The notes under the pieces: generated by a model | What the model saw: the letters and a program-made list of their open reading frames with translations, nothing else | Database searches by the model: none | What the model was told of the DNA's origin: nothing | Made by a program: the position numbers and the translations under genes | From: Antrihabitans auranticaus | Lineage (GTDB): Bacteria; Actinomycetota; Actinomycetes; Mycobacteriales; Mycobacteriaceae | NCBI RefSeq assembly: GCF_016481275.1 | Contig: NZ_JAEMNW010000016.1 | Location: forward strand, 1-52,473 | Direction: 5' to 3' | DNA: 52,473 nt | In this document: piece after piece, positions 1-52,473 of the stretch | Layout of the letters: each line of letters opens with the position of its first letter | Numbering within the stretch: the first letter of the stretch is position 1

Positions 1-115
1 CGGTGACCGCGTCCACCTCACCGCACTGAGCCACCGCCGCCGACCGGTGCCGATCGCGCAGGACATCCAGCAACTCCACATCCCGCACCGCCCCCCACAC
101 CCCACCCTCGCTCAT
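1..115 (-). CDS. N-terminal fragment of a leftward gene, possibly DUF222/HNH endonuclease-like
   Basis: A leftward reading frame starts with ATG at 115 and runs off the left edge, giving 38 residues that begin MSEGGVWGAVRDVELLDVL. The short N-terminus, rich in Leu, Arg and Ala, resembles the start of DUF222 proteins, which carry a C-terminal HNH endonuclease motif and are common in Rhodococcus-like genomes. The diagnostic parts lie outside the window, so the family call is a guess from a short stretch. The next gene to the right is on the same strand after about 80 bp of apparently non-coding sequence. Confidence 0.4.
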   Translation of the reverse strand, partial: MSEGGVWGAVRDVELLDVLRDRHRSAAVAQCGEVDAVT

Positions 116-195
116 GTGTTCGACACTAAACCGACCCACCGACACAAATGCCACCCCTCGAGCACACGGCCAACCGGACCGTCCGTACGCCCAGG

Positions 196-759
196 TCACC
201 GCCGAAAGTTCGCCAAATCGCCGACCTCGTCGATGTCACGTCCCGTCGCCAGATCGGAGCACTCCACCAACTCCGCACGGCCGCGGAGGAATCGGCGACC
301 GCCGTCGTCGCCGGACAAGTGGGCGACCAGGTCGGGCCACCATGCCCGGCCGATGACTACCGGGTGACCGATCTTTCCGTTGTATGCCGCGCGCGCCAAG
401 GCGTTCGGAGTCGAATACTCCAGCAGGCGGGCGACCACGCCGGCGCCGACGTCGGGCAGGTCGACGAGGTGAATCAACGCGGCATCACACGACTCGAGAG
501 CCGAAATCCCGACCCGCAACGACTCGCCGAGGCCGGCTTGCCAATTCTCGGCAAGAATCGGTATTACGTTGTCCGGCAACAGTTCCGACACTTCTGGCGC
601 CGCTGCGCCTACGACTACATACACGCGGTCGCAGCCCCCGCCGACCAACGCCGACAGGGCAATGTCCACGAACGAACCACCGTCGAATTCCGCCAGCGCC
701 TTGGGTCCCCCGAACCGCGTTCCCGCACCCGCCGCCAACAACAGCCCAGCAGTACGCAT
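196..759 (-). CDS. MobA-like nucleotidyltransferase (molybdenum cofactor cytidylyl/guanylyltransferase type)
   Basis: This 187-residue protein is a single GT-A-type NTP transferase domain. It opens with the nucleotide-binding signature LLLAAGAGTRFGGPKAL (residues 6-22) and carries a metal-binding acidic motif around HLVDLPDVG. Family members (MocA/MobA-like) attach a nucleotide to molybdopterin to make the cofactor of xanthine dehydrogenase-type enzymes. The start ATG (757-759 complement) directly abuts the stop codon of the XdhC gene, so the two are co-transcribed. The divergent xanthine dehydrogenase operon supports a role in maturing that enzyme. Whether it uses CTP or GTP cannot be read from the sequence. 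Confidence 0.85.
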   Translation of the reverse strand: MRTAGLLLAAGAGTRFGGPKALAEFDGGSFVDIALSALVGGGCDRVYVVVGAAAPEVSELLPDNVIPILAENWQAGLGESLRVGISALESCDAALIHLVDLPDVGAGVVARLLEYSTPNALARAAYNGKIGHPVVIGRAWWPDLVAHLSGDDGGRRFLRGRAELVECSDLATGRDIDEVGDLANFRR

Positions 760-1842
760 CTAGACCTGTTCCACGCAGTATCGGTGCGGTTCGGCGGTCG
801 GGTGGATCGGCGTCGACTGCTCCGAAAGTGGCCCGCCGGAGCGGTTCTCGCGCGTGGCCACGATTTCGGCAATGATGGACAGCGCCGTCTCCGCGGGGGT
901 CCTTCCACCGAGGTCGAGTCCGATCGGAGCGTGCAGTCGAGCGAGCTGGTCCGCGGTCACACCTCTGTCCAGCAACTGCTCCGCCCGGTCGGCACACGTC
1001 GCTCGTGATCCCATGGCGCCGATGTAGGCGAAGGGCAACAGGACGGCCCGCTCCAGCAGTGGCAGACCGAACTTCGGGTCGTGAGTCAGTACGCACAGGA
1101 CCGCAGACGGGTCGACAACGATCGAGTCGAGGTACCGATGCGGCCAATCGATCACTATCTCGTCGATCTGCGGAAACCGCGTCTCGGTCGCAAAGGCCGG
1201 CCGCGCGTCGACGAGAATGGTGTTGTAGCCCAGCAGCTTTCCCATCTGACCGAGCGGACCGGCACTGTCGATTGCGCCGCAGATGATCATCCGGGGCGGC
1301 GGCGGGAAACACTGCGCGAACACGGTGCCCTGGTCGCTGTCCGCGTACGTCGTGCCGAAATCTCCGCGCAGCGAGTCGATCACGTCTGCCGCGAAATCCG
1401 GCGGCGGGCACACATCACCGCTGTCCCAACCGAACCGGGCGCCGAGTCCGGGGCCGTCGACAACAGTGACGAGCGCGGCAGCACGGCCGTGCGTGATCGC
1501 ACCGAAGACTGTCCGCAACTTCGGACCCACCGCATTCGAATGGTCGACGAGCACGTCGATCGTCCCGCCGCACGTCAGACCGACCGTGAACATGCTGTCG
1601 TCGCTCGGACCGAATCGGTGCCGGGAACAACGCCCCGTCGCGAGCACATGCTGCGCGGATTCCACGAGAGCAGCTTCCACACAGCCACCCGAAATCCCAC
1701 CGATGACCGCACCGGAAGCCGCGACCGCCATCGTCGTCCCTGGTGGGTTCGGCGCACTGCCGAGCGTCCTGACAACCGTCGCGAGGGCGAAGTCCGTACC
1801 GGCTTCGGACCACTCGACGAGTTGGTGGAGCAGTTCGCGCAT
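760..1842 (-). CDS. xdhC: XdhC/CoxI family molybdenum cofactor chaperone
   Basis: 360 residues in two parts. The N-terminal XdhC/CoxI domain has the motif GSAPNPPGTTMAV and the Cys-containing GGISGGCVEAAL (about residues 28-60). The C-terminal Rossmann-like domain begins near RMIICGAIDSAGPLG. XdhC proteins bind the molybdenum cofactor, protect and sulfurate it, and insert it into xanthine dehydrogenase. The start ATG at 1842 has an upstream AGAGGT ribosome site. It is transcribed with the MobA-like gene and diverges from the urate/xanthine operon, so the two sides form one functional unit. The usual GxGxxG loop of the Rossmann domain is degenerate here (GAIDSAG). Confidence 0.88.
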   Translation of the reverse strand: MRELLHQLVEWSEAGTDFALATVVRTLGSAPNPPGTTMAVAASGAVIGGISGGCVEAALVESAQHVLATGRCSRHRFGPSDDSMFTVGLTCGGTIDVLVDHSNAVGPKLRTVFGAITHGRAAALVTVVDGPGLGARFGWDSGDVCPPPDFAADVIDSLRGDFGTTYADSDQGTVFAQCFPPPPRMIICGAIDSAGPLGQMGKLLGYNTILVDARPAFATETRFPQIDEIVIDWPHRYLDSIVVDPSAVLCVLTHDPKFGLPLLERAVLLPFAYIGAMGSRATCADRAEQLLDRGVTADQLARLHAPIGLDLGGRTPAETALSIIAEIVATRENRSGGPLSEQSTPIHPTAEPHRYCVEQV

Positions 1843-1855
1843 GTCAGTACCTCTA

Positions 1856-1888
1856 TCGAAGCGTCGCTACCCCATTCGAAGCGTCGCT
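1856..1888. repeat. 13-bp direct repeat in the divergent xdhC/uraH promoter region
   Basis: TCGAAGCGTCGCT occurs twice, at 1856-1868 and 1876-1888, with 20 bp between equivalent positions (about two helical turns). Each copy contains the near-palindrome AGCG-T-CGCT. It lies just upstream of the xdhC start and about 80 bp upstream of uraH, where a regulator of both purine transcripts would bind. A regulatory role is inferred from position and spacing only. Confidence 0.45.
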
Positions 1889-1964
1889 CCACTGTAGGTC
1901 CGCCGGATTCGTTTCGTCACGTCTTCGGCTTGCGCAACTGCTCGCGCACCTAAAGACTCGCACC

Positions 1965-2288
1965 ATGAGCGGGCTGAGCACGCACGTCCTCGATACCGCG
2001 GCCGGTGTTCCGGCCGCATCGGTCCTGGTGACACTGACTTCCGCTGACGGGCGCGAACTGGCGTCCGCACGCACGAACGCCGACGGCCGGATTCCGGACC
2101 TCGCGCACGACCTGGGCAAAGGAATCTTCCGGCTGACGTTCGACACCGGTGCCTATTTCAGGGCGACGGACCAACGCGGGCTCTACCCCGAAATCATCGT
2201 GTCCTTCGAAATCACCGACACCGGCAGGCATCATCACGTACCTGTATTACTGTCACCGTTTTCGTACTCCACCTACCTCGGCAGTTGA
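1965..2288 (+). CDS. uraH: 5-hydroxyisourate hydrolase (transthyretin-like protein)
   Basis: 107 residues, the usual length. It starts with the family signature LSTHVLDTAAGVPA, has the substrate Arg segment in the middle, ends in HHHVPVLLSPFSYSTY, and closes with YLGS. The enzyme hydrolyses 5-hydroxyisourate, the product of urate oxidase, to OHCU. The gene is the first of the operon and urate oxidase starts 17 bp downstream. One oddity is the C-terminal tetrapeptide, normally YRGS, which reads YLGS here. The terminal Ser is retained but the Arg is lost. No strong ribosome site precedes the ATG. Confidence 0.93.
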   Translation: MSGLSTHVLDTAAGVPAASVLVTLTSADGRELASARTNADGRIPDLAHDLGKGIFRLTFDTGAYFRATDQRGLYPEIIVSFEITDTGRHHHVPVLLSPFSYSTYLGS

Positions 2289-2304
2289 CTCGACGGGAGA
2301 AGGC

Positions 2305-3237
2305 ATGGCACCCGAGCAACCCAGCGCCGACTGTAAGGGCCGGATCGTGTTGGGCCCCAACCAGTACGGCAAGGCCGAGAGCCGCATCGTCCGAATCTAC
2401 CGCTCGTCGCCGCGCCACGAGATCCGCGACCTGAACGTATCCACCTGTTTACGCGGTGATTTCGGCGCTGCCTACACGGCAGGCGACCAGAGTCAGGTGC
2501 TGCCGACCGACTCCCAGAAGCAGACCGCCTACGCCTACGCCAAGGACAGGGGTGGGCACTCGATCGAGGAGTACGGCGTTGCCCTCGCGCGCCATTTCGT
2601 CGACGACATCGGGCCGGTGCACAGCGCACGCATCGAGATCGACGAATACCTCTGGGAACGCGCAACTGTCGACGGCGCACCGCACGACCACACCTGGGTG
2701 CGACGAGGCCAGGAAATCCGGACCGCTGATGTCACGGTCGACGACGACTCGGTTTGGGTCGTCGGCGGTCTGAAGGATCTGATCATTCTGAAATCGACGG
2801 GATCCGAGTTCTCCGGTTTTCTCGTCGACGAATTCACCGTGCTCGAACCGACGCACGACCGCGTGATGGCTACATCGTTGAACGCGAAATGGCGGTTCAC
2901 CCGTTCGTCCGACATCGACTGGGACGACGTCTACTCCGGCATCAAGGAAACCATGATCCGCGAGTTCGCTGTCGTCGTGTCGCTCGCCTTGCAGCAGACC
3001 CTGTTCGAGATGGGAAAGGCCGTGCTCGAGAAGTATCCGTTCATCGCCGAGGTCCGGCTGTCCGCGCCGAACCGGCACCACTTCGAGTACGACCTGGCCC
3101 GGTTCGGAATCGATAACACCAACGAAGTCTTCAACGCCGCGGACCGCCCGTACGGCCTGATCCAAGCGACCGTCGAACGCGAAGATGCGCCACCTGCCGG
3201 GTCCGCCTGGGAACCGTACCGCGGCTGGCTGGTCTGA
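2305..3237 (+). CDS. Urate oxidase (uricase)
   Basis: 310 residues starting at the ATG at 2305, which follows a GGGAGAAGG ribosome site; longer reading frames upstream lack one. Uricase is cofactor-free and oxidises urate to 5-hydroxyisourate. The catalytic residues are visible: Lys23 in GPNQYGK, Thr68-Asp69 in LPTDSQKQT, Gln230/231 in SLALQQT, and the His pair 258-259 in PNRHHF. The two tandem T-fold domains fit the 310-residue length. It sits between HIU hydrolase and the xanthine dehydrogenase subunits, giving the order xanthine to urate to HIU to OHCU within one transcript. Confidence 0.95.
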   Translation: MAPEQPSADCKGRIVLGPNQYGKAESRIVRIYRSSPRHEIRDLNVSTCLRGDFGAAYTAGDQSQVLPTDSQKQTAYAYAKDRGGHSIEEYGVALARHFVDDIGPVHSARIEIDEYLWERATVDGAPHDHTWVRRGQEIRTADVTVDDDSVWVVGGLKDLIILKSTGSEFSGFLVDEFTVLEPTHDRVMATSLNAKWRFTRSSDIDWDDVYSGIKETMIREFAVVVSLALQQTLFEMGKAVLEKYPFIAEVRLSAPNRHHFEYDLARFGIDNTNEVFNAADRPYGLIQATVEREDAPPAGSAWEPYRGWLV

Positions 3238-3238
3238 C

Positions 3239-4063
3239 ATGGATCTCAACACGATCGGCGAAGTGACGATCGCCCGGACGCGCACCGATCTTACGAACCC
3301 GCAGCCCGGCGACGCCGTGATCGCGGGTGGCACTTGGCTGCTTTCGGAGCGTCAGGACCATTTACGGCGACTCGTCGACATCACGACACTCGGTTGGGAG
3401 CCCGTGACGATCACCGACGCGGGCATCGATCTCGCGGCAACCTGCACGATCGAGACGATCTCGAAACTCGGCGGCGAACTGCCCGCCGAGTGGACAGCCG
3501 CTCCCCTGTTCCACCAGTGCGCGACCGCATTGCTCGCGTCGTTCAAAATCTGGAAGACCGCGACGATAGGCGGCAACGTCAGTCTGTCTTTCCCTGCGGG
3601 AGCTATGATTTCGCTGGTGACCGCGCTCGACGGCACCGTCACGGTGTGGCGTCCCGACGGCACGGACTACACAGCCCACATCGTCGACTTCGTAACCGGC
3701 GCAGCAACGAATGTCCTCGCGCCGGGTGATGTACTGCGCTCTATCGCCCTGCCTGCCGGTGCGTTGCGGGGGCGAACCGCATTCCGCAAGATCGCCCTCT
3801 CTCCGCTCGGGAGGTCGGGCGCGGTGATCATCGGACGACTCGACCGACCCGACGACGGTGGCGGATTCGCCCTAGCCGTCACCGGATCGACCACAAAGCC
3901 ACTGCAGCTGCGTTTTCCCGGCTTGCCGACGACGGCGGACCTCACCGACGCCCTCGGCGGAGTTCCTGACGACCTCTGGCATTACGACGCCCACGGTGCC
4001 CCCGATTGGCGCAAAGCTGTCTCGTCGGTGCTCGCTCACGAAATCCTGGCGGAACTGTCATGA
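3239..4063 (+). CDS. FAD-binding subunit of a xanthine dehydrogenase-type molybdoenzyme
   Basis: 274 residues of the FAD_binding_5 / CO dehydrogenase flavoprotein C type. The FAD loops are IAGGTWLLS near residue 24 and TATIGGNVS near residue 104. It would pass electrons from the [2Fe-2S] clusters of its partner to NAD. The start ATG is one base past the uricase stop, and its own stop overlaps the next ATG (ATGA), so translation is coupled. The subunit is separate while the iron-sulfur and molybdopterin parts are fused in the next gene, which is less usual than three separate subunits or an iron-sulfur/FAD fusion. Confidence 0.9.
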   Translation: MDLNTIGEVTIARTRTDLTNPQPGDAVIAGGTWLLSERQDHLRRLVDITTLGWEPVTITDAGIDLAATCTIETISKLGGELPAEWTAAPLFHQCATALLASFKIWKTATIGGNVSLSFPAGAMISLVTALDGTVTVWRPDGTDYTAHIVDFVTGAATNVLAPGDVLRSIALPAGALRGRTAFRKIALSPLGRSGAVIIGRLDRPDDGGGFALAVTGSTTKPLQLRFPGLPTTADLTDALGGVPDDLWHYDAHGAPDWRKAVSSVLAHEILAELS

Positions 4064-6795
4064 AGATAGGTATCAACGGCGCGGACTACGACGCCGACCC
4101 CCGGCCTGGGCAGTGCCTGCGCACCTTCCTGCGCGAGCAGGCACATTACGAGGTCAAGAAGGGGTGCGACGCAGGTGACTGCGGCGCATGCTCTGTTCTG
4201 GTCGACGGCGAACCGGTGCATTCGTGCGTCTTTCCGGCCTATCGCGCCGAAAACCGTTCGGTGACAACCGTCTCCGGCCTGGGCACGCCGGACGATCTCC
4301 ATCCGTTGCAGAAGCAGTTCGTCGACGCAGGTGGTTTCCAATGCGGGTTCTGCACCGCGGGCATGATCGTCACGACGTCGACGCTCACTCCCGACCAGCT
4401 CGCGGACCTGCCCCAGACCCTCAAGGGCAACCTGTGCCGATGTACCGGCTACCGGGCGATTCGCGACGCCCTCGCCGGGACAGTGAACGTCGAAACACCT
4501 ACGGAAGGGCAGGCTTTCGGCCGATCGTTCCCTGCGCCCGCGGGTCCGCGGATCACGACCGGCACAGAGCCCTACACCCTGGACCTCGCAATCGAGGGCA
4601 CTACTCACGTCTCGATCGTGCAGAGCCCACACGCGCACGCGCGCATCACGAACATCGACACGTCAACTGCGGAGGCCATGCCGGGTGTGCTTGCGGTCTT
4701 CACCGGCAAGGACAGTCCGGACCTCCTGTATTCCACTGGGCGACACCAGTTTCGGACCGACGATCCTGACGACACAGCGCTGTTCGACACGGTCGTGCGG
4801 TTTCGTGGTCAGCGCGTGGCGGCGGTCGTCGCAGAGACCCTCACGCTCGCCGAGGCCGCGTGCCGCGCGATCGTCGTCGAGTACGAGGTACTGCCGGCGG
4901 TGTTCGATCCCGAACTGGCAACGGCACCGGACGCACCGGCGATCCACGGTGACAAAGACGCGGATACCAGCCGGATCGCGGACCCCGCGACCAATCTCGT
5001 CGCCGATCTACACGGCGGAATCGGCGATATCGCGGCCGGCGCCGCCGACGCGCAGGCCAACGGCGGAGCCGTCGTCACAGGCAGATTCCAGACGCAGCGG
5101 GTACAGCATGCACACCTCGAGACGCATTGCGCGCTCGGCTGGCTTGACGAGTCCGGACGGCTGGTCATCCGCACCAGTTCCCAGGTGCCGTTCCTGGTAC
5201 GCGACGAGTTGTGCCACGTATTCGGGCTCGACGCCGACCGTGTTCGAGTGTTCACAGCGAGGGTCGGCGGCGGCTTCGGCGGCAAGCAGGAGATGCTGAC
5301 CGAGGACGTCGTCGCGCTGGCCGTGCTGCGTACGGGCAGGCCGGTGCAGTACGAGTTCACGCGGGCCGATCAGTTCACCATCGCCCCGTGCCGCCACCCG
5401 ATGCGCGTCGACATCACGGTCGCGGCCCGTGCCGACGGGACGCTGACCGCGCTGGGCGTCGACGTACTCAGCGATACCGGCGCATACGGCAACCACGGCC
5501 CGGGCGTCATGTTCCACAGCTGCGGGGAATCGGTTGCGGTGTATCGGTGCCCGAACAAGCGCGTCGATGCTCGGGCTGTCTATACGAACAACATTCCGTC
5601 CGGAGCTTTTCGTGGCTACGGCCTCGGCCAGGTGTCGTTTGCAGTCGAGTCGGCGATGGACGACCTGGCAGCTCGACTCGGCATGGACCCGTTCGAGTTC
5701 AGGCGGCGCAACGTCGTGGTTCCGGGCGACCAGCTCATCGATGCGCACGTCGCCGAGCCGGACCTGCAGTTCGGCAGCTATGGCCTCGATCAGTGCCTCG
5801 ACGCCGCCCAGCAGGCGCTCGATCGCGGCAACGGCGTCGCCGCACCCGATGGCGATCAGTGGGTGACCGGAGAAGGGATGGCGGTCGCGATGATCGCAAC
5901 GATCCCGCCGCGCGGGCACCACTCGGAGACTGCCGTTCAGCTCGACGCGAACGGTTGCTACACGGTCGGCGTCGGCACGTCCGAGTTCGGCAACGGCACG
6001 ACCACGGTGCACAGGCAGATTGCGGCGACGACGCTCGACACCACGATGGCCAACGTCACCACTCGCCAATCCGATACCGACACAGCGAAATACGACACGG
6101 GCGCCTTCGGGTCCGCGGGCACGACCGTCGCGGGTTTGGCGGTCAGCAAGGCGGCCACGCTGCTGCGTACATACATCGAGGCGACCGCAGCGTCCATCAC
6201 GGGGTTGCCCGCCGAACACTGCGTGCTCGGCTCGGACGGCGTGTTGTGCGGCGATCGGCTGGTGCGCTTCGCCGACATCGTGGCGGCGAACGGTAGCCCG
6301 CTGAGCGCACAAGCGGGCCACGACGGGCTCCCCCGCTCGGTTGCGTTCAACGTGCAGGCCTTCCGCGTAGCCGTCGACAATCGGACCGGCGAGGTCCGAA
6401 TCCTGCAGTCCGTTCATGCGGCCGACGCCGGGCGGGTCGTCAACCCCGAACAGTGCCGCGGGCAGGTGGAAGGCGGTGTCGCACAGGGGATCGGCTCGGC
6501 GCTCTACGAGGAGATGATCGACGACGGCGCCGGGACCATCACCACCCAGGCGTTGCGCAACTATCACCTCCCGCAGGTCGCCGATGTCCCGGTCACCGAG
6601 GTCTACTTCGCCGACACGACGGACCGGCTCGGACCTTTCGGTGCCAAGTCGATGAGCGAGTCGCCGTACAACCCGGTCGCGCCGGCGCTCGCCAACGCCA
6701 TCGCACGCGCGACAGGTGCCAGGGTGCGCCGCCTTCCGATGAACCCGATCCGGGTGTGGCGTGCGATCGACGACATGCACAGGGACGTGCCATGA
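4060..6795 (+). CDS. Fused [2Fe-2S] and molybdopterin-binding xanthine dehydrogenase subunit
   Basis: 911 residues. Residues 1-145 are the small iron-sulfur subunit: a plant-type cluster with Cys36, 41, 44 and 56, and a helical-domain cluster with Cys95, 98, 126 and 128. From about residue 160 it is the large molybdopterin subunit: GGGFGGK at 403-409, GAFRGYG at 515-521 with the substrate Arg518, and a C-terminal MSES with the putative catalytic base Glu867. The enzyme hydroxylates hypoxanthine/xanthine to urate. Context (uricase, guanine deaminase, XdhC) supports purine substrates. The start ATG overlaps the FAD subunit stop by 4 bp. The final motif differs from the usual GVGE, so substrate range is uncertain. 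Confidence 0.9.
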   Translation: MKIGINGADYDADPRPGQCLRTFLREQAHYEVKKGCDAGDCGACSVLVDGEPVHSCVFPAYRAENRSVTTVSGLGTPDDLHPLQKQFVDAGGFQCGFCTAGMIVTTSTLTPDQLADLPQTLKGNLCRCTGYRAIRDALAGTVNVETPTEGQAFGRSFPAPAGPRITTGTEPYTLDLAIEGTTHVSIVQSPHAHARITNIDTSTAEAMPGVLAVFTGKDSPDLLYSTGRHQFRTDDPDDTALFDTVVRFRGQRVAAVVAETLTLAEAACRAIVVEYEVLPAVFDPELATAPDAPAIHGDKDADTSRIADPATNLVADLHGGIGDIAAGAADAQANGGAVVTGRFQTQRVQHAHLETHCALGWLDESGRLVIRTSSQVPFLVRDELCHVFGLDADRVRVFTARVGGGFGGKQEMLTEDVVALAVLRTGRPVQYEFTRADQFTIAPCRHPMRVDITVAARADGTLTALGVDVLSDTGAYGNHGPGVMFHSCGESVAVYRCPNKRVDARAVYTNNIPSGAFRGYGLGQVSFAVESAMDDLAARLGMDPFEFRRRNVVVPGDQLIDAHVAEPDLQFGSYGLDQCLDAAQQALDRGNGVAAPDGDQWVTGEGMAVAMIATIPPRGHHSETAVQLDANGCYTVGVGTSEFGNGTTTVHRQIAATTLDTTMANVTTRQSDTDTAKYDTGAFGSAGTTVAGLAVSKAATLLRTYIEATAASITGLPAEHCVLGSDGVLCGDRLVRFADIVAANGSPLSAQAGHDGLPRSVAFNVQAFRVAVDNRTGEVRILQSVHAADAGRVVNPEQCRGQVEGGVAQGIGSALYEEMIDDGAGTITTQALRNYHLPQVADVPVTEVYFADTTDRLGPFGAKSMSESPYNPVAPALANAIARATGARVRRLPMNPIRVWRAIDDMHRDVP

Positions 6796-8000
6796 CCGAA
6801 GCTCCTCCGGTACCTCGAAGGCTGCTGCCGATCCTGCTGCTGATCATCCCGCTGAGCCAGATTCCGCTGGACGCCTACACACCGGCATTGCCGGACATGG
6901 TGGCCGACCTGCATTCGTCCGCCGCGACCATGCAGAACACCGTGACGTCGTACATGCTCGGCATGAGCATCGCGTTCATCCCTGTCGGGCTGCTGGCCGA
7001 TGTGAGGGGCCGCAAGCCGGTCCTGCTGACCTGCCTGAGCGTGGTGGTTCTGACCAGCATCGGGTGCGCCGTGGCCAGCAACGTCACGCTGCTCCTGGGG
7101 CTCAGATTCGTCCAGGGCGCGACAGCCTGCGCGTGTCTCGTCGTTTCGTACGCGATCGCCGCCGACATGTATCGCGGCAACAAGCTCACCGCAGTCTCCG
7201 GGTTGCTCGGCGCCGCGTGGGGTCTCGCACCGGTACTCGCTCCGGCGGCGGGCGGTGTTCTCGTCCAATTCATCTCGTGGCGACTGGTGTTCGCACTGAT
7301 CGCGGCCCTCGCCGCTTTCGTCGCCCTCGTCGTCGCGATCGGGCTGCCGGAGACATTGCGCGACGAGGACCGCACCACGATCGATCGGCGCGAAATCGCG
7401 CAGGTTGTCACTAGCACGGTCCGCAATCGGGTATTCGTCTGTTTCGTCGTGGTTTTCGGGCTGATGGCGTCGGCACAGTTGGTGTTCGGCGTGGTCGGGC
7501 CGTTCCTGTATCAAGTGCAACTCGGCTTTTCGCCCGCAACGTACGGTCTGTTCGCCCTCGTCGTCGGCGGCGCAAATCTCGCGGGCGAACTCGCCTGCGG
7601 TTCGCTTGCCGCACGCATCACAACGCGCCAATTGGCGCTCGGCGCGTGGTCCGTGTTCGCTGCCGGCGCGGTCGTTCTCGTGGTTTCTGCCGCGACGGTC
7701 GGCGTGAACACCTGGGCGATCACCGTCGGTGCCTGCCTCGCTCTCGCCGGCTGCGGCGTGCTCTGCCCGCAGATGTACGGACTCGCGCTCGGCCTGTTCA
7801 CCCGGAACCTCGGCCTGATCGGCGGGATCATCACTGCCGGATGCTATTTGATCGTGAGCGCGGCAATGGCGACGGCGGGAATCCTCCCGGAAGAGTCACA
7901 GGCACCGCTCGGTTGGCTCTACGTGACCGTCGGTGTGATCGTCGTCGGAATACTGTGGTGGGCAACGGACCCCCGCAAAACCGACCGCAGGACTTTTTAG
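6792..8000 (+). CDS. MFS transporter, Bcr/CflA-like
   Basis: 402 residues with about twelve hydrophobic segments. The first is LLPILLLIIPLSQIPLDAY, followed by the Bcr/CflA-type periplasmic motif TPALPDMVADL and the loop 2-3 signature GLLADVRGRKPVLL. The start overlaps the dehydrogenase stop (ATGA), so it belongs to the purine operon. The family normally exports drugs or metabolites by proton antiport. In this operon it may move purines, urate or allantoin, but the direction and substrate are inferred from position only. Confidence 0.85.
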   Translation: MTEAPPVPRRLLPILLLIIPLSQIPLDAYTPALPDMVADLHSSAATMQNTVTSYMLGMSIAFIPVGLLADVRGRKPVLLTCLSVVVLTSIGCAVASNVTLLLGLRFVQGATACACLVVSYAIAADMYRGNKLTAVSGLLGAAWGLAPVLAPAAGGVLVQFISWRLVFALIAALAAFVALVVAIGLPETLRDEDRTTIDRREIAQVVTSTVRNRVFVCFVVVFGLMASAQLVFGVVGPFLYQVQLGFSPATYGLFALVVGGANLAGELACGSLAARITTRQLALGAWSVFAAGAVVLVVSAATVGVNTWAITVGACLALAGCGVLCPQMYGLALGLFTRNLGLIGGIITAGCYLIVSAAMATAGILPEESQAPLGWLYVTVGVIVVGILWWATDPRKTDRRTF

Positions 8001-9440
8001 TTGAAACAGCAAGCTCATCCGTCATTTTTATGGTCTTCTTCTACGGTGAGTCAGGTTCATTTAGGTCACATATTCCACGTTGCGGGCAGTCCCACCGTCA
8101 CTGAGGCGGCAGCGGCCCTGGTTTCGATTCCAGACGGAGCGCTGGTAATCGACGACGACGGCAAAATCACGTACTGCGGTACGCGAGAAGGCAGCCCCGA
8201 AGGCGGCACGGTGCACGATCACCGGCCCGGCTTCCTGCTTCCAGGTTTCGTCGACACACACATCCATTTTCCGCAGACGTTCGCCGGGGATGCGTACGGT
8301 GGCGGCCAGCTGCTCGAGTGGCTCACCCTGTGCATCTTCCCGTCGGAGTCGAAATTCGGCGACCCGGAGTACGCACAGAAAGCCGCAGTCGAGTTCTGCA
8401 CCAGGCGAATTGCCGCGGGCACGACAGCGGCGATGGTGTTCGGCTCCGCGTTCCCGCACGCTCAGGACTCGTTGTTCAGCGAGACGCAACGCGTCGGCCT
8501 TCGCGTGGTCAGCGGCCGCGGAATTCAGACGGTCGGCACCGAAACCGCGCAGCCACTCATGACCTCGGAAGAGGACGCGATCAGGCTGACGACCGAAGAG
8601 ATCGAGAAGTGGCACGGTGCGGACACCGGCGACCCGGCGACCGCACTGCTGCACGTAGCGATCGTTCCGCGCTTCTCGCTGTCGGTGACGACGGAAACCT
8701 TGAAAAACCTTGGCGAGCTGTACGACTCGGTCAAGGACCGCGGTGTGTACGTCCACAGCCACCTGAACGAGAACAACCGTCCCGGCACGGGCGAGGTGGA
8801 CTCGACCAAGGAGACCTACCAGGTCAACTCGTACCTGGACACCTACGACGGCAAGTTCCTGCCAGGGTCACAAGTCGGCGGAAAGAGCCTGCTCGGCAGG
8901 AAGACGATCCTCGCCCACTGCGTGCATTGCCAGGACGTCGAACTGGAACGGATGGCGGAGACCGGGACGTCGATCTCGCACTGTCCCGTTTCGCAGCAGT
9001 TCCTGGGCTCCGGCACGATGCCATGGAAGCGCACGATTGCATCGGGTGTGAACGTGTCGGCCGGCACCGACTTCGGCGGCGGCGACGAATGGCTCATCTC
9101 GAAGGTACTTTCGGACGCGTTCAAGGTGCACATCTCCGAGGCCGGCGAAGACAGCATCTCGATGCATCCGGGCGAAATGTTGTTCATCGGAACCCTCGCC
9201 GGCGCACGCGCGCTCGACATGGAGCACCGCTTCGGCAACTTCGATGTCGGTAAGGAAGCCGACTTCCTGGTCGTCGACCCGTCCACGGTGCCCCAGCTCG
9301 ATGGGCACCTGACGAACGGAATCCGTTCGGACGAACCCACATTGGCACGGGATCAGACGCTGTTCCAGTTGCTCATGGGCATCCGCGAACCGGCTATCGC
9401 GGAGGTGTACGTACGCGGTCGCCGCGTTACGGCAGACTAG
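8001..9440 (+). CDS. guaD: Guanine deaminase
   Basis: 479 residues from a TTG at 8001, which follows an AGGA ribosome site with 8 bp spacing. An in-frame GTG at 8046 is an alternative that removes 15 poorly conserved residues. This amidohydrolase converts guanine to xanthine. The metal and catalytic motifs are PGFVDTHIHFPQ, the His of VHSHLNENN, LAHCVHC and SAGTDFGGG. The length fits the GuaD family (about 430-480). It is the last purine enzyme of the operon and starts directly after the transporter's TAG stop, supplying xanthine to the dehydrogenase. Confidence 0.93.
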   Translation: MKQQAHPSFLWSSSTVSQVHLGHIFHVAGSPTVTEAAAALVSIPDGALVIDDDGKITYCGTREGSPEGGTVHDHRPGFLLPGFVDTHIHFPQTFAGDAYGGGQLLEWLTLCIFPSESKFGDPEYAQKAAVEFCTRRIAAGTTAAMVFGSAFPHAQDSLFSETQRVGLRVVSGRGIQTVGTETAQPLMTSEEDAIRLTTEEIEKWHGADTGDPATALLHVAIVPRFSLSVTTETLKNLGELYDSVKDRGVYVHSHLNENNRPGTGEVDSTKETYQVNSYLDTYDGKFLPGSQVGGKSLLGRKTILAHCVHCQDVELERMAETGTSISHCPVSQQFLGSGTMPWKRTIASGVNVSAGTDFGGGDEWLISKVLSDAFKVHISEAGEDSISMHPGEMLFIGTLAGARALDMEHRFGNFDVGKEADFLVVDPSTVPQLDGHLTNGIRSDEPTLARDQTLFQLLMGIREPAIAEVYVRGRRVTAD

Positions 9441-9447
9441 CCAGTCC

Positions 9448-10395
9448 ATGCCGGACGCACACGCCTACACTGTCTTTCACCCGACGCACGACAGTGAGTC
9501 GTTCGACAGCTGGCTGCACGAGGTGGCAGCCAGCGCCGAAACCGAGCCCGGATTCGTCGAATCGCACGTCTCCGTGCACGACGGACGCCGCCTCGAGTGG
9601 GCTGTGTCGGCGGTATTCAGTTCCGAACAGCAACTGCACGACTGGTTGGACGGCGTGCGTGCCGACCTGCTCGAGGACGGCACAACACGAGGCTTCTACC
9701 GCAAAAGCTCGGACGTCATCGTCGTCGTCGGTGCAAATCCACCCGCCGGTGTGAGCGTCTTCCAGCACAGCGTCGCGGCAGGGAAAGAGAAAGAATTCAT
9801 CGCGGCGCAAGTCGTTTTGATCGAGAAGACCGCCGTGTTCCCAGGGTACGAAGGCACGATCGTCTTCCCGGCACATGGCAACGGGGAATGGTTGTCCGTC
9901 TTGCGATTTCGGACGGCCCAGCAGCTACGAGCGTGGCTGCAATCGAAAGAGCGCGCGGCGGCATTGCCCAACCTGCGTGCGCATCTCACGGAGGACTTCA
10001 AAGAGGCATCGCACACGACCCCGTTCGGCTCGACCGTGCGCTTCCAGAACGGCGAGACACTGATTACGCCGAAATGGAAATCGGCGATGATCGTGTTGCT
10101 GGTCCTGTACCCGACCGTGATGGTCCTTTCGCGCTTCCTTGGACCGCAGCTCGACAGAATGGGAGCAGCACCAGGGCTCGCGCTGTGGTTCAGCCAGATT
10201 TGCAGCGTCGGGTTGATGACCTACTTCTTCATTCCCCCCGTATCGAAGTGGTTCAGCAAATGGCTGGACCCGATCGACGGAGCCGGACTCCGCACCAGCA
10301 TCGTCGGTGCGTTCATTGTTTCGGCCGTCTACGTCGCGACTCTGGCCCTGTTTCTATCGGTCCAGTGGCTGCAGTTCTGGGACTACAACAAGTAG
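9448..10395 (+). CDS. Membrane protein with two antibiotic-biosynthesis-monooxygenase-like (ABM) domains
   Basis: 315 residues. Two ferredoxin-like ABM-type domains (about 5-95 and 100-190) carry the GFVESHVSV and GYEGTIVF strands typical of the fold. They are followed by three membrane segments around MIVLLVLYPTVMVLSRFL, LWFSQICSVGLMTYFFIPP and IVGAFIVSAVYVATLALFL. The gene starts 7 bp after guanine deaminase and may share its transcript. ABM proteins range from cofactor-free oxygenases to heme-degrading enzymes; here the substrate is unknown. Fusion to a membrane anchor suggests action at the inner face of the membrane. Confidence 0.75.
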   Translation: MPDAHAYTVFHPTHDSESFDSWLHEVAASAETEPGFVESHVSVHDGRRLEWAVSAVFSSEQQLHDWLDGVRADLLEDGTTRGFYRKSSDVIVVVGANPPAGVSVFQHSVAAGKEKEFIAAQVVLIEKTAVFPGYEGTIVFPAHGNGEWLSVLRFRTAQQLRAWLQSKERAAALPNLRAHLTEDFKEASHTTPFGSTVRFQNGETLITPKWKSAMIVLLVLYPTVMVLSRFLGPQLDRMGAAPGLALWFSQICSVGLMTYFFIPPVSKWFSKWLDPIDGAGLRTSIVGAFIVSAVYVATLALFLSVQWLQFWDYNK

Positions 10396-10499
10396 CCCGC
10401 TGAGCTGCGAAAACCCGCGATCTGCCCCTGTTGCATTCGATCTTGAGGTGCTTTACTTGAGATAAGGAAACCGTGTCGTTTCTAAGGGGATGAACGGCC

Positions 10500-11258
10500 A
10501 TGCGGAAGCCGTTTGCTCGACTCGTTTTTGTTCTGATTCTTGCTGCAATCCCCGCTGTCGGGTTGAGTGCAGGCGCGCAGGCCGGTGCCCTGGGGCCACC
10601 ATCGACAGGGCGTGTGCCTGCACCCACGATCTCGCCCCCCGACGGTGCGGTCGTCGGCGTCGCGATGCCGATCACCGTCACGTTCGGTGCGCCGGTGACG
10701 TCACGCGCCGCCGCGGAGAGCTCGATCACGATCACCGCCTCCAAACCCGTCACAGGCACGTTCACCTGGCCGACCGATCGCGAAGTCCAGTGGACTCCCA
10801 ATGGCTTCTGGCCGGCGTACACGGACGTCACGGTGCAGGCCGCCGGGTACCGCACGGAGTTCGAGGTCGGCCGCTCGCTCGTTGCGGTCGCCGATGTGTC
10901 GAATCACCAGTTCACGGTGAGCATCGACGACGTCGTCGTCCAGGTCTTCCCCGCATCGATGGGCAAGCCCGGCTTCGAAACGCCGTACGGCACTTTCCCG
11001 GTTCTCGAGAAGTTCCGGAACCTGATCATGGACTCTTCGACCATCGGTATTCCGGTCAACTCCCCGGAGGGGTACCGACTCAACACCGACTACGCAGTCC
11101 GGATCACCTGGGGTGGGGTGTTCGTACACGGCGCACCGTGGTCGGTCGACTCACAGGGGTACGCCAACGTCAGCCACGGCTGCATCAACCTCAGCACGTC
11201 GAACGCAGGCTGGTTCTACAACAACTCGACCATCGGCGACCCGGTGGTCGTCACGTAG
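10500..11258 (+). CDS. Secreted L,D-transpeptidase (YkuD domain)
   Basis: 252 residues. Residues 1-29 look like a signal peptide (basic start, hydrophobic core, AGAQAGA end). An Ig-like domain (about 40-125) precedes the YkuD catalytic domain, whose signature shows His210 (VFVHGAPW) and SHGCINLS with His226 and Cys228. Such enzymes make 3-3 cross-links in peptidoglycan or attach proteins to it, as in mycobacterial Ldt enzymes. The start has an AAGGGG ribosome site. Length is shorter than typical Ldt paralogs (about 400), leaving only one Ig-like domain. It converges on the cyclase gene with an 8-bp overlap of 3' ends. Confidence 0.9.
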
Positions 11259-12060
11259 TCGGTCCGACCCACTCCACGGGGTGGACTTGATGTATGCCGC
11301 GTAGGCCCTTCAACTCGACGGCGCGCGGGGTGCCGAAAGTCAGGTCGGACTCTTCGGCAACGGCAGCACGGACAACGTCGCTGACGAGCACCTCTCCCCC
11401 GTCGGCCTGCGCTGCGACTCGGGCCGCTAGCGCCACATTCCGACCGAACAGGTCGTCCCCACGCCGGACCGCGTCACCGGTGTGAATTCCGATGCGCACC
11501 CGCACGTCGGTTCCGCGAGTCCACTGCAGCGGATCGGAAAGCTTGCGCTGCACGTCGATTCCGCACCGCACGGCCTCGTCGGGGCGCGCGAACGCAACCA
11601 TGAAGCCATCGCCCTGGGTCTTGACCACATGTCCGCTGTGCTTGGCGATGCGGCTGCGCAGGATCTTGTCGTGCCGACTGAGAATGCCGACCCACGCCTT
11701 GTCGCCCAGCTGATCGTTGAGCGCAGTCGAGCCTTCGATATCGGAGAAGAAGATGGTCACCGTGCCGTCTCGCGCAGCCAACCGCGCGAGGTCGGGCTGT
11801 TCGACCTGAGCCCAGCCTGCGAGGTCCTCGACCGAGCTGCGCAGCGCCTTCGTGATGCCTTGCTCCCGAACCAGGTTCGCGGTTTCCCAGACTGCTTTGA
11901 CGGCACCGCGACCGCTCGCGAGCCAACTCCGCTCACGACCCGATGCGAGTTGCCGCTCGAGTTGCCGCACGCGGTAGCGACTGCGAATCAACAACCCGCC
12001 GACGACGAACAGCACGATGCTCTCGACGAGCACAACGAGGACGAGGACGGTCTCGAGCAT
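11251..12060 (-). CDS. Membrane-anchored class III adenylate/guanylate cyclase domain protein
   Basis: 269 residues: one N-terminal membrane helix (about 3-25), a linker, then a class III cyclase domain (about 97-265). Metal ligands Asp107 (FFSDIEGST) and Asp151 (TQGDGF) are present, as is substrate-selecting Lys147. Arg214 in LAARVA is present, but the Asn normally four residues before it is Ala210, with Asn208 two residues further upstream. That pattern may lower or alter activity. The cyclase would act on the cytoplasmic side. It is followed by a thioesterase gene reading the same way, 6 bp apart. Confidence 0.85.
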
Positions 12061-12066
12061 CGGCAG

Positions 12067-12540
12067 TCAGCTTCGCTGCGCAACCGCACTGAGCTGGTTC
12101 CTGATCGGCTCGGGTATGTCGATGGGGCGACGCGTCGACTTGTCGACGTACACATGGGTCCACCGGCCGACCGCCGCCACCGCTTTTCCTGCCGCGGAAC
12201 TCTCGCCCGGTTCGTGCGCGAACAGGCCGAGCCGGTACGTGACGCTGCTGCGACCCAGTCGCGCGACCGCGAGGCCGACGACGAGCGTCTGCGGAAATCG
12301 CACCTCGTGGAAGTACTTGCACCCCGATTCGGCGACAACACCGAGGGCGGGCATATCGGTCGGCGGGAAGCCGGTCACTTCGCTGAGCCAACCGTTGATC
12401 ACGGTGTCGAAGACTTGGTAGTGGACCGCATTGTTCAGATGCCCGAACACGTCGTTGTCCGACCAACGGGTACCGACGCTACGCAGGATGGGGAAGTCTT
12501 CGACGGTCAGTTGCCGCTCGTCCACGGTCGGCTCGGTCAT
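12067..12540 (-). CDS. Acyl-CoA thioesterase (4HBT hot-dog fold)
   Basis: 157 residues. The catalytic signature WSDNDVFGHLNNAVHY (about 26-41) is the 4HBT/YbgC pattern with Asp as the likely base. This family hydrolyses acyl-CoA thioesters. The start ATG (12538-12540 complement) overlaps the stop of the alcohol dehydrogenase by 4 bp, so the two are translationally coupled. An alcohol dehydrogenase plus thioesterase suggests handling of an alcohol/aldehyde-derived acyl group, but the substrate is not evident. Confidence 0.85.
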   Translation of the reverse strand: MTEPTVDERQLTVEDFPILRSVGTRWSDNDVFGHLNNAVHYQVFDTVINGWLSEVTGFPPTDMPALGVVAESGCKYFHEVRFPQTLVVGLAVARLGRSSVTYRLGLFAHEPGESSAAGKAVAAVGRWTHVYVDKSTRRPIDIPEPIRNQLSAVAQRS

Positions 12541-13652
12541 TCGGCTGCCTCGAAGTCGATGATCTGGCGGATCGCGCGGCCGTCGGCGAGTTCGTCCATG
12601 GCATCGTTGATGTCCTCGAGCGCGATGCGGGAGGACACCAGTTTGTCCACGGGAAGCCTTCCGGCACGCCACATTTCCGCGAACGTCGGAATGTCGCGGC
12701 TCGGGACTGCAGAGCCCAGATAGCTTCCGACGATCGTGCGCCCCTCGGCGACCAGGCTGGTCGGCGAGAACGACGTTCGCGCGTCGGGTGCGGGCAGGCC
12801 GACCGTCACCGTCGTACCACCCGGCTCGGTCAAGGCGATCGCTCCCTCGAGCGCACGTGCGCTTCCGGTCGCGTCGATCACGAGTGGCGCCTTGATCGCT
12901 GCCTGGACGATGTCGTCGGGCCGATAGGCCGCGTGGGCGCCGAGTTTTATCGCTGCATCGAGTTTCGACGCGACGGCGTCGACACCGATCACCCGAACAC
13001 CGTCGTAGGCAAGGGCGGTGAGTATCGCGGCCATCCCGACTCCACCGAGTCCGACGACGATCACCGTGTCCCCGGCGCTCGGGGGCGCCGCATTGACGAT
13101 CGCTCCGCCGCCGGTCAGAACCGCGCACCCGAGCACGGCGGCTACGTCCGGCGGGATGTCATCGGGCACGCGCACGATCGAATGTGTGTCCACCACAGCG
13201 TGGGTCGCGAACGCGGACACGCCGAGATGGTGCATGATCTGCTCGCCGGTACGCGTCAAGCGGCTGCCACCGCCGAGGAGGCCGCCGACCACGTTGGCCG
13301 CGCTGCCCGGAATACAGGGACGCTTGCCCTCCGTCGCGCAGCCGGCGCAATCGCCACATCGCGGCAGGAAGGTCATCACGACCCGGTCGCCGACAGCGAG
13401 ATCGGTGACACCATCGCCGAGGACTTCGATACGGCCCGATGCTTCGTGCCCGAGGAGCATGGGAACGGGTCGCACGCGGTTGCCGTCGACCACCGATAGG
13501 TCCGAATGACAAAGCCCCGCAGCCTCGATGCGCACCAGCACTTCGCCCGGCCCGGGCGGCGCCAATTCGAGTTCGCTGATCGTCAGCGGCCGCGAGTCCC
13601 GATAGGGACGCGGGCGACCGATATCTTCGAGCACAGCGCCGCGAATCCTCAT
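12537..13652 (-). CDS. Zinc-dependent alcohol dehydrogenase (class III-like, AdhD type)
   Basis: 371 residues from the ATG at 13652, which has an AAAGGA ribosome site; the frame is open 30 bp further upstream. It is a medium-chain dehydrogenase. Catalytic zinc ligands are in GLCHSDL and GHEASG, structural zinc in CGDCAGC...C, and the NAD(H) fold starts VVGLGGVGMAA. It would interconvert an alcohol and aldehyde with NAD. It is coupled to the downstream thioesterase and is divergent from the WS/DGAT gene. In the M. tuberculosis mymA locus an AdhD homolog also lies near WS/DGAT genes, which supports a link to lipid alcohol metabolism. Confidence 0.9.
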   Translation of the reverse strand: MRIRGAVLEDIGRPRPYRDSRPLTISELELAPPGPGEVLVRIEAAGLCHSDLSVVDGNRVRPVPMLLGHEASGRIEVLGDGVTDLAVGDRVVMTFLPRCGDCAGCATEGKRPCIPGSAANVVGGLLGGGSRLTRTGEQIMHHLGVSAFATHAVVDTHSIVRVPDDIPPDVAAVLGCAVLTGGGAIVNAAPPSAGDTVIVVGLGGVGMAAILTALAYDGVRVIGVDAVASKLDAAIKLGAHAAYRPDDIVQAAIKAPLVIDATGSARALEGAIALTEPGGTTVTVGLPAPDARTSFSPTSLVAEGRTIVGSYLGSAVPSRDIPTFAEMWRAGRLPVDKLVSSRIALEDINDAMDELADGRAIRQIIDFEAAE

Positions 13653-13725
13653 GGCTAGAGTCCTTTCTCTGCGCGGCCTCACGCTACATGGCTAGGCTGG
13701 CGACGCGGATCGATGGAGGTGGTGA

Positions 13726-15075
13726 ATGAAGCTTCTCAGTCCAGTTGACGCGATGTTCGTCAGGATGGAGTCCAAGCGAACACCGATGCATATCGGCGCG
13801 CTGATGATCTTCGAACTTCCGGACGGCGCTGCACCGGACTTCGCTGCGAAGTTGCACACCGCCTTCTCCCAGCTGACCTTTCTGCCATGGCCTTTCGACA
13901 GCGTGGTCCACGACGGACCGTTCAAATTGATGCCGTCGTGGCGGCAGGTCGAGCCCGATCCCGAGTATCACGTGCGGCTCAATGCACTCCCGTTCCCCGG
14001 CACCGATCGCGAACTCGGCACCCTCGTCTCGCGGCTGCATTCGAACCCGCTCGACTTCGACCGGCCGCTGTGGGAGGCGCACATCATCGAGGGTCTTTCG
14101 GACCGTCGCTTCGCCTTCTATTTCAAGGCCCACCACTGCGCCGTCGACGGAATGGGTGCGGTGAACACGATCAAGCGGTGGCTGAGCACGAATCCCGAAG
14201 GCACCGAATGGTTGACACCCGTCACGAGCAGCGAATTCGTGCCGGATTCCAAAGCAGCCTTCCTGACGAAGACGTCGTTGCGCCGGGTTGCGGACGGCGC
14301 GGTCGCCGTTGGCGAGCTCACCAAGCGGCTCGGTGGAATGTTCCGTGGCGCAAACAGTTCCGTACGTGCTGCCCTCAAGACGCCGCGTGCGCCGTTCAAC
14401 ACACGACTGACGCAGCAGCGCCGGTTGGCAATCCAGTCGCTCGAACTGGCTCGCCTGCGCGCCATTGCGAAATCGACGGGAACGACGGTCAACGACGTCA
14501 CCCTTGCGGTGTGCAGCGGCGCGATCCGGAATTTCCTGCTCGATGCGAAGGCGCTGCCGAAGAAGAGCTTGACTGCATCCGTACCGGTCGGCTTCGAGCG
14601 CGACGAGGACACGGTCAACGCCGCAACAGGATTCGTATGCCCTCTGGGCACAGACGAAGTCGATCCGATCGTCAGGCTGCGGACAATCAGTGCCGCGACC
14701 GCCAGGGGAAAGAAGGAAATCCTGGCGATGACGCCGAATGCGTTGCAGCACTACACCGTGCTCGGACTGCTGCCGCTGACGCTCGGCCAGAAGACAGGCG
14801 CCCTGACGCGGCTGCCACCCCTGTTCAATTTCACCGTGTCCAACGTCGTCTTGAGCAAGGAAACCTTGTACCTCAACGGCGCTCGGCTGGCGTCGATCGT
14901 GCCGGTGTCCTTCCTGTGCGACGGGTACGGGCTCAATGTCACGCTGGTCGGTTACACGGACAAGGTGGTGCTCGGTTTCGTCGGTTGCCGCGACACGCTG
15001 CCACACCTGCAGAATCTCGCGAAGTACGCGGGCGAAGCCCTGCACCAACTCGAATTGGCTGCCGGCGTGGACTAG
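13726..15075 (+). CDS. Wax ester synthase / diacylglycerol acyltransferase (WS/DGAT)
   Basis: 449 residues, the usual family length. The active-site motif HHCAVDG lies at 136-142 (HHxxxDG), and the C-terminal FNFTVSNV motif matches the family's conserved N/S-P/V region. The enzyme joins acyl-CoA to a fatty alcohol or diacylglycerol, giving storage wax esters or triacylglycerol. The start ATG is preceded by GGAGGTGGTGA. The fatty acyl-CoA reductase at 45846-47855 could supply the alcohol. The gene diverges from the alcohol dehydrogenase and converges on the SPFH gene. Confidence 0.93.
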
Positions 15076-15082
15076 GCACGGT

Positions 15083-15107
15083 GCCTGATTCACTCGCCTG
15101 ATTCACT
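15083..15107. repeat. Short tandem duplication between convergent gene ends
   Basis: GCCTGATTCACT occurs at 15083-15094 and again at 15096-15107, a period of 13 bp. The second copy contains the stop codon of the SPFH gene. Just before it, AGGCAC-G-GTGCCT (15074-15086) forms a small dyad. It looks like a slip-strand duplication; no clear terminator U-tract follows. Confidence 0.6.
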
Positions 15108-15816
15108 TCTGGGCGCTGCCGATCGCGCTCAACGCGGCGGGGACGTGACCGTTCGACGTCGGTGCGAGGGCCGGACCGAGGCTGATCGCATTGGCGAGGA
15201 TCTGCGCGTCGACGGGTGCGTACTTGATGATGTTGACGGCGTTGAGTGCGACGCCGAGTCCGTCCAGCTTGGCCCGGGACCGGCGCCTGACCTCGGCAAG
15301 CACGTCGGCATCGGTCTCCATCCTTCCGACTTCTTGCCCATAGATGCTCGACCGCAGCGCATTGGTCACGATCGCCAGCACTGTCTCGTCGAGATCGTCG
15401 GCGCGCATAGCTGCGCGGGCGACGCGATACGCGTCGGTCTGCACACGCCAGTTGACGTCGCAGCGGATGATCCATTTCTGGCGCACGTCATGGTGTGGAT
15501 CTGCGCGGGTCGTTTCGATGTCCTCGGTGCGGCTCGTCCGGAGGTTCACCGAAATCTTGACGAGTCGCCAGACGAACGGAAATCGCACACCCGGCCGGCC
15601 TGGCCGCAGAATCTTGGGGCGGTCGCCGACCCAGTGCCGGACTACGACGCCGAGGCGCAACCACACACCGCGCTCGTTGCGCCGCACCGAGAAGAAGCTG
15701 AATCGAACAAGGCCGGCACCGGCAATGAGCGTACCGACATAGACAAGGCCCACCCAGGGGTTTCCTCCTGCGCCGGGCAATCCCCCGAGAACCCTGGTCA
15801 GCGGCTCGACAGTCAC
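15103..15816 (-). CDS. Membrane-anchored SPFH/band 7 domain protein
   Basis: 237 residues from a GTG at 15816 with GGAG 8 bp upstream; a GTG at 15825 is in frame but too close to that site. One N-terminal membrane segment (VGLVYVGTLIAGAGLVRFSF) is followed by a band 7-like region (about 50-225) with the characteristic VKISVNLRTS, DVNWRVQTDAYRVA and RRRSRAKLDGLGVAL stretches. SPFH proteins oligomerise on membranes and organise microdomains or chaperone proteases. No NfeD or FtsH partner is adjacent, so a specific role cannot be given. Confidence 0.7.
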   Translation of the reverse strand: MTVEPLTRVLGGLPGAGGNPWVGLVYVGTLIAGAGLVRFSFFSVRRNERGVWLRLGVVVRHWVGDRPKILRPGRPGVRFPFVWRLVKISVNLRTSRTEDIETTRADPHHDVRQKWIIRCDVNWRVQTDAYRVARAAMRADDLDETVLAIVTNALRSSIYGQEVGRMETDADVLAEVRRRSRAKLDGLGVALNAVNIIKYAPVDAQILANAISLGPALAPTSNGHVPAALSAIGSAQK

Positions 15817-15870
15817 CGCACACACTCCAACTAGGCGGCCGCCGACGCCATTGTCGACGGTCGATTCAAT

Positions 15871-15904
15871 TCTAATCCTTATTATCCTTAACTTAGCTAA
15901 TTAG
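15871..15904. promoter_or_regulatory. AT-rich regulatory segment between SPFH and lipase genes
   Basis: In a GC-rich window this stretch is strikingly AT-rich. It holds two ATCCTTA direct repeats 9 bp apart (15875-15881 and 15884-15890) and two overlapping 8-bp palindromes, TTAGCTAA (15893-15900) and CTAATTAG (15897-15904). It lies in the divergent promoter region, 57 bp before the lipase start. Promoter or regulator binding is inferred from composition. Confidence 0.4.
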
Positions 15905-15960
15905 TGATCGGGCCACCGCATTCGCAGCGCAGATCGATCGCACGTGGATAAAGTTGAGCG

Positions 15961-17199
15961 ATGAAGCAGTCACGCTCCGTGCTGGCTGTCATCGCGGCAA
16001 TTGCGGCCGCAGTCGTTCTCAGCGTGACTCCGACCGCGCATGCACTTCCGGACACCGCCCCCGATCCCGGCGTGCCGCTCGCGGGTTTCTACACGCCGCC
16101 CAATCCCCTGCCGCCCGGTCAGCCTGGCGACGTCATCAAGACCGAACCGATGACCGTTTTGTTGGACCCGGTCCTCCGCGTGAAGCTCACGGATCGCGCC
16201 GAGCGAATCATGTATCGCAGCACGGATCTACACGGGAATCCGATCGCGATCACCGGCACTCTGGTCCGGCCGTTCGCGGAGTGGCCGGGCCCAGGTCCAC
16301 AGCCGCTCGTCAGCCTCGCAGCCGGCACCCAGGGTGCCGGAGACCAGTGCGCGCCGAGCCACGAGATGGAAGCCGGCACCTTCTACGAATGGTTTGCGGT
16401 GACGCAACTCGTCGCGCGCGGCTGGGCGGTGGTCGTGACCGACTATCGCGGCCTCGGCACGCCCGGCGCACACACCATGCTCAACCGCGTCGATTCCGCC
16501 CACGCCGTGCTGGACGGGGCGCGCGCCGGCCGCCAGATCATCGGCCCTGGACCGGTCGGCATCGCGGGCTACTCCCAGGGCGGCCAGGCTGCCGCGGCGG
16601 CCGCAGAACTGCAACCGACCTATGCACCCGACCTCGCACTCGTCGGCGCCTATGCCGGCGCAGTTCCCGCGGACCTGTCCAAGAACGGCGGCAGGACCGA
16701 GATCGCCACGGCCGGCGCCGAGGTGGGCTGGCTGATCAACGGCCTGATCGAGGCCTATCCCGACCGCGCCGACGCCATTCGGGACCTGTTCAACCCGGCC
16801 GGAATCACCATGCTGGAGACGACGCGAAGGCAGTGCGGCTTCGACACCCTCATCCAGTACGGCTCGACCGAGACAACCGAATTCACCCGCGACGGCCGGC
16901 CGATCGCCGCGTACCTCGAACAGGAACCCATCGCGTCGCTGCTCGCCGACCAACGCGTCGGAAACTTGACCCCCACCGCACCGATACTGCTCGTGCACGG
17001 CTCGAACGACGACTCCGTGCCGACCTCACAAACCCGCCAACTGGCGGCCGACTGGACTGCAGGCGGTGCGAACGTCCAATTCACCGAGATCGACGGTCCG
17101 GCGCTGATTCCCGGCACGGGCGCCTCACATTTTCTTGCGAGCCTCCCCTCGCACGCTGACGGTGCGGAGTTCTTGGCGCAGCAGTTCGCGAGCTACTGA
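15961..17199 (+). CDS. Secreted lipase, LIP family
   Basis: 412 residues. A clear signal peptide ends around TPTAHA (about residue 29). The alpha/beta hydrolase fold has the oxyanion region SLAAGTQGAG, the nucleophile motif GYSQGGQ (Ser near residue 203), the acid in HGSNDDSVP, and a C-terminal His in GASHF. The LIP family (secretory lipase, PF03583) hydrolyses triacylglycerols and other esters outside the cell and is frequent in nocardioform actinomycetes. The 3' end overlaps the convergent reductase gene by 7 bp. A second member lies at 23573-24697. Confidence 0.88.
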   Translation: MKQSRSVLAVIAAIAAAVVLSVTPTAHALPDTAPDPGVPLAGFYTPPNPLPPGQPGDVIKTEPMTVLLDPVLRVKLTDRAERIMYRSTDLHGNPIAITGTLVRPFAEWPGPGPQPLVSLAAGTQGAGDQCAPSHEMEAGTFYEWFAVTQLVARGWAVVVTDYRGLGTPGAHTMLNRVDSAHAVLDGARAGRQIIGPGPVGIAGYSQGGQAAAAAAELQPTYAPDLALVGAYAGAVPADLSKNGGRTEIATAGAEVGWLINGLIEAYPDRADAIRDLFNPAGITMLETTRRQCGFDTLIQYGSTETTEFTRDGRPIAAYLEQEPIASLLADQRVGNLTPTAPILLVHGSNDDSVPTSQTRQLAADWTAGGANVQFTEIDGPALIPGTGASHFLASLPSHADGAEFLAQQFASY

Positions 17200-18233
17200 T
17201 CGAAGACAGCTCGAACGGTGTCGGTCACTGGCAGCGATTGACACGCAAGGCGCACGCCTTTGTCGAGGTCGTACTTGTCGAGCGTGTCGTTGGCGAGCAT
17301 CCGGACCTCGCCGGAGACGAGCGTGAATGCACAACCGCCACAGGAACCTTCGCGGCAGACGTACGGCGCGTCGATCCCCTCCCGCAAAAGCACGTCGAGC
17401 AAAGGGGTCTGGCGTGGCCACGACACAACATGCTCGTCGCCGTCCACTTCGGCCGTCACGGTCGCCACATCCGATCCGACCGGCTCGACCGAGGCAATCG
17501 GTGTGTCGAACGCATCCGACGACAGCGATACGAACACCTCTTTGTGGATCCGGTCGCGACTCACACCAGCGGCAGACAACGCCGACTCGGCGACGGCCAT
17601 GAACGGCGCCGGCCCACACAGATAGGCGCGAGAGTTCTTGGGCACGGTCAATTCTGCGCGCAAACTCTCCGGGGTCGGTCGACCCTTGTCGCTCTCCAGC
17701 CAGTGCTGAACAGAGAGCCGTTTCGCAAACTTGCGTTGCAGTTCGGCCAATTCGGCGGCGAAGATGACCGAGTCACTGTCACGGTTCGCGTAGACCAGTT
17801 GGACACGGTTGCGATGCTCGGTGAGCGCAGTCTTGAGAATCGACATGACGGGAGTGATCCCGCTTCCGGCGGCGATCAGCACGAACGGTGCATCCCACTG
17901 CTTCGGAACGAAAACTCCTGCCGGACGCAAGGATTCGAGCTTCAATCCCGGTACCGCGTTGTCGCACAACCAATTCGACGCGAGCCCGTCGACCGTTCGC
18001 TTCACCGTGATCTGCGGATACCGGTCCAGCGCGGGCGCGCTCGAGAGCGAGTAGCAGCGCGATACCGCACCTTCCCCGCCGGGTATCCGCAAGGTCAGAA
18101 ATTGACCCGGCTGATAGCGGAAGCCTGCCTCACCCCTGGGGAGGTCGAACTCCAGGGAAACGGCGTCATGGGTCTCCCTGATCACCCGCCTCACTTCGAG
18201 CGTGTGCCCGGTCGCTGTCGCAGCTGTGGTCAT
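17193..18233 (-). CDS. Ferredoxin-type NAD(P)H oxidoreductase (KshB/Hmp-like: FAD, NAD and plant-type [2Fe-2S] domains)
   Basis: 346 residues from the ATG at 18233 with a GGAAGGG ribosome site. FAD domain: RCYSLSS at 59-65. NAD domain: GSGITP at 123-128. C-terminal [2Fe-2S] ferredoxin: Cys293, 298, 301 and 331. Such single-chain reductases drive oxygenases, for example the 3-ketosteroid 9-alpha-hydroxylase. No Rieske oxygenase is nearby. The divergent operon encodes a ferritin-like diiron protein, a plausible electron acceptor. The reductase module of the fusion at 30056-32401 is clearly homologous (both share YANRD-x-DSV). Confidence 0.9.
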   Translation of the reverse strand: MTTAATATGHTLEVRRVIRETHDAVSLEFDLPRGEAGFRYQPGQFLTLRIPGGEGAVSRCYSLSSAPALDRYPQITVKRTVDGLASNWLCDNAVPGLKLESLRPAGVFVPKQWDAPFVLIAAGSGITPVMSILKTALTEHRNRVQLVYANRDSDSVIFAAELAELQRKFAKRLSVQHWLESDKGRPTPESLRAELTVPKNSRAYLCGPAPFMAVAESALSAAGVSRDRIHKEVFVSLSSDAFDTPIASVEPVGSDVATVTAEVDGDEHVVSWPRQTPLLDVLLREGIDAPYVCREGSCGGCAFTLVSGEVRMLANDTLDKYDLDKGVRLACQSLPVTDTVRAVFDQ

Positions 18234-18275
18234 TTCACGGCCCTTCCGTTCGTGTCCACATAAGTGTGAACGACG

Positions 18276-18301
18276 AATGTGCCATTGACAACTGGCACAT
18301 T
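18276..18301. promoter_or_regulatory. Perfect 9-bp inverted repeat between divergent reductase and hydrolase genes
   Basis: AATGTGCCA (18276-18284), spacer TTGACAAC, then TGGCACATT (18293-18301). The spacer contains a TTGACA -35-like hexamer reading right. Reading left, TTGTCA is followed 17 bp later by CACACT, a weak -10. A second imperfect dyad (CACA-TAAG-TGTG at 18257-18268) lies alongside. The placement suits an operator that controls both directions. The regulator is unknown; the MerR-type protein at 22775 is one candidate. Confidence 0.65.
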
Positions 18302-18321
18302 GAACATGCAAGCTTTGCGGC

Positions 18322-19335
18322 ATGACGAAAATCGGGTCAACGGAGACCTCTCGTTCGGCACTTGTCCATCCACCTGCCCTGCCGGAGTCAGCGTCGCTGC
18401 TCTCGCAGATCGCGGCGGACGCCACCTCGCTCGCAATGCGACCGATTCACTCGGCGTTGCCGATGAACCGCGCCGGAGTCTGGGCCGGCAGGCAGCTCGT
18501 CAAGTCGTTCATGACGACGCTGGGACCGCCCCTACCAGGCACAACAGTCGTCCCGGTCCGGCTTGGCCAGGTCGTGGGCGAATGGGTGCGGGCACCCGGA
18601 GTGCAGCAGGGCACACGTGCCGTCTACTACGTCCACGGCAGCGGATACGTCATCTGCTCGGCCCGAACCCATCGCGGGCTGGCCTCGCGGCTGTCGAAGT
18701 CGACAGGTTTGCCGGTGTTCGTCGTCGATTACCGCCTCGCGCCAGAACACCGCTTCCCCACCGCCGCCGACGACGTCGAAGCCGGTTACCGCTGGTTGCT
18801 CGACTGCGGTTTCGCCGGCAACGACATCGTGATCGCCGGTGATTCGGCCGGATGTCACCTCACGCTCGACCTCCTGCTCGAGAACGCCCGCACAGGGGTC
18901 CAGCAGCCCGCGGGTGTCGCGATGTTCTCACCTCTTCTCGATCTGACCTTCGAGCTGGCGGCGCAGCAAGAACGCGTTCGCAAGGATCCGATGATCACCT
19001 CGCGCGCCGCGCGCGACCTGGTCAGCCAATACACGGTCGGCCAATCCGACGACAACCCACGCCTACGGCTCGACATTCCGCACGGCACCATCCTCCCGCC
19101 GATCCTGGTCCAGGCAGGAGGCGCGGAAATGCTCAGCGCCGATGCGCGCGAACTACAGCGCATCGTGCGCGCCGCCGGCGGTCACTGCGAACTGGAAATC
19201 TGGCCTGGCCAGATGCACGTCTTCCAGGCACTGCCGCTGCTGATCCCCGAAGCGACGTCTGCGCTGCGGCGCGTCGCGACATTCCTCGCCGAATCGTTGC
19301 ATCGCTCGGCCACGGCAGTGCAGGAAGTGAGCTGA
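18322..19335 (+). CDS. Alpha/beta hydrolase, hormone-sensitive-lipase family (LipR-like)
   Basis: 337 residues. The oxyanion motif is HGSG (105-108, in place of the usual HGGG), the segment YRLAPEHRFPTA is typical of the family, and the nucleophile is Ser175 in GDSAG. A C-terminal His is in QMHVFQ. At the catalytic acid position, where relatives have Asp, the sequence reads GGAEML, so a neighbouring Glu or Asp would have to serve. It is first in an operon with an SDR, a diiron protein and a monooxygenase, matching the lipR-sadH-mymA gene content in mycobacteria. A role as esterase, for example on esters made by the Baeyer-Villiger enzyme, is inferred. Confidence 0.85.
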   Translation: MTKIGSTETSRSALVHPPALPESASLLSQIAADATSLAMRPIHSALPMNRAGVWAGRQLVKSFMTTLGPPLPGTTVVPVRLGQVVGEWVRAPGVQQGTRAVYYVHGSGYVICSARTHRGLASRLSKSTGLPVFVVDYRLAPEHRFPTAADDVEAGYRWLLDCGFAGNDIVIAGDSAGCHLTLDLLLENARTGVQQPAGVAMFSPLLDLTFELAAQQERVRKDPMITSRAARDLVSQYTVGQSDDNPRLRLDIPHGTILPPILVQAGGAEMLSADARELQRIVRAAGGHCELEIWPGQMHVFQALPLLIPEATSALRRVATFLAESLHRSATAVQEVS

Positions 19336-19337
19336 TC

Positions 19338-20234
19338 ATGTTCGGACTCCACAATCTCTTCGGCGGCGGCGATCGCCTGTCGCACAACGCAAAAGCCGTC
19401 GTCACCGGTGCAGGTAGCGGAATCGGCAGGGCATTCGCACTGGAACTCGCTGCGCGCGGGGGTGAGGTCATCTGCGCCGACATCGATCTCGAGCGTGCGG
19501 AAGAGACGGTGCGGCTGATCGAGCGCACGCACAACGGCACCGCGCACGCATACTTCTGCGATGTGTCGCGCCGTGACGACATGGAAAACCTTGCGCTGCA
19601 TACCGAAATGACCTTCGCGGGCCCGCCGACCCTGGTGATCAACAACGCGGGCGTCGGTATCGGCGGAACACCGGTCGGCGAGGTCGGCCTCGACAACTGG
19701 GAATGGGCGCTCGGCATCAACCTGTGGGGCGTTGTGTACGGCTGCGAACTCTTCACGCCGCAGATGCGTGCCGCGGGTCGCGGCGGCGTCATCAACGTTG
19801 CCTCCGCGGCGGGTTTCGCAGCAGCGCCGGGGATGGCGGCGTACAACACCTCGAAGGCCGCCGTGCTGTCACTGTCGGAAACGATGGCCGCCGAACTGCA
19901 AGGCAGCGGCGTCAACGTCACGGTCCTGTGCCCGACCTTCGTGAAGACCAACGTCGCACGCGACGGGCGAATCACGGCAGAGTCGTCCAAGTTGGCCGAC
20001 ACCCTGATGCGGTGGACCGGCTTCTCCCCCGACAGCGTCGCGAAGACAACGCTCGACGCTCATGACAAGGGCCGCCTCTACGTGCTGCCCCAATTGGATG
20101 CCAACGTCGTATGGCACCTCAAACGCCATCTTCCCGCGCAATACACCTATGGGCTCGGTTTGCTGAATCGCTTACTGCCCCAATCAGAACCAGCACACGA
20201 ACCTATTTCGTCTTCCGACAGAACAGGAGTCTGA
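19338..20234 (+). CDS. Short-chain dehydrogenase/reductase (SadH-like)
   Basis: 298 residues. The NAD(P) motif TGAGSGIG (about 21-28), the NNAG motif, and the active-site YxxxK as YNTSK are all present. The C-terminal extension ending LNRLLPQSE is typical of SadH-type SDRs. The start ATG is 2 bp after the stop of the hydrolase and the diiron gene follows one base after its stop, so the operon is tightly packed. It would interconvert an alcohol and ketone, consistent with a Baeyer-Villiger route from alcohol to ketone to ester. Confidence 0.9.
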   Translation: MFGLHNLFGGGDRLSHNAKAVVTGAGSGIGRAFALELAARGGEVICADIDLERAEETVRLIERTHNGTAHAYFCDVSRRDDMENLALHTEMTFAGPPTLVINNAGVGIGGTPVGEVGLDNWEWALGINLWGVVYGCELFTPQMRAAGRGGVINVASAAGFAAAPGMAAYNTSKAAVLSLSETMAAELQGSGVNVTVLCPTFVKTNVARDGRITAESSKLADTLMRWTGFSPDSVAKTTLDAHDKGRLYVLPQLDANVVWHLKRHLPAQYTYGLGLLNRLLPQSEPAHEPISSSDRTGV

Positions 20235-20235
20235 C

Positions 20236-21159
20236 ATGAACACGACTTTCGATTTCGACGACATGCTTGCCAAGATCAAGGACCGCCAGTGGGCCCTTGC
20301 CGACATCGACTGGGACGCACCGGGTGCGGAGACCCTGAGCCCTGAGCTGCACGCGAAACTCAAGCCCTTCATGGCCGACCTGATGTGGATCGAGAACGTC
20401 GGCGCGCGCGGGTTCGCCGCAATGGCGCAAAAAGCACCGACCGAAACCCTCAAGGACATCTACCGGCACTTCCACGCCGAAGAGCAGCGGCACGCGAACG
20501 CCGAACTCGCCCTGATGAAGCGCTGGGGCATGCTCGACGGCGACAAGATTCCCGAGCCCAACATCAACGTCAAGCTCGTCATCGACTTCCTCGACCGATA
20601 CTCCGACGGAATGTCGCTGTCGTTCCTCGGCACCGTCATCCCGATGCTCGAGGTCGCCCTCGACGGTGCGCTGATCAAGTTCATCACTGACGAGGTACCG
20701 GACCCGATCGCCCAGGAAGTGTTCAAGAAGATCAACTCCGACGAATCCCGGCATCTCGCCACGGACTACGCGGTCATGGATCTGCTCGGGCACGCCAAGG
20801 CGCGCAAGCTGTTCATCGATCTCGTCGGTGGCTGGCTGAACCCGTCACTGATGATCGGAATCCTCAGCTACGTACCGCTTCTCAACAAGATGCGCGACAA
20901 CATCGTCGAGATGGGTGTCGACGAGGAGCGCCTGTACGGCGCCATGAGGCGGTTCCGCGCAGTGGGCGAACGCAGCCCGGCGGCAAACCGGGTGCCCATG
21001 TACCAGATCGTGAAGTTCCACGGCAATATGGTCATCAACCGCAATCACCCGTATCACATCCTGGCGGATGCACTGGTCAAGCTGACCGCGCACTTCCCAG
21101 CCCGGTTGCTCGCGCAGCCGACGTGGTCCAAGGGCCTGACCTACGAGCCGGCCGCATGA
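20236..21159 (+). CDS. Ferritin-like diiron-carboxylate protein
   Basis: 307 residues, mostly helical. A full diiron ligand set can be read: Glu53 (WIENVG), Glu83 and His86 (EEQRH), Glu139 (MLEVAL), Glu170 and His173 (DESRH). That is the E, ExxH, E, ExxH pattern of carboxylate-bridged diiron oxygenases and desaturases. Database names for such proteins may be vague (metal-dependent hydrolase or reductase); the ligand pattern argues for an oxygen-activating enzyme. Its N-terminus shares the motif DIDWxAP with the AurF-like fusion at 30056. The divergent FAD/[2Fe-2S] reductase is the likely electron donor. The 3' end overlaps the monooxygenase start by 4 bp. Confidence 0.75.
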   Translation: MNTTFDFDDMLAKIKDRQWALADIDWDAPGAETLSPELHAKLKPFMADLMWIENVGARGFAAMAQKAPTETLKDIYRHFHAEEQRHANAELALMKRWGMLDGDKIPEPNINVKLVIDFLDRYSDGMSLSFLGTVIPMLEVALDGALIKFITDEVPDPIAQEVFKKINSDESRHLATDYAVMDLLGHAKARKLFIDLVGGWLNPSLMIGILSYVPLLNKMRDNIVEMGVDEERLYGAMRRFRAVGERSPAANRVPMYQIVKFHGNMVINRNHPYHILADALVKLTAHFPARLLAQPTWSKGLTYEPAA

Positions 21160-22673
21160 GTACCGCGACGCCACTCGACGTGGCCATCATCGGCGGCGGC
21201 TTTGCCGGCATCGGCACTGCAATTCGGTTGAAACAGAAGGGAATCTCCAACTTCGCGATCTTCGAGCGCGGTGCGCGGGTCGGCGGAACCTGGCGGGACA
21301 ACACCTATCCCGGCGCGGCATGCGACATCCCGTCACGGCTGTATTCCTACAGTTTCGCGCCGAATCCGAACTGGTCGCACACGTATTCCGGGAGCGAGGA
21401 GATTCTCGGCTACATCGATCGGATGGTCGACGATTTCGCTCTCCTCCCCCATATCCAGTTTGGGCACAACATCACCGGGGTCGAGTTCGACGAGGCCACG
21501 GGCCTCTGGACCATCGCCGCCGCAGGGCGCAAGCGCAATGTCAAGGCACGTTCGGTCGTGGTGGCCTCCGGCCCGCTGGCCAACGCGAGCCTGCCTGCGA
21601 TCCGCGGCATCGAGACGTACGAGGGTCACAAGATCCACAGTGCACGCTGGGATCACGACTACGACTTCACCGGTAAGAAGGTCGCGGTCGTCGGCACCGG
21701 CGCGAGTGGCGTGCAGATCATCCCCGAACTCGTCGAGCGGGCGGCGTCGGTCAAGGTGTTTCAGCGCACGCCCGGCTGGGTCCTGCCGCGGTTCAACCGC
21801 AAGACCAATGGCCTGATGAAGCAGGTCTATCGGGACATCCCCGCCACCGAGTCGCTCGCGCGGCAAGCCTGGTTCTGGGGACACGAATCGGTCGCCCTCG
21901 GCGTCGTGTGGAACACCCCGCTCACCCGAGTGGTCGAGATGGTCGGTAAAGCGCACCTTCGTGCCCAGGTCAAGGACCCGTGGTTGCGCAGGCAGCTCAC
22001 TCCGGACTTCCGCGCCGGCTGCAAACGCCTGCTCATGACAAGCGACTACTACCCCGCCCTGCAGCGCGACAATTGCACGCTCGTCACGTGGCCGATCGCG
22101 CGGATCTCGGAGAAGGGCATCCGCACGGTCGAGGGCATCGAGCACCAATTCGACTGCATCGTGTTCGCCACGGGTTTCGACGTCTCCAAGACGGGAACGC
22201 CGATTCCGATCGTCGGCAGGCACGGTCGCGTTTTGTCGGACGAATGGAGTGGCGGCGCCTACGCGTACAAGAGCGTGGCGGTTGCGGGTTACCCGAATCT
22301 GTTCTTCACCTTCGGACCGAACTCGGGTCCGGGGCACAATTCGGCGCTCGTCTACATGGAGGCCCAGATCGACTACCTCACCGACGGCATCCACACGCTG
22401 CTCGAGCAGAATCTGCAGACCATCGACGTGCGCCGCGATCTGCAGGACCGCTACAACGAGCGACTCCAGAAGAAGCTCGCTGCCACGACCTGGAACTCGG
22501 GTTGCAAGAGCTGGTACCTGACCGAGGACGGTTTCAACCCGTCGATGTTCCCCGGTTTCGGCACACAGTTCGCGAATCAGTTGGCGACCTTCGAACTCGG
22601 CGACTACATCGCAACGTCTGCCGAGAACGCGCCGACCAGGCATATTCCACGCGCTGCCCCTGCGCTCGGCTAA
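21156..22673 (+). CDS. Flavin monooxygenase, Baeyer-Villiger type (MymA-like)
   Basis: 505 residues. An N-terminal FAD motif (IIGGGFAGIG, 11-20), a second nucleotide motif (VVGTGASGVQ), and between them the Baeyer-Villiger fingerprint in the form YEGHKIHSARWDHD. It would insert oxygen next to a ketone, or oxidise N/S atoms, using NADPH and O2. The start ATG at 21156 overlaps the diiron gene stop. Gene order (LipR-like, SadH-like, diiron, MymA-like) points to a shared pathway for a lipid or ketone. The physiological substrate is not visible. Confidence 0.88.
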   Translation: MSTATPLDVAIIGGGFAGIGTAIRLKQKGISNFAIFERGARVGGTWRDNTYPGAACDIPSRLYSYSFAPNPNWSHTYSGSEEILGYIDRMVDDFALLPHIQFGHNITGVEFDEATGLWTIAAAGRKRNVKARSVVVASGPLANASLPAIRGIETYEGHKIHSARWDHDYDFTGKKVAVVGTGASGVQIIPELVERAASVKVFQRTPGWVLPRFNRKTNGLMKQVYRDIPATESLARQAWFWGHESVALGVVWNTPLTRVVEMVGKAHLRAQVKDPWLRRQLTPDFRAGCKRLLMTSDYYPALQRDNCTLVTWPIARISEKGIRTVEGIEHQFDCIVFATGFDVSKTGTPIPIVGRHGRVLSDEWSGGAYAYKSVAVAGYPNLFFTFGPNSGPGHNSALVYMEAQIDYLTDGIHTLLEQNLQTIDVRRDLQDRYNERLQKKLAATTWNSGCKSWYLTEDGFNPSMFPGFGTQFANQLATFELGDYIATSAENAPTRHIPRAAPALG

Positions 22674-22774
22674 TGTCGGCCTTTCACGTCGCGCCCGTGC
22701 CCGTGGTCCTCGGTAGAACGGGGGCACGGGCGCTACGCGTCATCGGCGTACGGCCGGGAGCGTGGAAGGGGTCG

Positions 22775-23551
22775 ATGAAGATGGTCGAATACCGCATCGA
22801 CGACCTCGCACGCGCGGCCAACACCACCACGCGTAATGTCCGCGCCTATCTCGAGCGCGGTCTGCTACCGCCGTCCACGAAACGAGACGGCCGGGCGCTC
22901 CTCTACGACGACAGCCACCTCGAGCGTTTGAAGATCATCGACGCGCTGCTGCAACGCGGCTTCACCACAGCGCACATCGCCGACTTCATCACCAGCTGGG
23001 AGACCGGGAAGAACCTCACCGAAATCCTCGGTCTGCAGCACGCTGTCACCGCCGCCTGGGGCAGCGAGCAAGCCGACGAAGCGCTCGAAGTACCGCGCGA
23101 ACTCGTCGACACCTTCCTCGGTTCGACGGACGGAAAGATCCTCGACCGGCTGAGCGCGATGGGCCTTGCCCGGCAGGAAGACGAGAAGGTGATTTTCACC
23201 GAGCCGAAGCTCCTGGAAGCGTTCGGCGAACTGCACACGTACGGCTTCGAGCTGGGCAGCATCGTCGAGCTGTACTCGGCGGTCACCGACCGCGTCGACG
23301 ACATCGCCCAGATGATGATCGACGAAGCGAAAACGCAGATCACGCGGCAGTTCGGTGTCGGCTGGCTCCCGGCCGACGACGAGGACGTCACGAATACGAC
23401 GGCAATGTTGAACAACCTTCGCGAAATCGGGACCACCGTGGTCCACGCGCGGTTGGCGCAGGCACTCGAACGCACACTCCACAACGTCCTCGGCGACTAC
23501 CTCGCGGCCGCGGCAGCCAAACACGCAACCGGAGAGCAGCCCCGGCAGTAA
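22775..23551 (+). CDS. MerR-family transcriptional regulator
   Basis: 258 residues. The N-terminal winged helix-turn-helix reads MVEYRIDDLARAANTTTRN then VRAYLERGLLPP, followed by the second helix region YDDSHLERLKII, the usual MerR arrangement. The C-terminal 170 residues are helical and lack the Cys pattern of metal sensors, so a lipid or other organic effector is more likely. The ATG at 22775 follows GGAAGGGG; ATG 22781 is an alternative. It closes the MymA-like operon after a 101-bp gap and may control it through the inverted repeat at 18276-18301. Confidence 0.88.
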   Translation: MKMVEYRIDDLARAANTTTRNVRAYLERGLLPPSTKRDGRALLYDDSHLERLKIIDALLQRGFTTAHIADFITSWETGKNLTEILGLQHAVTAAWGSEQADEALEVPRELVDTFLGSTDGKILDRLSAMGLARQEDEKVIFTEPKLLEAFGELHTYGFELGSIVELYSAVTDRVDDIAQMMIDEAKTQITRQFGVGWLPADDEDVTNTTAMLNNLREIGTTVVHARLAQALERTLHNVLGDYLAAAAAKHATGEQPRQ

Positions 23552-23572
23552 TTTTTGTGGGACGCTCGAGGA

Positions 23573-24697
23573 ATGGTGGCCCGGTTCATCGCCGCGATCT
23601 CGATTGCGCTCGCATTGCTCGCGTCGTCGGTCACAACCGCGCATTCCGCACCGGCGAAGAATCCCGGCGCAGTTGTGTCCGTCGGGGATCTACCGCGCGA
23701 TCAGTGGATTTCAGGCGCCCAGCAATCCCTGCTGATCGAGTACTGGTCGGTGGGGCCCACGGGCGAACCGATGCTCAGCTCGGGTTCGCTGTTCATCCCC
23801 GACGGAGTTGCGCCGACGGGCGGCTGGCCGATTCTGGCTCGTGCGCACGGAACGACCGGTGTCGGGGACGAGTGCGCGCCGACCGTCATAGGTCCTGGGC
23901 AAGAGGTCAAAGATTACATAACCCGTTGGCTCAATTCAGGATTTGCCGTCGTCGCGACCGACTACGTCGGCCTCGGCACTCCTGGGGTCCACCCGTACCT
24001 CGACGGTGCGTCCGCGGCGCACAGTGTGATCGACAGTGTTCGGGCCGCCCGCACGATCGACGACCGGCTGTCCCGCAAATGGGGCGTGATCGGAATTTCC
24101 CAGGGCGGCCATGCATCGATGTTCACCGCCCACATGGCAACCGCCGTAGCACCCGAACTCGATTTCCGGGGCACGGTGGCCATGGCACCGCCGTCGAACC
24201 TCGAATCGGTCACCCCACTGCTCGGTCCGTATGTTCCGCGGATTCCGCTCGAAGGTACGACCTCCTATTTCGCCTACGTCATGTACGGACTGCGCGCGGC
24301 GCGCCCCGACCTCGACGTCGACAGCTATCTGACCCCGCGCGGTGTCGAGGTCCTCGACCAATTGGGTGAATTGTGCATCGGCGCGGCGGACGAGATGCTC
24401 CGCGACACATCGCTGGGCGAGCTCTTCTCGCGCCCCCTGCTCGATTCGCCGCTCGTCGGTGCCCTGCACAAGATGCTGCACATTCCGACGTCGGGCTACG
24501 ACCGCCCGATCATGCTCGCGCAAGGACTCGAAGACGAAGTCGTGCCGCCGCTCTCGACCGCGAAGCTCTACGCGGAACTGCTCGCCAACCGCGTCGATGT
24601 CACACCGCGTGTCTACCCGACCGACCACATCGGATTGTTCGCCGAGTCCCAACCCGACGCAATTCGTTTCATGTTGACCGTCTTCGACATGGGGTAG
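23573..24697 (+). CDS. Secreted lipase, LIP family (second copy)
   Basis: 374 residues from an ATG at 23573 preceded by GAGGA; GTG 23576 is equally possible. The signal peptide ends near TTAHSA (about 26). Hydrolase motifs are RAHGTTGVGDECAP (oxyanion region), GISQGGH (nucleophile Ser), GLEDEVVP (acid) and TDHIG (His). It is related to the lipase at 15961-17199 and shorter by about 40 residues. It starts 21 bp after the MerR gene and could be the last gene of that transcript. Confidence 0.87.
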   Translation: MVARFIAAISIALALLASSVTTAHSAPAKNPGAVVSVGDLPRDQWISGAQQSLLIEYWSVGPTGEPMLSSGSLFIPDGVAPTGGWPILARAHGTTGVGDECAPTVIGPGQEVKDYITRWLNSGFAVVATDYVGLGTPGVHPYLDGASAAHSVIDSVRAARTIDDRLSRKWGVIGISQGGHASMFTAHMATAVAPELDFRGTVAMAPPSNLESVTPLLGPYVPRIPLEGTTSYFAYVMYGLRAARPDLDVDSYLTPRGVEVLDQLGELCIGAADEMLRDTSLGELFSRPLLDSPLVGALHKMLHIPTSGYDRPIMLAQGLEDEVVPPLSTAKLYAELLANRVDVTPRVYPTDHIGLFAESQPDAIRFMLTVFDMG

Positions 24698-24768
24698 CCC
24701 GCCAATCTGACAGCGTGTCCGGTGCGAATCCCTTCGAGGTCGATCTACTACGACGGGAATCCACGTTC

Positions 24769-26343
24769 ATGTCAACCACGCTCACCGAACGACCGCCGCA
24801 AGAACGCCGGGTCAAGCGGCGATATACGGCAAGTGCCGTCACGGGAATCATCGCGGCAGCCGTCGTCATCGGTATCGGGGAACTGGTTTCCGTTCCGATT
24901 GCGGCCAACAGTTCGCCGTTCTTCGCGATCGGAAACACCACCGTCGACCGAGCCCCGGAATGGGCACGCAAGTTCGCGATCGACACATTCGGGACCAACG
25001 ACAAACAGGCGCTGTTCGTCGGGATGACGATCGCGATGATTCTCGCGGGCGCACTGATCGGAGTCGCCGAACGGCTGAAGAAGTGGGCCGGCGCCGCCGC
25101 GCTCGTCCTGCTGGGCTTCGTCGCCGTCTATGCGGCAATGCAGCGCGTCACCGCGGACTGGACGTATGCGATTCCGTCGATCGTCGGGGTCGTGTGCGGC
25201 GCCGCGACGCTCGTCGTGTTGATCCGCGCCCTCGATTCGCCCGAGGATGCCGAGACCGCTACTGCCACAACCTTTCTCCCGCGGCGGCGATTTCTTGCAC
25301 TTGCCGCGGCAGGGGCGGCCGTTGCCGCATCGACAGTCGTCGCCGGTAGGTACATCCGGGAGCGGCTGGTGAACATCGTTGCCGACCGCGAAAACTTCCG
25401 CCTGCCGTTCGTCAGCAACAAGGCCGAACCGATCGCACCGGGCACCGATATCAGCGTGCCGGATTCGACGTCCTTCATCACACCCAACGCGACGTTCTAC
25501 CGCATAGACACCGCCCTGCAGGTCCCCCAACTGACGACGCAGGAATGGCGGCTGAAGATCCACGGCATGGTCGACAACGAAATCACGATCGACTGGGACG
25601 ACCTGACCAAACGCGTGCCGATCGAGCGGATCATCACGCTCACGTGCGTGTCCAACGAGGTCGGCGGACCACTCGCCGGAAATGCGACCTGGATCGGTTA
25701 CCCGATCAAGGACATCCTCGATGAAGTCGGCGTGCAGGCCGATGCGGACATGCTGTTGTCGACGAGCATCGACGGCTGGACCTCGGGCACACCCGTCGAG
25801 ATTCTGCGCGACGGTCGCGACGCCATTCTCGCCGTCGCGATGAACGGCGAACCGCTACCGCTCGAGCACGGCTATCCGGTCCGCCAGGTGGTTCCCGGAC
25901 TCTACGGGTTCGTGTCGGCCACCAAGTGGGTTGTCGACTGGGAGTTCACGCGATTCGACCGGGCGGAGGCCTACTGGACGAAACGTGGCTGGGGTGACCG
26001 TGCGCCGATCAAGACCGCGTCACGAATCGACGTCCCGATGTCGCTCGCCCCGGTGGCTCCGGGTCCGGTGCTGATCGCAGGCACCGCATGGGCCCAGCAC
26101 CGGGGAATCGCCAAGGTGGAGATCAGGATCGACGACGGCCCGTGGCAGGAAGCAACGCTCGCTCCGCAGTACTCGATCGATACCTGGCGGCAGTGGACCT
26201 GGCAATGGGACGCCACCCTCGGCAACCACGTCGCGCAGGTTCGGGCGACCGATCTCGCCGGCGATGTGCAGATCGAAGAGCGCGTACCGCCCATCCCCGG
26301 CGGGTCGTCGGGCTGGCACACCCGCACGTTCATCGTTCGCTGA
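24769..26343 (+). CDS. Membrane-anchored sulfite-oxidase-like molybdopterin oxidoreductase
   Basis: 524 residues. Five hydrophobic helices precede the enzyme: about 21-45, 81-101, 106-125, 131-154 and 174-194, the last preceded by PRRRFL. The oxidoreductase_molyb domain (about 235-410) has the molybdenum ligand Cys293 in TLTCVSNEVGG, followed by a Mo-co dimerisation domain (about 420-524). The catalytic part would lie outside the membrane. No heme-binding or Fe-S motif is visible in the chain. The upstream frame is open to a GTG at 24715, but neither start has a strong ribosome site. The substrate is unknown. Confidence 0.85.
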   Translation: MSTTLTERPPQERRVKRRYTASAVTGIIAAAVVIGIGELVSVPIAANSSPFFAIGNTTVDRAPEWARKFAIDTFGTNDKQALFVGMTIAMILAGALIGVAERLKKWAGAAALVLLGFVAVYAAMQRVTADWTYAIPSIVGVVCGAATLVVLIRALDSPEDAETATATTFLPRRRFLALAAAGAAVAASTVVAGRYIRERLVNIVADRENFRLPFVSNKAEPIAPGTDISVPDSTSFITPNATFYRIDTALQVPQLTTQEWRLKIHGMVDNEITIDWDDLTKRVPIERIITLTCVSNEVGGPLAGNATWIGYPIKDILDEVGVQADADMLLSTSIDGWTSGTPVEILRDGRDAILAVAMNGEPLPLEHGYPVRQVVPGLYGFVSATKWVVDWEFTRFDRAEAYWTKRGWGDRAPIKTASRIDVPMSLAPVAPGPVLIAGTAWAQHRGIAKVEIRIDDGPWQEATLAPQYSIDTWRQWTWQWDATLGNHVAQVRATDLAGDVQIEERVPPIPGGSSGWHTRTFIVR

Positions 26344-26355
26344 ATCACTGCCCCG

Positions 26356-26395
26356 GCGCTGACTACAACTGCCCTCGCGCTGACTACAACTGCCC
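26356..26395. repeat. 21-bp-period tandem repeat after the molybdoenzyme gene
   Basis: GCGCTGACTACAACTGCCC is repeated at 26356-26374 and 26377-26395 with a 2-bp spacer. It begins 13 bp after the stop codon of the molybdoenzyme gene. No function is evident; a replication-slippage duplication is likely. Confidence 0.7.
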
Positions 26396-26638
26396 GGCGC
26401 GCGGCTGACGGCGCAGGAGCTTGAACCGCCGCTGTGCGAGCACCAGCACGGCGGCGGTCAGCACCAGGAATCCGCCATGCACGAACGATCCTGCACAGGC
26501 GAGCAAAAGGACTGCCGCGAACCAAGATTCGAGGATCCTGTCACGGTCGCGGGGGACGTCTTCCGCCGCAGGAACGTCCCACGGAAAAACGAGCACCCAC
26601 CGGCTGGTCGGCCGGTGGGTGCTCGCTGTCGAATCCAC
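26384..26638 (-). CDS. Possible small two-helix membrane protein
   Basis: An 84-residue frame starting with GTG at 26638, 16 bp after the fasciclin stop. The C-terminal half has two hydrophobic stretches (WFAAVLLLACAGSFVHGGFL and VLTAAVLVLAQ) and a basic tail. Its first 20 codons run through the strong terminator hairpin at 26591-26624, and no ATG, GTG or TTG follows the hairpin before the membrane part except a GTG inside it. Either the gene is read through the terminator or it is not real. No family recognised. The rest of the 311-bp gap 26344-26654 holds only the tandem repeat and the terminator. Confidence 0.3.
   Translation of the reverse strand: MDSTASTHRPTSRWVLVFPWDVPAAEDVPRDRDRILESWFAAVLLLACAGSFVHGGFLVLTAAVLVLAQRRFKLLRRQPRAGQL
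26583..26624 (-). terminator. Rho-independent terminator of the fasciclin gene
   Basis: A perfect 14-bp stem, GAGCACCCACCGGC (26591-26604) with GCCGGTGGGTGCTC (26611-26624), and a 6-base loop. Read leftward, the stem is followed directly by GTTTTTCC (26590-26583), the expected U-tract. It lies 31 bp after the fasciclin stop codon. Confidence 0.92.
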
Positions 26639-26654
26639 TGTTGTTCCGGTGTGA

Positions 26655-27305
26655 TCAGCTCGCCGGGGTGAGGACCGTGTCGATGAGGTACACGGTCGCG
26701 TTGGCGGTGTGGACGCCGCCGCAGATCACTGTCGAATCGTTGACCTTCAGGTTGTCGCCCGATCCGGAGACCGTGACCTTTCCACCCTCGACCGTCGCGT
26801 GCTCACCGGCGATCGCGTCGGGCGCGATCTGTCCCGGAACCACGTGGTAGGTGAGGATCTTGGTCAGCAGCGGCGCGTCGGTCTTCAGCGTTTCGATCGT
26901 CGCGGGATCGACCTTCTTGAAGGCGTCGTCGACCGGCGCGAACACTGTGAACTCGCCACCGTTGAGGGTGTCGACCAAGTTCACTCCGGGGTTGAGCTGT
27001 CCGGATACCGCGGCGACGAGCGTCGTGAGCAGCGGGTTGTTCGACGCGGCGACTGTTACCGGGTCCTGGGCCATGCCCGAGACCGAGCCGGCGCCGCTGG
27101 GCACCTGGCTGGCGTACCCGGCGCAGCCGGCGCCGACCAGATCGGCGGCGGGATCTGCAGACTCGCTCGTCATCGCCGCAGCCGTCGTCGCGCTGCTCTC
27201 GCTATTGGACGAAGAGGAGCTGTCGTCGCTCGAACAGGCCGACAACCCGACAAGTGCCACTGCCGCGATGCTCGCAGTTGCGATGGTGCGGTTCACGATG
27301 CGCAT
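26655..27305 (-). CDS. Fasciclin-domain lipoprotein (MPT83/MPT70-like)
   Basis: 216 residues from the ATG at 27305 with an AAGGAG ribosome site; the frame extends upstream without a better start. A lipoprotein signal peptide ends in the lipobox LVGLSAC (Cys near residue 24). A Ser/Ala-rich linker follows, then one FAS1 domain (about 80-216) with [24 protein letters not shown] and the terminal YLIDTVLTP. Length and layout match MPT83 of M. tuberculosis, a surface lipoprotein of the SigK regulon. The divergent RskA-like gene and a SigK-like promoter upstream fit this relationship. Confidence 0.93.
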
Positions 27306-27363
27306 GTAAAAGCTCCTTGATGATGTTTGGATCGAAGAGTGATCGGTGATGTGTCGGGAGGGG

Positions 27364-27390
27364 ATTCGGGGCAGGTAGGCGAACGGATCG
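27364..27390 (-). promoter_or_regulatory. SigK-like ECF promoter for the fasciclin gene
   Basis: Read leftward: -35 CGATCC (27390-27385), 15-bp spacer, -10 CCGAAT (27369-27364). The mycobacterial SigK consensus known to me is CCATCC and CCGAAT, so there is one mismatch in the -35 and none in the -10. The spacer is 1-2 bp shorter than I recall for SigK. The inferred start leaves a leader of about 50 bases before ATG 27305. The -35 lies within one of two related repeats, GGATCGAA at 27329-27336 and 27385-27392. Confidence 0.55.
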
Positions 27391-27438
27391 AATGAGATCG
27401 CCACAACCTGAATCGAATTCCCGCGCCGCAGAACTGTG

Positions 27439-27465
27439 CCATCCATCCAGCCGTCAGCACCGAAT
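27439..27465 (+). promoter_or_regulatory. SigK-like ECF promoter for the RskA-domain gene
   Basis: Read rightward: -35 CCATCC (27439-27444), 15-bp spacer, -10 CCGAAT (27460-27465). Both hexamers match the mycobacterial SigK consensus exactly and the spacing equals that of the leftward promoter at 27364-27390. Transcription would start near 27472, giving a leader of about 70 bases before ATG 27544. A five-codon mini-frame (ATG 27534 to TGA 27551) overlaps that start and sits better behind the AAGG ribosome-like site. Confidence 0.6.
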
Positions 27466-27543
27466 CCACAGTGCTAGACGGGCCGCGCGAAAGTCTTCGT
27501 CGTGACTCGACAGGTCACCGATCGTAAGGCGACATGACCAGCT

Positions 27544-27831
27544 ATGAGTGACCTATCTCAGGTCCGGCCCTTCGACGACGGGCGCGACCTCATCGCGCTC
27601 GCATATCCGTACGCACTCGACGCGATCGGCGATTCCGAAAGGGACCAGATCGCACGCCGGCTCGCGTTCGTCGACGACGAGGTCCGCCGCGCTTTCGCGA
27701 AAGTCGTCGATGACGTGCACGACATCATGGCGCTGCTTGCGATCGCCGGCGCCACAGCGCCGCCGCCACGGTTGCGTCGCACGATTCTCGACGCGCTCGA
27801 CCCTCCGCCCCGAATGACCGACCTGCGATGA
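27544..27831 (+). CDS. Stand-alone RskA N-terminal (anti-sigma) domain protein
   Basis: 95 residues matching the cytoplasmic N-terminal domain of anti-sigma-K factor RskA: LIALAYPYALDAIGDSERDQ, the central helix with VRRAFAKVVDDVHDIMALLA, and PPPRLRRTILDAL, the segment that in RskA leads into the membrane helix. The membrane helix and extracytoplasmic domain are absent: the protein ends ten residues later. The stop codon lies inside a 40-bp tandem duplication. No sigma factor gene is adjacent. It could be a soluble anti-sigma domain or a truncated remnant. Expression from a SigK-like promoter is inferred. Confidence 0.75.
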   Translation: MSDLSQVRPFDDGRDLIALAYPYALDAIGDSERDQIARRLAFVDDEVRRAFAKVVDDVHDIMALLAIAGATAPPPRLRRTILDALDPPPRMTDLR

Positions 27832-27875
27832 ACTTCTCGACCCTCCGCCCCGAATGACCGACCTGCGATGAACTT
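27796..27875. repeat. Perfect 40-bp tandem duplication at the end of the RskA-domain gene
   Basis: The 40-bp unit starting CTCGACCCTCCGCC and ending GATGAACTT is present at 27796-27835 and again, identical, at 27836-27875. The first copy holds the last codons and stop of the RskA-domain gene; the second is non-coding. Forty is not a multiple of three, so the event does not extend the frame. Identity between copies suggests it is recent, or possibly an assembly artefact. Confidence 0.95.
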
Positions 27876-27941
27876 ATTGTGGAGTCGTCTGCGTAGGTAA
27901 ATGTCGGCGCAAGCGTCGCCAGTCAGCAAAGGAGCTGCGCT

Positions 27942-29366
27942 ATGGGCAAGACCGTGCACGCGTTCGGCGACGACGCGCTCGGCGATCTCGACGCGGTCGG
28001 GATCGCGGCGGCAATCCGGTCCGGCGAGGTCAGCAGGATCGAGGTGATCGATGCGGCCATCGACCGGGTCGAACGAGTGAATCCCCACATCAACGCCATT
28101 GCCTACGCAGCCTTCGAGCGCGCGCGGGTTGCGGCTGCGGGACCGCACACGACAGGCCCGTTTTCGGGTGTGCCGTCATTCGTCAAGGACAACAACGATG
28201 TTGTGGGTCTGCCAACCTGTTTCGGCTCGGCTGCGTTCAAGGTCCGGCCTGCGAAAAAGAACAGTCCGCCCGCAGAGCAGTTCTTGCAGCAGGGCTACGC
28301 GATACTCGGCAAGTCGACACTGCCCGAGTTCGGCTTGACCGCCAGCACCGAGTACATCGACCGACCGCCGACTCGCAATCCATGGAACGTCGACCGCTCG
28401 GCCGGTGCGTCGTCGGGTGGAGCGGCGGCCCTCGTGGCCTCCGGTGCGGTACCAGTTGCGCACGCGAACGACGGGGGCGGTTCGATTCGGATACCGGCGG
28501 CCGTCAACGGTCTGGTGGGCTTGAAGCCGACTCGGGCACGCCTTCTCGATCAGCCCGGCGTTCGGCAGCTGCCGGTGAACCTGGTCGGCGAGGGAATCGT
28601 CAGCCGGTCGGTGCGCGACACCGCTCATCACCTCGCGGCAATGGAACGCACGTACCACAATCGCGAGCTGCCCGCAGTCGGACTCGTCGAAGGTGCCGCC
28701 AAGCGGCGGCTGCGGATCGGTGTCATCACCTCGCATGCAACCGGTGACGCCCTGGACCCGGAAACTGTTGCCGTCACGAATGTTTGCGCCGATATGTTCG
28801 CCGATCTCGGCCATTCCGTCCGTGCGATCGAGCCGCCCGTTGGGTCCCAGTTCGCAACAGATTTCAAGCTCTACTGGGGAATGCTCGCAGTCCTGATGTC
28901 TGCGTCGGCCCAGCTTCGGCACGGCTTCGATTTCGATCCCCGCCGGCTCGATCCGGTCACCCGCGGACTCGCGAAGATGTGGACCCGCAACTCTTTTCGG
29001 ACCGTGGCAACGCTGCGGAGGTTGCGGGCGGCCACCCAGATCTACGATGACACGTTCAGCAATCTCGACGTCGTTCTCAGCCCGACGCTGAGCCACCCGG
29101 CACCTGAGATCGGCTACCTGAGTCCCGAAGTACCGTTCGACGAACTGTTCGTCCGGCTGCAGCGCTACGTCGCCTTCACGCCGTTGAACAACGTCGGCGG
29201 CGGTCCCGCCATCACCCTGCCGAGCGGCATGACGGCCGGCAATCTGCCTGGCTCCATCCACTTGTCGGCCGCGCGCGGCGACGAGCGCACCCTGCTCGAA
29301 ATGGCGTACGAATTCGAGGAAGCACGGCCTTTTCCGCGAATCCGCGCGGTCACGGCCGCGGTGTGA
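27942..29366 (+). CDS. Amidase (amidase signature family)
   Basis: 474 residues, the typical length. The Ser-cisSer-Lys triad is visible: Lys82 in FVKDNND, Ser157 in GASSGG, and nucleophile Ser181 in DGGGSIRIPA. The start ATG has AAAGGAG upstream. The family hydrolyses amides to acid and ammonia; nothing in the neighbourhood (no GatA/GatC partner) suggests a tRNA role. The substrate is unknown. It starts 66 bp after the 40-bp duplication. Confidence 0.92.
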   Translation: MGKTVHAFGDDALGDLDAVGIAAAIRSGEVSRIEVIDAAIDRVERVNPHINAIAYAAFERARVAAAGPHTTGPFSGVPSFVKDNNDVVGLPTCFGSAAFKVRPAKKNSPPAEQFLQQGYAILGKSTLPEFGLTASTEYIDRPPTRNPWNVDRSAGASSGGAAALVASGAVPVAHANDGGGSIRIPAAVNGLVGLKPTRARLLDQPGVRQLPVNLVGEGIVSRSVRDTAHHLAAMERTYHNRELPAVGLVEGAAKRRLRIGVITSHATGDALDPETVAVTNVCADMFADLGHSVRAIEPPVGSQFATDFKLYWGMLAVLMSASAQLRHGFDFDPRRLDPVTRGLAKMWTRNSFRTVATLRRLRAATQIYDDTFSNLDVVLSPTLSHPAPEIGYLSPEVPFDELFVRLQRYVAFTPLNNVGGGPAITLPSGMTAGNLPGSIHLSAARGDERTLLEMAYEFEEARPFPRIRAVTAAV

Positions 29367-29403
29367 TGCCGCTGGTCGGCGCAGATGAGCTAGCGTTTCG
29401 GAA

Positions 29404-29988
29404 ATGAATCGACGATTCCTCGTCCGCAGATCGATCGCTCGCGCCGCCCTTCGGGCAGCGCGCTGGAATGTGACGGGAACAGTGCCACAGAAGGGCATAC
29501 TCGTCGGCGCTCCGCACACGTCCAACTGGGACTGGGTCGCGACGATCCTGATGAGCTGGAGCCAGAGCACCCAGCCGACGATCATGGTGAAGAAGGAACA
29601 CTTCAAGGGACCGTTCGGACCGCTGTTGAAGTCGACGGGCAGCATCCCGATCGACCGCAAGAACCCGGGCGAGACCGTGCGGGAGTTGCTCGCACACGCC
29701 GAGGGCAACGAGAACTTCTGTCTCGCAATCGCTGCCGAGGGCACGCGCAGCAAAGCCGAGTACTGGAAGTCGGGCTTCTACCGCATCTCTGCGCAAACGG
29801 GCTTGCCGATCGCGCTCGGCTTCATCGACGGACCGACCCGCACGGTCGGGGTGGGACCGATCTTCACACCGACCGGCAATGTCACTGACGACATGAACCG
29901 AATCCGCGAGTTCTATGCCGACAAGCTGGGAATCAACCCCGAAATGCGCACCGAACCGCGACTACGCGAGGAGGGCGAAACCGGCTAG
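29404..29988 (+). CDS. 1-acylglycerol-3-phosphate acyltransferase-like protein (PlsC family)
   Basis: 194 residues. The acyltransferase motif I is HTSNWD (His38, Asp43; HX4D), and motif III is EGTRSK. It is shorter than classical PlsC (about 240) and has no obvious membrane helix, as in a subgroup of small PlsC-like proteins. Expected activity is transfer of an acyl chain to lysophosphatidate or a related acceptor. It reads the same way as the amidase after 37 bp. Confidence 0.87.
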   Translation: MNRRFLVRRSIARAALRAARWNVTGTVPQKGILVGAPHTSNWDWVATILMSWSQSTQPTIMVKKEHFKGPFGPLLKSTGSIPIDRKNPGETVRELLAHAEGNENFCLAIAAEGTRSKAEYWKSGFYRISAQTGLPIALGFIDGPTRTVGVGPIFTPTGNVTDDMNRIREFYADKLGINPEMRTEPRLREEGETG

Positions 29989-30014
29989 CGCCCAATGGCG
30001 CGGTGCTAGGCTCC

Positions 30015-30030
30015 TGTGACCTAGATCACC
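30015..30030. promoter_or_regulatory. CRP/GlxR-like binding site before the diiron oxygenase fusion
   Basis: TGTGACCTAGATCACC matches the actinobacterial CRP/GlxR consensus TGTGANNTANNTCACA at all but the last specified base, including the central TA. It ends 25 bp before the ATG of the fusion gene, just ahead of its GGAGG ribosome site. This close to the start it would more likely repress, or mark a promoter further upstream. A cAMP link is inferred; a class III cyclase gene is present at 11251-12060. Confidence 0.6.
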
Positions 30031-30055
30031 CACCGAAGTGTGTCGGAGGTTAGCC

Positions 30056-32401
30056 ATGACCGGCGTATTGGACGACCGCTTCGAGGCCGCCGAGAAAATT
30101 TCCAACCGGCTCCTGAAGTCGTCGATAAAGCAATCCTTCGATCCGTGGACCGATATCGATTGGGAAGCACCGCTCGTCGCGGACGCGCCGTTTCTGCCGC
30201 TGAACCGGTCGACCCTGTATGGGACCGACCTGTGGGAGGAGATGACTCCGGAACAGCGAATCGAGTTGACGCGCCACGAAAGTGCGAGCATTGCCAGCTC
30301 CGGCATCTGGTTCGAAATGATCTTGATGCAACTCGTTCTGCGCGGCGCCTACGACCTCGACCCTCGCACCGCGCATATGCATTGGGCGCTGACGGAGATC
30401 GCGGACGAGTGTCACCACTCGATCATGTTCGGCAAAGCCCTTGCGCGGACCGGGATGCCGGCGCATCGGCACTCCAAGGTGTTCAACGAACTGGGCCGCG
30501 TCTTCAAGACCCTCACCTCGGGACCGAGCTCCTACGCCGGAATCCTGGTCGCCGAGGAAATTCTCGACGAAGCACAACGCGAAATGATGATCGACGACAC
30601 GGTGGAACCCCTGGTCCGGCGCGTCAGTCAGATCCATGTGACCGAAGAGGCCCGCCATATCCGCTTTGCCCGCGAACAGATCGCGGACATGATGAAGCAG
30701 GGCATGGATCCTGCGGAACTGCTTGCCCAGCAGACACTGTGCGCTCTGGTCGGCTTCATGATCGTCGAGTCGCTCATCAGTCCCGGCGTCTATGCGGCGG
30801 TCGGACTCGACACGAAGAAGGCACTCAAGGCAGCCGCGAACAATCCGCATGTCCACCAGACCCGCGCCGACTGGGGCAAGAAGGTCGTCGAGTTCCTCGG
30901 CGAGAACAACCTCATCGGCGGTCCGGCCGCGGGCCTGTGGCGCGCGAGCTATCTGATGACGGACGCCGACGTGGATCGCGGCGTGATCGGCAAGGGCGTC
31001 GACACCGGTACCGCGGCTGCGCTGAAGGCGGCCGCGGCGGTCCTTACGAACATCCCGGGCCTGCACAAGCTCAACCGCGGCACGGTGGCCGGAATCGGAC
31101 GCGGACCCGGCAAGACACCGAAGAAGCCGAAAAAGCCGAAGGCACCGAGTTCCTCGAGTGCCGACTCGAAAAGTGCCCTCGGACTGAGCATCAGCGACCT
31201 GACCGACCCGATCCGCACCATCACCGACTCGTCTCCCGTGCAGGCCTTGCGCCGCGCGACCGGGTTTCTCCCCTGGGGATTGATCGGTGACCCGCTGGCA
31301 CCGTCGGAGCGGCCGCGAACGAAACCTGAGTCGTCGAAGAGCGTGCACCGCCTCACCGTCGCTGACATTCAGAAGCTCACCAGCGATAGTGTTGCCGTAA
31401 CATTCAGCGTCCCAGACGATTTGGCGGAGACCTACCGCTACGTGCAGGGCCAGCACATCACCATCGAAGCCCTCGTCGGTGGCGAGCGCCTGCGCCGAAG
31501 CTATTCCGTCTGCTCCCCCGTGTCCGCGCAGACCCTGCGAGTCGGCGTGAAAAAGGTGCCTGGCGGAGCGTTCTCCACCTATGTCGTGGACACCCTGACG
31601 GCCGGCGACGAAGTCGACGTCGTACCGCCGGCCGGTCGGTTCTACACCGAACTCGATGCGATCAACACCCACCATTACGTCGGCGTCGCGGGCGGCAGCG
31701 GCATCACGCCGATCCTGTCGATCCTCACCAGCGTGCTCGAAGAGGAGCCCGGCAGCCGATTCACCCTGTTGTACGCGAACCGCGACCGCGATTCGGTGAT
31801 GTTCTTCGACGAGCTCGCCGATCTCGAGCGGCTGTATTCGGATCGACTGTCGATCCTGCACGTCCTCGAGGAGGGCGGACACAGCGGCGGCGCCTTCGCC
31901 AACGGGCGAATCGACGCCGACCGGCTCGCTGCGGTCGCGTCATCGAGCGATGTGGCGCACTGGTTCCTCTGCGGGCCCGCACCCATGACCGAGGCAGCGC
32001 GAGATACATTGCGCGCGAACGACGTAGCGAGTTCGACGATCCATCTCGAGCTGTTCAACACGATCGGCGCTTCGGCACCCGGCAAGACCGCCACCAAGGC
32101 CGCACCCGCCGATGCCGCGACTGGCGCGCAGCTGCGCTTCAGCTTCGAGGGTGCGGACGAGACTATTCGGCTCGAGGACGGCGAACTGCTCCTCGACGCG
32201 GCGCTTCGGACGGGTCAAGACATTCCGTGGTCGTGCCGCGAAGCTGTGTGCGGCATGTGCCGGGCGAAGGTCTGCTCCGGCCAGGCGACGCCGATGCTGG
32301 AGAACCACACGTTGACCGATGACGAAGTCGAAGCGGGCTTCATCCTGACCTGCCAGACACACGCGGCCACCGCCGAACTCCAACTGGACTACGACGCCTG
32401 A
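30056..32401 (+). CDS. Self-sufficient AurF-like diiron oxygenase fused to FAD/NAD reductase and [2Fe-2S] ferredoxin
   Basis: 781 residues from ATG 30056 with a GGAGG site. Residues 1-340 are an AurF/PF11583-like diiron oxygenase with candidate ligands Glu75, Glu118 and His121 (DECHH), Glu168 (AEEIL), and His194, Glu198 and His201 (HVTEEARH), the full seven-ligand AurF pattern. A Lys/Pro/Ser-rich linker covers about 350-372. Residues 428-668 form an FNR-type reductase (RSYS at 481-484, GGSGITP at 546-552). The C-terminal ferredoxin (690-781) has Cys727, 732, 735 and 766. Oxygenase and electron chain in one polypeptide suggest a self-contained NAD(P)H-driven monooxygenase. AurF oxidises aryl amines; the substrate here is unknown. 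Confidence 0.85.
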   Translation: MTGVLDDRFEAAEKISNRLLKSSIKQSFDPWTDIDWEAPLVADAPFLPLNRSTLYGTDLWEEMTPEQRIELTRHESASIASSGIWFEMILMQLVLRGAYDLDPRTAHMHWALTEIADECHHSIMFGKALARTGMPAHRHSKVFNELGRVFKTLTSGPSSYAGILVAEEILDEAQREMMIDDTVEPLVRRVSQIHVTEEARHIRFAREQIADMMKQGMDPAELLAQQTLCALVGFMIVESLISPGVYAAVGLDTKKALKAAANNPHVHQTRADWGKKVVEFLGENNLIGGPAAGLWRASYLMTDADVDRGVIGKGVDTGTAAALKAAAAVLTNIPGLHKLNRGTVAGIGRGPGKTPKKPKKPKAPSSSSADSKSALGLSISDLTDPIRTITDSSPVQALRRATGFLPWGLIGDPLAPSERPRTKPESSKSVHRLTVADIQKLTSDSVAVTFSVPDDLAETYRYVQGQHITIEALVGGERLRRSYSVCSPVSAQTLRVGVKKVPGGAFSTYVVDTLTAGDEVDVVPPAGRFYTELDAINTHHYVGVAGGSGITPILSILTSVLEEEPGSRFTLLYANRDRDSVMFFDELADLERLYSDRLSILHVLEEGGHSGGAFANGRIDADRLAAVASSSDVAHWFLCGPAPMTEAARDTLRANDVASSTIHLELFNTIGASAPGKTATKAAPADAATGAQLRFSFEGADETIRLEDGELLLDAALRTGQDIPWSCREAVCGMCRAKVCSGQATPMLENHTLTDDEVEAGFILTCQTHAATAELQLDYDA

Positions 32402-32463
32402 CCGAACGGCGCCTTGCGGCGTCGTTCACCCCCGGGTGAGGACTGGACCGACCGCCTGAGCTA

Positions 32464-32507
32464 CCCGCGGCGTGTCGTCGGCGCGGCGCACACGCCCGCG
32501 GCGTGTC
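32464..32507. repeat. 13-bp direct repeat upstream of the DUF2637 gene
   Basis: CCCGCGGCGTGTC occurs at 32464-32476 and 32495-32507, 31 bp apart (about three helical turns), in the 176-bp gap between the oxygenase fusion and the DUF2637 gene. The same gap holds a weak hairpin (32405-32426) after the fusion stop, without a U-tract. A regulator site is possible but unproven. Confidence 0.4.
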
Positions 32508-32577
32508 TGCATCGCGGGAGGTCACGACGCGAGAACGATCGAGCGCGTATCGATCACAAACCCGTGAGGACAGACCG

Positions 32578-33477
32578 TTGACCACACCCGTCGACACCCC
32601 AGCCACTGCCACCCCAGCGCCCTCCTCCGCCGTACTACGGCGCACCCTCGTCGCAGCCGTCGCGATCACCGTCGTGATCGTCTGCGCCAGCTTCGTCCTG
32701 TCGTTCTCGGTCCTGTGGGATCTCGCGACGATGGCAGGGCTGCCCCACGAGTTGTCCTGGATGTGGCCCGTCGTCGTGGACGGCACGATCCTGCAGGCAA
32801 CGATTTCGGTCGTCGCGCTGGCGCCCTACGATGACCAGCGCCGCGGGCGCCGATTCTTCTGGGGCGTGCTCGCGGTTTCTGCCCTCATCAGCGTCGCGTC
32901 GAACGCACTCCACGCGTTCGTCGCCGCAGATGCTGCTCTACCGCCGGCGTTGGCTGCCGCCATCGCAACCGTCGCTCCGATTTCGCTCCTCGCGGCGACC
33001 CACGGGATAGCTGTTCTGTCCCGGCTGCGGGTCCAGACACCGGACCTCGTTGTGGTCGCCGGCGCCGACGTCCTCGCTGCGGATCCTGTTCTGCCGGAAG
33101 AGGAACCGACCCCCGTACCCGCCGCCGAACCGACTGCCGAACAAGTCGCCGACGAACCGCCCGCAGACGGCAAGCATTCCGCTCCGGAGCCCGAGACGTC
33201 GGACAACTGGCGCCGGGTCGCTGCCGAGATGGAACGCCAGCAGCTGACCACCCGACCCTTCGACGAGGTCACCAAAATCCTGCAACTGCGATACGAGCTC
33301 GAACTGTCCAAGACCCAGATCGCACGTGAGCTCGCGCTGCACCACTCGACCGTGGGACGTGTCCTCGACGCGTCGGCATCGGTGCTGCGCCCGCATTCGA
33401 CTGCAGGCTTCGAGGGTCCGCGGCCGTCGCGTGTGCGGAAAGACCCGGCTGCCGGGGTTCTGTCGGCAGTTCGCTGA
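32578..33477 (+). CDS. DUF2637 membrane protein with C-terminal helix-turn-helix
   Basis: 299 residues from a TTG at 32578 behind a GAGGA site; no ATG or GTG fits, and the longer upstream frame lacks a ribosome site. Four membrane helices lie around residues 18-42, 57-78, 88-110 and 117-140 and match DUF2637. A Pro/Glu-rich linker follows, then a soluble domain with the helix-turn-helix LSKTQIARELALHHSTVGR (about 245-263). DUF2637 proteins occur in actinomycetes, often on mobile elements, and have no known role. A DNA-binding domain tethered to the membrane is the notable feature. Confidence 0.75.
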   Translation: MTTPVDTPATATPAPSSAVLRRTLVAAVAITVVIVCASFVLSFSVLWDLATMAGLPHELSWMWPVVVDGTILQATISVVALAPYDDQRRGRRFFWGVLAVSALISVASNALHAFVAADAALPPALAAAIATVAPISLLAATHGIAVLSRLRVQTPDLVVVAGADVLAADPVLPEEEPTPVPAAEPTAEQVADEPPADGKHSAPEPETSDNWRRVAAEMERQQLTTRPFDEVTKILQLRYELELSKTQIARELALHHSTVGRVLDASASVLRPHSTAGFEGPRPSRVRKDPAAGVLSAVR

Positions 33478-33519
33478 CGCGGACCCGTCCGGTCGACGGT
33501 CCGGCTCCGAACGCGAAGT

Positions 33520-34149
33520 ATGACGACTGCGATCAGAGGCTATGTGTTGGTGCTGCCGGGCGGTAAGCCCGAGAGCACGCTGCGCTCACGTCCCTGGCAC
33601 GCGGCGAATCTCCGAATGGTGTTCGTGGCACGTTCCTTGCGTCGCAAATTGGGCAGGACGGTTGTCGTCGAACGCGTTCGGTACCGGCGCCGCGGCTGGA
33701 ACAAGCCCACTCTCGACGCTGTCCACGACGCCAAGAGGGCGGTCGAGAGGGCAAAGGCACGCTGCCCGAATGTGCCCATCGTGCTTGTCGGCCATTCGAT
33801 GGGCGGCCGCGTCGCGGTCCATCTCAGCACCGATCCGGCGGTGAGTGCCGTTGCCGCACTGGCGCCTTGGTGGCCTGATCAGGACGCCGACCGGGTACCG
33901 GAAAATTGCGGGTTGTTCGTCGTGCACGGCACCGCGGACACGTGGACCGACCCGATTGCGTCCCGCACCCAAGTGGAAGCAGCGCATCTGCGCGGGGTCG
34001 CTGCAACCTGGTTGGGCATCGACGGCGCCGGCCACTACATGCTGTCGAATCCGAAGTACTGGCATGCCCTGACCGCGACCTTCGTCGCCGATCAGCTGGA
34101 AAGGCGCGACCGGATCAAGCCGACGGCGTTGCCTCCACCACGAAGCTGA
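33520..34149 (+). CDS. Small alpha/beta hydrolase
   Basis: 209 residues. The nucleophile motif GHSMGG (Ser near residue 91), the acid in VVHGTADTWTDP and the His in GAGHY give a complete triad. The N-terminus YVLVLPGGKPES replaces the usual HG oxyanion motif with PGG. It is short and cytoplasmic, without a lid domain. The 3' end overlaps the convergent thiolase gene by 35 bp. The substrate is unknown. Confidence 0.8.
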   Translation: MTTAIRGYVLVLPGGKPESTLRSRPWHAANLRMVFVARSLRRKLGRTVVVERVRYRRRGWNKPTLDAVHDAKRAVERAKARCPNVPIVLVGHSMGGRVAVHLSTDPAVSAVAALAPWWPDQDADRVPENCGLFVVHGTADTWTDPIASRTQVEAAHLRGVAATWLGIDGAGHYMLSNPKYWHALTATFVADQLERRDRIKPTALPPPRS

Positions 34150-35344
34150 CCGTTGTCGCGGTGCTACCTCCGAAATTCAACGTCGCGAAGCGACGCGCGC
34201 CCTCTACCTGGTAGTCGCCTGCAGTTCCGCTCACCTGCTTGGCTGCGTCCGCGACCATGCGGATACCACTTGCGCCGACCGGATGCCCGCCACCGATCAG
34301 TCCGCCGCTCGGGTTAATCGGGAAGACGCCGCCGATTTCGATATCGCCGTTCTCGATCGCCTTCCACGACTCCCCCGGACCTGTCAGCCCGATGTGATCG
34401 ATCGCGAGGTACTCACTCGGTGTGAAGCAGTCGTGCGTTTCCAGCCCAGCCACGCCGTCGAGATCGGTTCCTGCCCGGTCGAACGCATCCTGCACCGCGT
34501 CGCGGACATGCGGCATCACGTACGGATTGCCGCAATCACGCGCAAACTTCTGCTCGAGCCCCAACCCGACCGTTCTGTGCCCCCAGCCGGTGATGACCCC
34601 CAGGGCGCGGTCGGCGAGTTCGGGGTGCGCAGCAACGTAGGAGTCCGTCGCGAGCATGACCCCGGCGGCGCCGTCGGTGACCTGGCTGCAGTCGTATCTG
34701 CGAATCCGGCCCTCGATCACCGGGTTGGACGCGTCGTCGCTGTTCGCCAGATCGCCGACGGTCCAACCGCGCGTCTGAGCCAACGGATTTCGCTTCGCGT
34801 TGGCGAAATTGGTCTGTGCGATGCTATGCAGGTGGGCGTCGTCGAGCCCGAAACGACGATCATATTCTTCGGCGACCTTGTCGAACATGTAGGGCCACAT
34901 AAACTTTGCGTCGCCGCCCTCGTGCCCGACCCAGGCCGCTGCTCCGAGGTGACCCGCCGCGTCGTCGCCGGGGACGGTCTTCTCCAACTCGAGCCCGAGG
35001 ACAAGCGCTGTGTCGTAGTGGCCGGACTTCAGATCGGCCATCGCTGCGAGTATCGCGATACTCCCGGATGCGCACGCGGCTTCGTGCCGTGCGGCGGGCA
35101 CACCCCACAGTGCCGGTTCGACGGTGGCCGGCATGGCACCGAGATGGCCCTGTCCCGTGAACAACTGCCCGAATGCATTACCGACATGCACGACGCCGAC
35201 CGCGTCCGGACCTTGCCCTGCAGACGTCAGCGTGCCGTCGACGACTTCGCGCGTCAGGTCCGAAAAATCGCATCCTTCGCGCGTGTAGTTGCGTGCGAAA
35301 TCCGACTGGTAAGACCCGAGGATCCAGATGTGTGTGCTCGTCAC
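34115..35344 (-). CDS. Thiolase-superfamily protein (lipid-transfer / acetyl-CoA acetyltransferase type)
   Basis: 409 residues from a GTG at 35344 with a GAGGAG site 5 bp upstream; the frame is open further but without a ribosome site. Active-site Cys lies in HEAACASGS, with ETHDCFTPSE and the C-terminal GGGHPVGASG His motif. This is the SCP-x-like thiolase branch used in sterol or aromatic side-chain beta-oxidation, and often paired with a DUF35 protein, which is not adjacent here. Expected activity is thiolytic or aldol-type cleavage of an acyl-CoA. Confidence 0.85.
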   Translation of the reverse strand: MTSTHIWILGSYQSDFARNYTREGCDFSDLTREVVDGTLTSAGQGPDAVGVVHVGNAFGQLFTGQGHLGAMPATVEPALWGVPAARHEAACASGSIAILAAMADLKSGHYDTALVLGLELEKTVPGDDAAGHLGAAAWVGHEGGDAKFMWPYMFDKVAEEYDRRFGLDDAHLHSIAQTNFANAKRNPLAQTRGWTVGDLANSDDASNPVIEGRIRRYDCSQVTDGAAGVMLATDSYVAAHPELADRALGVITGWGHRTVGLGLEQKFARDCGNPYVMPHVRDAVQDAFDRAGTDLDGVAGLETHDCFTPSEYLAIDHIGLTGPGESWKAIENGDIEIGGVFPINPSGGLIGGGHPVGASGIRMVADAAKQVSGTAGDYQVEGARRFATLNFGGSTATTVSFVVEATPSA

Positions 35345-35573
35345 GTCACTCCTCCAGCGATATCCGCCTGCTGCGCCAATGTTACCTACGGGCGATCCGT
35401 AGTAGTGCGGCGCAGACTCTGCAGGGCGTAGAATGCTGGATAGGTTGAGCACACAGCCACTGGGGATACGTTTGATTCCAGGGCTGAACTCCCGGTTTGT
35501 TTGGCCAGCAATTCGACGAAGTGCCGGAAATCCGGCCGCGTTCCCAGTTCACGATCTGCAGTGAACGAAATAG

Positions 35574-36053
35574 GTGGCGAACTTGTACAAAGATATTCCG
35601 ATCGAACGTTTCAGTGTCCGAAGTACTTACACCTCCCGCAGTAGCTTTCTCGATGTCGACCCCGCTGAACTCGCGACCTTTCGGGCCGAACGAATAAGTT
35701 CAGCTCTGGTGCTGATTGCCGTCCGTGGTGAACTCGATCTGTCGACGACACCGTCGGTCCGCAGCTTCCTCGATTGCCAACTGGTCGAAGGACGGAAGTA
35801 CGTCCTCGATTTCAGCGCCGTCGATTTCATTGGTACAGATGGCCTTTCGGTGCTGTTCGCCATGGATGCGCATTGCGGCGGAGTGGGCGAAGGCTGGGCA
35901 CTCGTAACAAGCCGCGCAGTCCGGTGTCTGTTGCGCGCCACCGAACTCGAAAGTCGCTTCCCGGCGTTCGAGTCGACTGGAGCAGCGATAGCGTCGCTTC
36001 GCGGCGCTGCATGCGGGTCGGAAGGAGCCGACGAACTCGCGATCTCGCAGTAG
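35574..36053 (+). CDS. STAS-domain protein (anti-sigma factor antagonist-like)
   Basis: 159 residues from GTG 35574; TTG 35583 with AGGTGG upstream is an alternative. A STAS domain spans about 40-145: LIAVRGELDLSTTPSVR then YVLDFSAVDFIGTDGLSVLF. The loop that holds the phosphorylated Ser in SpoIIAA/RsbV (DSSG) reads GTDG, so Asp replaces that Ser, which may mimic a permanently phosphorylated form. Partner anti-sigma kinase and sigma factor genes are not adjacent. It is followed by a GAF-ANTAR gene, another signalling type. Confidence 0.82.
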   Translation: MANLYKDIPIERFSVRSTYTSRSSFLDVDPAELATFRAERISSALVLIAVRGELDLSTTPSVRSFLDCQLVEGRKYVLDFSAVDFIGTDGLSVLFAMDAHCGGVGEGWALVTSRAVRCLLRATELESRFPAFESTGAAIASLRGAACGSEGADELAISQ

Positions 36054-36159
36054 ATCGCCGGCGGCACCGGCGCTCGACTCACCGCGTCGCTGTTCGGCCG
36101 CGAACACCGCCGTTCCCGAACCTGCATGCCTATTCTGAGAGCTGAGCGGCGCGTCGGCT

Positions 36160-36929
36160 GTGCACCGAAATTGCAGTCACGGCTTTCGTTTGCTGGTCGA
36201 TCAGCGGTCGAGGGAGGTTGTGGACGGGCGGCGACGGGAACAATTGTGGCGAGCAGTTTCACAGGGCACAGGTGTTCCCGGACAGGAAAATTGGGCTGAG
36301 ACAGTCTGCGCAGCGTGCGTCGAACTACTCAGCGGAATAGACGCTGCGGCCCTCACCTTGCGCGCAACCGCACGTGCGCAAGACATGCTCGGCGCGAGTG
36401 AAGCCTGGGCCGCAGCTCTCGACGACCTGCAGTATTCACTGGGCGAAGGCCCCGGGATCGATGCTTTCACAGCAGGTGGGCCCGTTTTGGTGAACGACCT
36501 CAGCGTCGACGAAGCACGCTGCCGGGGTTTTCCGATGCTGCGGCAGCAAGTGGCGCTGCTGCAGCTTTCGCTTTCCCCCTGCAGTTGGGCGGCATCCGAC
36601 TCGGCACCCTGGATTTGTACCGGCGTCGCGTTGGCGGCTTGTCTTCTCGAACGGTCGCCGACGCTGCTGTATTCGCCGACCTCATCACGCTCGCCCTCCT
36701 GCAGCAGGCAGATCGCGCCGACCTGACGGGTGCGGAATGGATCCGTCCGGAAGGTTCGTACCAGGACGTGAATGTGGCCACCGGAATGCTCGCCGCGCGC
36801 CTGCGAATAACCCTGGACGACGCCTTCGTCCGACTGCGTGCGCACGCATTCAGCCAGAACAGGCCCCTGCTGGACGTAGCTCGGGATGTGCTCGAACATC
36901 GCATTCAAATGGATGAGCTCCGTGATTGA
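36160..36929 (+). pseudogene. GAF-ANTAR RNA-binding regulator, broken by a frameshift
   Basis: Two frames together encode one GAF-ANTAR protein. Frame A (GTG 36160 or GTG 36220) covers the first GAF half, ending FPMLRQQVALLQ near 36564. Frame B continues the GAF domain from about 36552, with AFAFPLQLGGIRLGTLDLYR, and ends in a full ANTAR domain (GMLAARLRITLDDAFVRLRAHA) at 36929. Shifting reading frame near 36546-36564 (one missing base) restores a normal product of about 235-255 residues. ANTAR proteins bind dyad RNA stems to relieve termination. It is either a pseudogene or a sequencing error. Confidence 0.85.
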
Positions 36930-37024
36930 ATCCGAACGAGATCGGACGGTGTCGTTGCCCCTACGGAGCTTCCCGCCGACCAGGCCTAGCCACTGTTCGA
37001 GGTGGTCGCACTTGCGCGATTGCG

Positions 37025-37282
37025 CTAGGGCATCGACCCCGCGAGTAAGTACAAGCCGACCGCGATGATCCCCACCACGGGCACGAACGCGGCCGTCAAG
37101 TAGCTCCAGTCGCTGTTTCGACGCCAAAAGCGCTGCAGAATACCAACTTTCGGTGGCCGCCAGGCCTTGGCACGTGTCGTGCCTTCCCGAATCGGCACCA
37201 GAGCCGATTCCACACTCAGCGAAAAATGGACTCCGTGCGCGGCTCCGCGAAAACGTGCCGCTGGTCCTGCCAACAGTTGCAT
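37025..37282 (-). CDS. Possible small single-helix membrane protein
   Basis: An 85-residue frame from an ATG at 37282, preceded by GGGGG 9 bp upstream. The N-terminal 55 residues are basic and low in structure; the C-terminus has one hydrophobic helix (LTAAFVPVVGIIAVGLYLLAG). No family recognised. It lies in the 543-bp stretch 36930-37473 between the GAF-ANTAR remnant and aconitase, where nothing else is convincing. Confidence 0.4.
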   Translation of the reverse strand: MQLLAGPAARFRGAAHGVHFSLSVESALVPIREGTTRAKAWRPPKVGILQRFWRRNSDWSYLTAAFVPVVGIIAVGLYLLAGSMP

Positions 37283-37473
37283 CCGAATGGCCCCCGACCG
37301 ACCGTGTTGGATTATGGACGTGACTGGGCTGGTTTCTCAACCCGCATCACGAGCGTATAACCGATTCCCCTGTCCGGTGGGTGTTTTGGGCCTCTCATCT
37401 GCGGAAATAGGTGGACACCCGACCAGTTGCCCTACACGGTTTCAGACGACTGCCGGGCGGGCACCCTATTGCC

Positions 37474-39423
37474 GTGAAAGATCCGGTAGCCAAAGAGTTG
37501 ATTTCCCGGCATCTGGAGTCAGGCGAAATGACCCCCGGCGAAGAAATCGCCATTCGAGTGGACCAAACCCTGACTCAAGACGCCACTGGCACGCTGGTCA
37601 TGCAGGAACTCGAGGCAATGAACCTCGACCGTGCACAAACCGAAGTCAGCGTGCAGTACGTCGACCACAACCTGCTGCAGGCAGATGAGAAGAACGCGGA
37701 AGATCACGCCTTCTTGCGTTCGGCCTGCCGCCGCTACGGATTGTGGTTCTCCAAACCTGGAAACGGCGTGTCCCATCCGACGCACATGAAACGGTTCGGT
37801 AAACCGGGCAAGACGCTGATCGGTTCCGACTCACACACGTGCGCCGGCGGCTCACTCGGCATGCTGGCGATCGGCGTCGGCGGGCTCGAAGTGGCGAGCG
37901 GGATCGCCGGCGAGCCGCTCTATCTTCGAATGCCCGAAATCTGGGGAATCAGACTCGAAGGCGAACTACCGCAATGGGTTTCAGCCAAGGACGTCATCCT
38001 GGAGATGCTGCGGCGACATGGGGTGAAAGGTGGCCTCAACCGGATTATCGAATATCACGGACCCGGCCTTGCGAGCCTGACCGCGATGGACCGCCACGTG
38101 ATCGCAAACATGGGCGCCGAGCTCGGCGCCACGGCGAGCGTGTTTCCCGCCGACGACGCAGTTCGCGAATTTCTCCGCGCCGAGGGACGCGAAGACGATT
38201 TCAGCGAACTCGTCGCGGAGGATGCCGACTACGACGTAACCGACGAGATCGATCTGTCGGCGTTGGAGCCGCTGATCGCGAAGCCGTCGTCGCCGGGCAA
38301 CGTCGTTCCGGTTCGCGAGGTCGCCGGCGAACCCGTGAGCCAGGTCGTCATCGGTTCGTCGGCCAACCCCGGCCTCCGAGACTTCGCGATCGCCGCGGCG
38401 ATCGTCAAGGGCAGGCAGACCGGCGACGCCGTGAGCTTCGACGTGAACCCGAGTTCGCGCGAAATCTTTGCCGACCTCACGAAGATGGGGGCCACGCTGG
38501 ACCTCATTTCGGCGGGTGCTCGTATCCACCAGGCCGGCTGTATGGGGTGTATCGGCATGGGCCAGGCGCCCGCGGCGGGCGCGAACTCGCTACGGACCTT
38601 TCCACGCAACTTCCCGGGTCGCTCTGGGACCAAAGAGGATTCGGTGTGGCTGTGTTCTCCCGAGACCGCAGCCGCAGCGGCTTTGACCGGAGTCATCACC
38701 GATCCCCGCGACCTACCGGAGAAGGTCGGCGTCGAGTACCCCGAACTCGACCTACCCGAGGAATCGACCGTCAACACCGACATGCTCGTCGCGCCGCTCG
38801 AGGCCGACGAAGCACAGTCCGAGGAATTGGTCAGGGGGCCGAACATCTCCGCGCTGCCCGATTTCGAGCCGCTGCCCGACCGCATCGAAGCACCCGTCCT
38901 GCTCAAGGTCGGCGACGACATTTCCACCGACGAAATCTCGCCTGCGGGCGCACGCGCATTACCGTTCCGCTCGAACATTCCCAAGCTTGCGGAATTCACT
39001 TACACCCAGGTGAGCGAGGACTATCCGGAGCGAGCCAAGAAGATTGCCGAGTCGACCGGACACGTCATCGTCGCAGGTGAGAACTATGGCCAGGGCTCGT
39101 CGCGGGAGCACGCCGCGATCACGCCGCGCTATCTGGGTTTGCACGCGGTCATCGCCAAATCGTTCGCCCGCATCCATTGGCAGAATCTCGCCAACTTCGG
39201 CGTTCTTGCACTCGAGTTCACGAACGCCGACGACTACGACCGGATCGACGAGGACGACACGCTGGTGCTGGACGGCTTGCGCGACTTACTCCCGGGCGGA
39301 CCGGACGCGGAAGTGCACAACACAACCAAGGACGAGAAGTACCCGCTGCGGCATCGGCTCTCCGAACGCCAGGTCGAAGCAGTGTTGGCGGGCGGCCGTA
39401 TTCCGCTCCTTGCGCGGCGCTAG
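37474..39423 (+). CDS. Aconitate hydratase (aconitase family, short type)
   Basis: 649 residues from a GTG at 37474, chosen because the conserved family start (LISRHLESGEMTPGEEI) follows it; GTG 37411 is possible. The aconitase domain runs to about residue 410 and the swivel domain from about 490 (VGDDISTDEISPAG, GENYGQGSSREHA). Cluster Cys are seen in AGCMGCIGMG and possibly SHTCAGG. The third classical ligand motif GSCTNS reads GSSANPG, so Ser replaces Cys. The enzyme would isomerise citrate and isocitrate. The length matches the short bacterial-type aconitase rather than the 900-residue AcnA. Confidence 0.88.
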   Translation: MKDPVAKELISRHLESGEMTPGEEIAIRVDQTLTQDATGTLVMQELEAMNLDRAQTEVSVQYVDHNLLQADEKNAEDHAFLRSACRRYGLWFSKPGNGVSHPTHMKRFGKPGKTLIGSDSHTCAGGSLGMLAIGVGGLEVASGIAGEPLYLRMPEIWGIRLEGELPQWVSAKDVILEMLRRHGVKGGLNRIIEYHGPGLASLTAMDRHVIANMGAELGATASVFPADDAVREFLRAEGREDDFSELVAEDADYDVTDEIDLSALEPLIAKPSSPGNVVPVREVAGEPVSQVVIGSSANPGLRDFAIAAAIVKGRQTGDAVSFDVNPSSREIFADLTKMGATLDLISAGARIHQAGCMGCIGMGQAPAAGANSLRTFPRNFPGRSGTKEDSVWLCSPETAAAAALTGVITDPRDLPEKVGVEYPELDLPEESTVNTDMLVAPLEADEAQSEELVRGPNISALPDFEPLPDRIEAPVLLKVGDDISTDEISPAGARALPFRSNIPKLAEFTYTQVSEDYPERAKKIAESTGHVIVAGENYGQGSSREHAAITPRYLGLHAVIAKSFARIHWQNLANFGVLALEFTNADDYDRIDEDDTLVLDGLRDLLPGGPDAEVHNTTKDEKYPLRHRLSERQVEAVLAGGRIPLLARR

Positions 39424-39755
39424 TCTGCGCCAGATCTTTGTGAACCGTCCGACAGCAGCAGGATTCGATCGACACCGGTCAACTCGAGTGCTTTGCGAAT
39501 CGGCGGGGTCGTCGCCGTTACTCGAAGCGAGCCACCCGCGTCCTGCGCCCACGCGCGCAGTTGCAACAACGCAGAAATACCAGCGCATCCGAAGAACGTC
39601 AGACCGGACAGGTCGAACAGCAGATCGCGCCCACCGACCGCGTAGTCCTCGACGCGCGCAACAAGTTCGGGAGCCGACGCGAGATCGAGTTCGCCGTGCA
39701 GCGAAATTCGTTCGTATACACCGTCGGGTCGAATCTCGGCGGCGAAAAAATCCAT
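39420..39755 (-). CDS. STAS-domain protein
   Basis: 111 residues, a single STAS domain: ISLHGELDLASAPELV then LLFDLSGLTFFGCAGISALLQL. At the phosphorylation loop the usual DSSG is GCAG, so the phosphorylatable Ser is Ala and phosphoregulation as in RsbV is unlikely. Its stop overlaps that of aconitase by 4 bp in convergent orientation. It is the second STAS protein within 4 kb. Confidence 0.85.
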   Translation of the reverse strand: MDFFAAEIRPDGVYERISLHGELDLASAPELVARVEDYAVGGRDLLFDLSGLTFFGCAGISALLQLRAWAQDAGGSLRVTATTPPIRKALELTGVDRILLLSDGSQRSGAD

Positions 39756-39881
39756 TGCGCTACCCCGTCGTCGGAGATGCCAGAAGACATGGCCGCGCTG
39801 CTGGACCGGAGACGAATGTTATGCCATGACACGTGCCGACGGGCAACTTCCAACGCCGACACGCAAGCCGACGGTAGCGCT

Positions 39882-40868
39882 TCAGCCCGCGGCAGCCCGC
39901 AACTTTTCCAGTAGCGGCTCGGCGGCTTCGCGAAGAAAGGCCTCCTGCGTCTCGTCACCGATCTGGACCATCGCGATGTCGGTGAATCCGGCATCCCAGT
40001 AGGCACGGACAGACTCGACGATCGCGTCGAGGTCTGGACCACACGCAATACTGTCGGCGACATCCTCGAGTCGGACGAACTGGGTTGCACCGGCGAAACC
40101 GGCAGGGGTCGGGAGGTCCGCATTTACCTGCCAGCCGCCGGCGAACCAACGGAACTGGTCGTGCGCGCGTTGGATTGCCTTGTCGCGATCGGGATCCCAG
40201 CTGATCGGCACTTGACCGATGACACGCGAGCTCGGCAGTCCTGTGGCGGGTCGGCGCGCATGGCGCCAGGCGTCGACGAGCGGCTTCTCCGGTGCCACGG
40301 CAATCATATGGTCCGCATGTGGGGCGAATCGGTCGACGGACTTCTCCCCCGACACTGCGACCGCAATGGGCATCGGCACCTCAGGAAGGTCCCAGAGGCG
40401 AGCTGAATCGACACGAAAGTACTCGCCCTGCCAACCCACCAAGCCTCCGCCGTGCAGTTCGCGAATGATCTGGATCGCCTCGACGAGCATCTCTTGACGC
40501 GCATCGACACCAGGCCAGCCCCTGCCGACGACGTGCTCGTTGAGATTCTCGCCGCTGCCGACCCCGAGCGTGAACCGGCCGTCGCTCAAAATCTGTACGG
40601 TCGCGGCCTTCTGCGCGACCACTGCGGGGTGATAACGCATCGTCGGACACGTTACGTAGCTCATCAGCTCGATTCGCGTGGTTGCCTGAGCCACCGCGCC
40701 GAGCACCGCCCACGCATAGGGCGCGTGGCCTTGCGACGTCAGCCACGGGGAGTAGTGGTCACTGCTGACTGCATAGTCGAAACCAGCTGCCTCAGCCCCG
40801 GCTGCGTATCGAACCAGTTCTTTCGGCCCACTTTGCTCGGTCATCAGGGTGTACCCGAAATGGGTCAT
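39882..40868 (-). CDS. LLM-class F420-dependent oxidoreductase
   Basis: 328 residues. The luciferase-like TIM barrel shows FGYTLMTEQSG, the substrate/cofactor region AVSSDHYSPW, and RFTLGVGSGENLNEH, matching the F420-dependent G6PDH-like family (TIGR03557 type). It would transfer hydride to or from coenzyme F420. The start ATG has GGAGGTGCG upstream. The 254-bp gap on its upstream side (40869-41122) holds only a 33-codon frame (40935-41036, rightward) that I do not call as a gene. Confidence 0.9.
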   Translation of the reverse strand: MTHFGYTLMTEQSGPKELVRYAAGAEAAGFDYAVSSDHYSPWLTSQGHAPYAWAVLGAVAQATTRIELMSYVTCPTMRYHPAVVAQKAATVQILSDGRFTLGVGSGENLNEHVVGRGWPGVDARQEMLVEAIQIIRELHGGGLVGWQGEYFRVDSARLWDLPEVPMPIAVAVSGEKSVDRFAPHADHMIAVAPEKPLVDAWRHARRPATGLPSSRVIGQVPISWDPDRDKAIQRAHDQFRWFAGGWQVNADLPTPAGFAGATQFVRLEDVADSIACGPDLDAIVESVRAYWDAGFTDIAMVQIGDETQEAFLREAAEPLLEKLRAAAG

Positions 40869-41122
40869 CGTGAGCGCACCTCCTTCCGGTCACTCGCGGA
40901 CCAGATCGTGCGCGACGTGGCCTGCGGGGTCGACATGCTCGAGTCCTTGCGGAACAACTTCGACCACTTGTTGCTGACCGTGCACCAGCGGTTTGAACAG
41001 CTACCCGCAGGCGGACACGTCGGCTGTCAGGTTTGAACCGACGTGCCCTAAATCGCCCAAGCGCCCGGGCACGAGGATGATCTGTGCGGCGGTTACCCGA
41101 TCAGACGGAACCAAAACACCGA

Positions 41123-41869
41123 TCAGCCGCGAGGTTGCTCGATGAGGCGCGCGGAGATGTCGCGCAGCTTGAGATTCGTCTCTTGCGAGAGCTTCGTCAG
41201 CAGGTCGAACGCCGCCTCGGGAGTGATCGAATAACGCTCCATGAGCATGCCTTTCGCTTGCCCGATCACATCCCTCGTGACAAGTGCTTCCTTCAGCTGT
41301 TTTTCTCTTTTCGCACTGGAGATCGCGACAGAGGCATGTGCGGCCAGCGGTTCGGCGATCGCGTCCGAGGACGCATCGAACGCCGAAAGCTGTTTCGAAT
41401 AGAGGTTCAAAGCGCCCAGATGGACGTCTTCGACCCACAGTTGGTAACTCAACATGCTGCCGACCCCGGCCTCGGCTGCGGCTGGACCGAACTTGGGCCA
41501 GCGGGTCTCGATACTCATGTCGTCCACCCGGACTACCGGCTCCCCGAAGGCAGCGTCGACGCAGGGACCTTCCTTCAGGAGCTCTTGCAGGCGGTCGATT
41601 GCGGCGGGTAGGTCGCCGGTCGCACCGCGGGAATCGAGTTCGTCGCGTCCGATGCGCAGTGTTATCCCCGCATCTTGCGCGCCGGGGACTCCCTCCTTTG
41701 CGGATTCGCAGATCGTTGCGAGTGTGGACTCGTAGTCGTTCTGATCGCTATGTAGGCGGCGCGCCAACTCGGCCATGATCGCCGGCATGGCGCTATCCGT
41801 CCAGCCACTTGTTTGCTCGGCGTCGATGCCACTACCTGCTTCGACGCCACTAACTTCCTGATTCACCAT
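41123..41869 (-). CDS. GAF-ANTAR domain regulator
   Basis: 248 residues from the ATG at 41869. The GAF domain (about 45-180) contains LKEGPCVDAAFGEPVVRVDD and GALNLYSK. The ANTAR domain (about 188-245) contains VTRDVIGQAKGMLMERYSITPEAAFDLL. ANTAR binds paired RNA hairpins and acts as an antiterminator; the GAF part senses a ligand or light. It is the intact counterpart of the frameshifted gene at 36160-36929, though the two are not close copies. Confidence 0.9.
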   Translation of the reverse strand: MVNQEVSGVEAGSGIDAEQTSGWTDSAMPAIMAELARRLHSDQNDYESTLATICESAKEGVPGAQDAGITLRIGRDELDSRGATGDLPAAIDRLQELLKEGPCVDAAFGEPVVRVDDMSIETRWPKFGPAAAEAGVGSMLSYQLWVEDVHLGALNLYSKQLSAFDASSDAIAEPLAAHASVAISSAKREKQLKEALVTRDVIGQAKGMLMERYSITPEAAFDLLTKLSQETNLKLRDISARLIEQPRG

Positions 41870-41992
41870 CCCACACCGCTCCAACCAGCTCTCCCAGCCC
41901 TCACCGCTGGACCCCGCGGATCAAGTTGTCCGCAAATCGTTACACAAGATTACCGACAGAAGGACGAGAATGCGGGACCAAATTGGCGGGCG

Positions 41993-43012
41993 TCAAGTCA
42001 GCAGGACAGCGGCGCCGGACACGCTGCCCTCTGCAAGATCCGTCAGGGCGCGGTCGGCATCGGCAAGGGCATATTCCGGCGTCGTCACCTCGATCCGATT
42101 TCCGTCTATGAAAGCGAGGAAGTCCTTGGCATCGACCCTCGTGTTCGAGCTGACCGAGCGGACTTCCCGCTCCTGGAACAGGTGCCGTTTGTAGTCGAGC
42201 GGCGGAATATCCGAAAGATGGATGCCCGCGATCGCGAGCGTTCCACCACGGTCCAGCGCCTCCAATGCCGGCAAGACCAGATCGCCCACGGGAGCGAAGA
42301 GTATCGCCGAATCGAGTGGCACAGGCGGACGATCCGTGGCGCCCTGCGCGGATGTCGCGCCGAGCCCGAGTGCAAGCAAGCGGGCCTTCTCGCCGCGAGT
42401 CATCACATGGACCTCGGCGCCCTGTGCGAGCGCTACCTGCGCCGTGATGTGCGCGCTGCCGCCGAAGCCGTAGATGCCGAGCCGACCACCGGGCGGCAGT
42501 TGCGCCCGGACCAGTGAGCGGTAGCCGATGATGCCCGCACACAGCATGGGCGCGAGCTCCGAGTCGGTGTAGCCATCCGGCAGCCGGTGCGCGAATGCAG
42601 CTGGCACAGTTGCATATTCGGCATATCCGCCGTCCTCGTCCCACCCCGTGTACCGCGAATCAGGGCACAGGTTCTCCGCACCACGCGCACAGAACTTGCA
42701 GACGCCACAGGTGGTCCGCAACCAAGCGATGCCGACGCGGTCGCCAAGCGAAAACTCGGTGCCGGCCTCGTGTCCGAGTGCTACGACTTCGCCGACGACC
42801 TCGTGGCCCGGCACGACGCGCGGGCGGTGTGGTGGCAAGTCGCCTTCGGTGACGTGCAGATCGGTTCGGCACACACCGCACGCTCGGACCCGCACGAGAA
42901 TCTCGTCCGGCGCGGGTACCGGTCGTTCGATGCGAACCCGAACGAGAGGGCTGGTACGCATCGGTCCCGGCCGCTCGACCTGCCAGGCCGTCATCGAATT
43001 GTCACTGGCCAT
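41993..43012 (-). CDS. Zinc-dependent alcohol dehydrogenase (AdhA-like)
   Basis: 339 residues from an ATG at 43012. The conserved start [10 protein letters not shown] follows closely; ATG 42994 is also possible. ATG 43138 has the best ribosome site (GAGGAG) and would add a 42-residue disordered tail. Catalytic zinc: CGVCRTDLH and GHEVVG. Structural zinc: [15 protein letters not shown]. Cofactor fold: [10 protein letters not shown]. It is related to bacterial zinc alcohol dehydrogenases that oxidise short alcohols. It diverges from the TDT transporter gene, whose ATG shares the same CATG as the 43138 start. Confidence 0.88.
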
Positions 43013-43027
43013 ATCGCCACTATGGCC
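43007..43027. promoter_or_regulatory. Inverted repeat at the alcohol dehydrogenase start
   Basis: GGCCATA (43007-43013) and TATGGCC (43021-43027) form a perfect 7-bp inverted repeat with a 7-bp spacer. It overlaps the ATG at 43012. If translation starts there or at 42994, this is an operator position; if it starts at 43138, the repeat is inside the coding region. A further GGTC-CAGT-GACC dyad lies at 43052-43063. Confidence 0.35.
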
Positions 43028-43136
43028 GACCGCGGCGGCGTTTTCCATCAGTGGTCCAGTGACCGCACCGCCCGACGCCACTGCGGCGTAACGTCTTTCC
43101 TCGACCGCACCGCCCACGTCTGCTGAATGTGACGAC

Positions 43137-44330
43137 ATGGCTACTCCTCGCACCGATAGCGCCGCCAGAACCGAACCGGCAAATCTGCCCTGGTTGTTGT
43201 CCTCGCTGCAATCCCCCGGCCAGGTTCTGGGCCATCTCGGCCCCAACTGGTTCGCGTCGGTGATGGGTACCGGCATCGTCGCGACCGCCGGCGCAACGCT
43301 GCCGCTCCATATTCCGGGGTTGCACGTGTTTGCTCGCGTGGTCTGGGTGCTTGCCGCGGTACTGCTTGCCGTTCTGATTATCGCGGTTGCCGCACACTGG
43401 TTCCGGCATCCGACGGTGGCGCGAAGTCATGCATACAACCCGCAGATGGCGCACTTCTACGGCGCGGCTCCGATGGCGCTGCTCACCGTCGGTGCAGGGT
43501 CGGTGCTGATCGGCAAAGACCTGATCGGCGAACGAGCCGCCGTCAACCTCGACTGGGTGCTCTGGAGTGCCGGCACCGTCGGTGGGTTGTTCACCGCGAT
43601 GACAATCCCGTATTTGATGTTCACCCAGATCAACGTCGAGCCCGACGCAGCGTTCGGCGGATGGCTCATGCCGATCGTCCCCCCGATGGTGTCCGCCGCC
43701 ACCGGCGCCCTGCTGATTCCGCATATCGAGCCGGGCACCGGCCGGGAGACGATGCTCTACGGCTGCTACGCGATGTTCGGTTTGTCCCTGCTCGCGTCGA
43801 TCATCGTCATCACGATGGTCTGGAGTCGCCTCGCACACTTCGGTACATCCGGTACGGCACGAGTGCCGACCCTGTGGATCGTGCTGGGACCACTCGGCCA
43901 ATCCATCACCGCGGCAGGCCTTCTCGGCACCCAGGCTGCGATCTCGGTCGAGCCTGATCTAGCCGACGGGATGGCGGTCTTCTCGATTCTCTACGGCGTG
44001 CCGATCTGGGGGTTCGCGGTCCTGTGGATCGGCATTGCGACAGCACTGACCGTCCGAACCGCGCGCCGCGGTATGCCGTTCGCCCTCACCTGGTGGAGCC
44101 TGACCTTCCCCGTCGGCACCTTCGTAACAGGAACCACCCAGCTCGCCGTGCACACCGGACTGCCCGCGTTCGAGGTCGCCGCGGTCGTCGCCTACGCCGG
44201 TCTGTTGAGCACCTGGATTCTCGTCGCCGTCCGAACCGCGCGCGGCAGCCTGCGCGGAAATCTCTTCCTACCGCCGGCCGCGACTGGCCCGATCAAGGCT
44301 CGGAAAGACCCACCTGTAGATCGCCGGTAA
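43137..44330 (+). CDS. TDT-family (SLAC1/TehA-like) dicarboxylate or anion transporter
   Basis: 397 residues with about ten membrane helices, starting after [19 protein letters not shown], a strong TDT signature. Later helices include [14 protein letters not shown] and LVPLVSA-like regions near [18 protein letters not shown] proteins carry malate or other C4-dicarboxylates, tellurite, sulfite or anions. No metabolic partner is adjacent, so the substrate is open. The ATG at 43137 has no clear ribosome site, so the start could be internal. Confidence 0.85.
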
Positions 44331-44466
44331 TACTTTGCCGCCACTCATCGACAAGTAATCGGGCCCGTCGTATCCTCCCCATACAGGTTGAGTCGACAGC
44401 CCGCGATGGTGGATCATCGGTGGCCTTTCACATCAGCTCCAATGCTCCATCCGGCGAGGCACGGCG

Positions 44467-44856
44467 ATGGAGGTAGAGCCAAAGATGTCGCTCGATTTCG
44501 GAAGCGCGCAGACGAACCACACGTTCCTCGAATTAGTGCCGTTGCCAGCGCTGATCGTCGAGCGAGTAGGCACCGACGCGCCGGTCGCGTGGGCGAATCG
44601 CGCCTTCACCGACCTACTCGGGGTAGAGGCGGAGGCGTTGGTCGGCAACGACATCCGCGACTGGTCACCCGACCTCCCCGAAGCGTTCGGTGACGACGCG
44701 ATACAGCTGACCGACGCGTCCGGCCGATTCACCGTCTGCAGGCTCACCCGCGGCGACGGGTCGACCATCTGGGCCCGGCTGCAGACGTCGACCTCACTTC
44801 TGCACAACCACCGATACATCACCGCCTACGTCGAAGACATTTCGCCGTGCCGGTGA
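44467..44856 (+). CDS. Stand-alone PAS-domain protein
   Basis: 129 residues, a single PAS domain: ALIVERVGTDAPVAWANRAFTDLLG then EALVGNDIRDW and the C-terminal strand YITAYVEDIS. The photoactive Cys of LOV domains (NCRFLQ motif) is absent, so it is not a LOV photoreceptor. No output domain is attached; it may act through a partner. The start ATG has GAGG 7 bp upstream. Its 3' end overlaps the DUF1810 gene start by about 10 bp, so the two are coupled. Confidence 0.75.
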   Translation: MEVEPKMSLDFGSAQTNHTFLELVPLPALIVERVGTDAPVAWANRAFTDLLGVEAEALVGNDIRDWSPDLPEAFGDDAIQLTDASGRFTVCRLTRGDGSTIWARLQTSTSLLHNHRYITAYVEDISPCR

Positions 44857-45272
44857 CGGCGCTGGACCGCTTCGTCGACGCGCAATCGACCGTGTACAAC
44901 ACGGTTCTTGCAGAGCTGCGGGCCGGCGACAAACGCACGCATTGGATGTGGTTCGTGTTTCCGCAGATCGCAGGGCTGGGACACTCCCCCATTGCGCAGC
45001 GTTTTGCGATCGCGGACCTCGACGAGGCCCGTGCCTATCTCGCACATCCGGTCCTCGGGGCTCGCCTTCGCGAATGCGCACAGCTGATCAGCGACGTCGA
45101 AGGCCGCAGCATCGACAGGATCCTCGGCTTTCCCGACAATCTGAAGCTGCGCTCGTCCATGACGTTGTTTGCGCAGGCATCGACCGACAACGCCGTCTTC
45201 CTCGCGGTCCTGCAGAAGTACTTCGACGGGGAGGCTGACCCGCGGACCCTAGAGATACTTGGCCGGGGCTGA
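44847..45272 (+). CDS. DUF1810 family protein
   Basis: 141 residues from a GTG at 44847 (GTG 44853 is an alternative). The family signature is clear: LDRFVDAQ, ELRAGDKRTHWMWFVFPQIAG, and FPDNLKLRSSMTLFA. The family is widespread in bacteria and has no established function. Its start lies within the end of the PAS gene, indicating translational coupling. The gene converges on the half-rhodanese gene, 3 bp apart. Confidence 0.88.
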   Translation: MPVTALDRFVDAQSTVYNTVLAELRAGDKRTHWMWFVFPQIAGLGHSPIAQRFAIADLDEARAYLAHPVLGARLRECAQLISDVEGRSIDRILGFPDNLKLRSSMTLFAQASTDNAVFLAVLQKYFDGEADPRTLEILGRG

Positions 45273-45275
45273 ACG

Positions 45276-45803
45276 TCAGCCGATGAAATGCCGCGGCGTC
45301 CGGTCTGCGATGAACTCTTCGAGCGACCGGCTGTCGAGACACGCGGTTCCGATGCCGCCGAGAAGGTCATCGCGAAACGCGGTCGTCGACGCATCGTCGT
45401 CGGAAGTCAGGTAGTGGGTCGGCGGCCGGCTCACGCTGTGCGAGTCCACCGGGCGCGCGTCCGCCTGCCACTTCTTCCGCCCGCCCGCGAGCAGCCGGAC
45501 GTCCTCGTGACCGTACAGCTTGAAGCACCAATACGCATACGCTGCAACGCGATTGCCGACCTCTCCGTACAGAACGACCGTATCGTCGTTACGGATACCG
45601 GTCGCCGACAGCAACGACGCGAACCCGGAGGCGGCGGCCGACGTCAGATCGCTCAGGTTGCTCCAACCCAACCACACAGCACCCGGCAGGTGGCCCGAGT
45701 CGTATGCCGACCGGTCGTCGTCGACGGCGACGAATACGACGCCGGGCTTGCCGAGCTGCACTTCTGCCCATTCCCCGGAGACGAGGACAGCAGTTCGACG
45801 CAT
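45276..45803 (-). CDS. Truncated sulfurtransferase (rhodanese), N-terminal domain only
   Basis: 175 residues from ATG 45803 with AGAGGA upstream. It matches the non-catalytic first domain of two-domain rhodaneses (SseA/CysA2 type, about 280 residues): YDSGHLPGAVWL, DTVVLYGEVGNRVAAYAYW, KLYGHEDVRLLAGGRKKW. It continues about 15 residues into the second domain (CLDSRSLEEF) and stops. The second domain, with the sulfur-carrying Cys, is missing; the DUF1810 gene occupies that space on the other strand. It is either a remnant or has another role. Confidence 0.85.
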   Translation of the reverse strand: MRRTAVLVSGEWAEVQLGKPGVVFVAVDDDRSAYDSGHLPGAVWLGWSNLSDLTSAAASGFASLLSATGIRNDDTVVLYGEVGNRVAAYAYWCFKLYGHEDVRLLAGGRKKWQADARPVDSHSVSRPPTHYLTSDDDASTTAFRDDLLGGIGTACLDSRSLEEFIADRTPRHFIG

Positions 45804-45845
45804 GAACGATCCTCTCTCAGAAGCGATCACGTAAACAGACTGCGA

Positions 45846-47855
45846 TCACCAGTACAGGCCGGGTACCCACTTGGCCAAGCCGAGACTCGGTGTCGGCATG
45901 GCCATCAACGGCGAGAGCACCTTTGCCGCAATGGAGTTGGAAGAGGACGACGGCTTGGGCTTCTCGCTCCGGGATCCGTCCTTCGCCGCCGACGATTCCG
46001 GGAATGCCTTGTAAACCTGATGCAGGACCAGCTTTTTCACGCTCGGCGCAAGCAGGCCCATGTAGTCGGACAGCGTGCCGATCGGAGTATCGATTCGATC
46101 GGGACGATCTTCCAGCGCCCGCAGCACGCGGACCGCGGCGTCCTCCGGCGTGTCGACCGGCAGCGACTGGTAGGCCGCCGTCGGTGCGATCATCGGCGTG
46201 CGCACCAAAGGCATCCGAATCGACGTGAAAGTGATTCCAGCAGAAACATTTTCAGCTGCGGCGATCGTGCTGAACGCATCGAGCGCCGACTTGCTCGCGA
46301 CGTACGCCGAGAACAGTGGCGCCTTCGTCTGTACACCGATGGACGACACGTTGACGATGTGGCCGAAGCCGCGTGCACGCATCGACGGCAGGAGTGCGAG
46401 GACCAACCTGACCGCACCGAAATAGTTGACCGCCATCGTCCGCTCGAAGTCGTGCATGCGATCGGTCGAACTCACGACTGCCCGGCGAATGGATCGTCCG
46501 GCATTGTTGACCAGATAGTCGACCCGACCATGATCATTGAGCAGAGTCTTGACCAGGACCGACACTGCCTCGTGGTCGGTGATGTCGCAGGCATAACCAT
46601 GCGCATCGCCACCTTCTGCGCGGATCGCGTCTACAGCGGCGTCGAGTTCCTCGGCGCCGCGGGCGACCATGAGCACCGTCGCGCCGCGACGTGCGACTGC
46701 GTGGGCGGAGGCCAGCCCGATGCCGGAAGATGCCCCGGTGATGAGGACGACGCGGTCGCGGAATCCGTTGGGGCCTGCTGTCCGGCGTAGGCGGTTGGGG
46801 TCCAGCTCGGCAGCCCAGTATTGCCACAGCTTGCCGGCGTAGGTGCCGAATTCGGGAACCTTGATGCTGCGGTCCCCGCGCAGTGCCGTACGCGTAGCAG
46901 TCGACCGGAACGTCGCAGGGAAAGCGATGTGATCGATTACGGCGCTGGGGATTCCGAGCTGATCCAACGCGAAGTCGCGCGCCTTCCTAACACCCGGAAG
47001 TGAGCCGATTCGCTCGAGCGGTGGACGCGCGCCGGGTATCGGGACAACGATGCTGGGTGCCCCTGCCGCACTCGCGAGCGCGGCGTAGATCTCGTGCACC
47101 GACTGGGGCTTCGGGTTGACAAGATGGAAGGTCTGCTCGCTGGGTCCGTCGCACTGCACCAGTTCGACCAGCGCCGCGGCGACATAGTCGACCGGAACGA
47201 TGTTCGTCGCTCCGACGTTCGGATATGCGATCGGCATCGGCGAAGGCAGCTGCGCCAGCCGTGAGATTGCACCGAAGAAGTAATACGGTCCGTCGACCTT
47301 GTCCATCTCACCGGTCTGCGAATCTCCGACGACGACGCCCGGCCGGTACACGCGCCACTGCAGGCCTTCGGTCTCCCGAACGAGCTTTTCGGCAGCGAAC
47401 TTCGTGCGGTGGTAGGGCGACGGAAGACGTTGTCCCAGATCGAAATCCGTCTCACTGTAGGTGCCGCGATGGTCGCCGGCCACCGCAACCGAAGAAACGT
47501 GGTGGAGCATCGCGCCGGTCTGCTTGGCGAGGGCGATGACACGCTCGGTGCCGATTACGTTGGCCGCATGCGCGGCGTCCTCGCCGGCCGTCATGTCGTA
47601 GATCGCACCGAGATGGATGATGTTTCGTACCGCTGGAACCTCGCCCTCGATCCCGAGATTCTCCTCGGTCAGATCGCCAACGAGCGGGATAATGCGTTCT
47701 GCACCAGACCAATTCGAGACGATTGCCTCGAGCTTGCGGCGCGACTGTGGCCGGACCAGCACATGGATGACAGCTTCGGAATCCTTCTCCAGCAAGCGGC
47801 GGAGTACGCGCTGCCCAATGAAACCTGTTCCGCCCGTGACGATATAGTTCTTCAC
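45846..47855 (-). CDS. Two-domain fatty acyl-CoA reductase (alcohol-forming, AcrA1/FcrA-like)
   Basis: 669 residues from a GTG at 47855 with AGGGGA upstream. The first half is an extended-SDR reductase of the NAD_binding_4 type: TGGTGFIG at 7-14 and SPYHRTKFAAEKLV with the YxxxK. The second half is a classical SDR: TGASSGIG, NNAG and YVASK. Such double-reductase proteins convert acyl-CoA to aldehyde and then alcohol, the precursor of wax esters; M. tuberculosis Rv3391 is of this kind. The WS/DGAT at 13726-15075 could use the product. It is divergent from the acyl-CoA carboxylase across a 571-bp region. Confidence 0.88.
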   Translation of the reverse strand: MKNYIVTGGTGFIGQRVLRRLLEKDSEAVIHVLVRPQSRRKLEAIVSNWSGAERIIPLVGDLTEENLGIEGEVPAVRNIIHLGAIYDMTAGEDAAHAANVIGTERVIALAKQTGAMLHHVSSVAVAGDHRGTYSETDFDLGQRLPSPYHRTKFAAEKLVRETEGLQWRVYRPGVVVGDSQTGEMDKVDGPYYFFGAISRLAQLPSPMPIAYPNVGATNIVPVDYVAAALVELVQCDGPSEQTFHLVNPKPQSVHEIYAALASAAGAPSIVVPIPGARPPLERIGSLPGVRKARDFALDQLGIPSAVIDHIAFPATFRSTATRTALRGDRSIKVPEFGTYAGKLWQYWAAELDPNRLRRTAGPNGFRDRVVLITGASSGIGLASAHAVARRGATVLMVARGAEELDAAVDAIRAEGGDAHGYACDITDHEAVSVLVKTLLNDHGRVDYLVNNAGRSIRRAVVSSTDRMHDFERTMAVNYFGAVRLVLALLPSMRARGFGHIVNVSSIGVQTKAPLFSAYVASKSALDAFSTIAAAENVSAGITFTSIRMPLVRTPMIAPTAAYQSLPVDTPEDAAVRVLRALEDRPDRIDTPIGTLSDYMGLLAPSVKKLVLHQVYKAFPESSAAKDGSRSEKPKPSSSSNSIAAKVLSPLMAMPTPSLGLAKWVPGLYW

Positions 47856-48426
47856 TTGATTCCCCTGTGATCGTTTGCACTGTCGCTTGTCTCTGCGAAG
47901 GCCGTGTAAACGTGAGAACTTCGGTGTCACTCACCTGCTGCGGTAGCCAAAACCGTATGCGTTACCGACGAGTTCCGGCAAGTCGAGTGGGCATTTTCAC
48001 AGCAGATTTAAAGGTACGTCGAGTAACAGTTAAGAGGCGGAACAGGTTTCGCCGCAACGCTACTCACGAGTAAGCTGTCAAGCGCCCGGCGATGAGACAA
48101 TTATCTTCTGCGCCTTTGGATTTCGAATAGCTTTACGCCGCAATTCATTTGTGTCGCGGCATGATCGAATATCTCTTGTTACTGCCGAGTTTCGTTGGAC
48201 ATGCGACAAATATTCCTGCACCCTTGAATCGTCGACGACGCCGAACTGCCGCGCGGTCGAAGATTCGCACCGAACCCAGCGAGATGTTCCCTCACGGGAA
48301 TTGTTCGCCGCTGCCGCAGTGCACATGAACGCCGCAGAGCACATGAACACAGTGCAGATAGATACCACCGTGCCAGACACAAACCGTGCCGATACATCGA
48401 GTACCGACCAAGGGGCAGACGCAGAC
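47856..48426. promoter_or_regulatory. Long divergent regulatory region between acyl-CoA reductase and carboxylase
   Basis: This 571-bp stretch is lower in GC than its surroundings. It includes AT-rich runs (GCAGATTTAAAGG at 48002-48014, CAATTATC near 48100) and a small dyad TACTC-AC-GAGTA at 48061-48072 that could be a regulator half-site pair. The frame of the carboxylase stays open well upstream of 48427, with in-frame ATGs at 48325 and 48343, so its last 100 bp could be coding. No RNA gene or convincing small gene was seen in it. Confidence 0.4.
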
Positions 48427-51400
48427 ATGTTCAAACGGATCGCAATAGTCAACCGCGGCGAAGCAGCAGTTCGCCTGATTCGGGCAGTCCGAGAGCTGAA
48501 CGCCGAGCACAACCAGGGCATTCGCACGATTGCGCTGCACACCGAGGCCGAGCGCCGGGCGATGTTCGTGCGCCAGGCCGACGAATCCGTCACGCTGCGC
48601 GCCACCGGCACCGGCAGCCCCTACCTCGACCACAAAGAGCTCGAGCGGGCGCTGCTGGCCGCCAACGCCGACGCCGTGTGGGTCGGCTGGGGCTTCGTCG
48701 CCGAGGATCCTGCGTTCGCGGATCTGTGTGCGAAATTGAACATCACCTTCATCGGACCTACGGCTGCGGCGATGCGCCTGCTCGGCGACAAGGTCGAAGC
48801 CAAGATCCTCGCCGAGAAGGTCGGCGTCCCGGTCGCACCCTGGTCCGGCGGTCCCGTCGAAACCCGCGCCGACGCCCGTCGCCACGCCCAAGCCATCGGC
48901 TACCCCCTCATCATCAAGGCCCGCTCCGGCGGCGGTGGCCGCGGCATTCGCAAGGTCTACGCCGAAGACGAGCTCGAACTCGCCCTCGAACGCACCCAGG
49001 GCGAAGCCGAGCGGTCCTTCGGCGACCCGGTTGTGTTCATCGAGCGTTTGGTGACCGATGCCCGCCACGTCGAGGTGCAGGTCATCGCCGACAACTACGG
49101 CAACGTGTGGGCCCCCGGCGTCCGCGACTGCTCGATCCAGCGCAAGAACCAGAAGGTCATCGAGGAATCCAGTTCCCCTGTCCTGACCAAGGAACAGGCC
49201 GATCACCTCCGGTTCGCGTCCGCAGAACTGGTCCACGCGGCCGGATACCGCGGCGCAGGCACAGTCGAGTACCTGTACCAACCCGACCAGCAGCTGTTCA
49301 CCTTCCTCGAGGTCAACACCCGCCTGCAGGTCGAGCACCCGATCACCGAGGCCACCACCGGCCTGGACCTGGTCAAGCTGCAGATCCATGTCGCTTCCGG
49401 CGGCCGCTTGGAAGGCGAATGCCCGCCCGAGTTCGGCCACGCGGTCGAGGCCCGGCTCAACGCCGAAGACGCCGACAACGGCTTCGCCCCGGCGCCAGGC
49501 ACCGTTCAGCTACTGAAGTTCCCGCTCGGTTCCGGTCTGCGCGTGGACACCGGCATCGCCCAGGGCGACGTCATTCCGCCCGACTACGACTCCATGGTCG
49601 CGAAGGTCATCGCCTGGGGCCGTGATCGCTCCGAGGCGCTGGCCCGGCTGCGGACCGCGCTGCGCGAAACCACCGTCGTGCTGCACGGCGGCACCACCAC
49701 CAAGTCGTTCCTGCTCGATCTGCTCGACCGCCCCGAACTGATCTCCGGCGAGGCCGACACCGGCTGGCTCGACCGCACCGGCGCCGGGACCAGCGACGGA
49801 CCGACTCCCGTCGCGGACGTGGCACTCATCGCCGCGACCATAGATGCGTACGACGCCGAAGAGGCACGTGAGCGCTCGGCATTCCTCGCGTCGGCCCGAG
49901 GTGGTCGACCACGCGCCACCCACTCGATCGGGCGCACATTCGAGCTCAACTACCAGAGCCAGGTCTACGAGCTCGGAATCGGGCAGATCGGTCCGCGCCG
50001 CTACCGCATCGACACCGAGACGCGGGACTACGAGGTCGACATCGACCGGCTCGGCGAGTTCGAGAGTCGAATCACTCTGTGCGGTAAGCGCTTCCATGTC
50101 GTCACGGTTGCCCGACCGGCCGGCTACCTGGTCGAGGTCGACGGGGTCAGCCACCAGATCAGCCAAGACGACGCCGGCGTGGTCCGCGCGCCGGCACCTG
50201 CCGTCGTCGTAGCTTTGAACGTCGCCCCGGGTGACGAGGTCGCCGCAGGCCAAACCCTCGTGGTCCTCGAGGCCATGAAGATGGAGACAGCGGTCCGCGC
50301 CGCGTATCCCGGCCGCGTCCGCGAAGTACTCGCAGCCGTCAACTCGCAGATCGACGCCGGTGCACCATTGCTGCGGATCGATCAGATCGGCGAAGCGGCG
50401 ACCGCAACCTCTGCGCCGCGCGTGCACTTCAACACGACTGATCCCGCGCAAGAACTGGATGCGCTGTCCGAGGCACAGGCACGCCTGAACGCGCTGCTGG
50501 CGATGCTCACCGGCTTCGATGTCAGCGGTGTGCGCGGTCGTGCACTGCTGGCGGGTTACGACGCACTCCGCGAGTCGCTCCCCTACCGCGATCCCGCGCT
50601 TGTGCAGGCGGAACTCGGACTGCTGACGACCTTCGCCGACATCTGCGAACTCTCGCGCAACCGGCCGGGTCTCGACGAAACTGACACGCTCGACGCGATT
50701 CACAGTCCCCGCGAGCACTTCCACAAGTATCTCCAGACGCTCGACGTCGACATTCAGGGCCTGCCGAACTCGTTCCGCGAGCGCCTTTCTCGGGTCCTCA
50801 GCCACTACGACATCAACGACCTGGAGCGGACGCCGCTCCTCGAAGAGGCCGTCTACCGGTTGTTCCTCTCGCAGCAGCGCGTCGAGAATCAGGCGCCCGT
50901 GATTGCGGGGCTGCTCGAAAGATGGCTCACTGCCGAATCTTTGGCGCCCGAGCCAACCGCTGAGGTCGCCGAGGTACTCGACCGACTGATCGATGCCACG
51001 CAGGTTCGGCATGCGGTGATCGGCGACGTCGCACGCAATGTTCGCTTCAAGTACTTCGACGAGCCGGCGATCCGCGCGGTTCGCGAACAGACCTACGACA
51101 GCGTCCGCGGCGGCCTGCAGTACCTCGTCGAGAACCCCGGCGCAGCAGACTACGTCCAGCGTATCGATGCTCTGGCGGACTGCTCGGAACCACTGATCGA
51201 CCTTTTGGCGCAGCGCATTTCGAACGCAGGTGCGCTTCTCGAGGTCGTGACGCGGCAGTACTACCGGATCCATCCGTTGCGCGACGTCAAGACCTACGAC
51301 CGCGACGAGCGTCTGCTGGTCACCGGCGTGTTCGACTTGGCAGGTGACAGGATCAACCTGGTCTCCACCGCGACGTCGGTCACCGAACTTGCGACGACGC

Positions 51401-52473
51401 TCCAGGCCGTCGACGAGGTAGCCGGAAGCACCGCGGAAAACGTCTCGGTCGACCTCTATCTGTCTTGGGACGAGGCGCCCGAAGACGGCGATCAGATGGT
51501 CGATGCCCTGCGCGAACTGCTGCTCGCACACCCGAACGCGACCACTTGGCGGCGAATCACCACGACCGTTGTGGGACACGGCAGCGTCCGTCAGGTTACG
51601 TTGCGGCGCACGGCTGTTGACGGCGAAATCGCCGGTCTCGTCGAAGACCGGATCATTCGTGACATGCACCCGCTCACGGCGCAGCGTCTGGATATGTGGC
51701 GGCTCAAGAACTTCGACGGCACACCGATTCCATCGCCGGCCGACACCTACCTGTATCAGCTTGCGGCGAAGGACAATCCTGCCGACCAGCGCCTCATCGC
51801 ATTCGCGGAGGTACGGGCCGAGTCCGTCCAGCACGATGCGAACGGCAACATCGTTGCCGTGCCTGCCATCGAGCGTGCAGTTTCTGCCTGCATGGACGGA
51901 ATCCGTCGCGCACAGGCGCAGCGCAGTCCGCGGCGCTTCGACAACAACCGCGTGGTTCTGTACCTGTGGCCGCTGATCGACCTGCCGCTGGAGAAACTTC
52001 CGGCGATCGCCAAGCACATCGCGCCGATCACCGTCGGTGCGGGGCTCGAGGAAGTCGCGCTGCACGCCCGACTGCAGGAACGCCCCGGTGATCCGATTCG
52101 TGATGTCGCGCTGCGGTTCTCGTATCGGTCGGGTGCGGGTGTGGTCGTGAAAGCGACCGAGGCACCCACCGAACCGCTCAAACCACTCGACGAATACACC
52201 CAGAAGGTGCAACGCTCCCGCGCCCGCGGCACCGTCTACCCCTACGAGCTGATCCCGCTACTGACCGGCGAAGACGGCCACTTCACCGAATACGACCTCG
52301 ACGAAACCGGGCGCCTGGCCCCGATCCAACGCCCCTACGGTGCCAACAAAGCCGGCATCATCGTCGGCCTGGTCACCACCCCCACCCTGCGCTACCCCGA
52401 AGGCATGACCCGCGTCGCCCTCTTCGGCGACCCGACCAAAGCCCTCGGCACCGTCGCAGAAGCCGAATGCTCC
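48427..52473 (+). CDS. Giant fused acyl-CoA carboxylase (biotin carboxylase, BCCP, central and start of carboxyltransferase), partial
   Basis: 1349 codons without a stop, running off the right edge. The start is ATG 48427 (MFKRIAIVNRGEAA) with AAGGGG 11 bp upstream; ATGs at 48343 and 48325 would add 28 or 34 residues. Biotin carboxylase/ATP-grasp domain: about 1-450 (SGGGGRGIRK; EVNTRLQVEHPITE). Biotin carrier: EAMKMET, Lys618 being the biotin site. A long central region (about 660-1200) resembles the eukaryotic acetyl-CoA carboxylase middle. The carboxyltransferase part begins near RGTVYPYELIP. The layout matches the roughly 1800-residue single-chain carboxylases of Rhodococcus-like genomes, which make malonyl-CoA-type products. 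Confidence 0.9.
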   Translation, partial: MFKRIAIVNRGEAAVRLIRAVRELNAEHNQGIRTIALHTEAERRAMFVRQADESVTLRATGTGSPYLDHKELERALLAANADAVWVGWGFVAEDPAFADLCAKLNITFIGPTAAAMRLLGDKVEAKILAEKVGVPVAPWSGGPVETRADARRHAQAIGYPLIIKARSGGGGRGIRKVYAEDELELALERTQGEAERSFGDPVVFIERLVTDARHVEVQVIADNYGNVWAPGVRDCSIQRKNQKVIEESSSPVLTKEQADHLRFASAELVHAAGYRGAGTVEYLYQPDQQLFTFLEVNTRLQVEHPITEATTGLDLVKLQIHVASGGRLEGECPPEFGHAVEARLNAEDADNGFAPAPGTVQLLKFPLGSGLRVDTGIAQGDVIPPDYDSMVAKVIAWGRDRSEALARLRTALRETTVVLHGGTTTKSFLLDLLDRPELISGEADTGWLDRTGAGTSDGPTPVADVALIAATIDAYDAEEARERSAFLASARGGRPRATHSIGRTFELNYQSQVYELGIGQIGPRRYRIDTETRDYEVDIDRLGEFESRITLCGKRFHVVTVARPAGYLVEVDGVSHQISQDDAGVVRAPAPAVVVALNVAPGDEVAAGQTLVVLEAMKMETAVRAAYPGRVREVLAAVNSQIDAGAPLLRIDQIGEAATATSAPRVHFNTTDPAQELDALSEAQARLNALLAMLTGFDVSGVRGRALLAGYDALRESLPYRDPALVQAELGLLTTFADICELSRNRPGLDETDTLDAIHSPREHFHKYLQTLDVDIQGLPNSFRERLSRVLSHYDINDLERTPLLEEAVYRLFLSQQRVENQAPVIAGLLERWLTAESLAPEPTAEVAEVLDRLIDATQVRHAVIGDVARNVRFKYFDEPAIRAVREQTYDSVRGGLQYLVENPGAADYVQRIDALADCSEPLIDLLAQRISNAGALLEVVTRQYYRIHPLRDVKTYDRDERLLVTGVFDLAGDRINLVSTATSVTELATTLQAVDEVAGSTAENVSVDLYLSWDEAPEDGDQMVDALRELLLAHPNATTWRRITTTVVGHGSVRQVTLRRTAVDGEIAGLVEDRIIRDMHPLTAQRLDMWRLKNFDGTPIPSPADTYLYQLAAKDNPADQRLIAFAEVRAESVQHDANGNIVAVPAIERAVSACMDGIRRAQAQRSPRRFDNNRVVLYLWPLIDLPLEKLPAIAKHIAPITVGAGLEEVALHARLQERPGDPIRDVALRFSYRSGAGVVVKATEAPTEPLKPLDEYTQKVQRSRARGTVYPYELIPLLTGEDGHFTEYDLDETGRLAPIQRPYGANKAGIIVGLVTTPTLRYPEGMTRVALFGDPTKALGTVAEAECS

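Follow-up and report, generated by a model that had tools for sequence, protein, structure and literature searches.

Our analysis indicates that one gene in the window, the whole stretch of 52,473 nt analysed here, very likely encodes a self-sufficient, NAD(P)H- and O2-dependent non-haem diiron oxygenase, in which the equivalent of a DnfA-DnfB-like pair is carried by a single polypeptide. The chain contains an oxygenase, a flavin reductase and an iron-sulfur domain, the layout of a self-sufficient oxygenase. We favour this reading on the basis of the domains in one frame, their recurrence in six genomes, the monophyly and dN/dS values of the fusion, the fold, the ligand motif and the conserved reductase motifs. 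It is further favoured by the clustering of dnfA with dnfB, by the adjacency of FprB-like genes in 40 of 75 stand-alone loci, and by the position of a related reductase (L161) near a diiron gene.

An uninterrupted frame of 781 codons, closed by a stop codon, spans 30056-32401 on the forward strand (frame 1). A ribosome-binding-site-like GGAGG (30045-30049, +) lies 6 nt before the ATG at 30056, and an MTG start is common to the homologs; a GTG at 30038 is a possible alternative start. Along the 781-residue chain, Pfam places AurF (PF11583, residues 11-283, 8e-94, 314.4 bits against a curated cut-off of 29.6), FAD_binding_6 (PF00970, 433-530), NAD_binding_1 (PF00175, 544-649) and Fer2 (PF00111, 698-770), in this order. 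The first-pass annotation had described a single 781-residue frame, a Lys/Pro/Ser linker, an FNR-type FAD/NAD module and a [2Fe-2S] ferredoxin with four Cys, and each of these features is recovered here by the codon count, the composition, the Pfam matches and the Fer2 match with Cys 727, 732, 735 and 766, respectively.

The AurF-type diiron oxygenase domain (residues 1-300; 30056-30955, +) is delimited by Pfam, the structural model, Foldseek and the motif test, and is followed by a C-terminal extension (residues 301-356; 30956-31123, +) that the alignment shows to be common to two unfused paralogs. A linker rich in Lys, Pro and Ser (residues about 357-392; 31124-31231, +), recognized by its composition, is mostly modelled with pLDDT under 50 and differs in length among the six fusions. 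Invariant columns then mark a conserved segment, PVQALRRATGFLPWGLIGDPLAP and its surroundings (residues 393-428; 31232-31339, +), which a translated pattern scan finds in the fusions only, among the loci scanned. The FAD- and NAD(P)H-binding reductase domain (residues 429-690; 31340-32125, +) is PaaE-like according to Pfam and TIGR02160, and the [2Fe-2S] ferredoxin domain (residues 691-781 with the stop codon; 32126-32401, +) is assigned by PF00111 and its four Cys. The whole-chain model has a pLDDT of 70.2 and a pTM of 0.48, with the reductase half poorly modelled; its top 50 Foldseek matches are FNR-type proteins with large rmsd, and it was set aside as a source of domain geometry because that half is too poor. 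The window is one whole contig (C8) of its genome, and nothing in it reaches an Rfam gathering score.

A chance frame is ruled out by the length, the domain scores and the recurrence in six genomes. The same frame is present in six assemblies whose linkers differ in length, and this recurrence refutes the idea that the fusion is an artefact of assembly or gene modelling, an idea for which we saw no support and to which we give practically no weight. The full-length fusion recurs in six actinobacterial genomes: it is present in 6 of 61 genomes, and the same six are found in 401 genomes of the family, while a phylum set of 246 genomes yields one full-length match among the matches listed, from the window's own genome (the three sets overlap). 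The other five carriers are Antrihabitans stalactiti, A. stalagmiti, Smaragdicoccus niigatensis, a Nocardiaceae MAG (bin.485) and Skermania sp. ID1734; a further Antrihabitans genome (G003) is without the fusion. Among the best 80 of 525 relatives in the named collection, 5 are full-length and 75 match only within residues 1-385. No independent fusion is seen among the matches listed from the 246 phylum genomes, a search that distant ones could escape, and none of the 1278 matching plasmid records covers 80% of the fusion query.

In a tree of 126 AurF-domain rows, for which the tool flagged long branches in other parts, the six fused domains group together as a single clade (99/96), and two unfused paralogs from the Smaragdicoccus group are its sister (100/99). 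The six fused reductase modules likewise form one clade (99/98) in a tree of 32 rows. Both halves are under purifying selection: dN/dS lies between 0.016 and 0.34 in 59 of the 60 combinations of pair and segment, the remaining one, for a linker, being saturated, and is lowest for the AurF segment in 13 of 15 pairs. These values are rough, as synonymous substitutions approach saturation in 14 of the 15 pairs. Since each half is a single clade and both are selected, the fusion probably arose once. It would have formed when a PaaE-like reductase joined the end of an AurF-type gene. The two unfused paralogs, 68% and 67% identical to the fusion over the shared part of the alignment, end two residues past the PK of GPGRQPK, where the fusion linker begins; because they stop at the joint, either the extension 301-356 predates the fusion or the paralogs have lost the rest.

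The N-terminal domain has the AurF/CmlI fold class, as judged from an AlphaFold2 model built from 56 sequences (pLDDT 89.3, pTM 0.89). Its first Foldseek match is AurF (2jcd; E 6.6e-6, TM 0.58 by query, 17% identity), and ranks 1-5 are all AurF or CmlI chains (2jcd, 5hyh, 3chu; E 6.6e-6 to 2.6e-4, TM 0.51-0.58 by query), with desaturases and R2-like oxidases appearing from rank 6 on. A PDB sequence search with the domain gives AurF at an E of about 1, which is not significant. This distance from AurF, in identity, TM and PDB E value, counts against the self-sufficient oxygenase reading.

The metal motif of AurF-type enzymes has been given as EX28-37DEXXH (PMC6783550), and both this motif and a set of 3 His and 4 Glu candidates are found in the domain. 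The motif test proposes E87, E118, H121, E167, H194, E198 and H201 as candidate ligands. In the model, E87 falls on the helix 65-98, E118 and H121 on 106-132, E167 on 157-179, and H194, E198 and H201 on 185-214. Before DECHH only E87, with X29, fits the motif, E75 being X41 away and outside the range; in the second motif E167-X29-EEARH fits, and E168 with X28 fits too. Ligands described for AzoC are E102, E137, H140, E198, H225, E229 and H232 (PMC6783550, PMC8840469), and those predicted for DnfA are E88, E123, H126, E182, H209, E213 and H216 (PMC9478400). E167 lies 27 residues before H194, the spacing of AzoC E198-H225 and DnfA E182-H209, and E168 lies 26 before; E167 is favoured for this reason. 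E75, E87, E118, H121, E167, E168, H194, E198 and H201 are all invariant across 56 close rows. In a wider alignment of 18 rows E87 remains invariant and E75 is lost in 4 (L001, L002, L003, L153); on this ground and its off-motif spacing, Glu75 was rejected as a ligand. Of the seven ligands named in the first-pass annotation, Glu118, His121, His194, Glu198 and His201 are thus retained, whereas Glu75 and Glu168 are probably not ligands, Glu87 fitting the motif in place of the former and Glu167 having the better spacing in place of the latter. The correction of Glu168 is weaker than that of Glu75, because the competing spacings before His194 are 27 and 26 residues.

The C-terminal half (431-780) is nearest among NCBIfam models to PaaE (TIGR02160; 360.9 bits) and falls below the equivalog cut-off of 420.8, so that we describe it as PaaE-like only. 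Its cysteines, 727, 732, 735 and 766, form a CX4CX2C...C pattern that is invariant in all six fusions, and RRxYS, GGSGITP and CGP are kept in 6 of 6 as well, the third position of RRxYS being variable. The closest stand-alone relative found of the fused reductase is L161 in the bin.485 genome (49% identity; absent from the 32-row reductase tree), clustered with a short-chain dehydrogenase, named by eye, a ferritin-like diiron protein, a flavin monooxygenase and a fragment of another. The presence of a diiron protein in this cluster suggests that the fused reductase may have come from a diiron system. Of the 32 rows in the reductase tree, 12 hold a related FNR/Fer2 module placed behind a desaturase domain (labels set by sequence motifs, with Pfam FA_desaturase checked on L040 only). 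An origin from desaturase fusions was considered and rejected, since these 12 modules and the 6 AurF-fused ones fall in separate clades.

In the window, the genes at 20236-21159 and 21123-22673 share 59% and 65% identity with the diiron protein and the flavin monooxygenase, respectively, of the L161 cluster. Such clustering of the reductase with a homologous pair speaks for a reading in which the tethered reductase would mainly serve partners in trans, for instance the window pair at 20236-22673. We regard this as very improbable, because the window pair has another reductase gene nearby (17193-18425), and because the AurF segment keeps its ligand candidates and, in 13 of 15 pairs, has a lower dN/dS than the other segments.

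Unfused relatives seem to be supplied with electrons in other ways. In 40 of 75 stand-alone loci (L065-L139), an FprB-like gene on the same strand begins 4-300 nt after the AurF-type match; in L070, L071, L081 and L136, the AurF-type gene before it is a second copy, not the best match. Two of the FprB-like products were checked and contain 4Fe-4S and pyridine-nucleotide oxidoreductase domains. The partner is called FprB-like from its layout; no NCBIfam model gave this name. The gene order suggests a dedicated electron supply. A PaaE-type gene occurs in the flank of 1 of the 75 loci, about 6 kb off on the opposite strand, some flanks being short. In the distant loci L140-L142, AurF-type and PaaE-type genes are close together; in L142 the genes lying between the two encode, according to Pfam, a flavin monooxygenase and a short-chain dehydrogenase, and L141 probably has the same intervening genes. 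M. tuberculosis FprB (Rv0886) has been described as a fusion of ferredoxin and reductase, with electron transfer still to be characterised (PMC6469627). The AurF-type/FprB-like pair of the window's own genome was considered as a counterpart of Rv0885-Rv0886; serC was sought alongside and not recognised, and orthology is not claimed.

A published precedent for a dedicated reductase is DnfB of Alcaligenes, a protein with FNR-like FAD/NAD(P) and 2Fe-2S domains whose gene is clustered with that of DnfA (PMC9478400), a protein carrying PF11583 (PMC11160463). The earlier view that AurF relatives have no dedicated donor must therefore be limited. E. coli carrying DnfAB made hydroxylamine, and DnfB was hypothesised to relay electrons from NADH (PMC9478400, PMC11160463); the activity of purified DnfA with FAD and NADH was not raised by DnfB in vitro (PMC9478400). 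A reductase of the DnfB type thus need not be limiting. For Dob3, the assay used PMS and NADPH, and the native partner is said to lie probably elsewhere in the genome (PMC13061610); AzoC was assayed with PMS and NAD(P)H.

The dispensability of DnfB in vitro counts against the self-sufficient oxygenase reading, as do the two close unfused paralogs, in whose flanks of 17-19 kb a PaaE-type gene was not found, neighbours that give no pathway and a reductase half that is modelled poorly. The first two points also fit a fusion that is self-sufficient in form only, in which other ferredoxins or peroxide serve in the cell and the fusion raises local concentration. This alternative, compatible with our main reading, appears unlikely given that, in six genomes, the reductase motifs are kept and the reductase half is under purifying selection.

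For the self-sufficient oxygenase, we envisage that NAD(P)H would reduce the FAD of the PaaE-type module, which would pass electrons one at a time to the [2Fe-2S] cluster at the C-terminus. Through the flexible linker, the [2Fe-2S] domain may dock on the N-terminal four-helix AurF-type domain and reduce Fe(III)2 to Fe(II)2. O2 would then react with Fe(II)2 to give a peroxo-diiron species that oxidises a small substrate. Oxidation at nitrogen, in an amine, amide, hydroxylamine or hydrazone, is our first guess and falls just short of an even chance; our estimate was raised slightly by the fact that DnfA and Dob3, characterised PF11583-type enzymes, are described as acting on nitrogen. Hydroxylation of a hydrophobic substrate comes next and is rather doubtful.

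As a rival to the oxygenase, an NAD(P)H-driven oxidase or detoxifying enzyme, whose diiron site would remove O2, peroxide or nitrogen species such as hydroxylamine, has its precedent in DnfA, which shares PF11583, the ligand pattern and a clustered FNR/2Fe-2S gene and is reported to be an O2-dependent hydroxylamine oxidase making N2 (PMC9478400, PMC11160463). A natural fusion of flavodiiron protein, rubredoxin and reductase is likewise described as a water-forming oxidase (PMC9364112), and the CRP-like upstream site described below also fits a stress or nutrient response. The closest folds among the solved structures compared are nevertheless those of the arylamine oxygenases AurF and CmlI, and we consider the oxidase improbable.

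Upstream of the gene lies a CRP-like palindrome, TGTGA-N6-TCAC (30015-30029, +), a putative operator recognized by its conservation in eight clade genes, the six fusions and the two unfused paralogs. Just upstream of it, a TANNNT scan marks a putative -10-like hexamer, TAGGCT (30007-30012, +). GTGAnnTAnnTCA[C/T] begins 38-58 nt before the start codon in 8 of 8 clade genes. Among 141 AurF-type match rows (copies included), 15 have it within 160 nt before the match start, each being a copy of one of the eight clade genes, and the palindrome is absent upstream of the other rows checked. Within 100 nt of the 1331 genes called in the named loci and the window it occurs at 4, all fusion genes; two more fusion genes are missed in this count, as the script called longer frames. 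In 7 of the 8 clade genes (not L060), a TANNNT lies in the roughly 25 nt that precede the palindrome; of 1331 control stretches, each 27 nt long, 82 contain one. The window's own genome has 4 sites of GTGANNTANNTCAC, the reversed control giving 2. At least one TGTGAN6TCAC arises in 35 of 100 shuffles of the window, so that the argument depends on the site being conserved across related genes, which represent six lineages at most.

The E. coli CRP consensus is TGTGA-N6-TCACA (PMC4117774), from which the putative clade sites differ at the outer bases. The shape of the palindrome fits a CRP-family site, and the gene may be controlled by a regulator of this family; a position after the -10-like hexamer would suit repression.

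The neighbouring genes were considered as a guide to function and dropped, because they do not recur and give no pathway. An amidase and a PlsC-like acyltransferase gene in the window had been taken as a hint of amide or acyl chemistry; both are absent from the flanking sequence examined at the other five fusion loci (roughly 10 kb on each side; 7 kb in total for L062), and the hint was abandoned. When window genes, called by a crude gene caller, are compared with these five flanks, only the fusion gene is matched, together with partial matches to unrelated genes.

We found no fused PF11583 enzyme in the literature, as judged from titles and abstract starts among the matches listed, in a set lying mostly outside subscription papers; an already characterised fusion, which would have undone the first-pass interpretation, was not found there. 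The published drives for this family are an artificial relay of PMS and NAD(P)H for AzoC and Dob3, and FAD with NADH for DnfA. A natural chain equipped with a reductase would offer, in one protein, a catalyst ready for AurF-family oxidation chemistry. The one-chain arrangement could ease the study of an AurF-type enzyme, and the fusion together with the gene pairs makes in-cell electron delivery to such enzymes directly testable. More speculatively, actinobacterial PF11583 enzymes might be generally NAD(P)H-driven, each having a dedicated reductase connected by one of several routes in addition to the known DnfA-DnfB pair (a fused PaaE-type module, an FprB-like pair, or a cluster of flavin monooxygenase, short-chain dehydrogenase and PaaE-type genes), the fusion being the first naturally self-sufficient member, CRP-controlled and with a substrate and chemistry new to the family; we hold this combined proposal only tentatively, as one that may well fail.

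The fusion is a new arrangement of known parts, since one-chain layouts are known for P450s and AlkB, and the split PF11583 layout is known from DnfA-DnfB. Like the fusion, DnfA-DnfB combines a PF11583 diiron enzyme with an FNR-like FAD/NAD(P), 2Fe-2S protein encoded together, and DnfA shares the seven-ligand pattern with a Glu-to-His spacing of 27; unlike the fusion, it consists of two proteins with a third gene, dnfC, a likeness drawn from published descriptions. The PF11583-type arylamine N-oxygenases AurF, CmlI and AzoC resemble the N-terminal domain in the four-helix diiron fold, EX28-37DEXXH and the 3 His/4 Glu candidates, and are without a fused reductase; the identity to AurF is about 17%. 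The stand-alone actinobacterial AurF-type proteins paired with FprB-like ones are closer (44-53% identity over the domain), but they are encoded by two genes, and the partner is not of the FNR/[2Fe-2S] type. PaaE serves a ferritin-like diiron oxygenase. It is the best NCBIfam model for the C-terminal half, which stays below its cut-off, and differs in being a separate subunit of a multicomponent enzyme, phenylacetyl-CoA epoxidase.

Among single chains, CYP116B- and CYP153-type P450s have the same order of oxygenase, flavin reductase and C-terminal [2Fe-2S] domain; they contain haem, not a diiron site. In the Foldseek search with the full model, 6kbh and 6laa take ranks 3 and 4. CYP116B uses FMN. 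In ferr_ferrR_AlkB, a diiron oxygenase, ferredoxin reductase and ferredoxin were shown to be active as one chain, in a source that also describes CYP153 fusions (PMC8918992), but AlkB is an integral membrane protein that carries the redox domains at its N-terminus. The first-pass annotation had regarded the protein as a diiron counterpart of P450-BM3-like self-sufficient oxygenases. The likely self-sufficient diiron oxygenase is supported by sequence and fold, while the CYP116B, CYP153 and AlkB fusions are closer in layout than P450-BM3.

The window encodes a second ferritin-like diiron protein (20236-21159), whose match to PF11583 lies below the cut-off and which carries the motifs E53-X28-EEQRH and E139-X29-DESRH. 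The next gene encodes a flavin monooxygenase (21123-22673), and a PaaE-like reductase is encoded on the minus strand in the same region (17193-18425). Lipase-type genes surround the diiron/flavin monooxygenase pair, the whole region spanning 15961-22673. The genome of A. auranticaus itself contains ten PF11583 matches above the cut-off, two of which are neighbours on one contig (C12), with a flavin monooxygenase gene after them (L007). At the bin.485 locus (L161), a full-length flavin monooxygenase gene is separated from the stand-alone reductase that is nearest to the fused one among those found by a short frame (L161:5533-5868), which looks like the beginning of another flavin monooxygenase.

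Our reductase tree also includes 12 rows (L039-L045, L047, L050, L057, L064 and L145) in which the FNR/[2Fe-2S] module follows a desaturase-type domain in the same frame, the desaturase assignment having been checked with Pfam FA_desaturase on L040. In Skermania sp. ID1734 (L064, L145, L146), the gene for the AurF fusion has two such desaturase-reductase fusion genes within ~25 kb of it. A passage of a 2022 review, citing a 2001 source, states that no ferredoxin-fused desaturases had been found (PMC8918992).

Among the 75 loci with stand-alone AurF-type genes (L065-L139), 40 have an FprB-like gene, named from its domain layout, directly 3' of the AurF-type gene, and this arrangement suggests that the AurF-type protein may be a physiological partner of FprB-type proteins. 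One such gene pair is present in the A. auranticaus genome (L159).

In M. tuberculosis, Rv0885, which we take to be a member of PF11583, is adjacent in number to fprB (Rv0886). A CRP site upstream of Rv0885 is described in a passage of PMC4117774.
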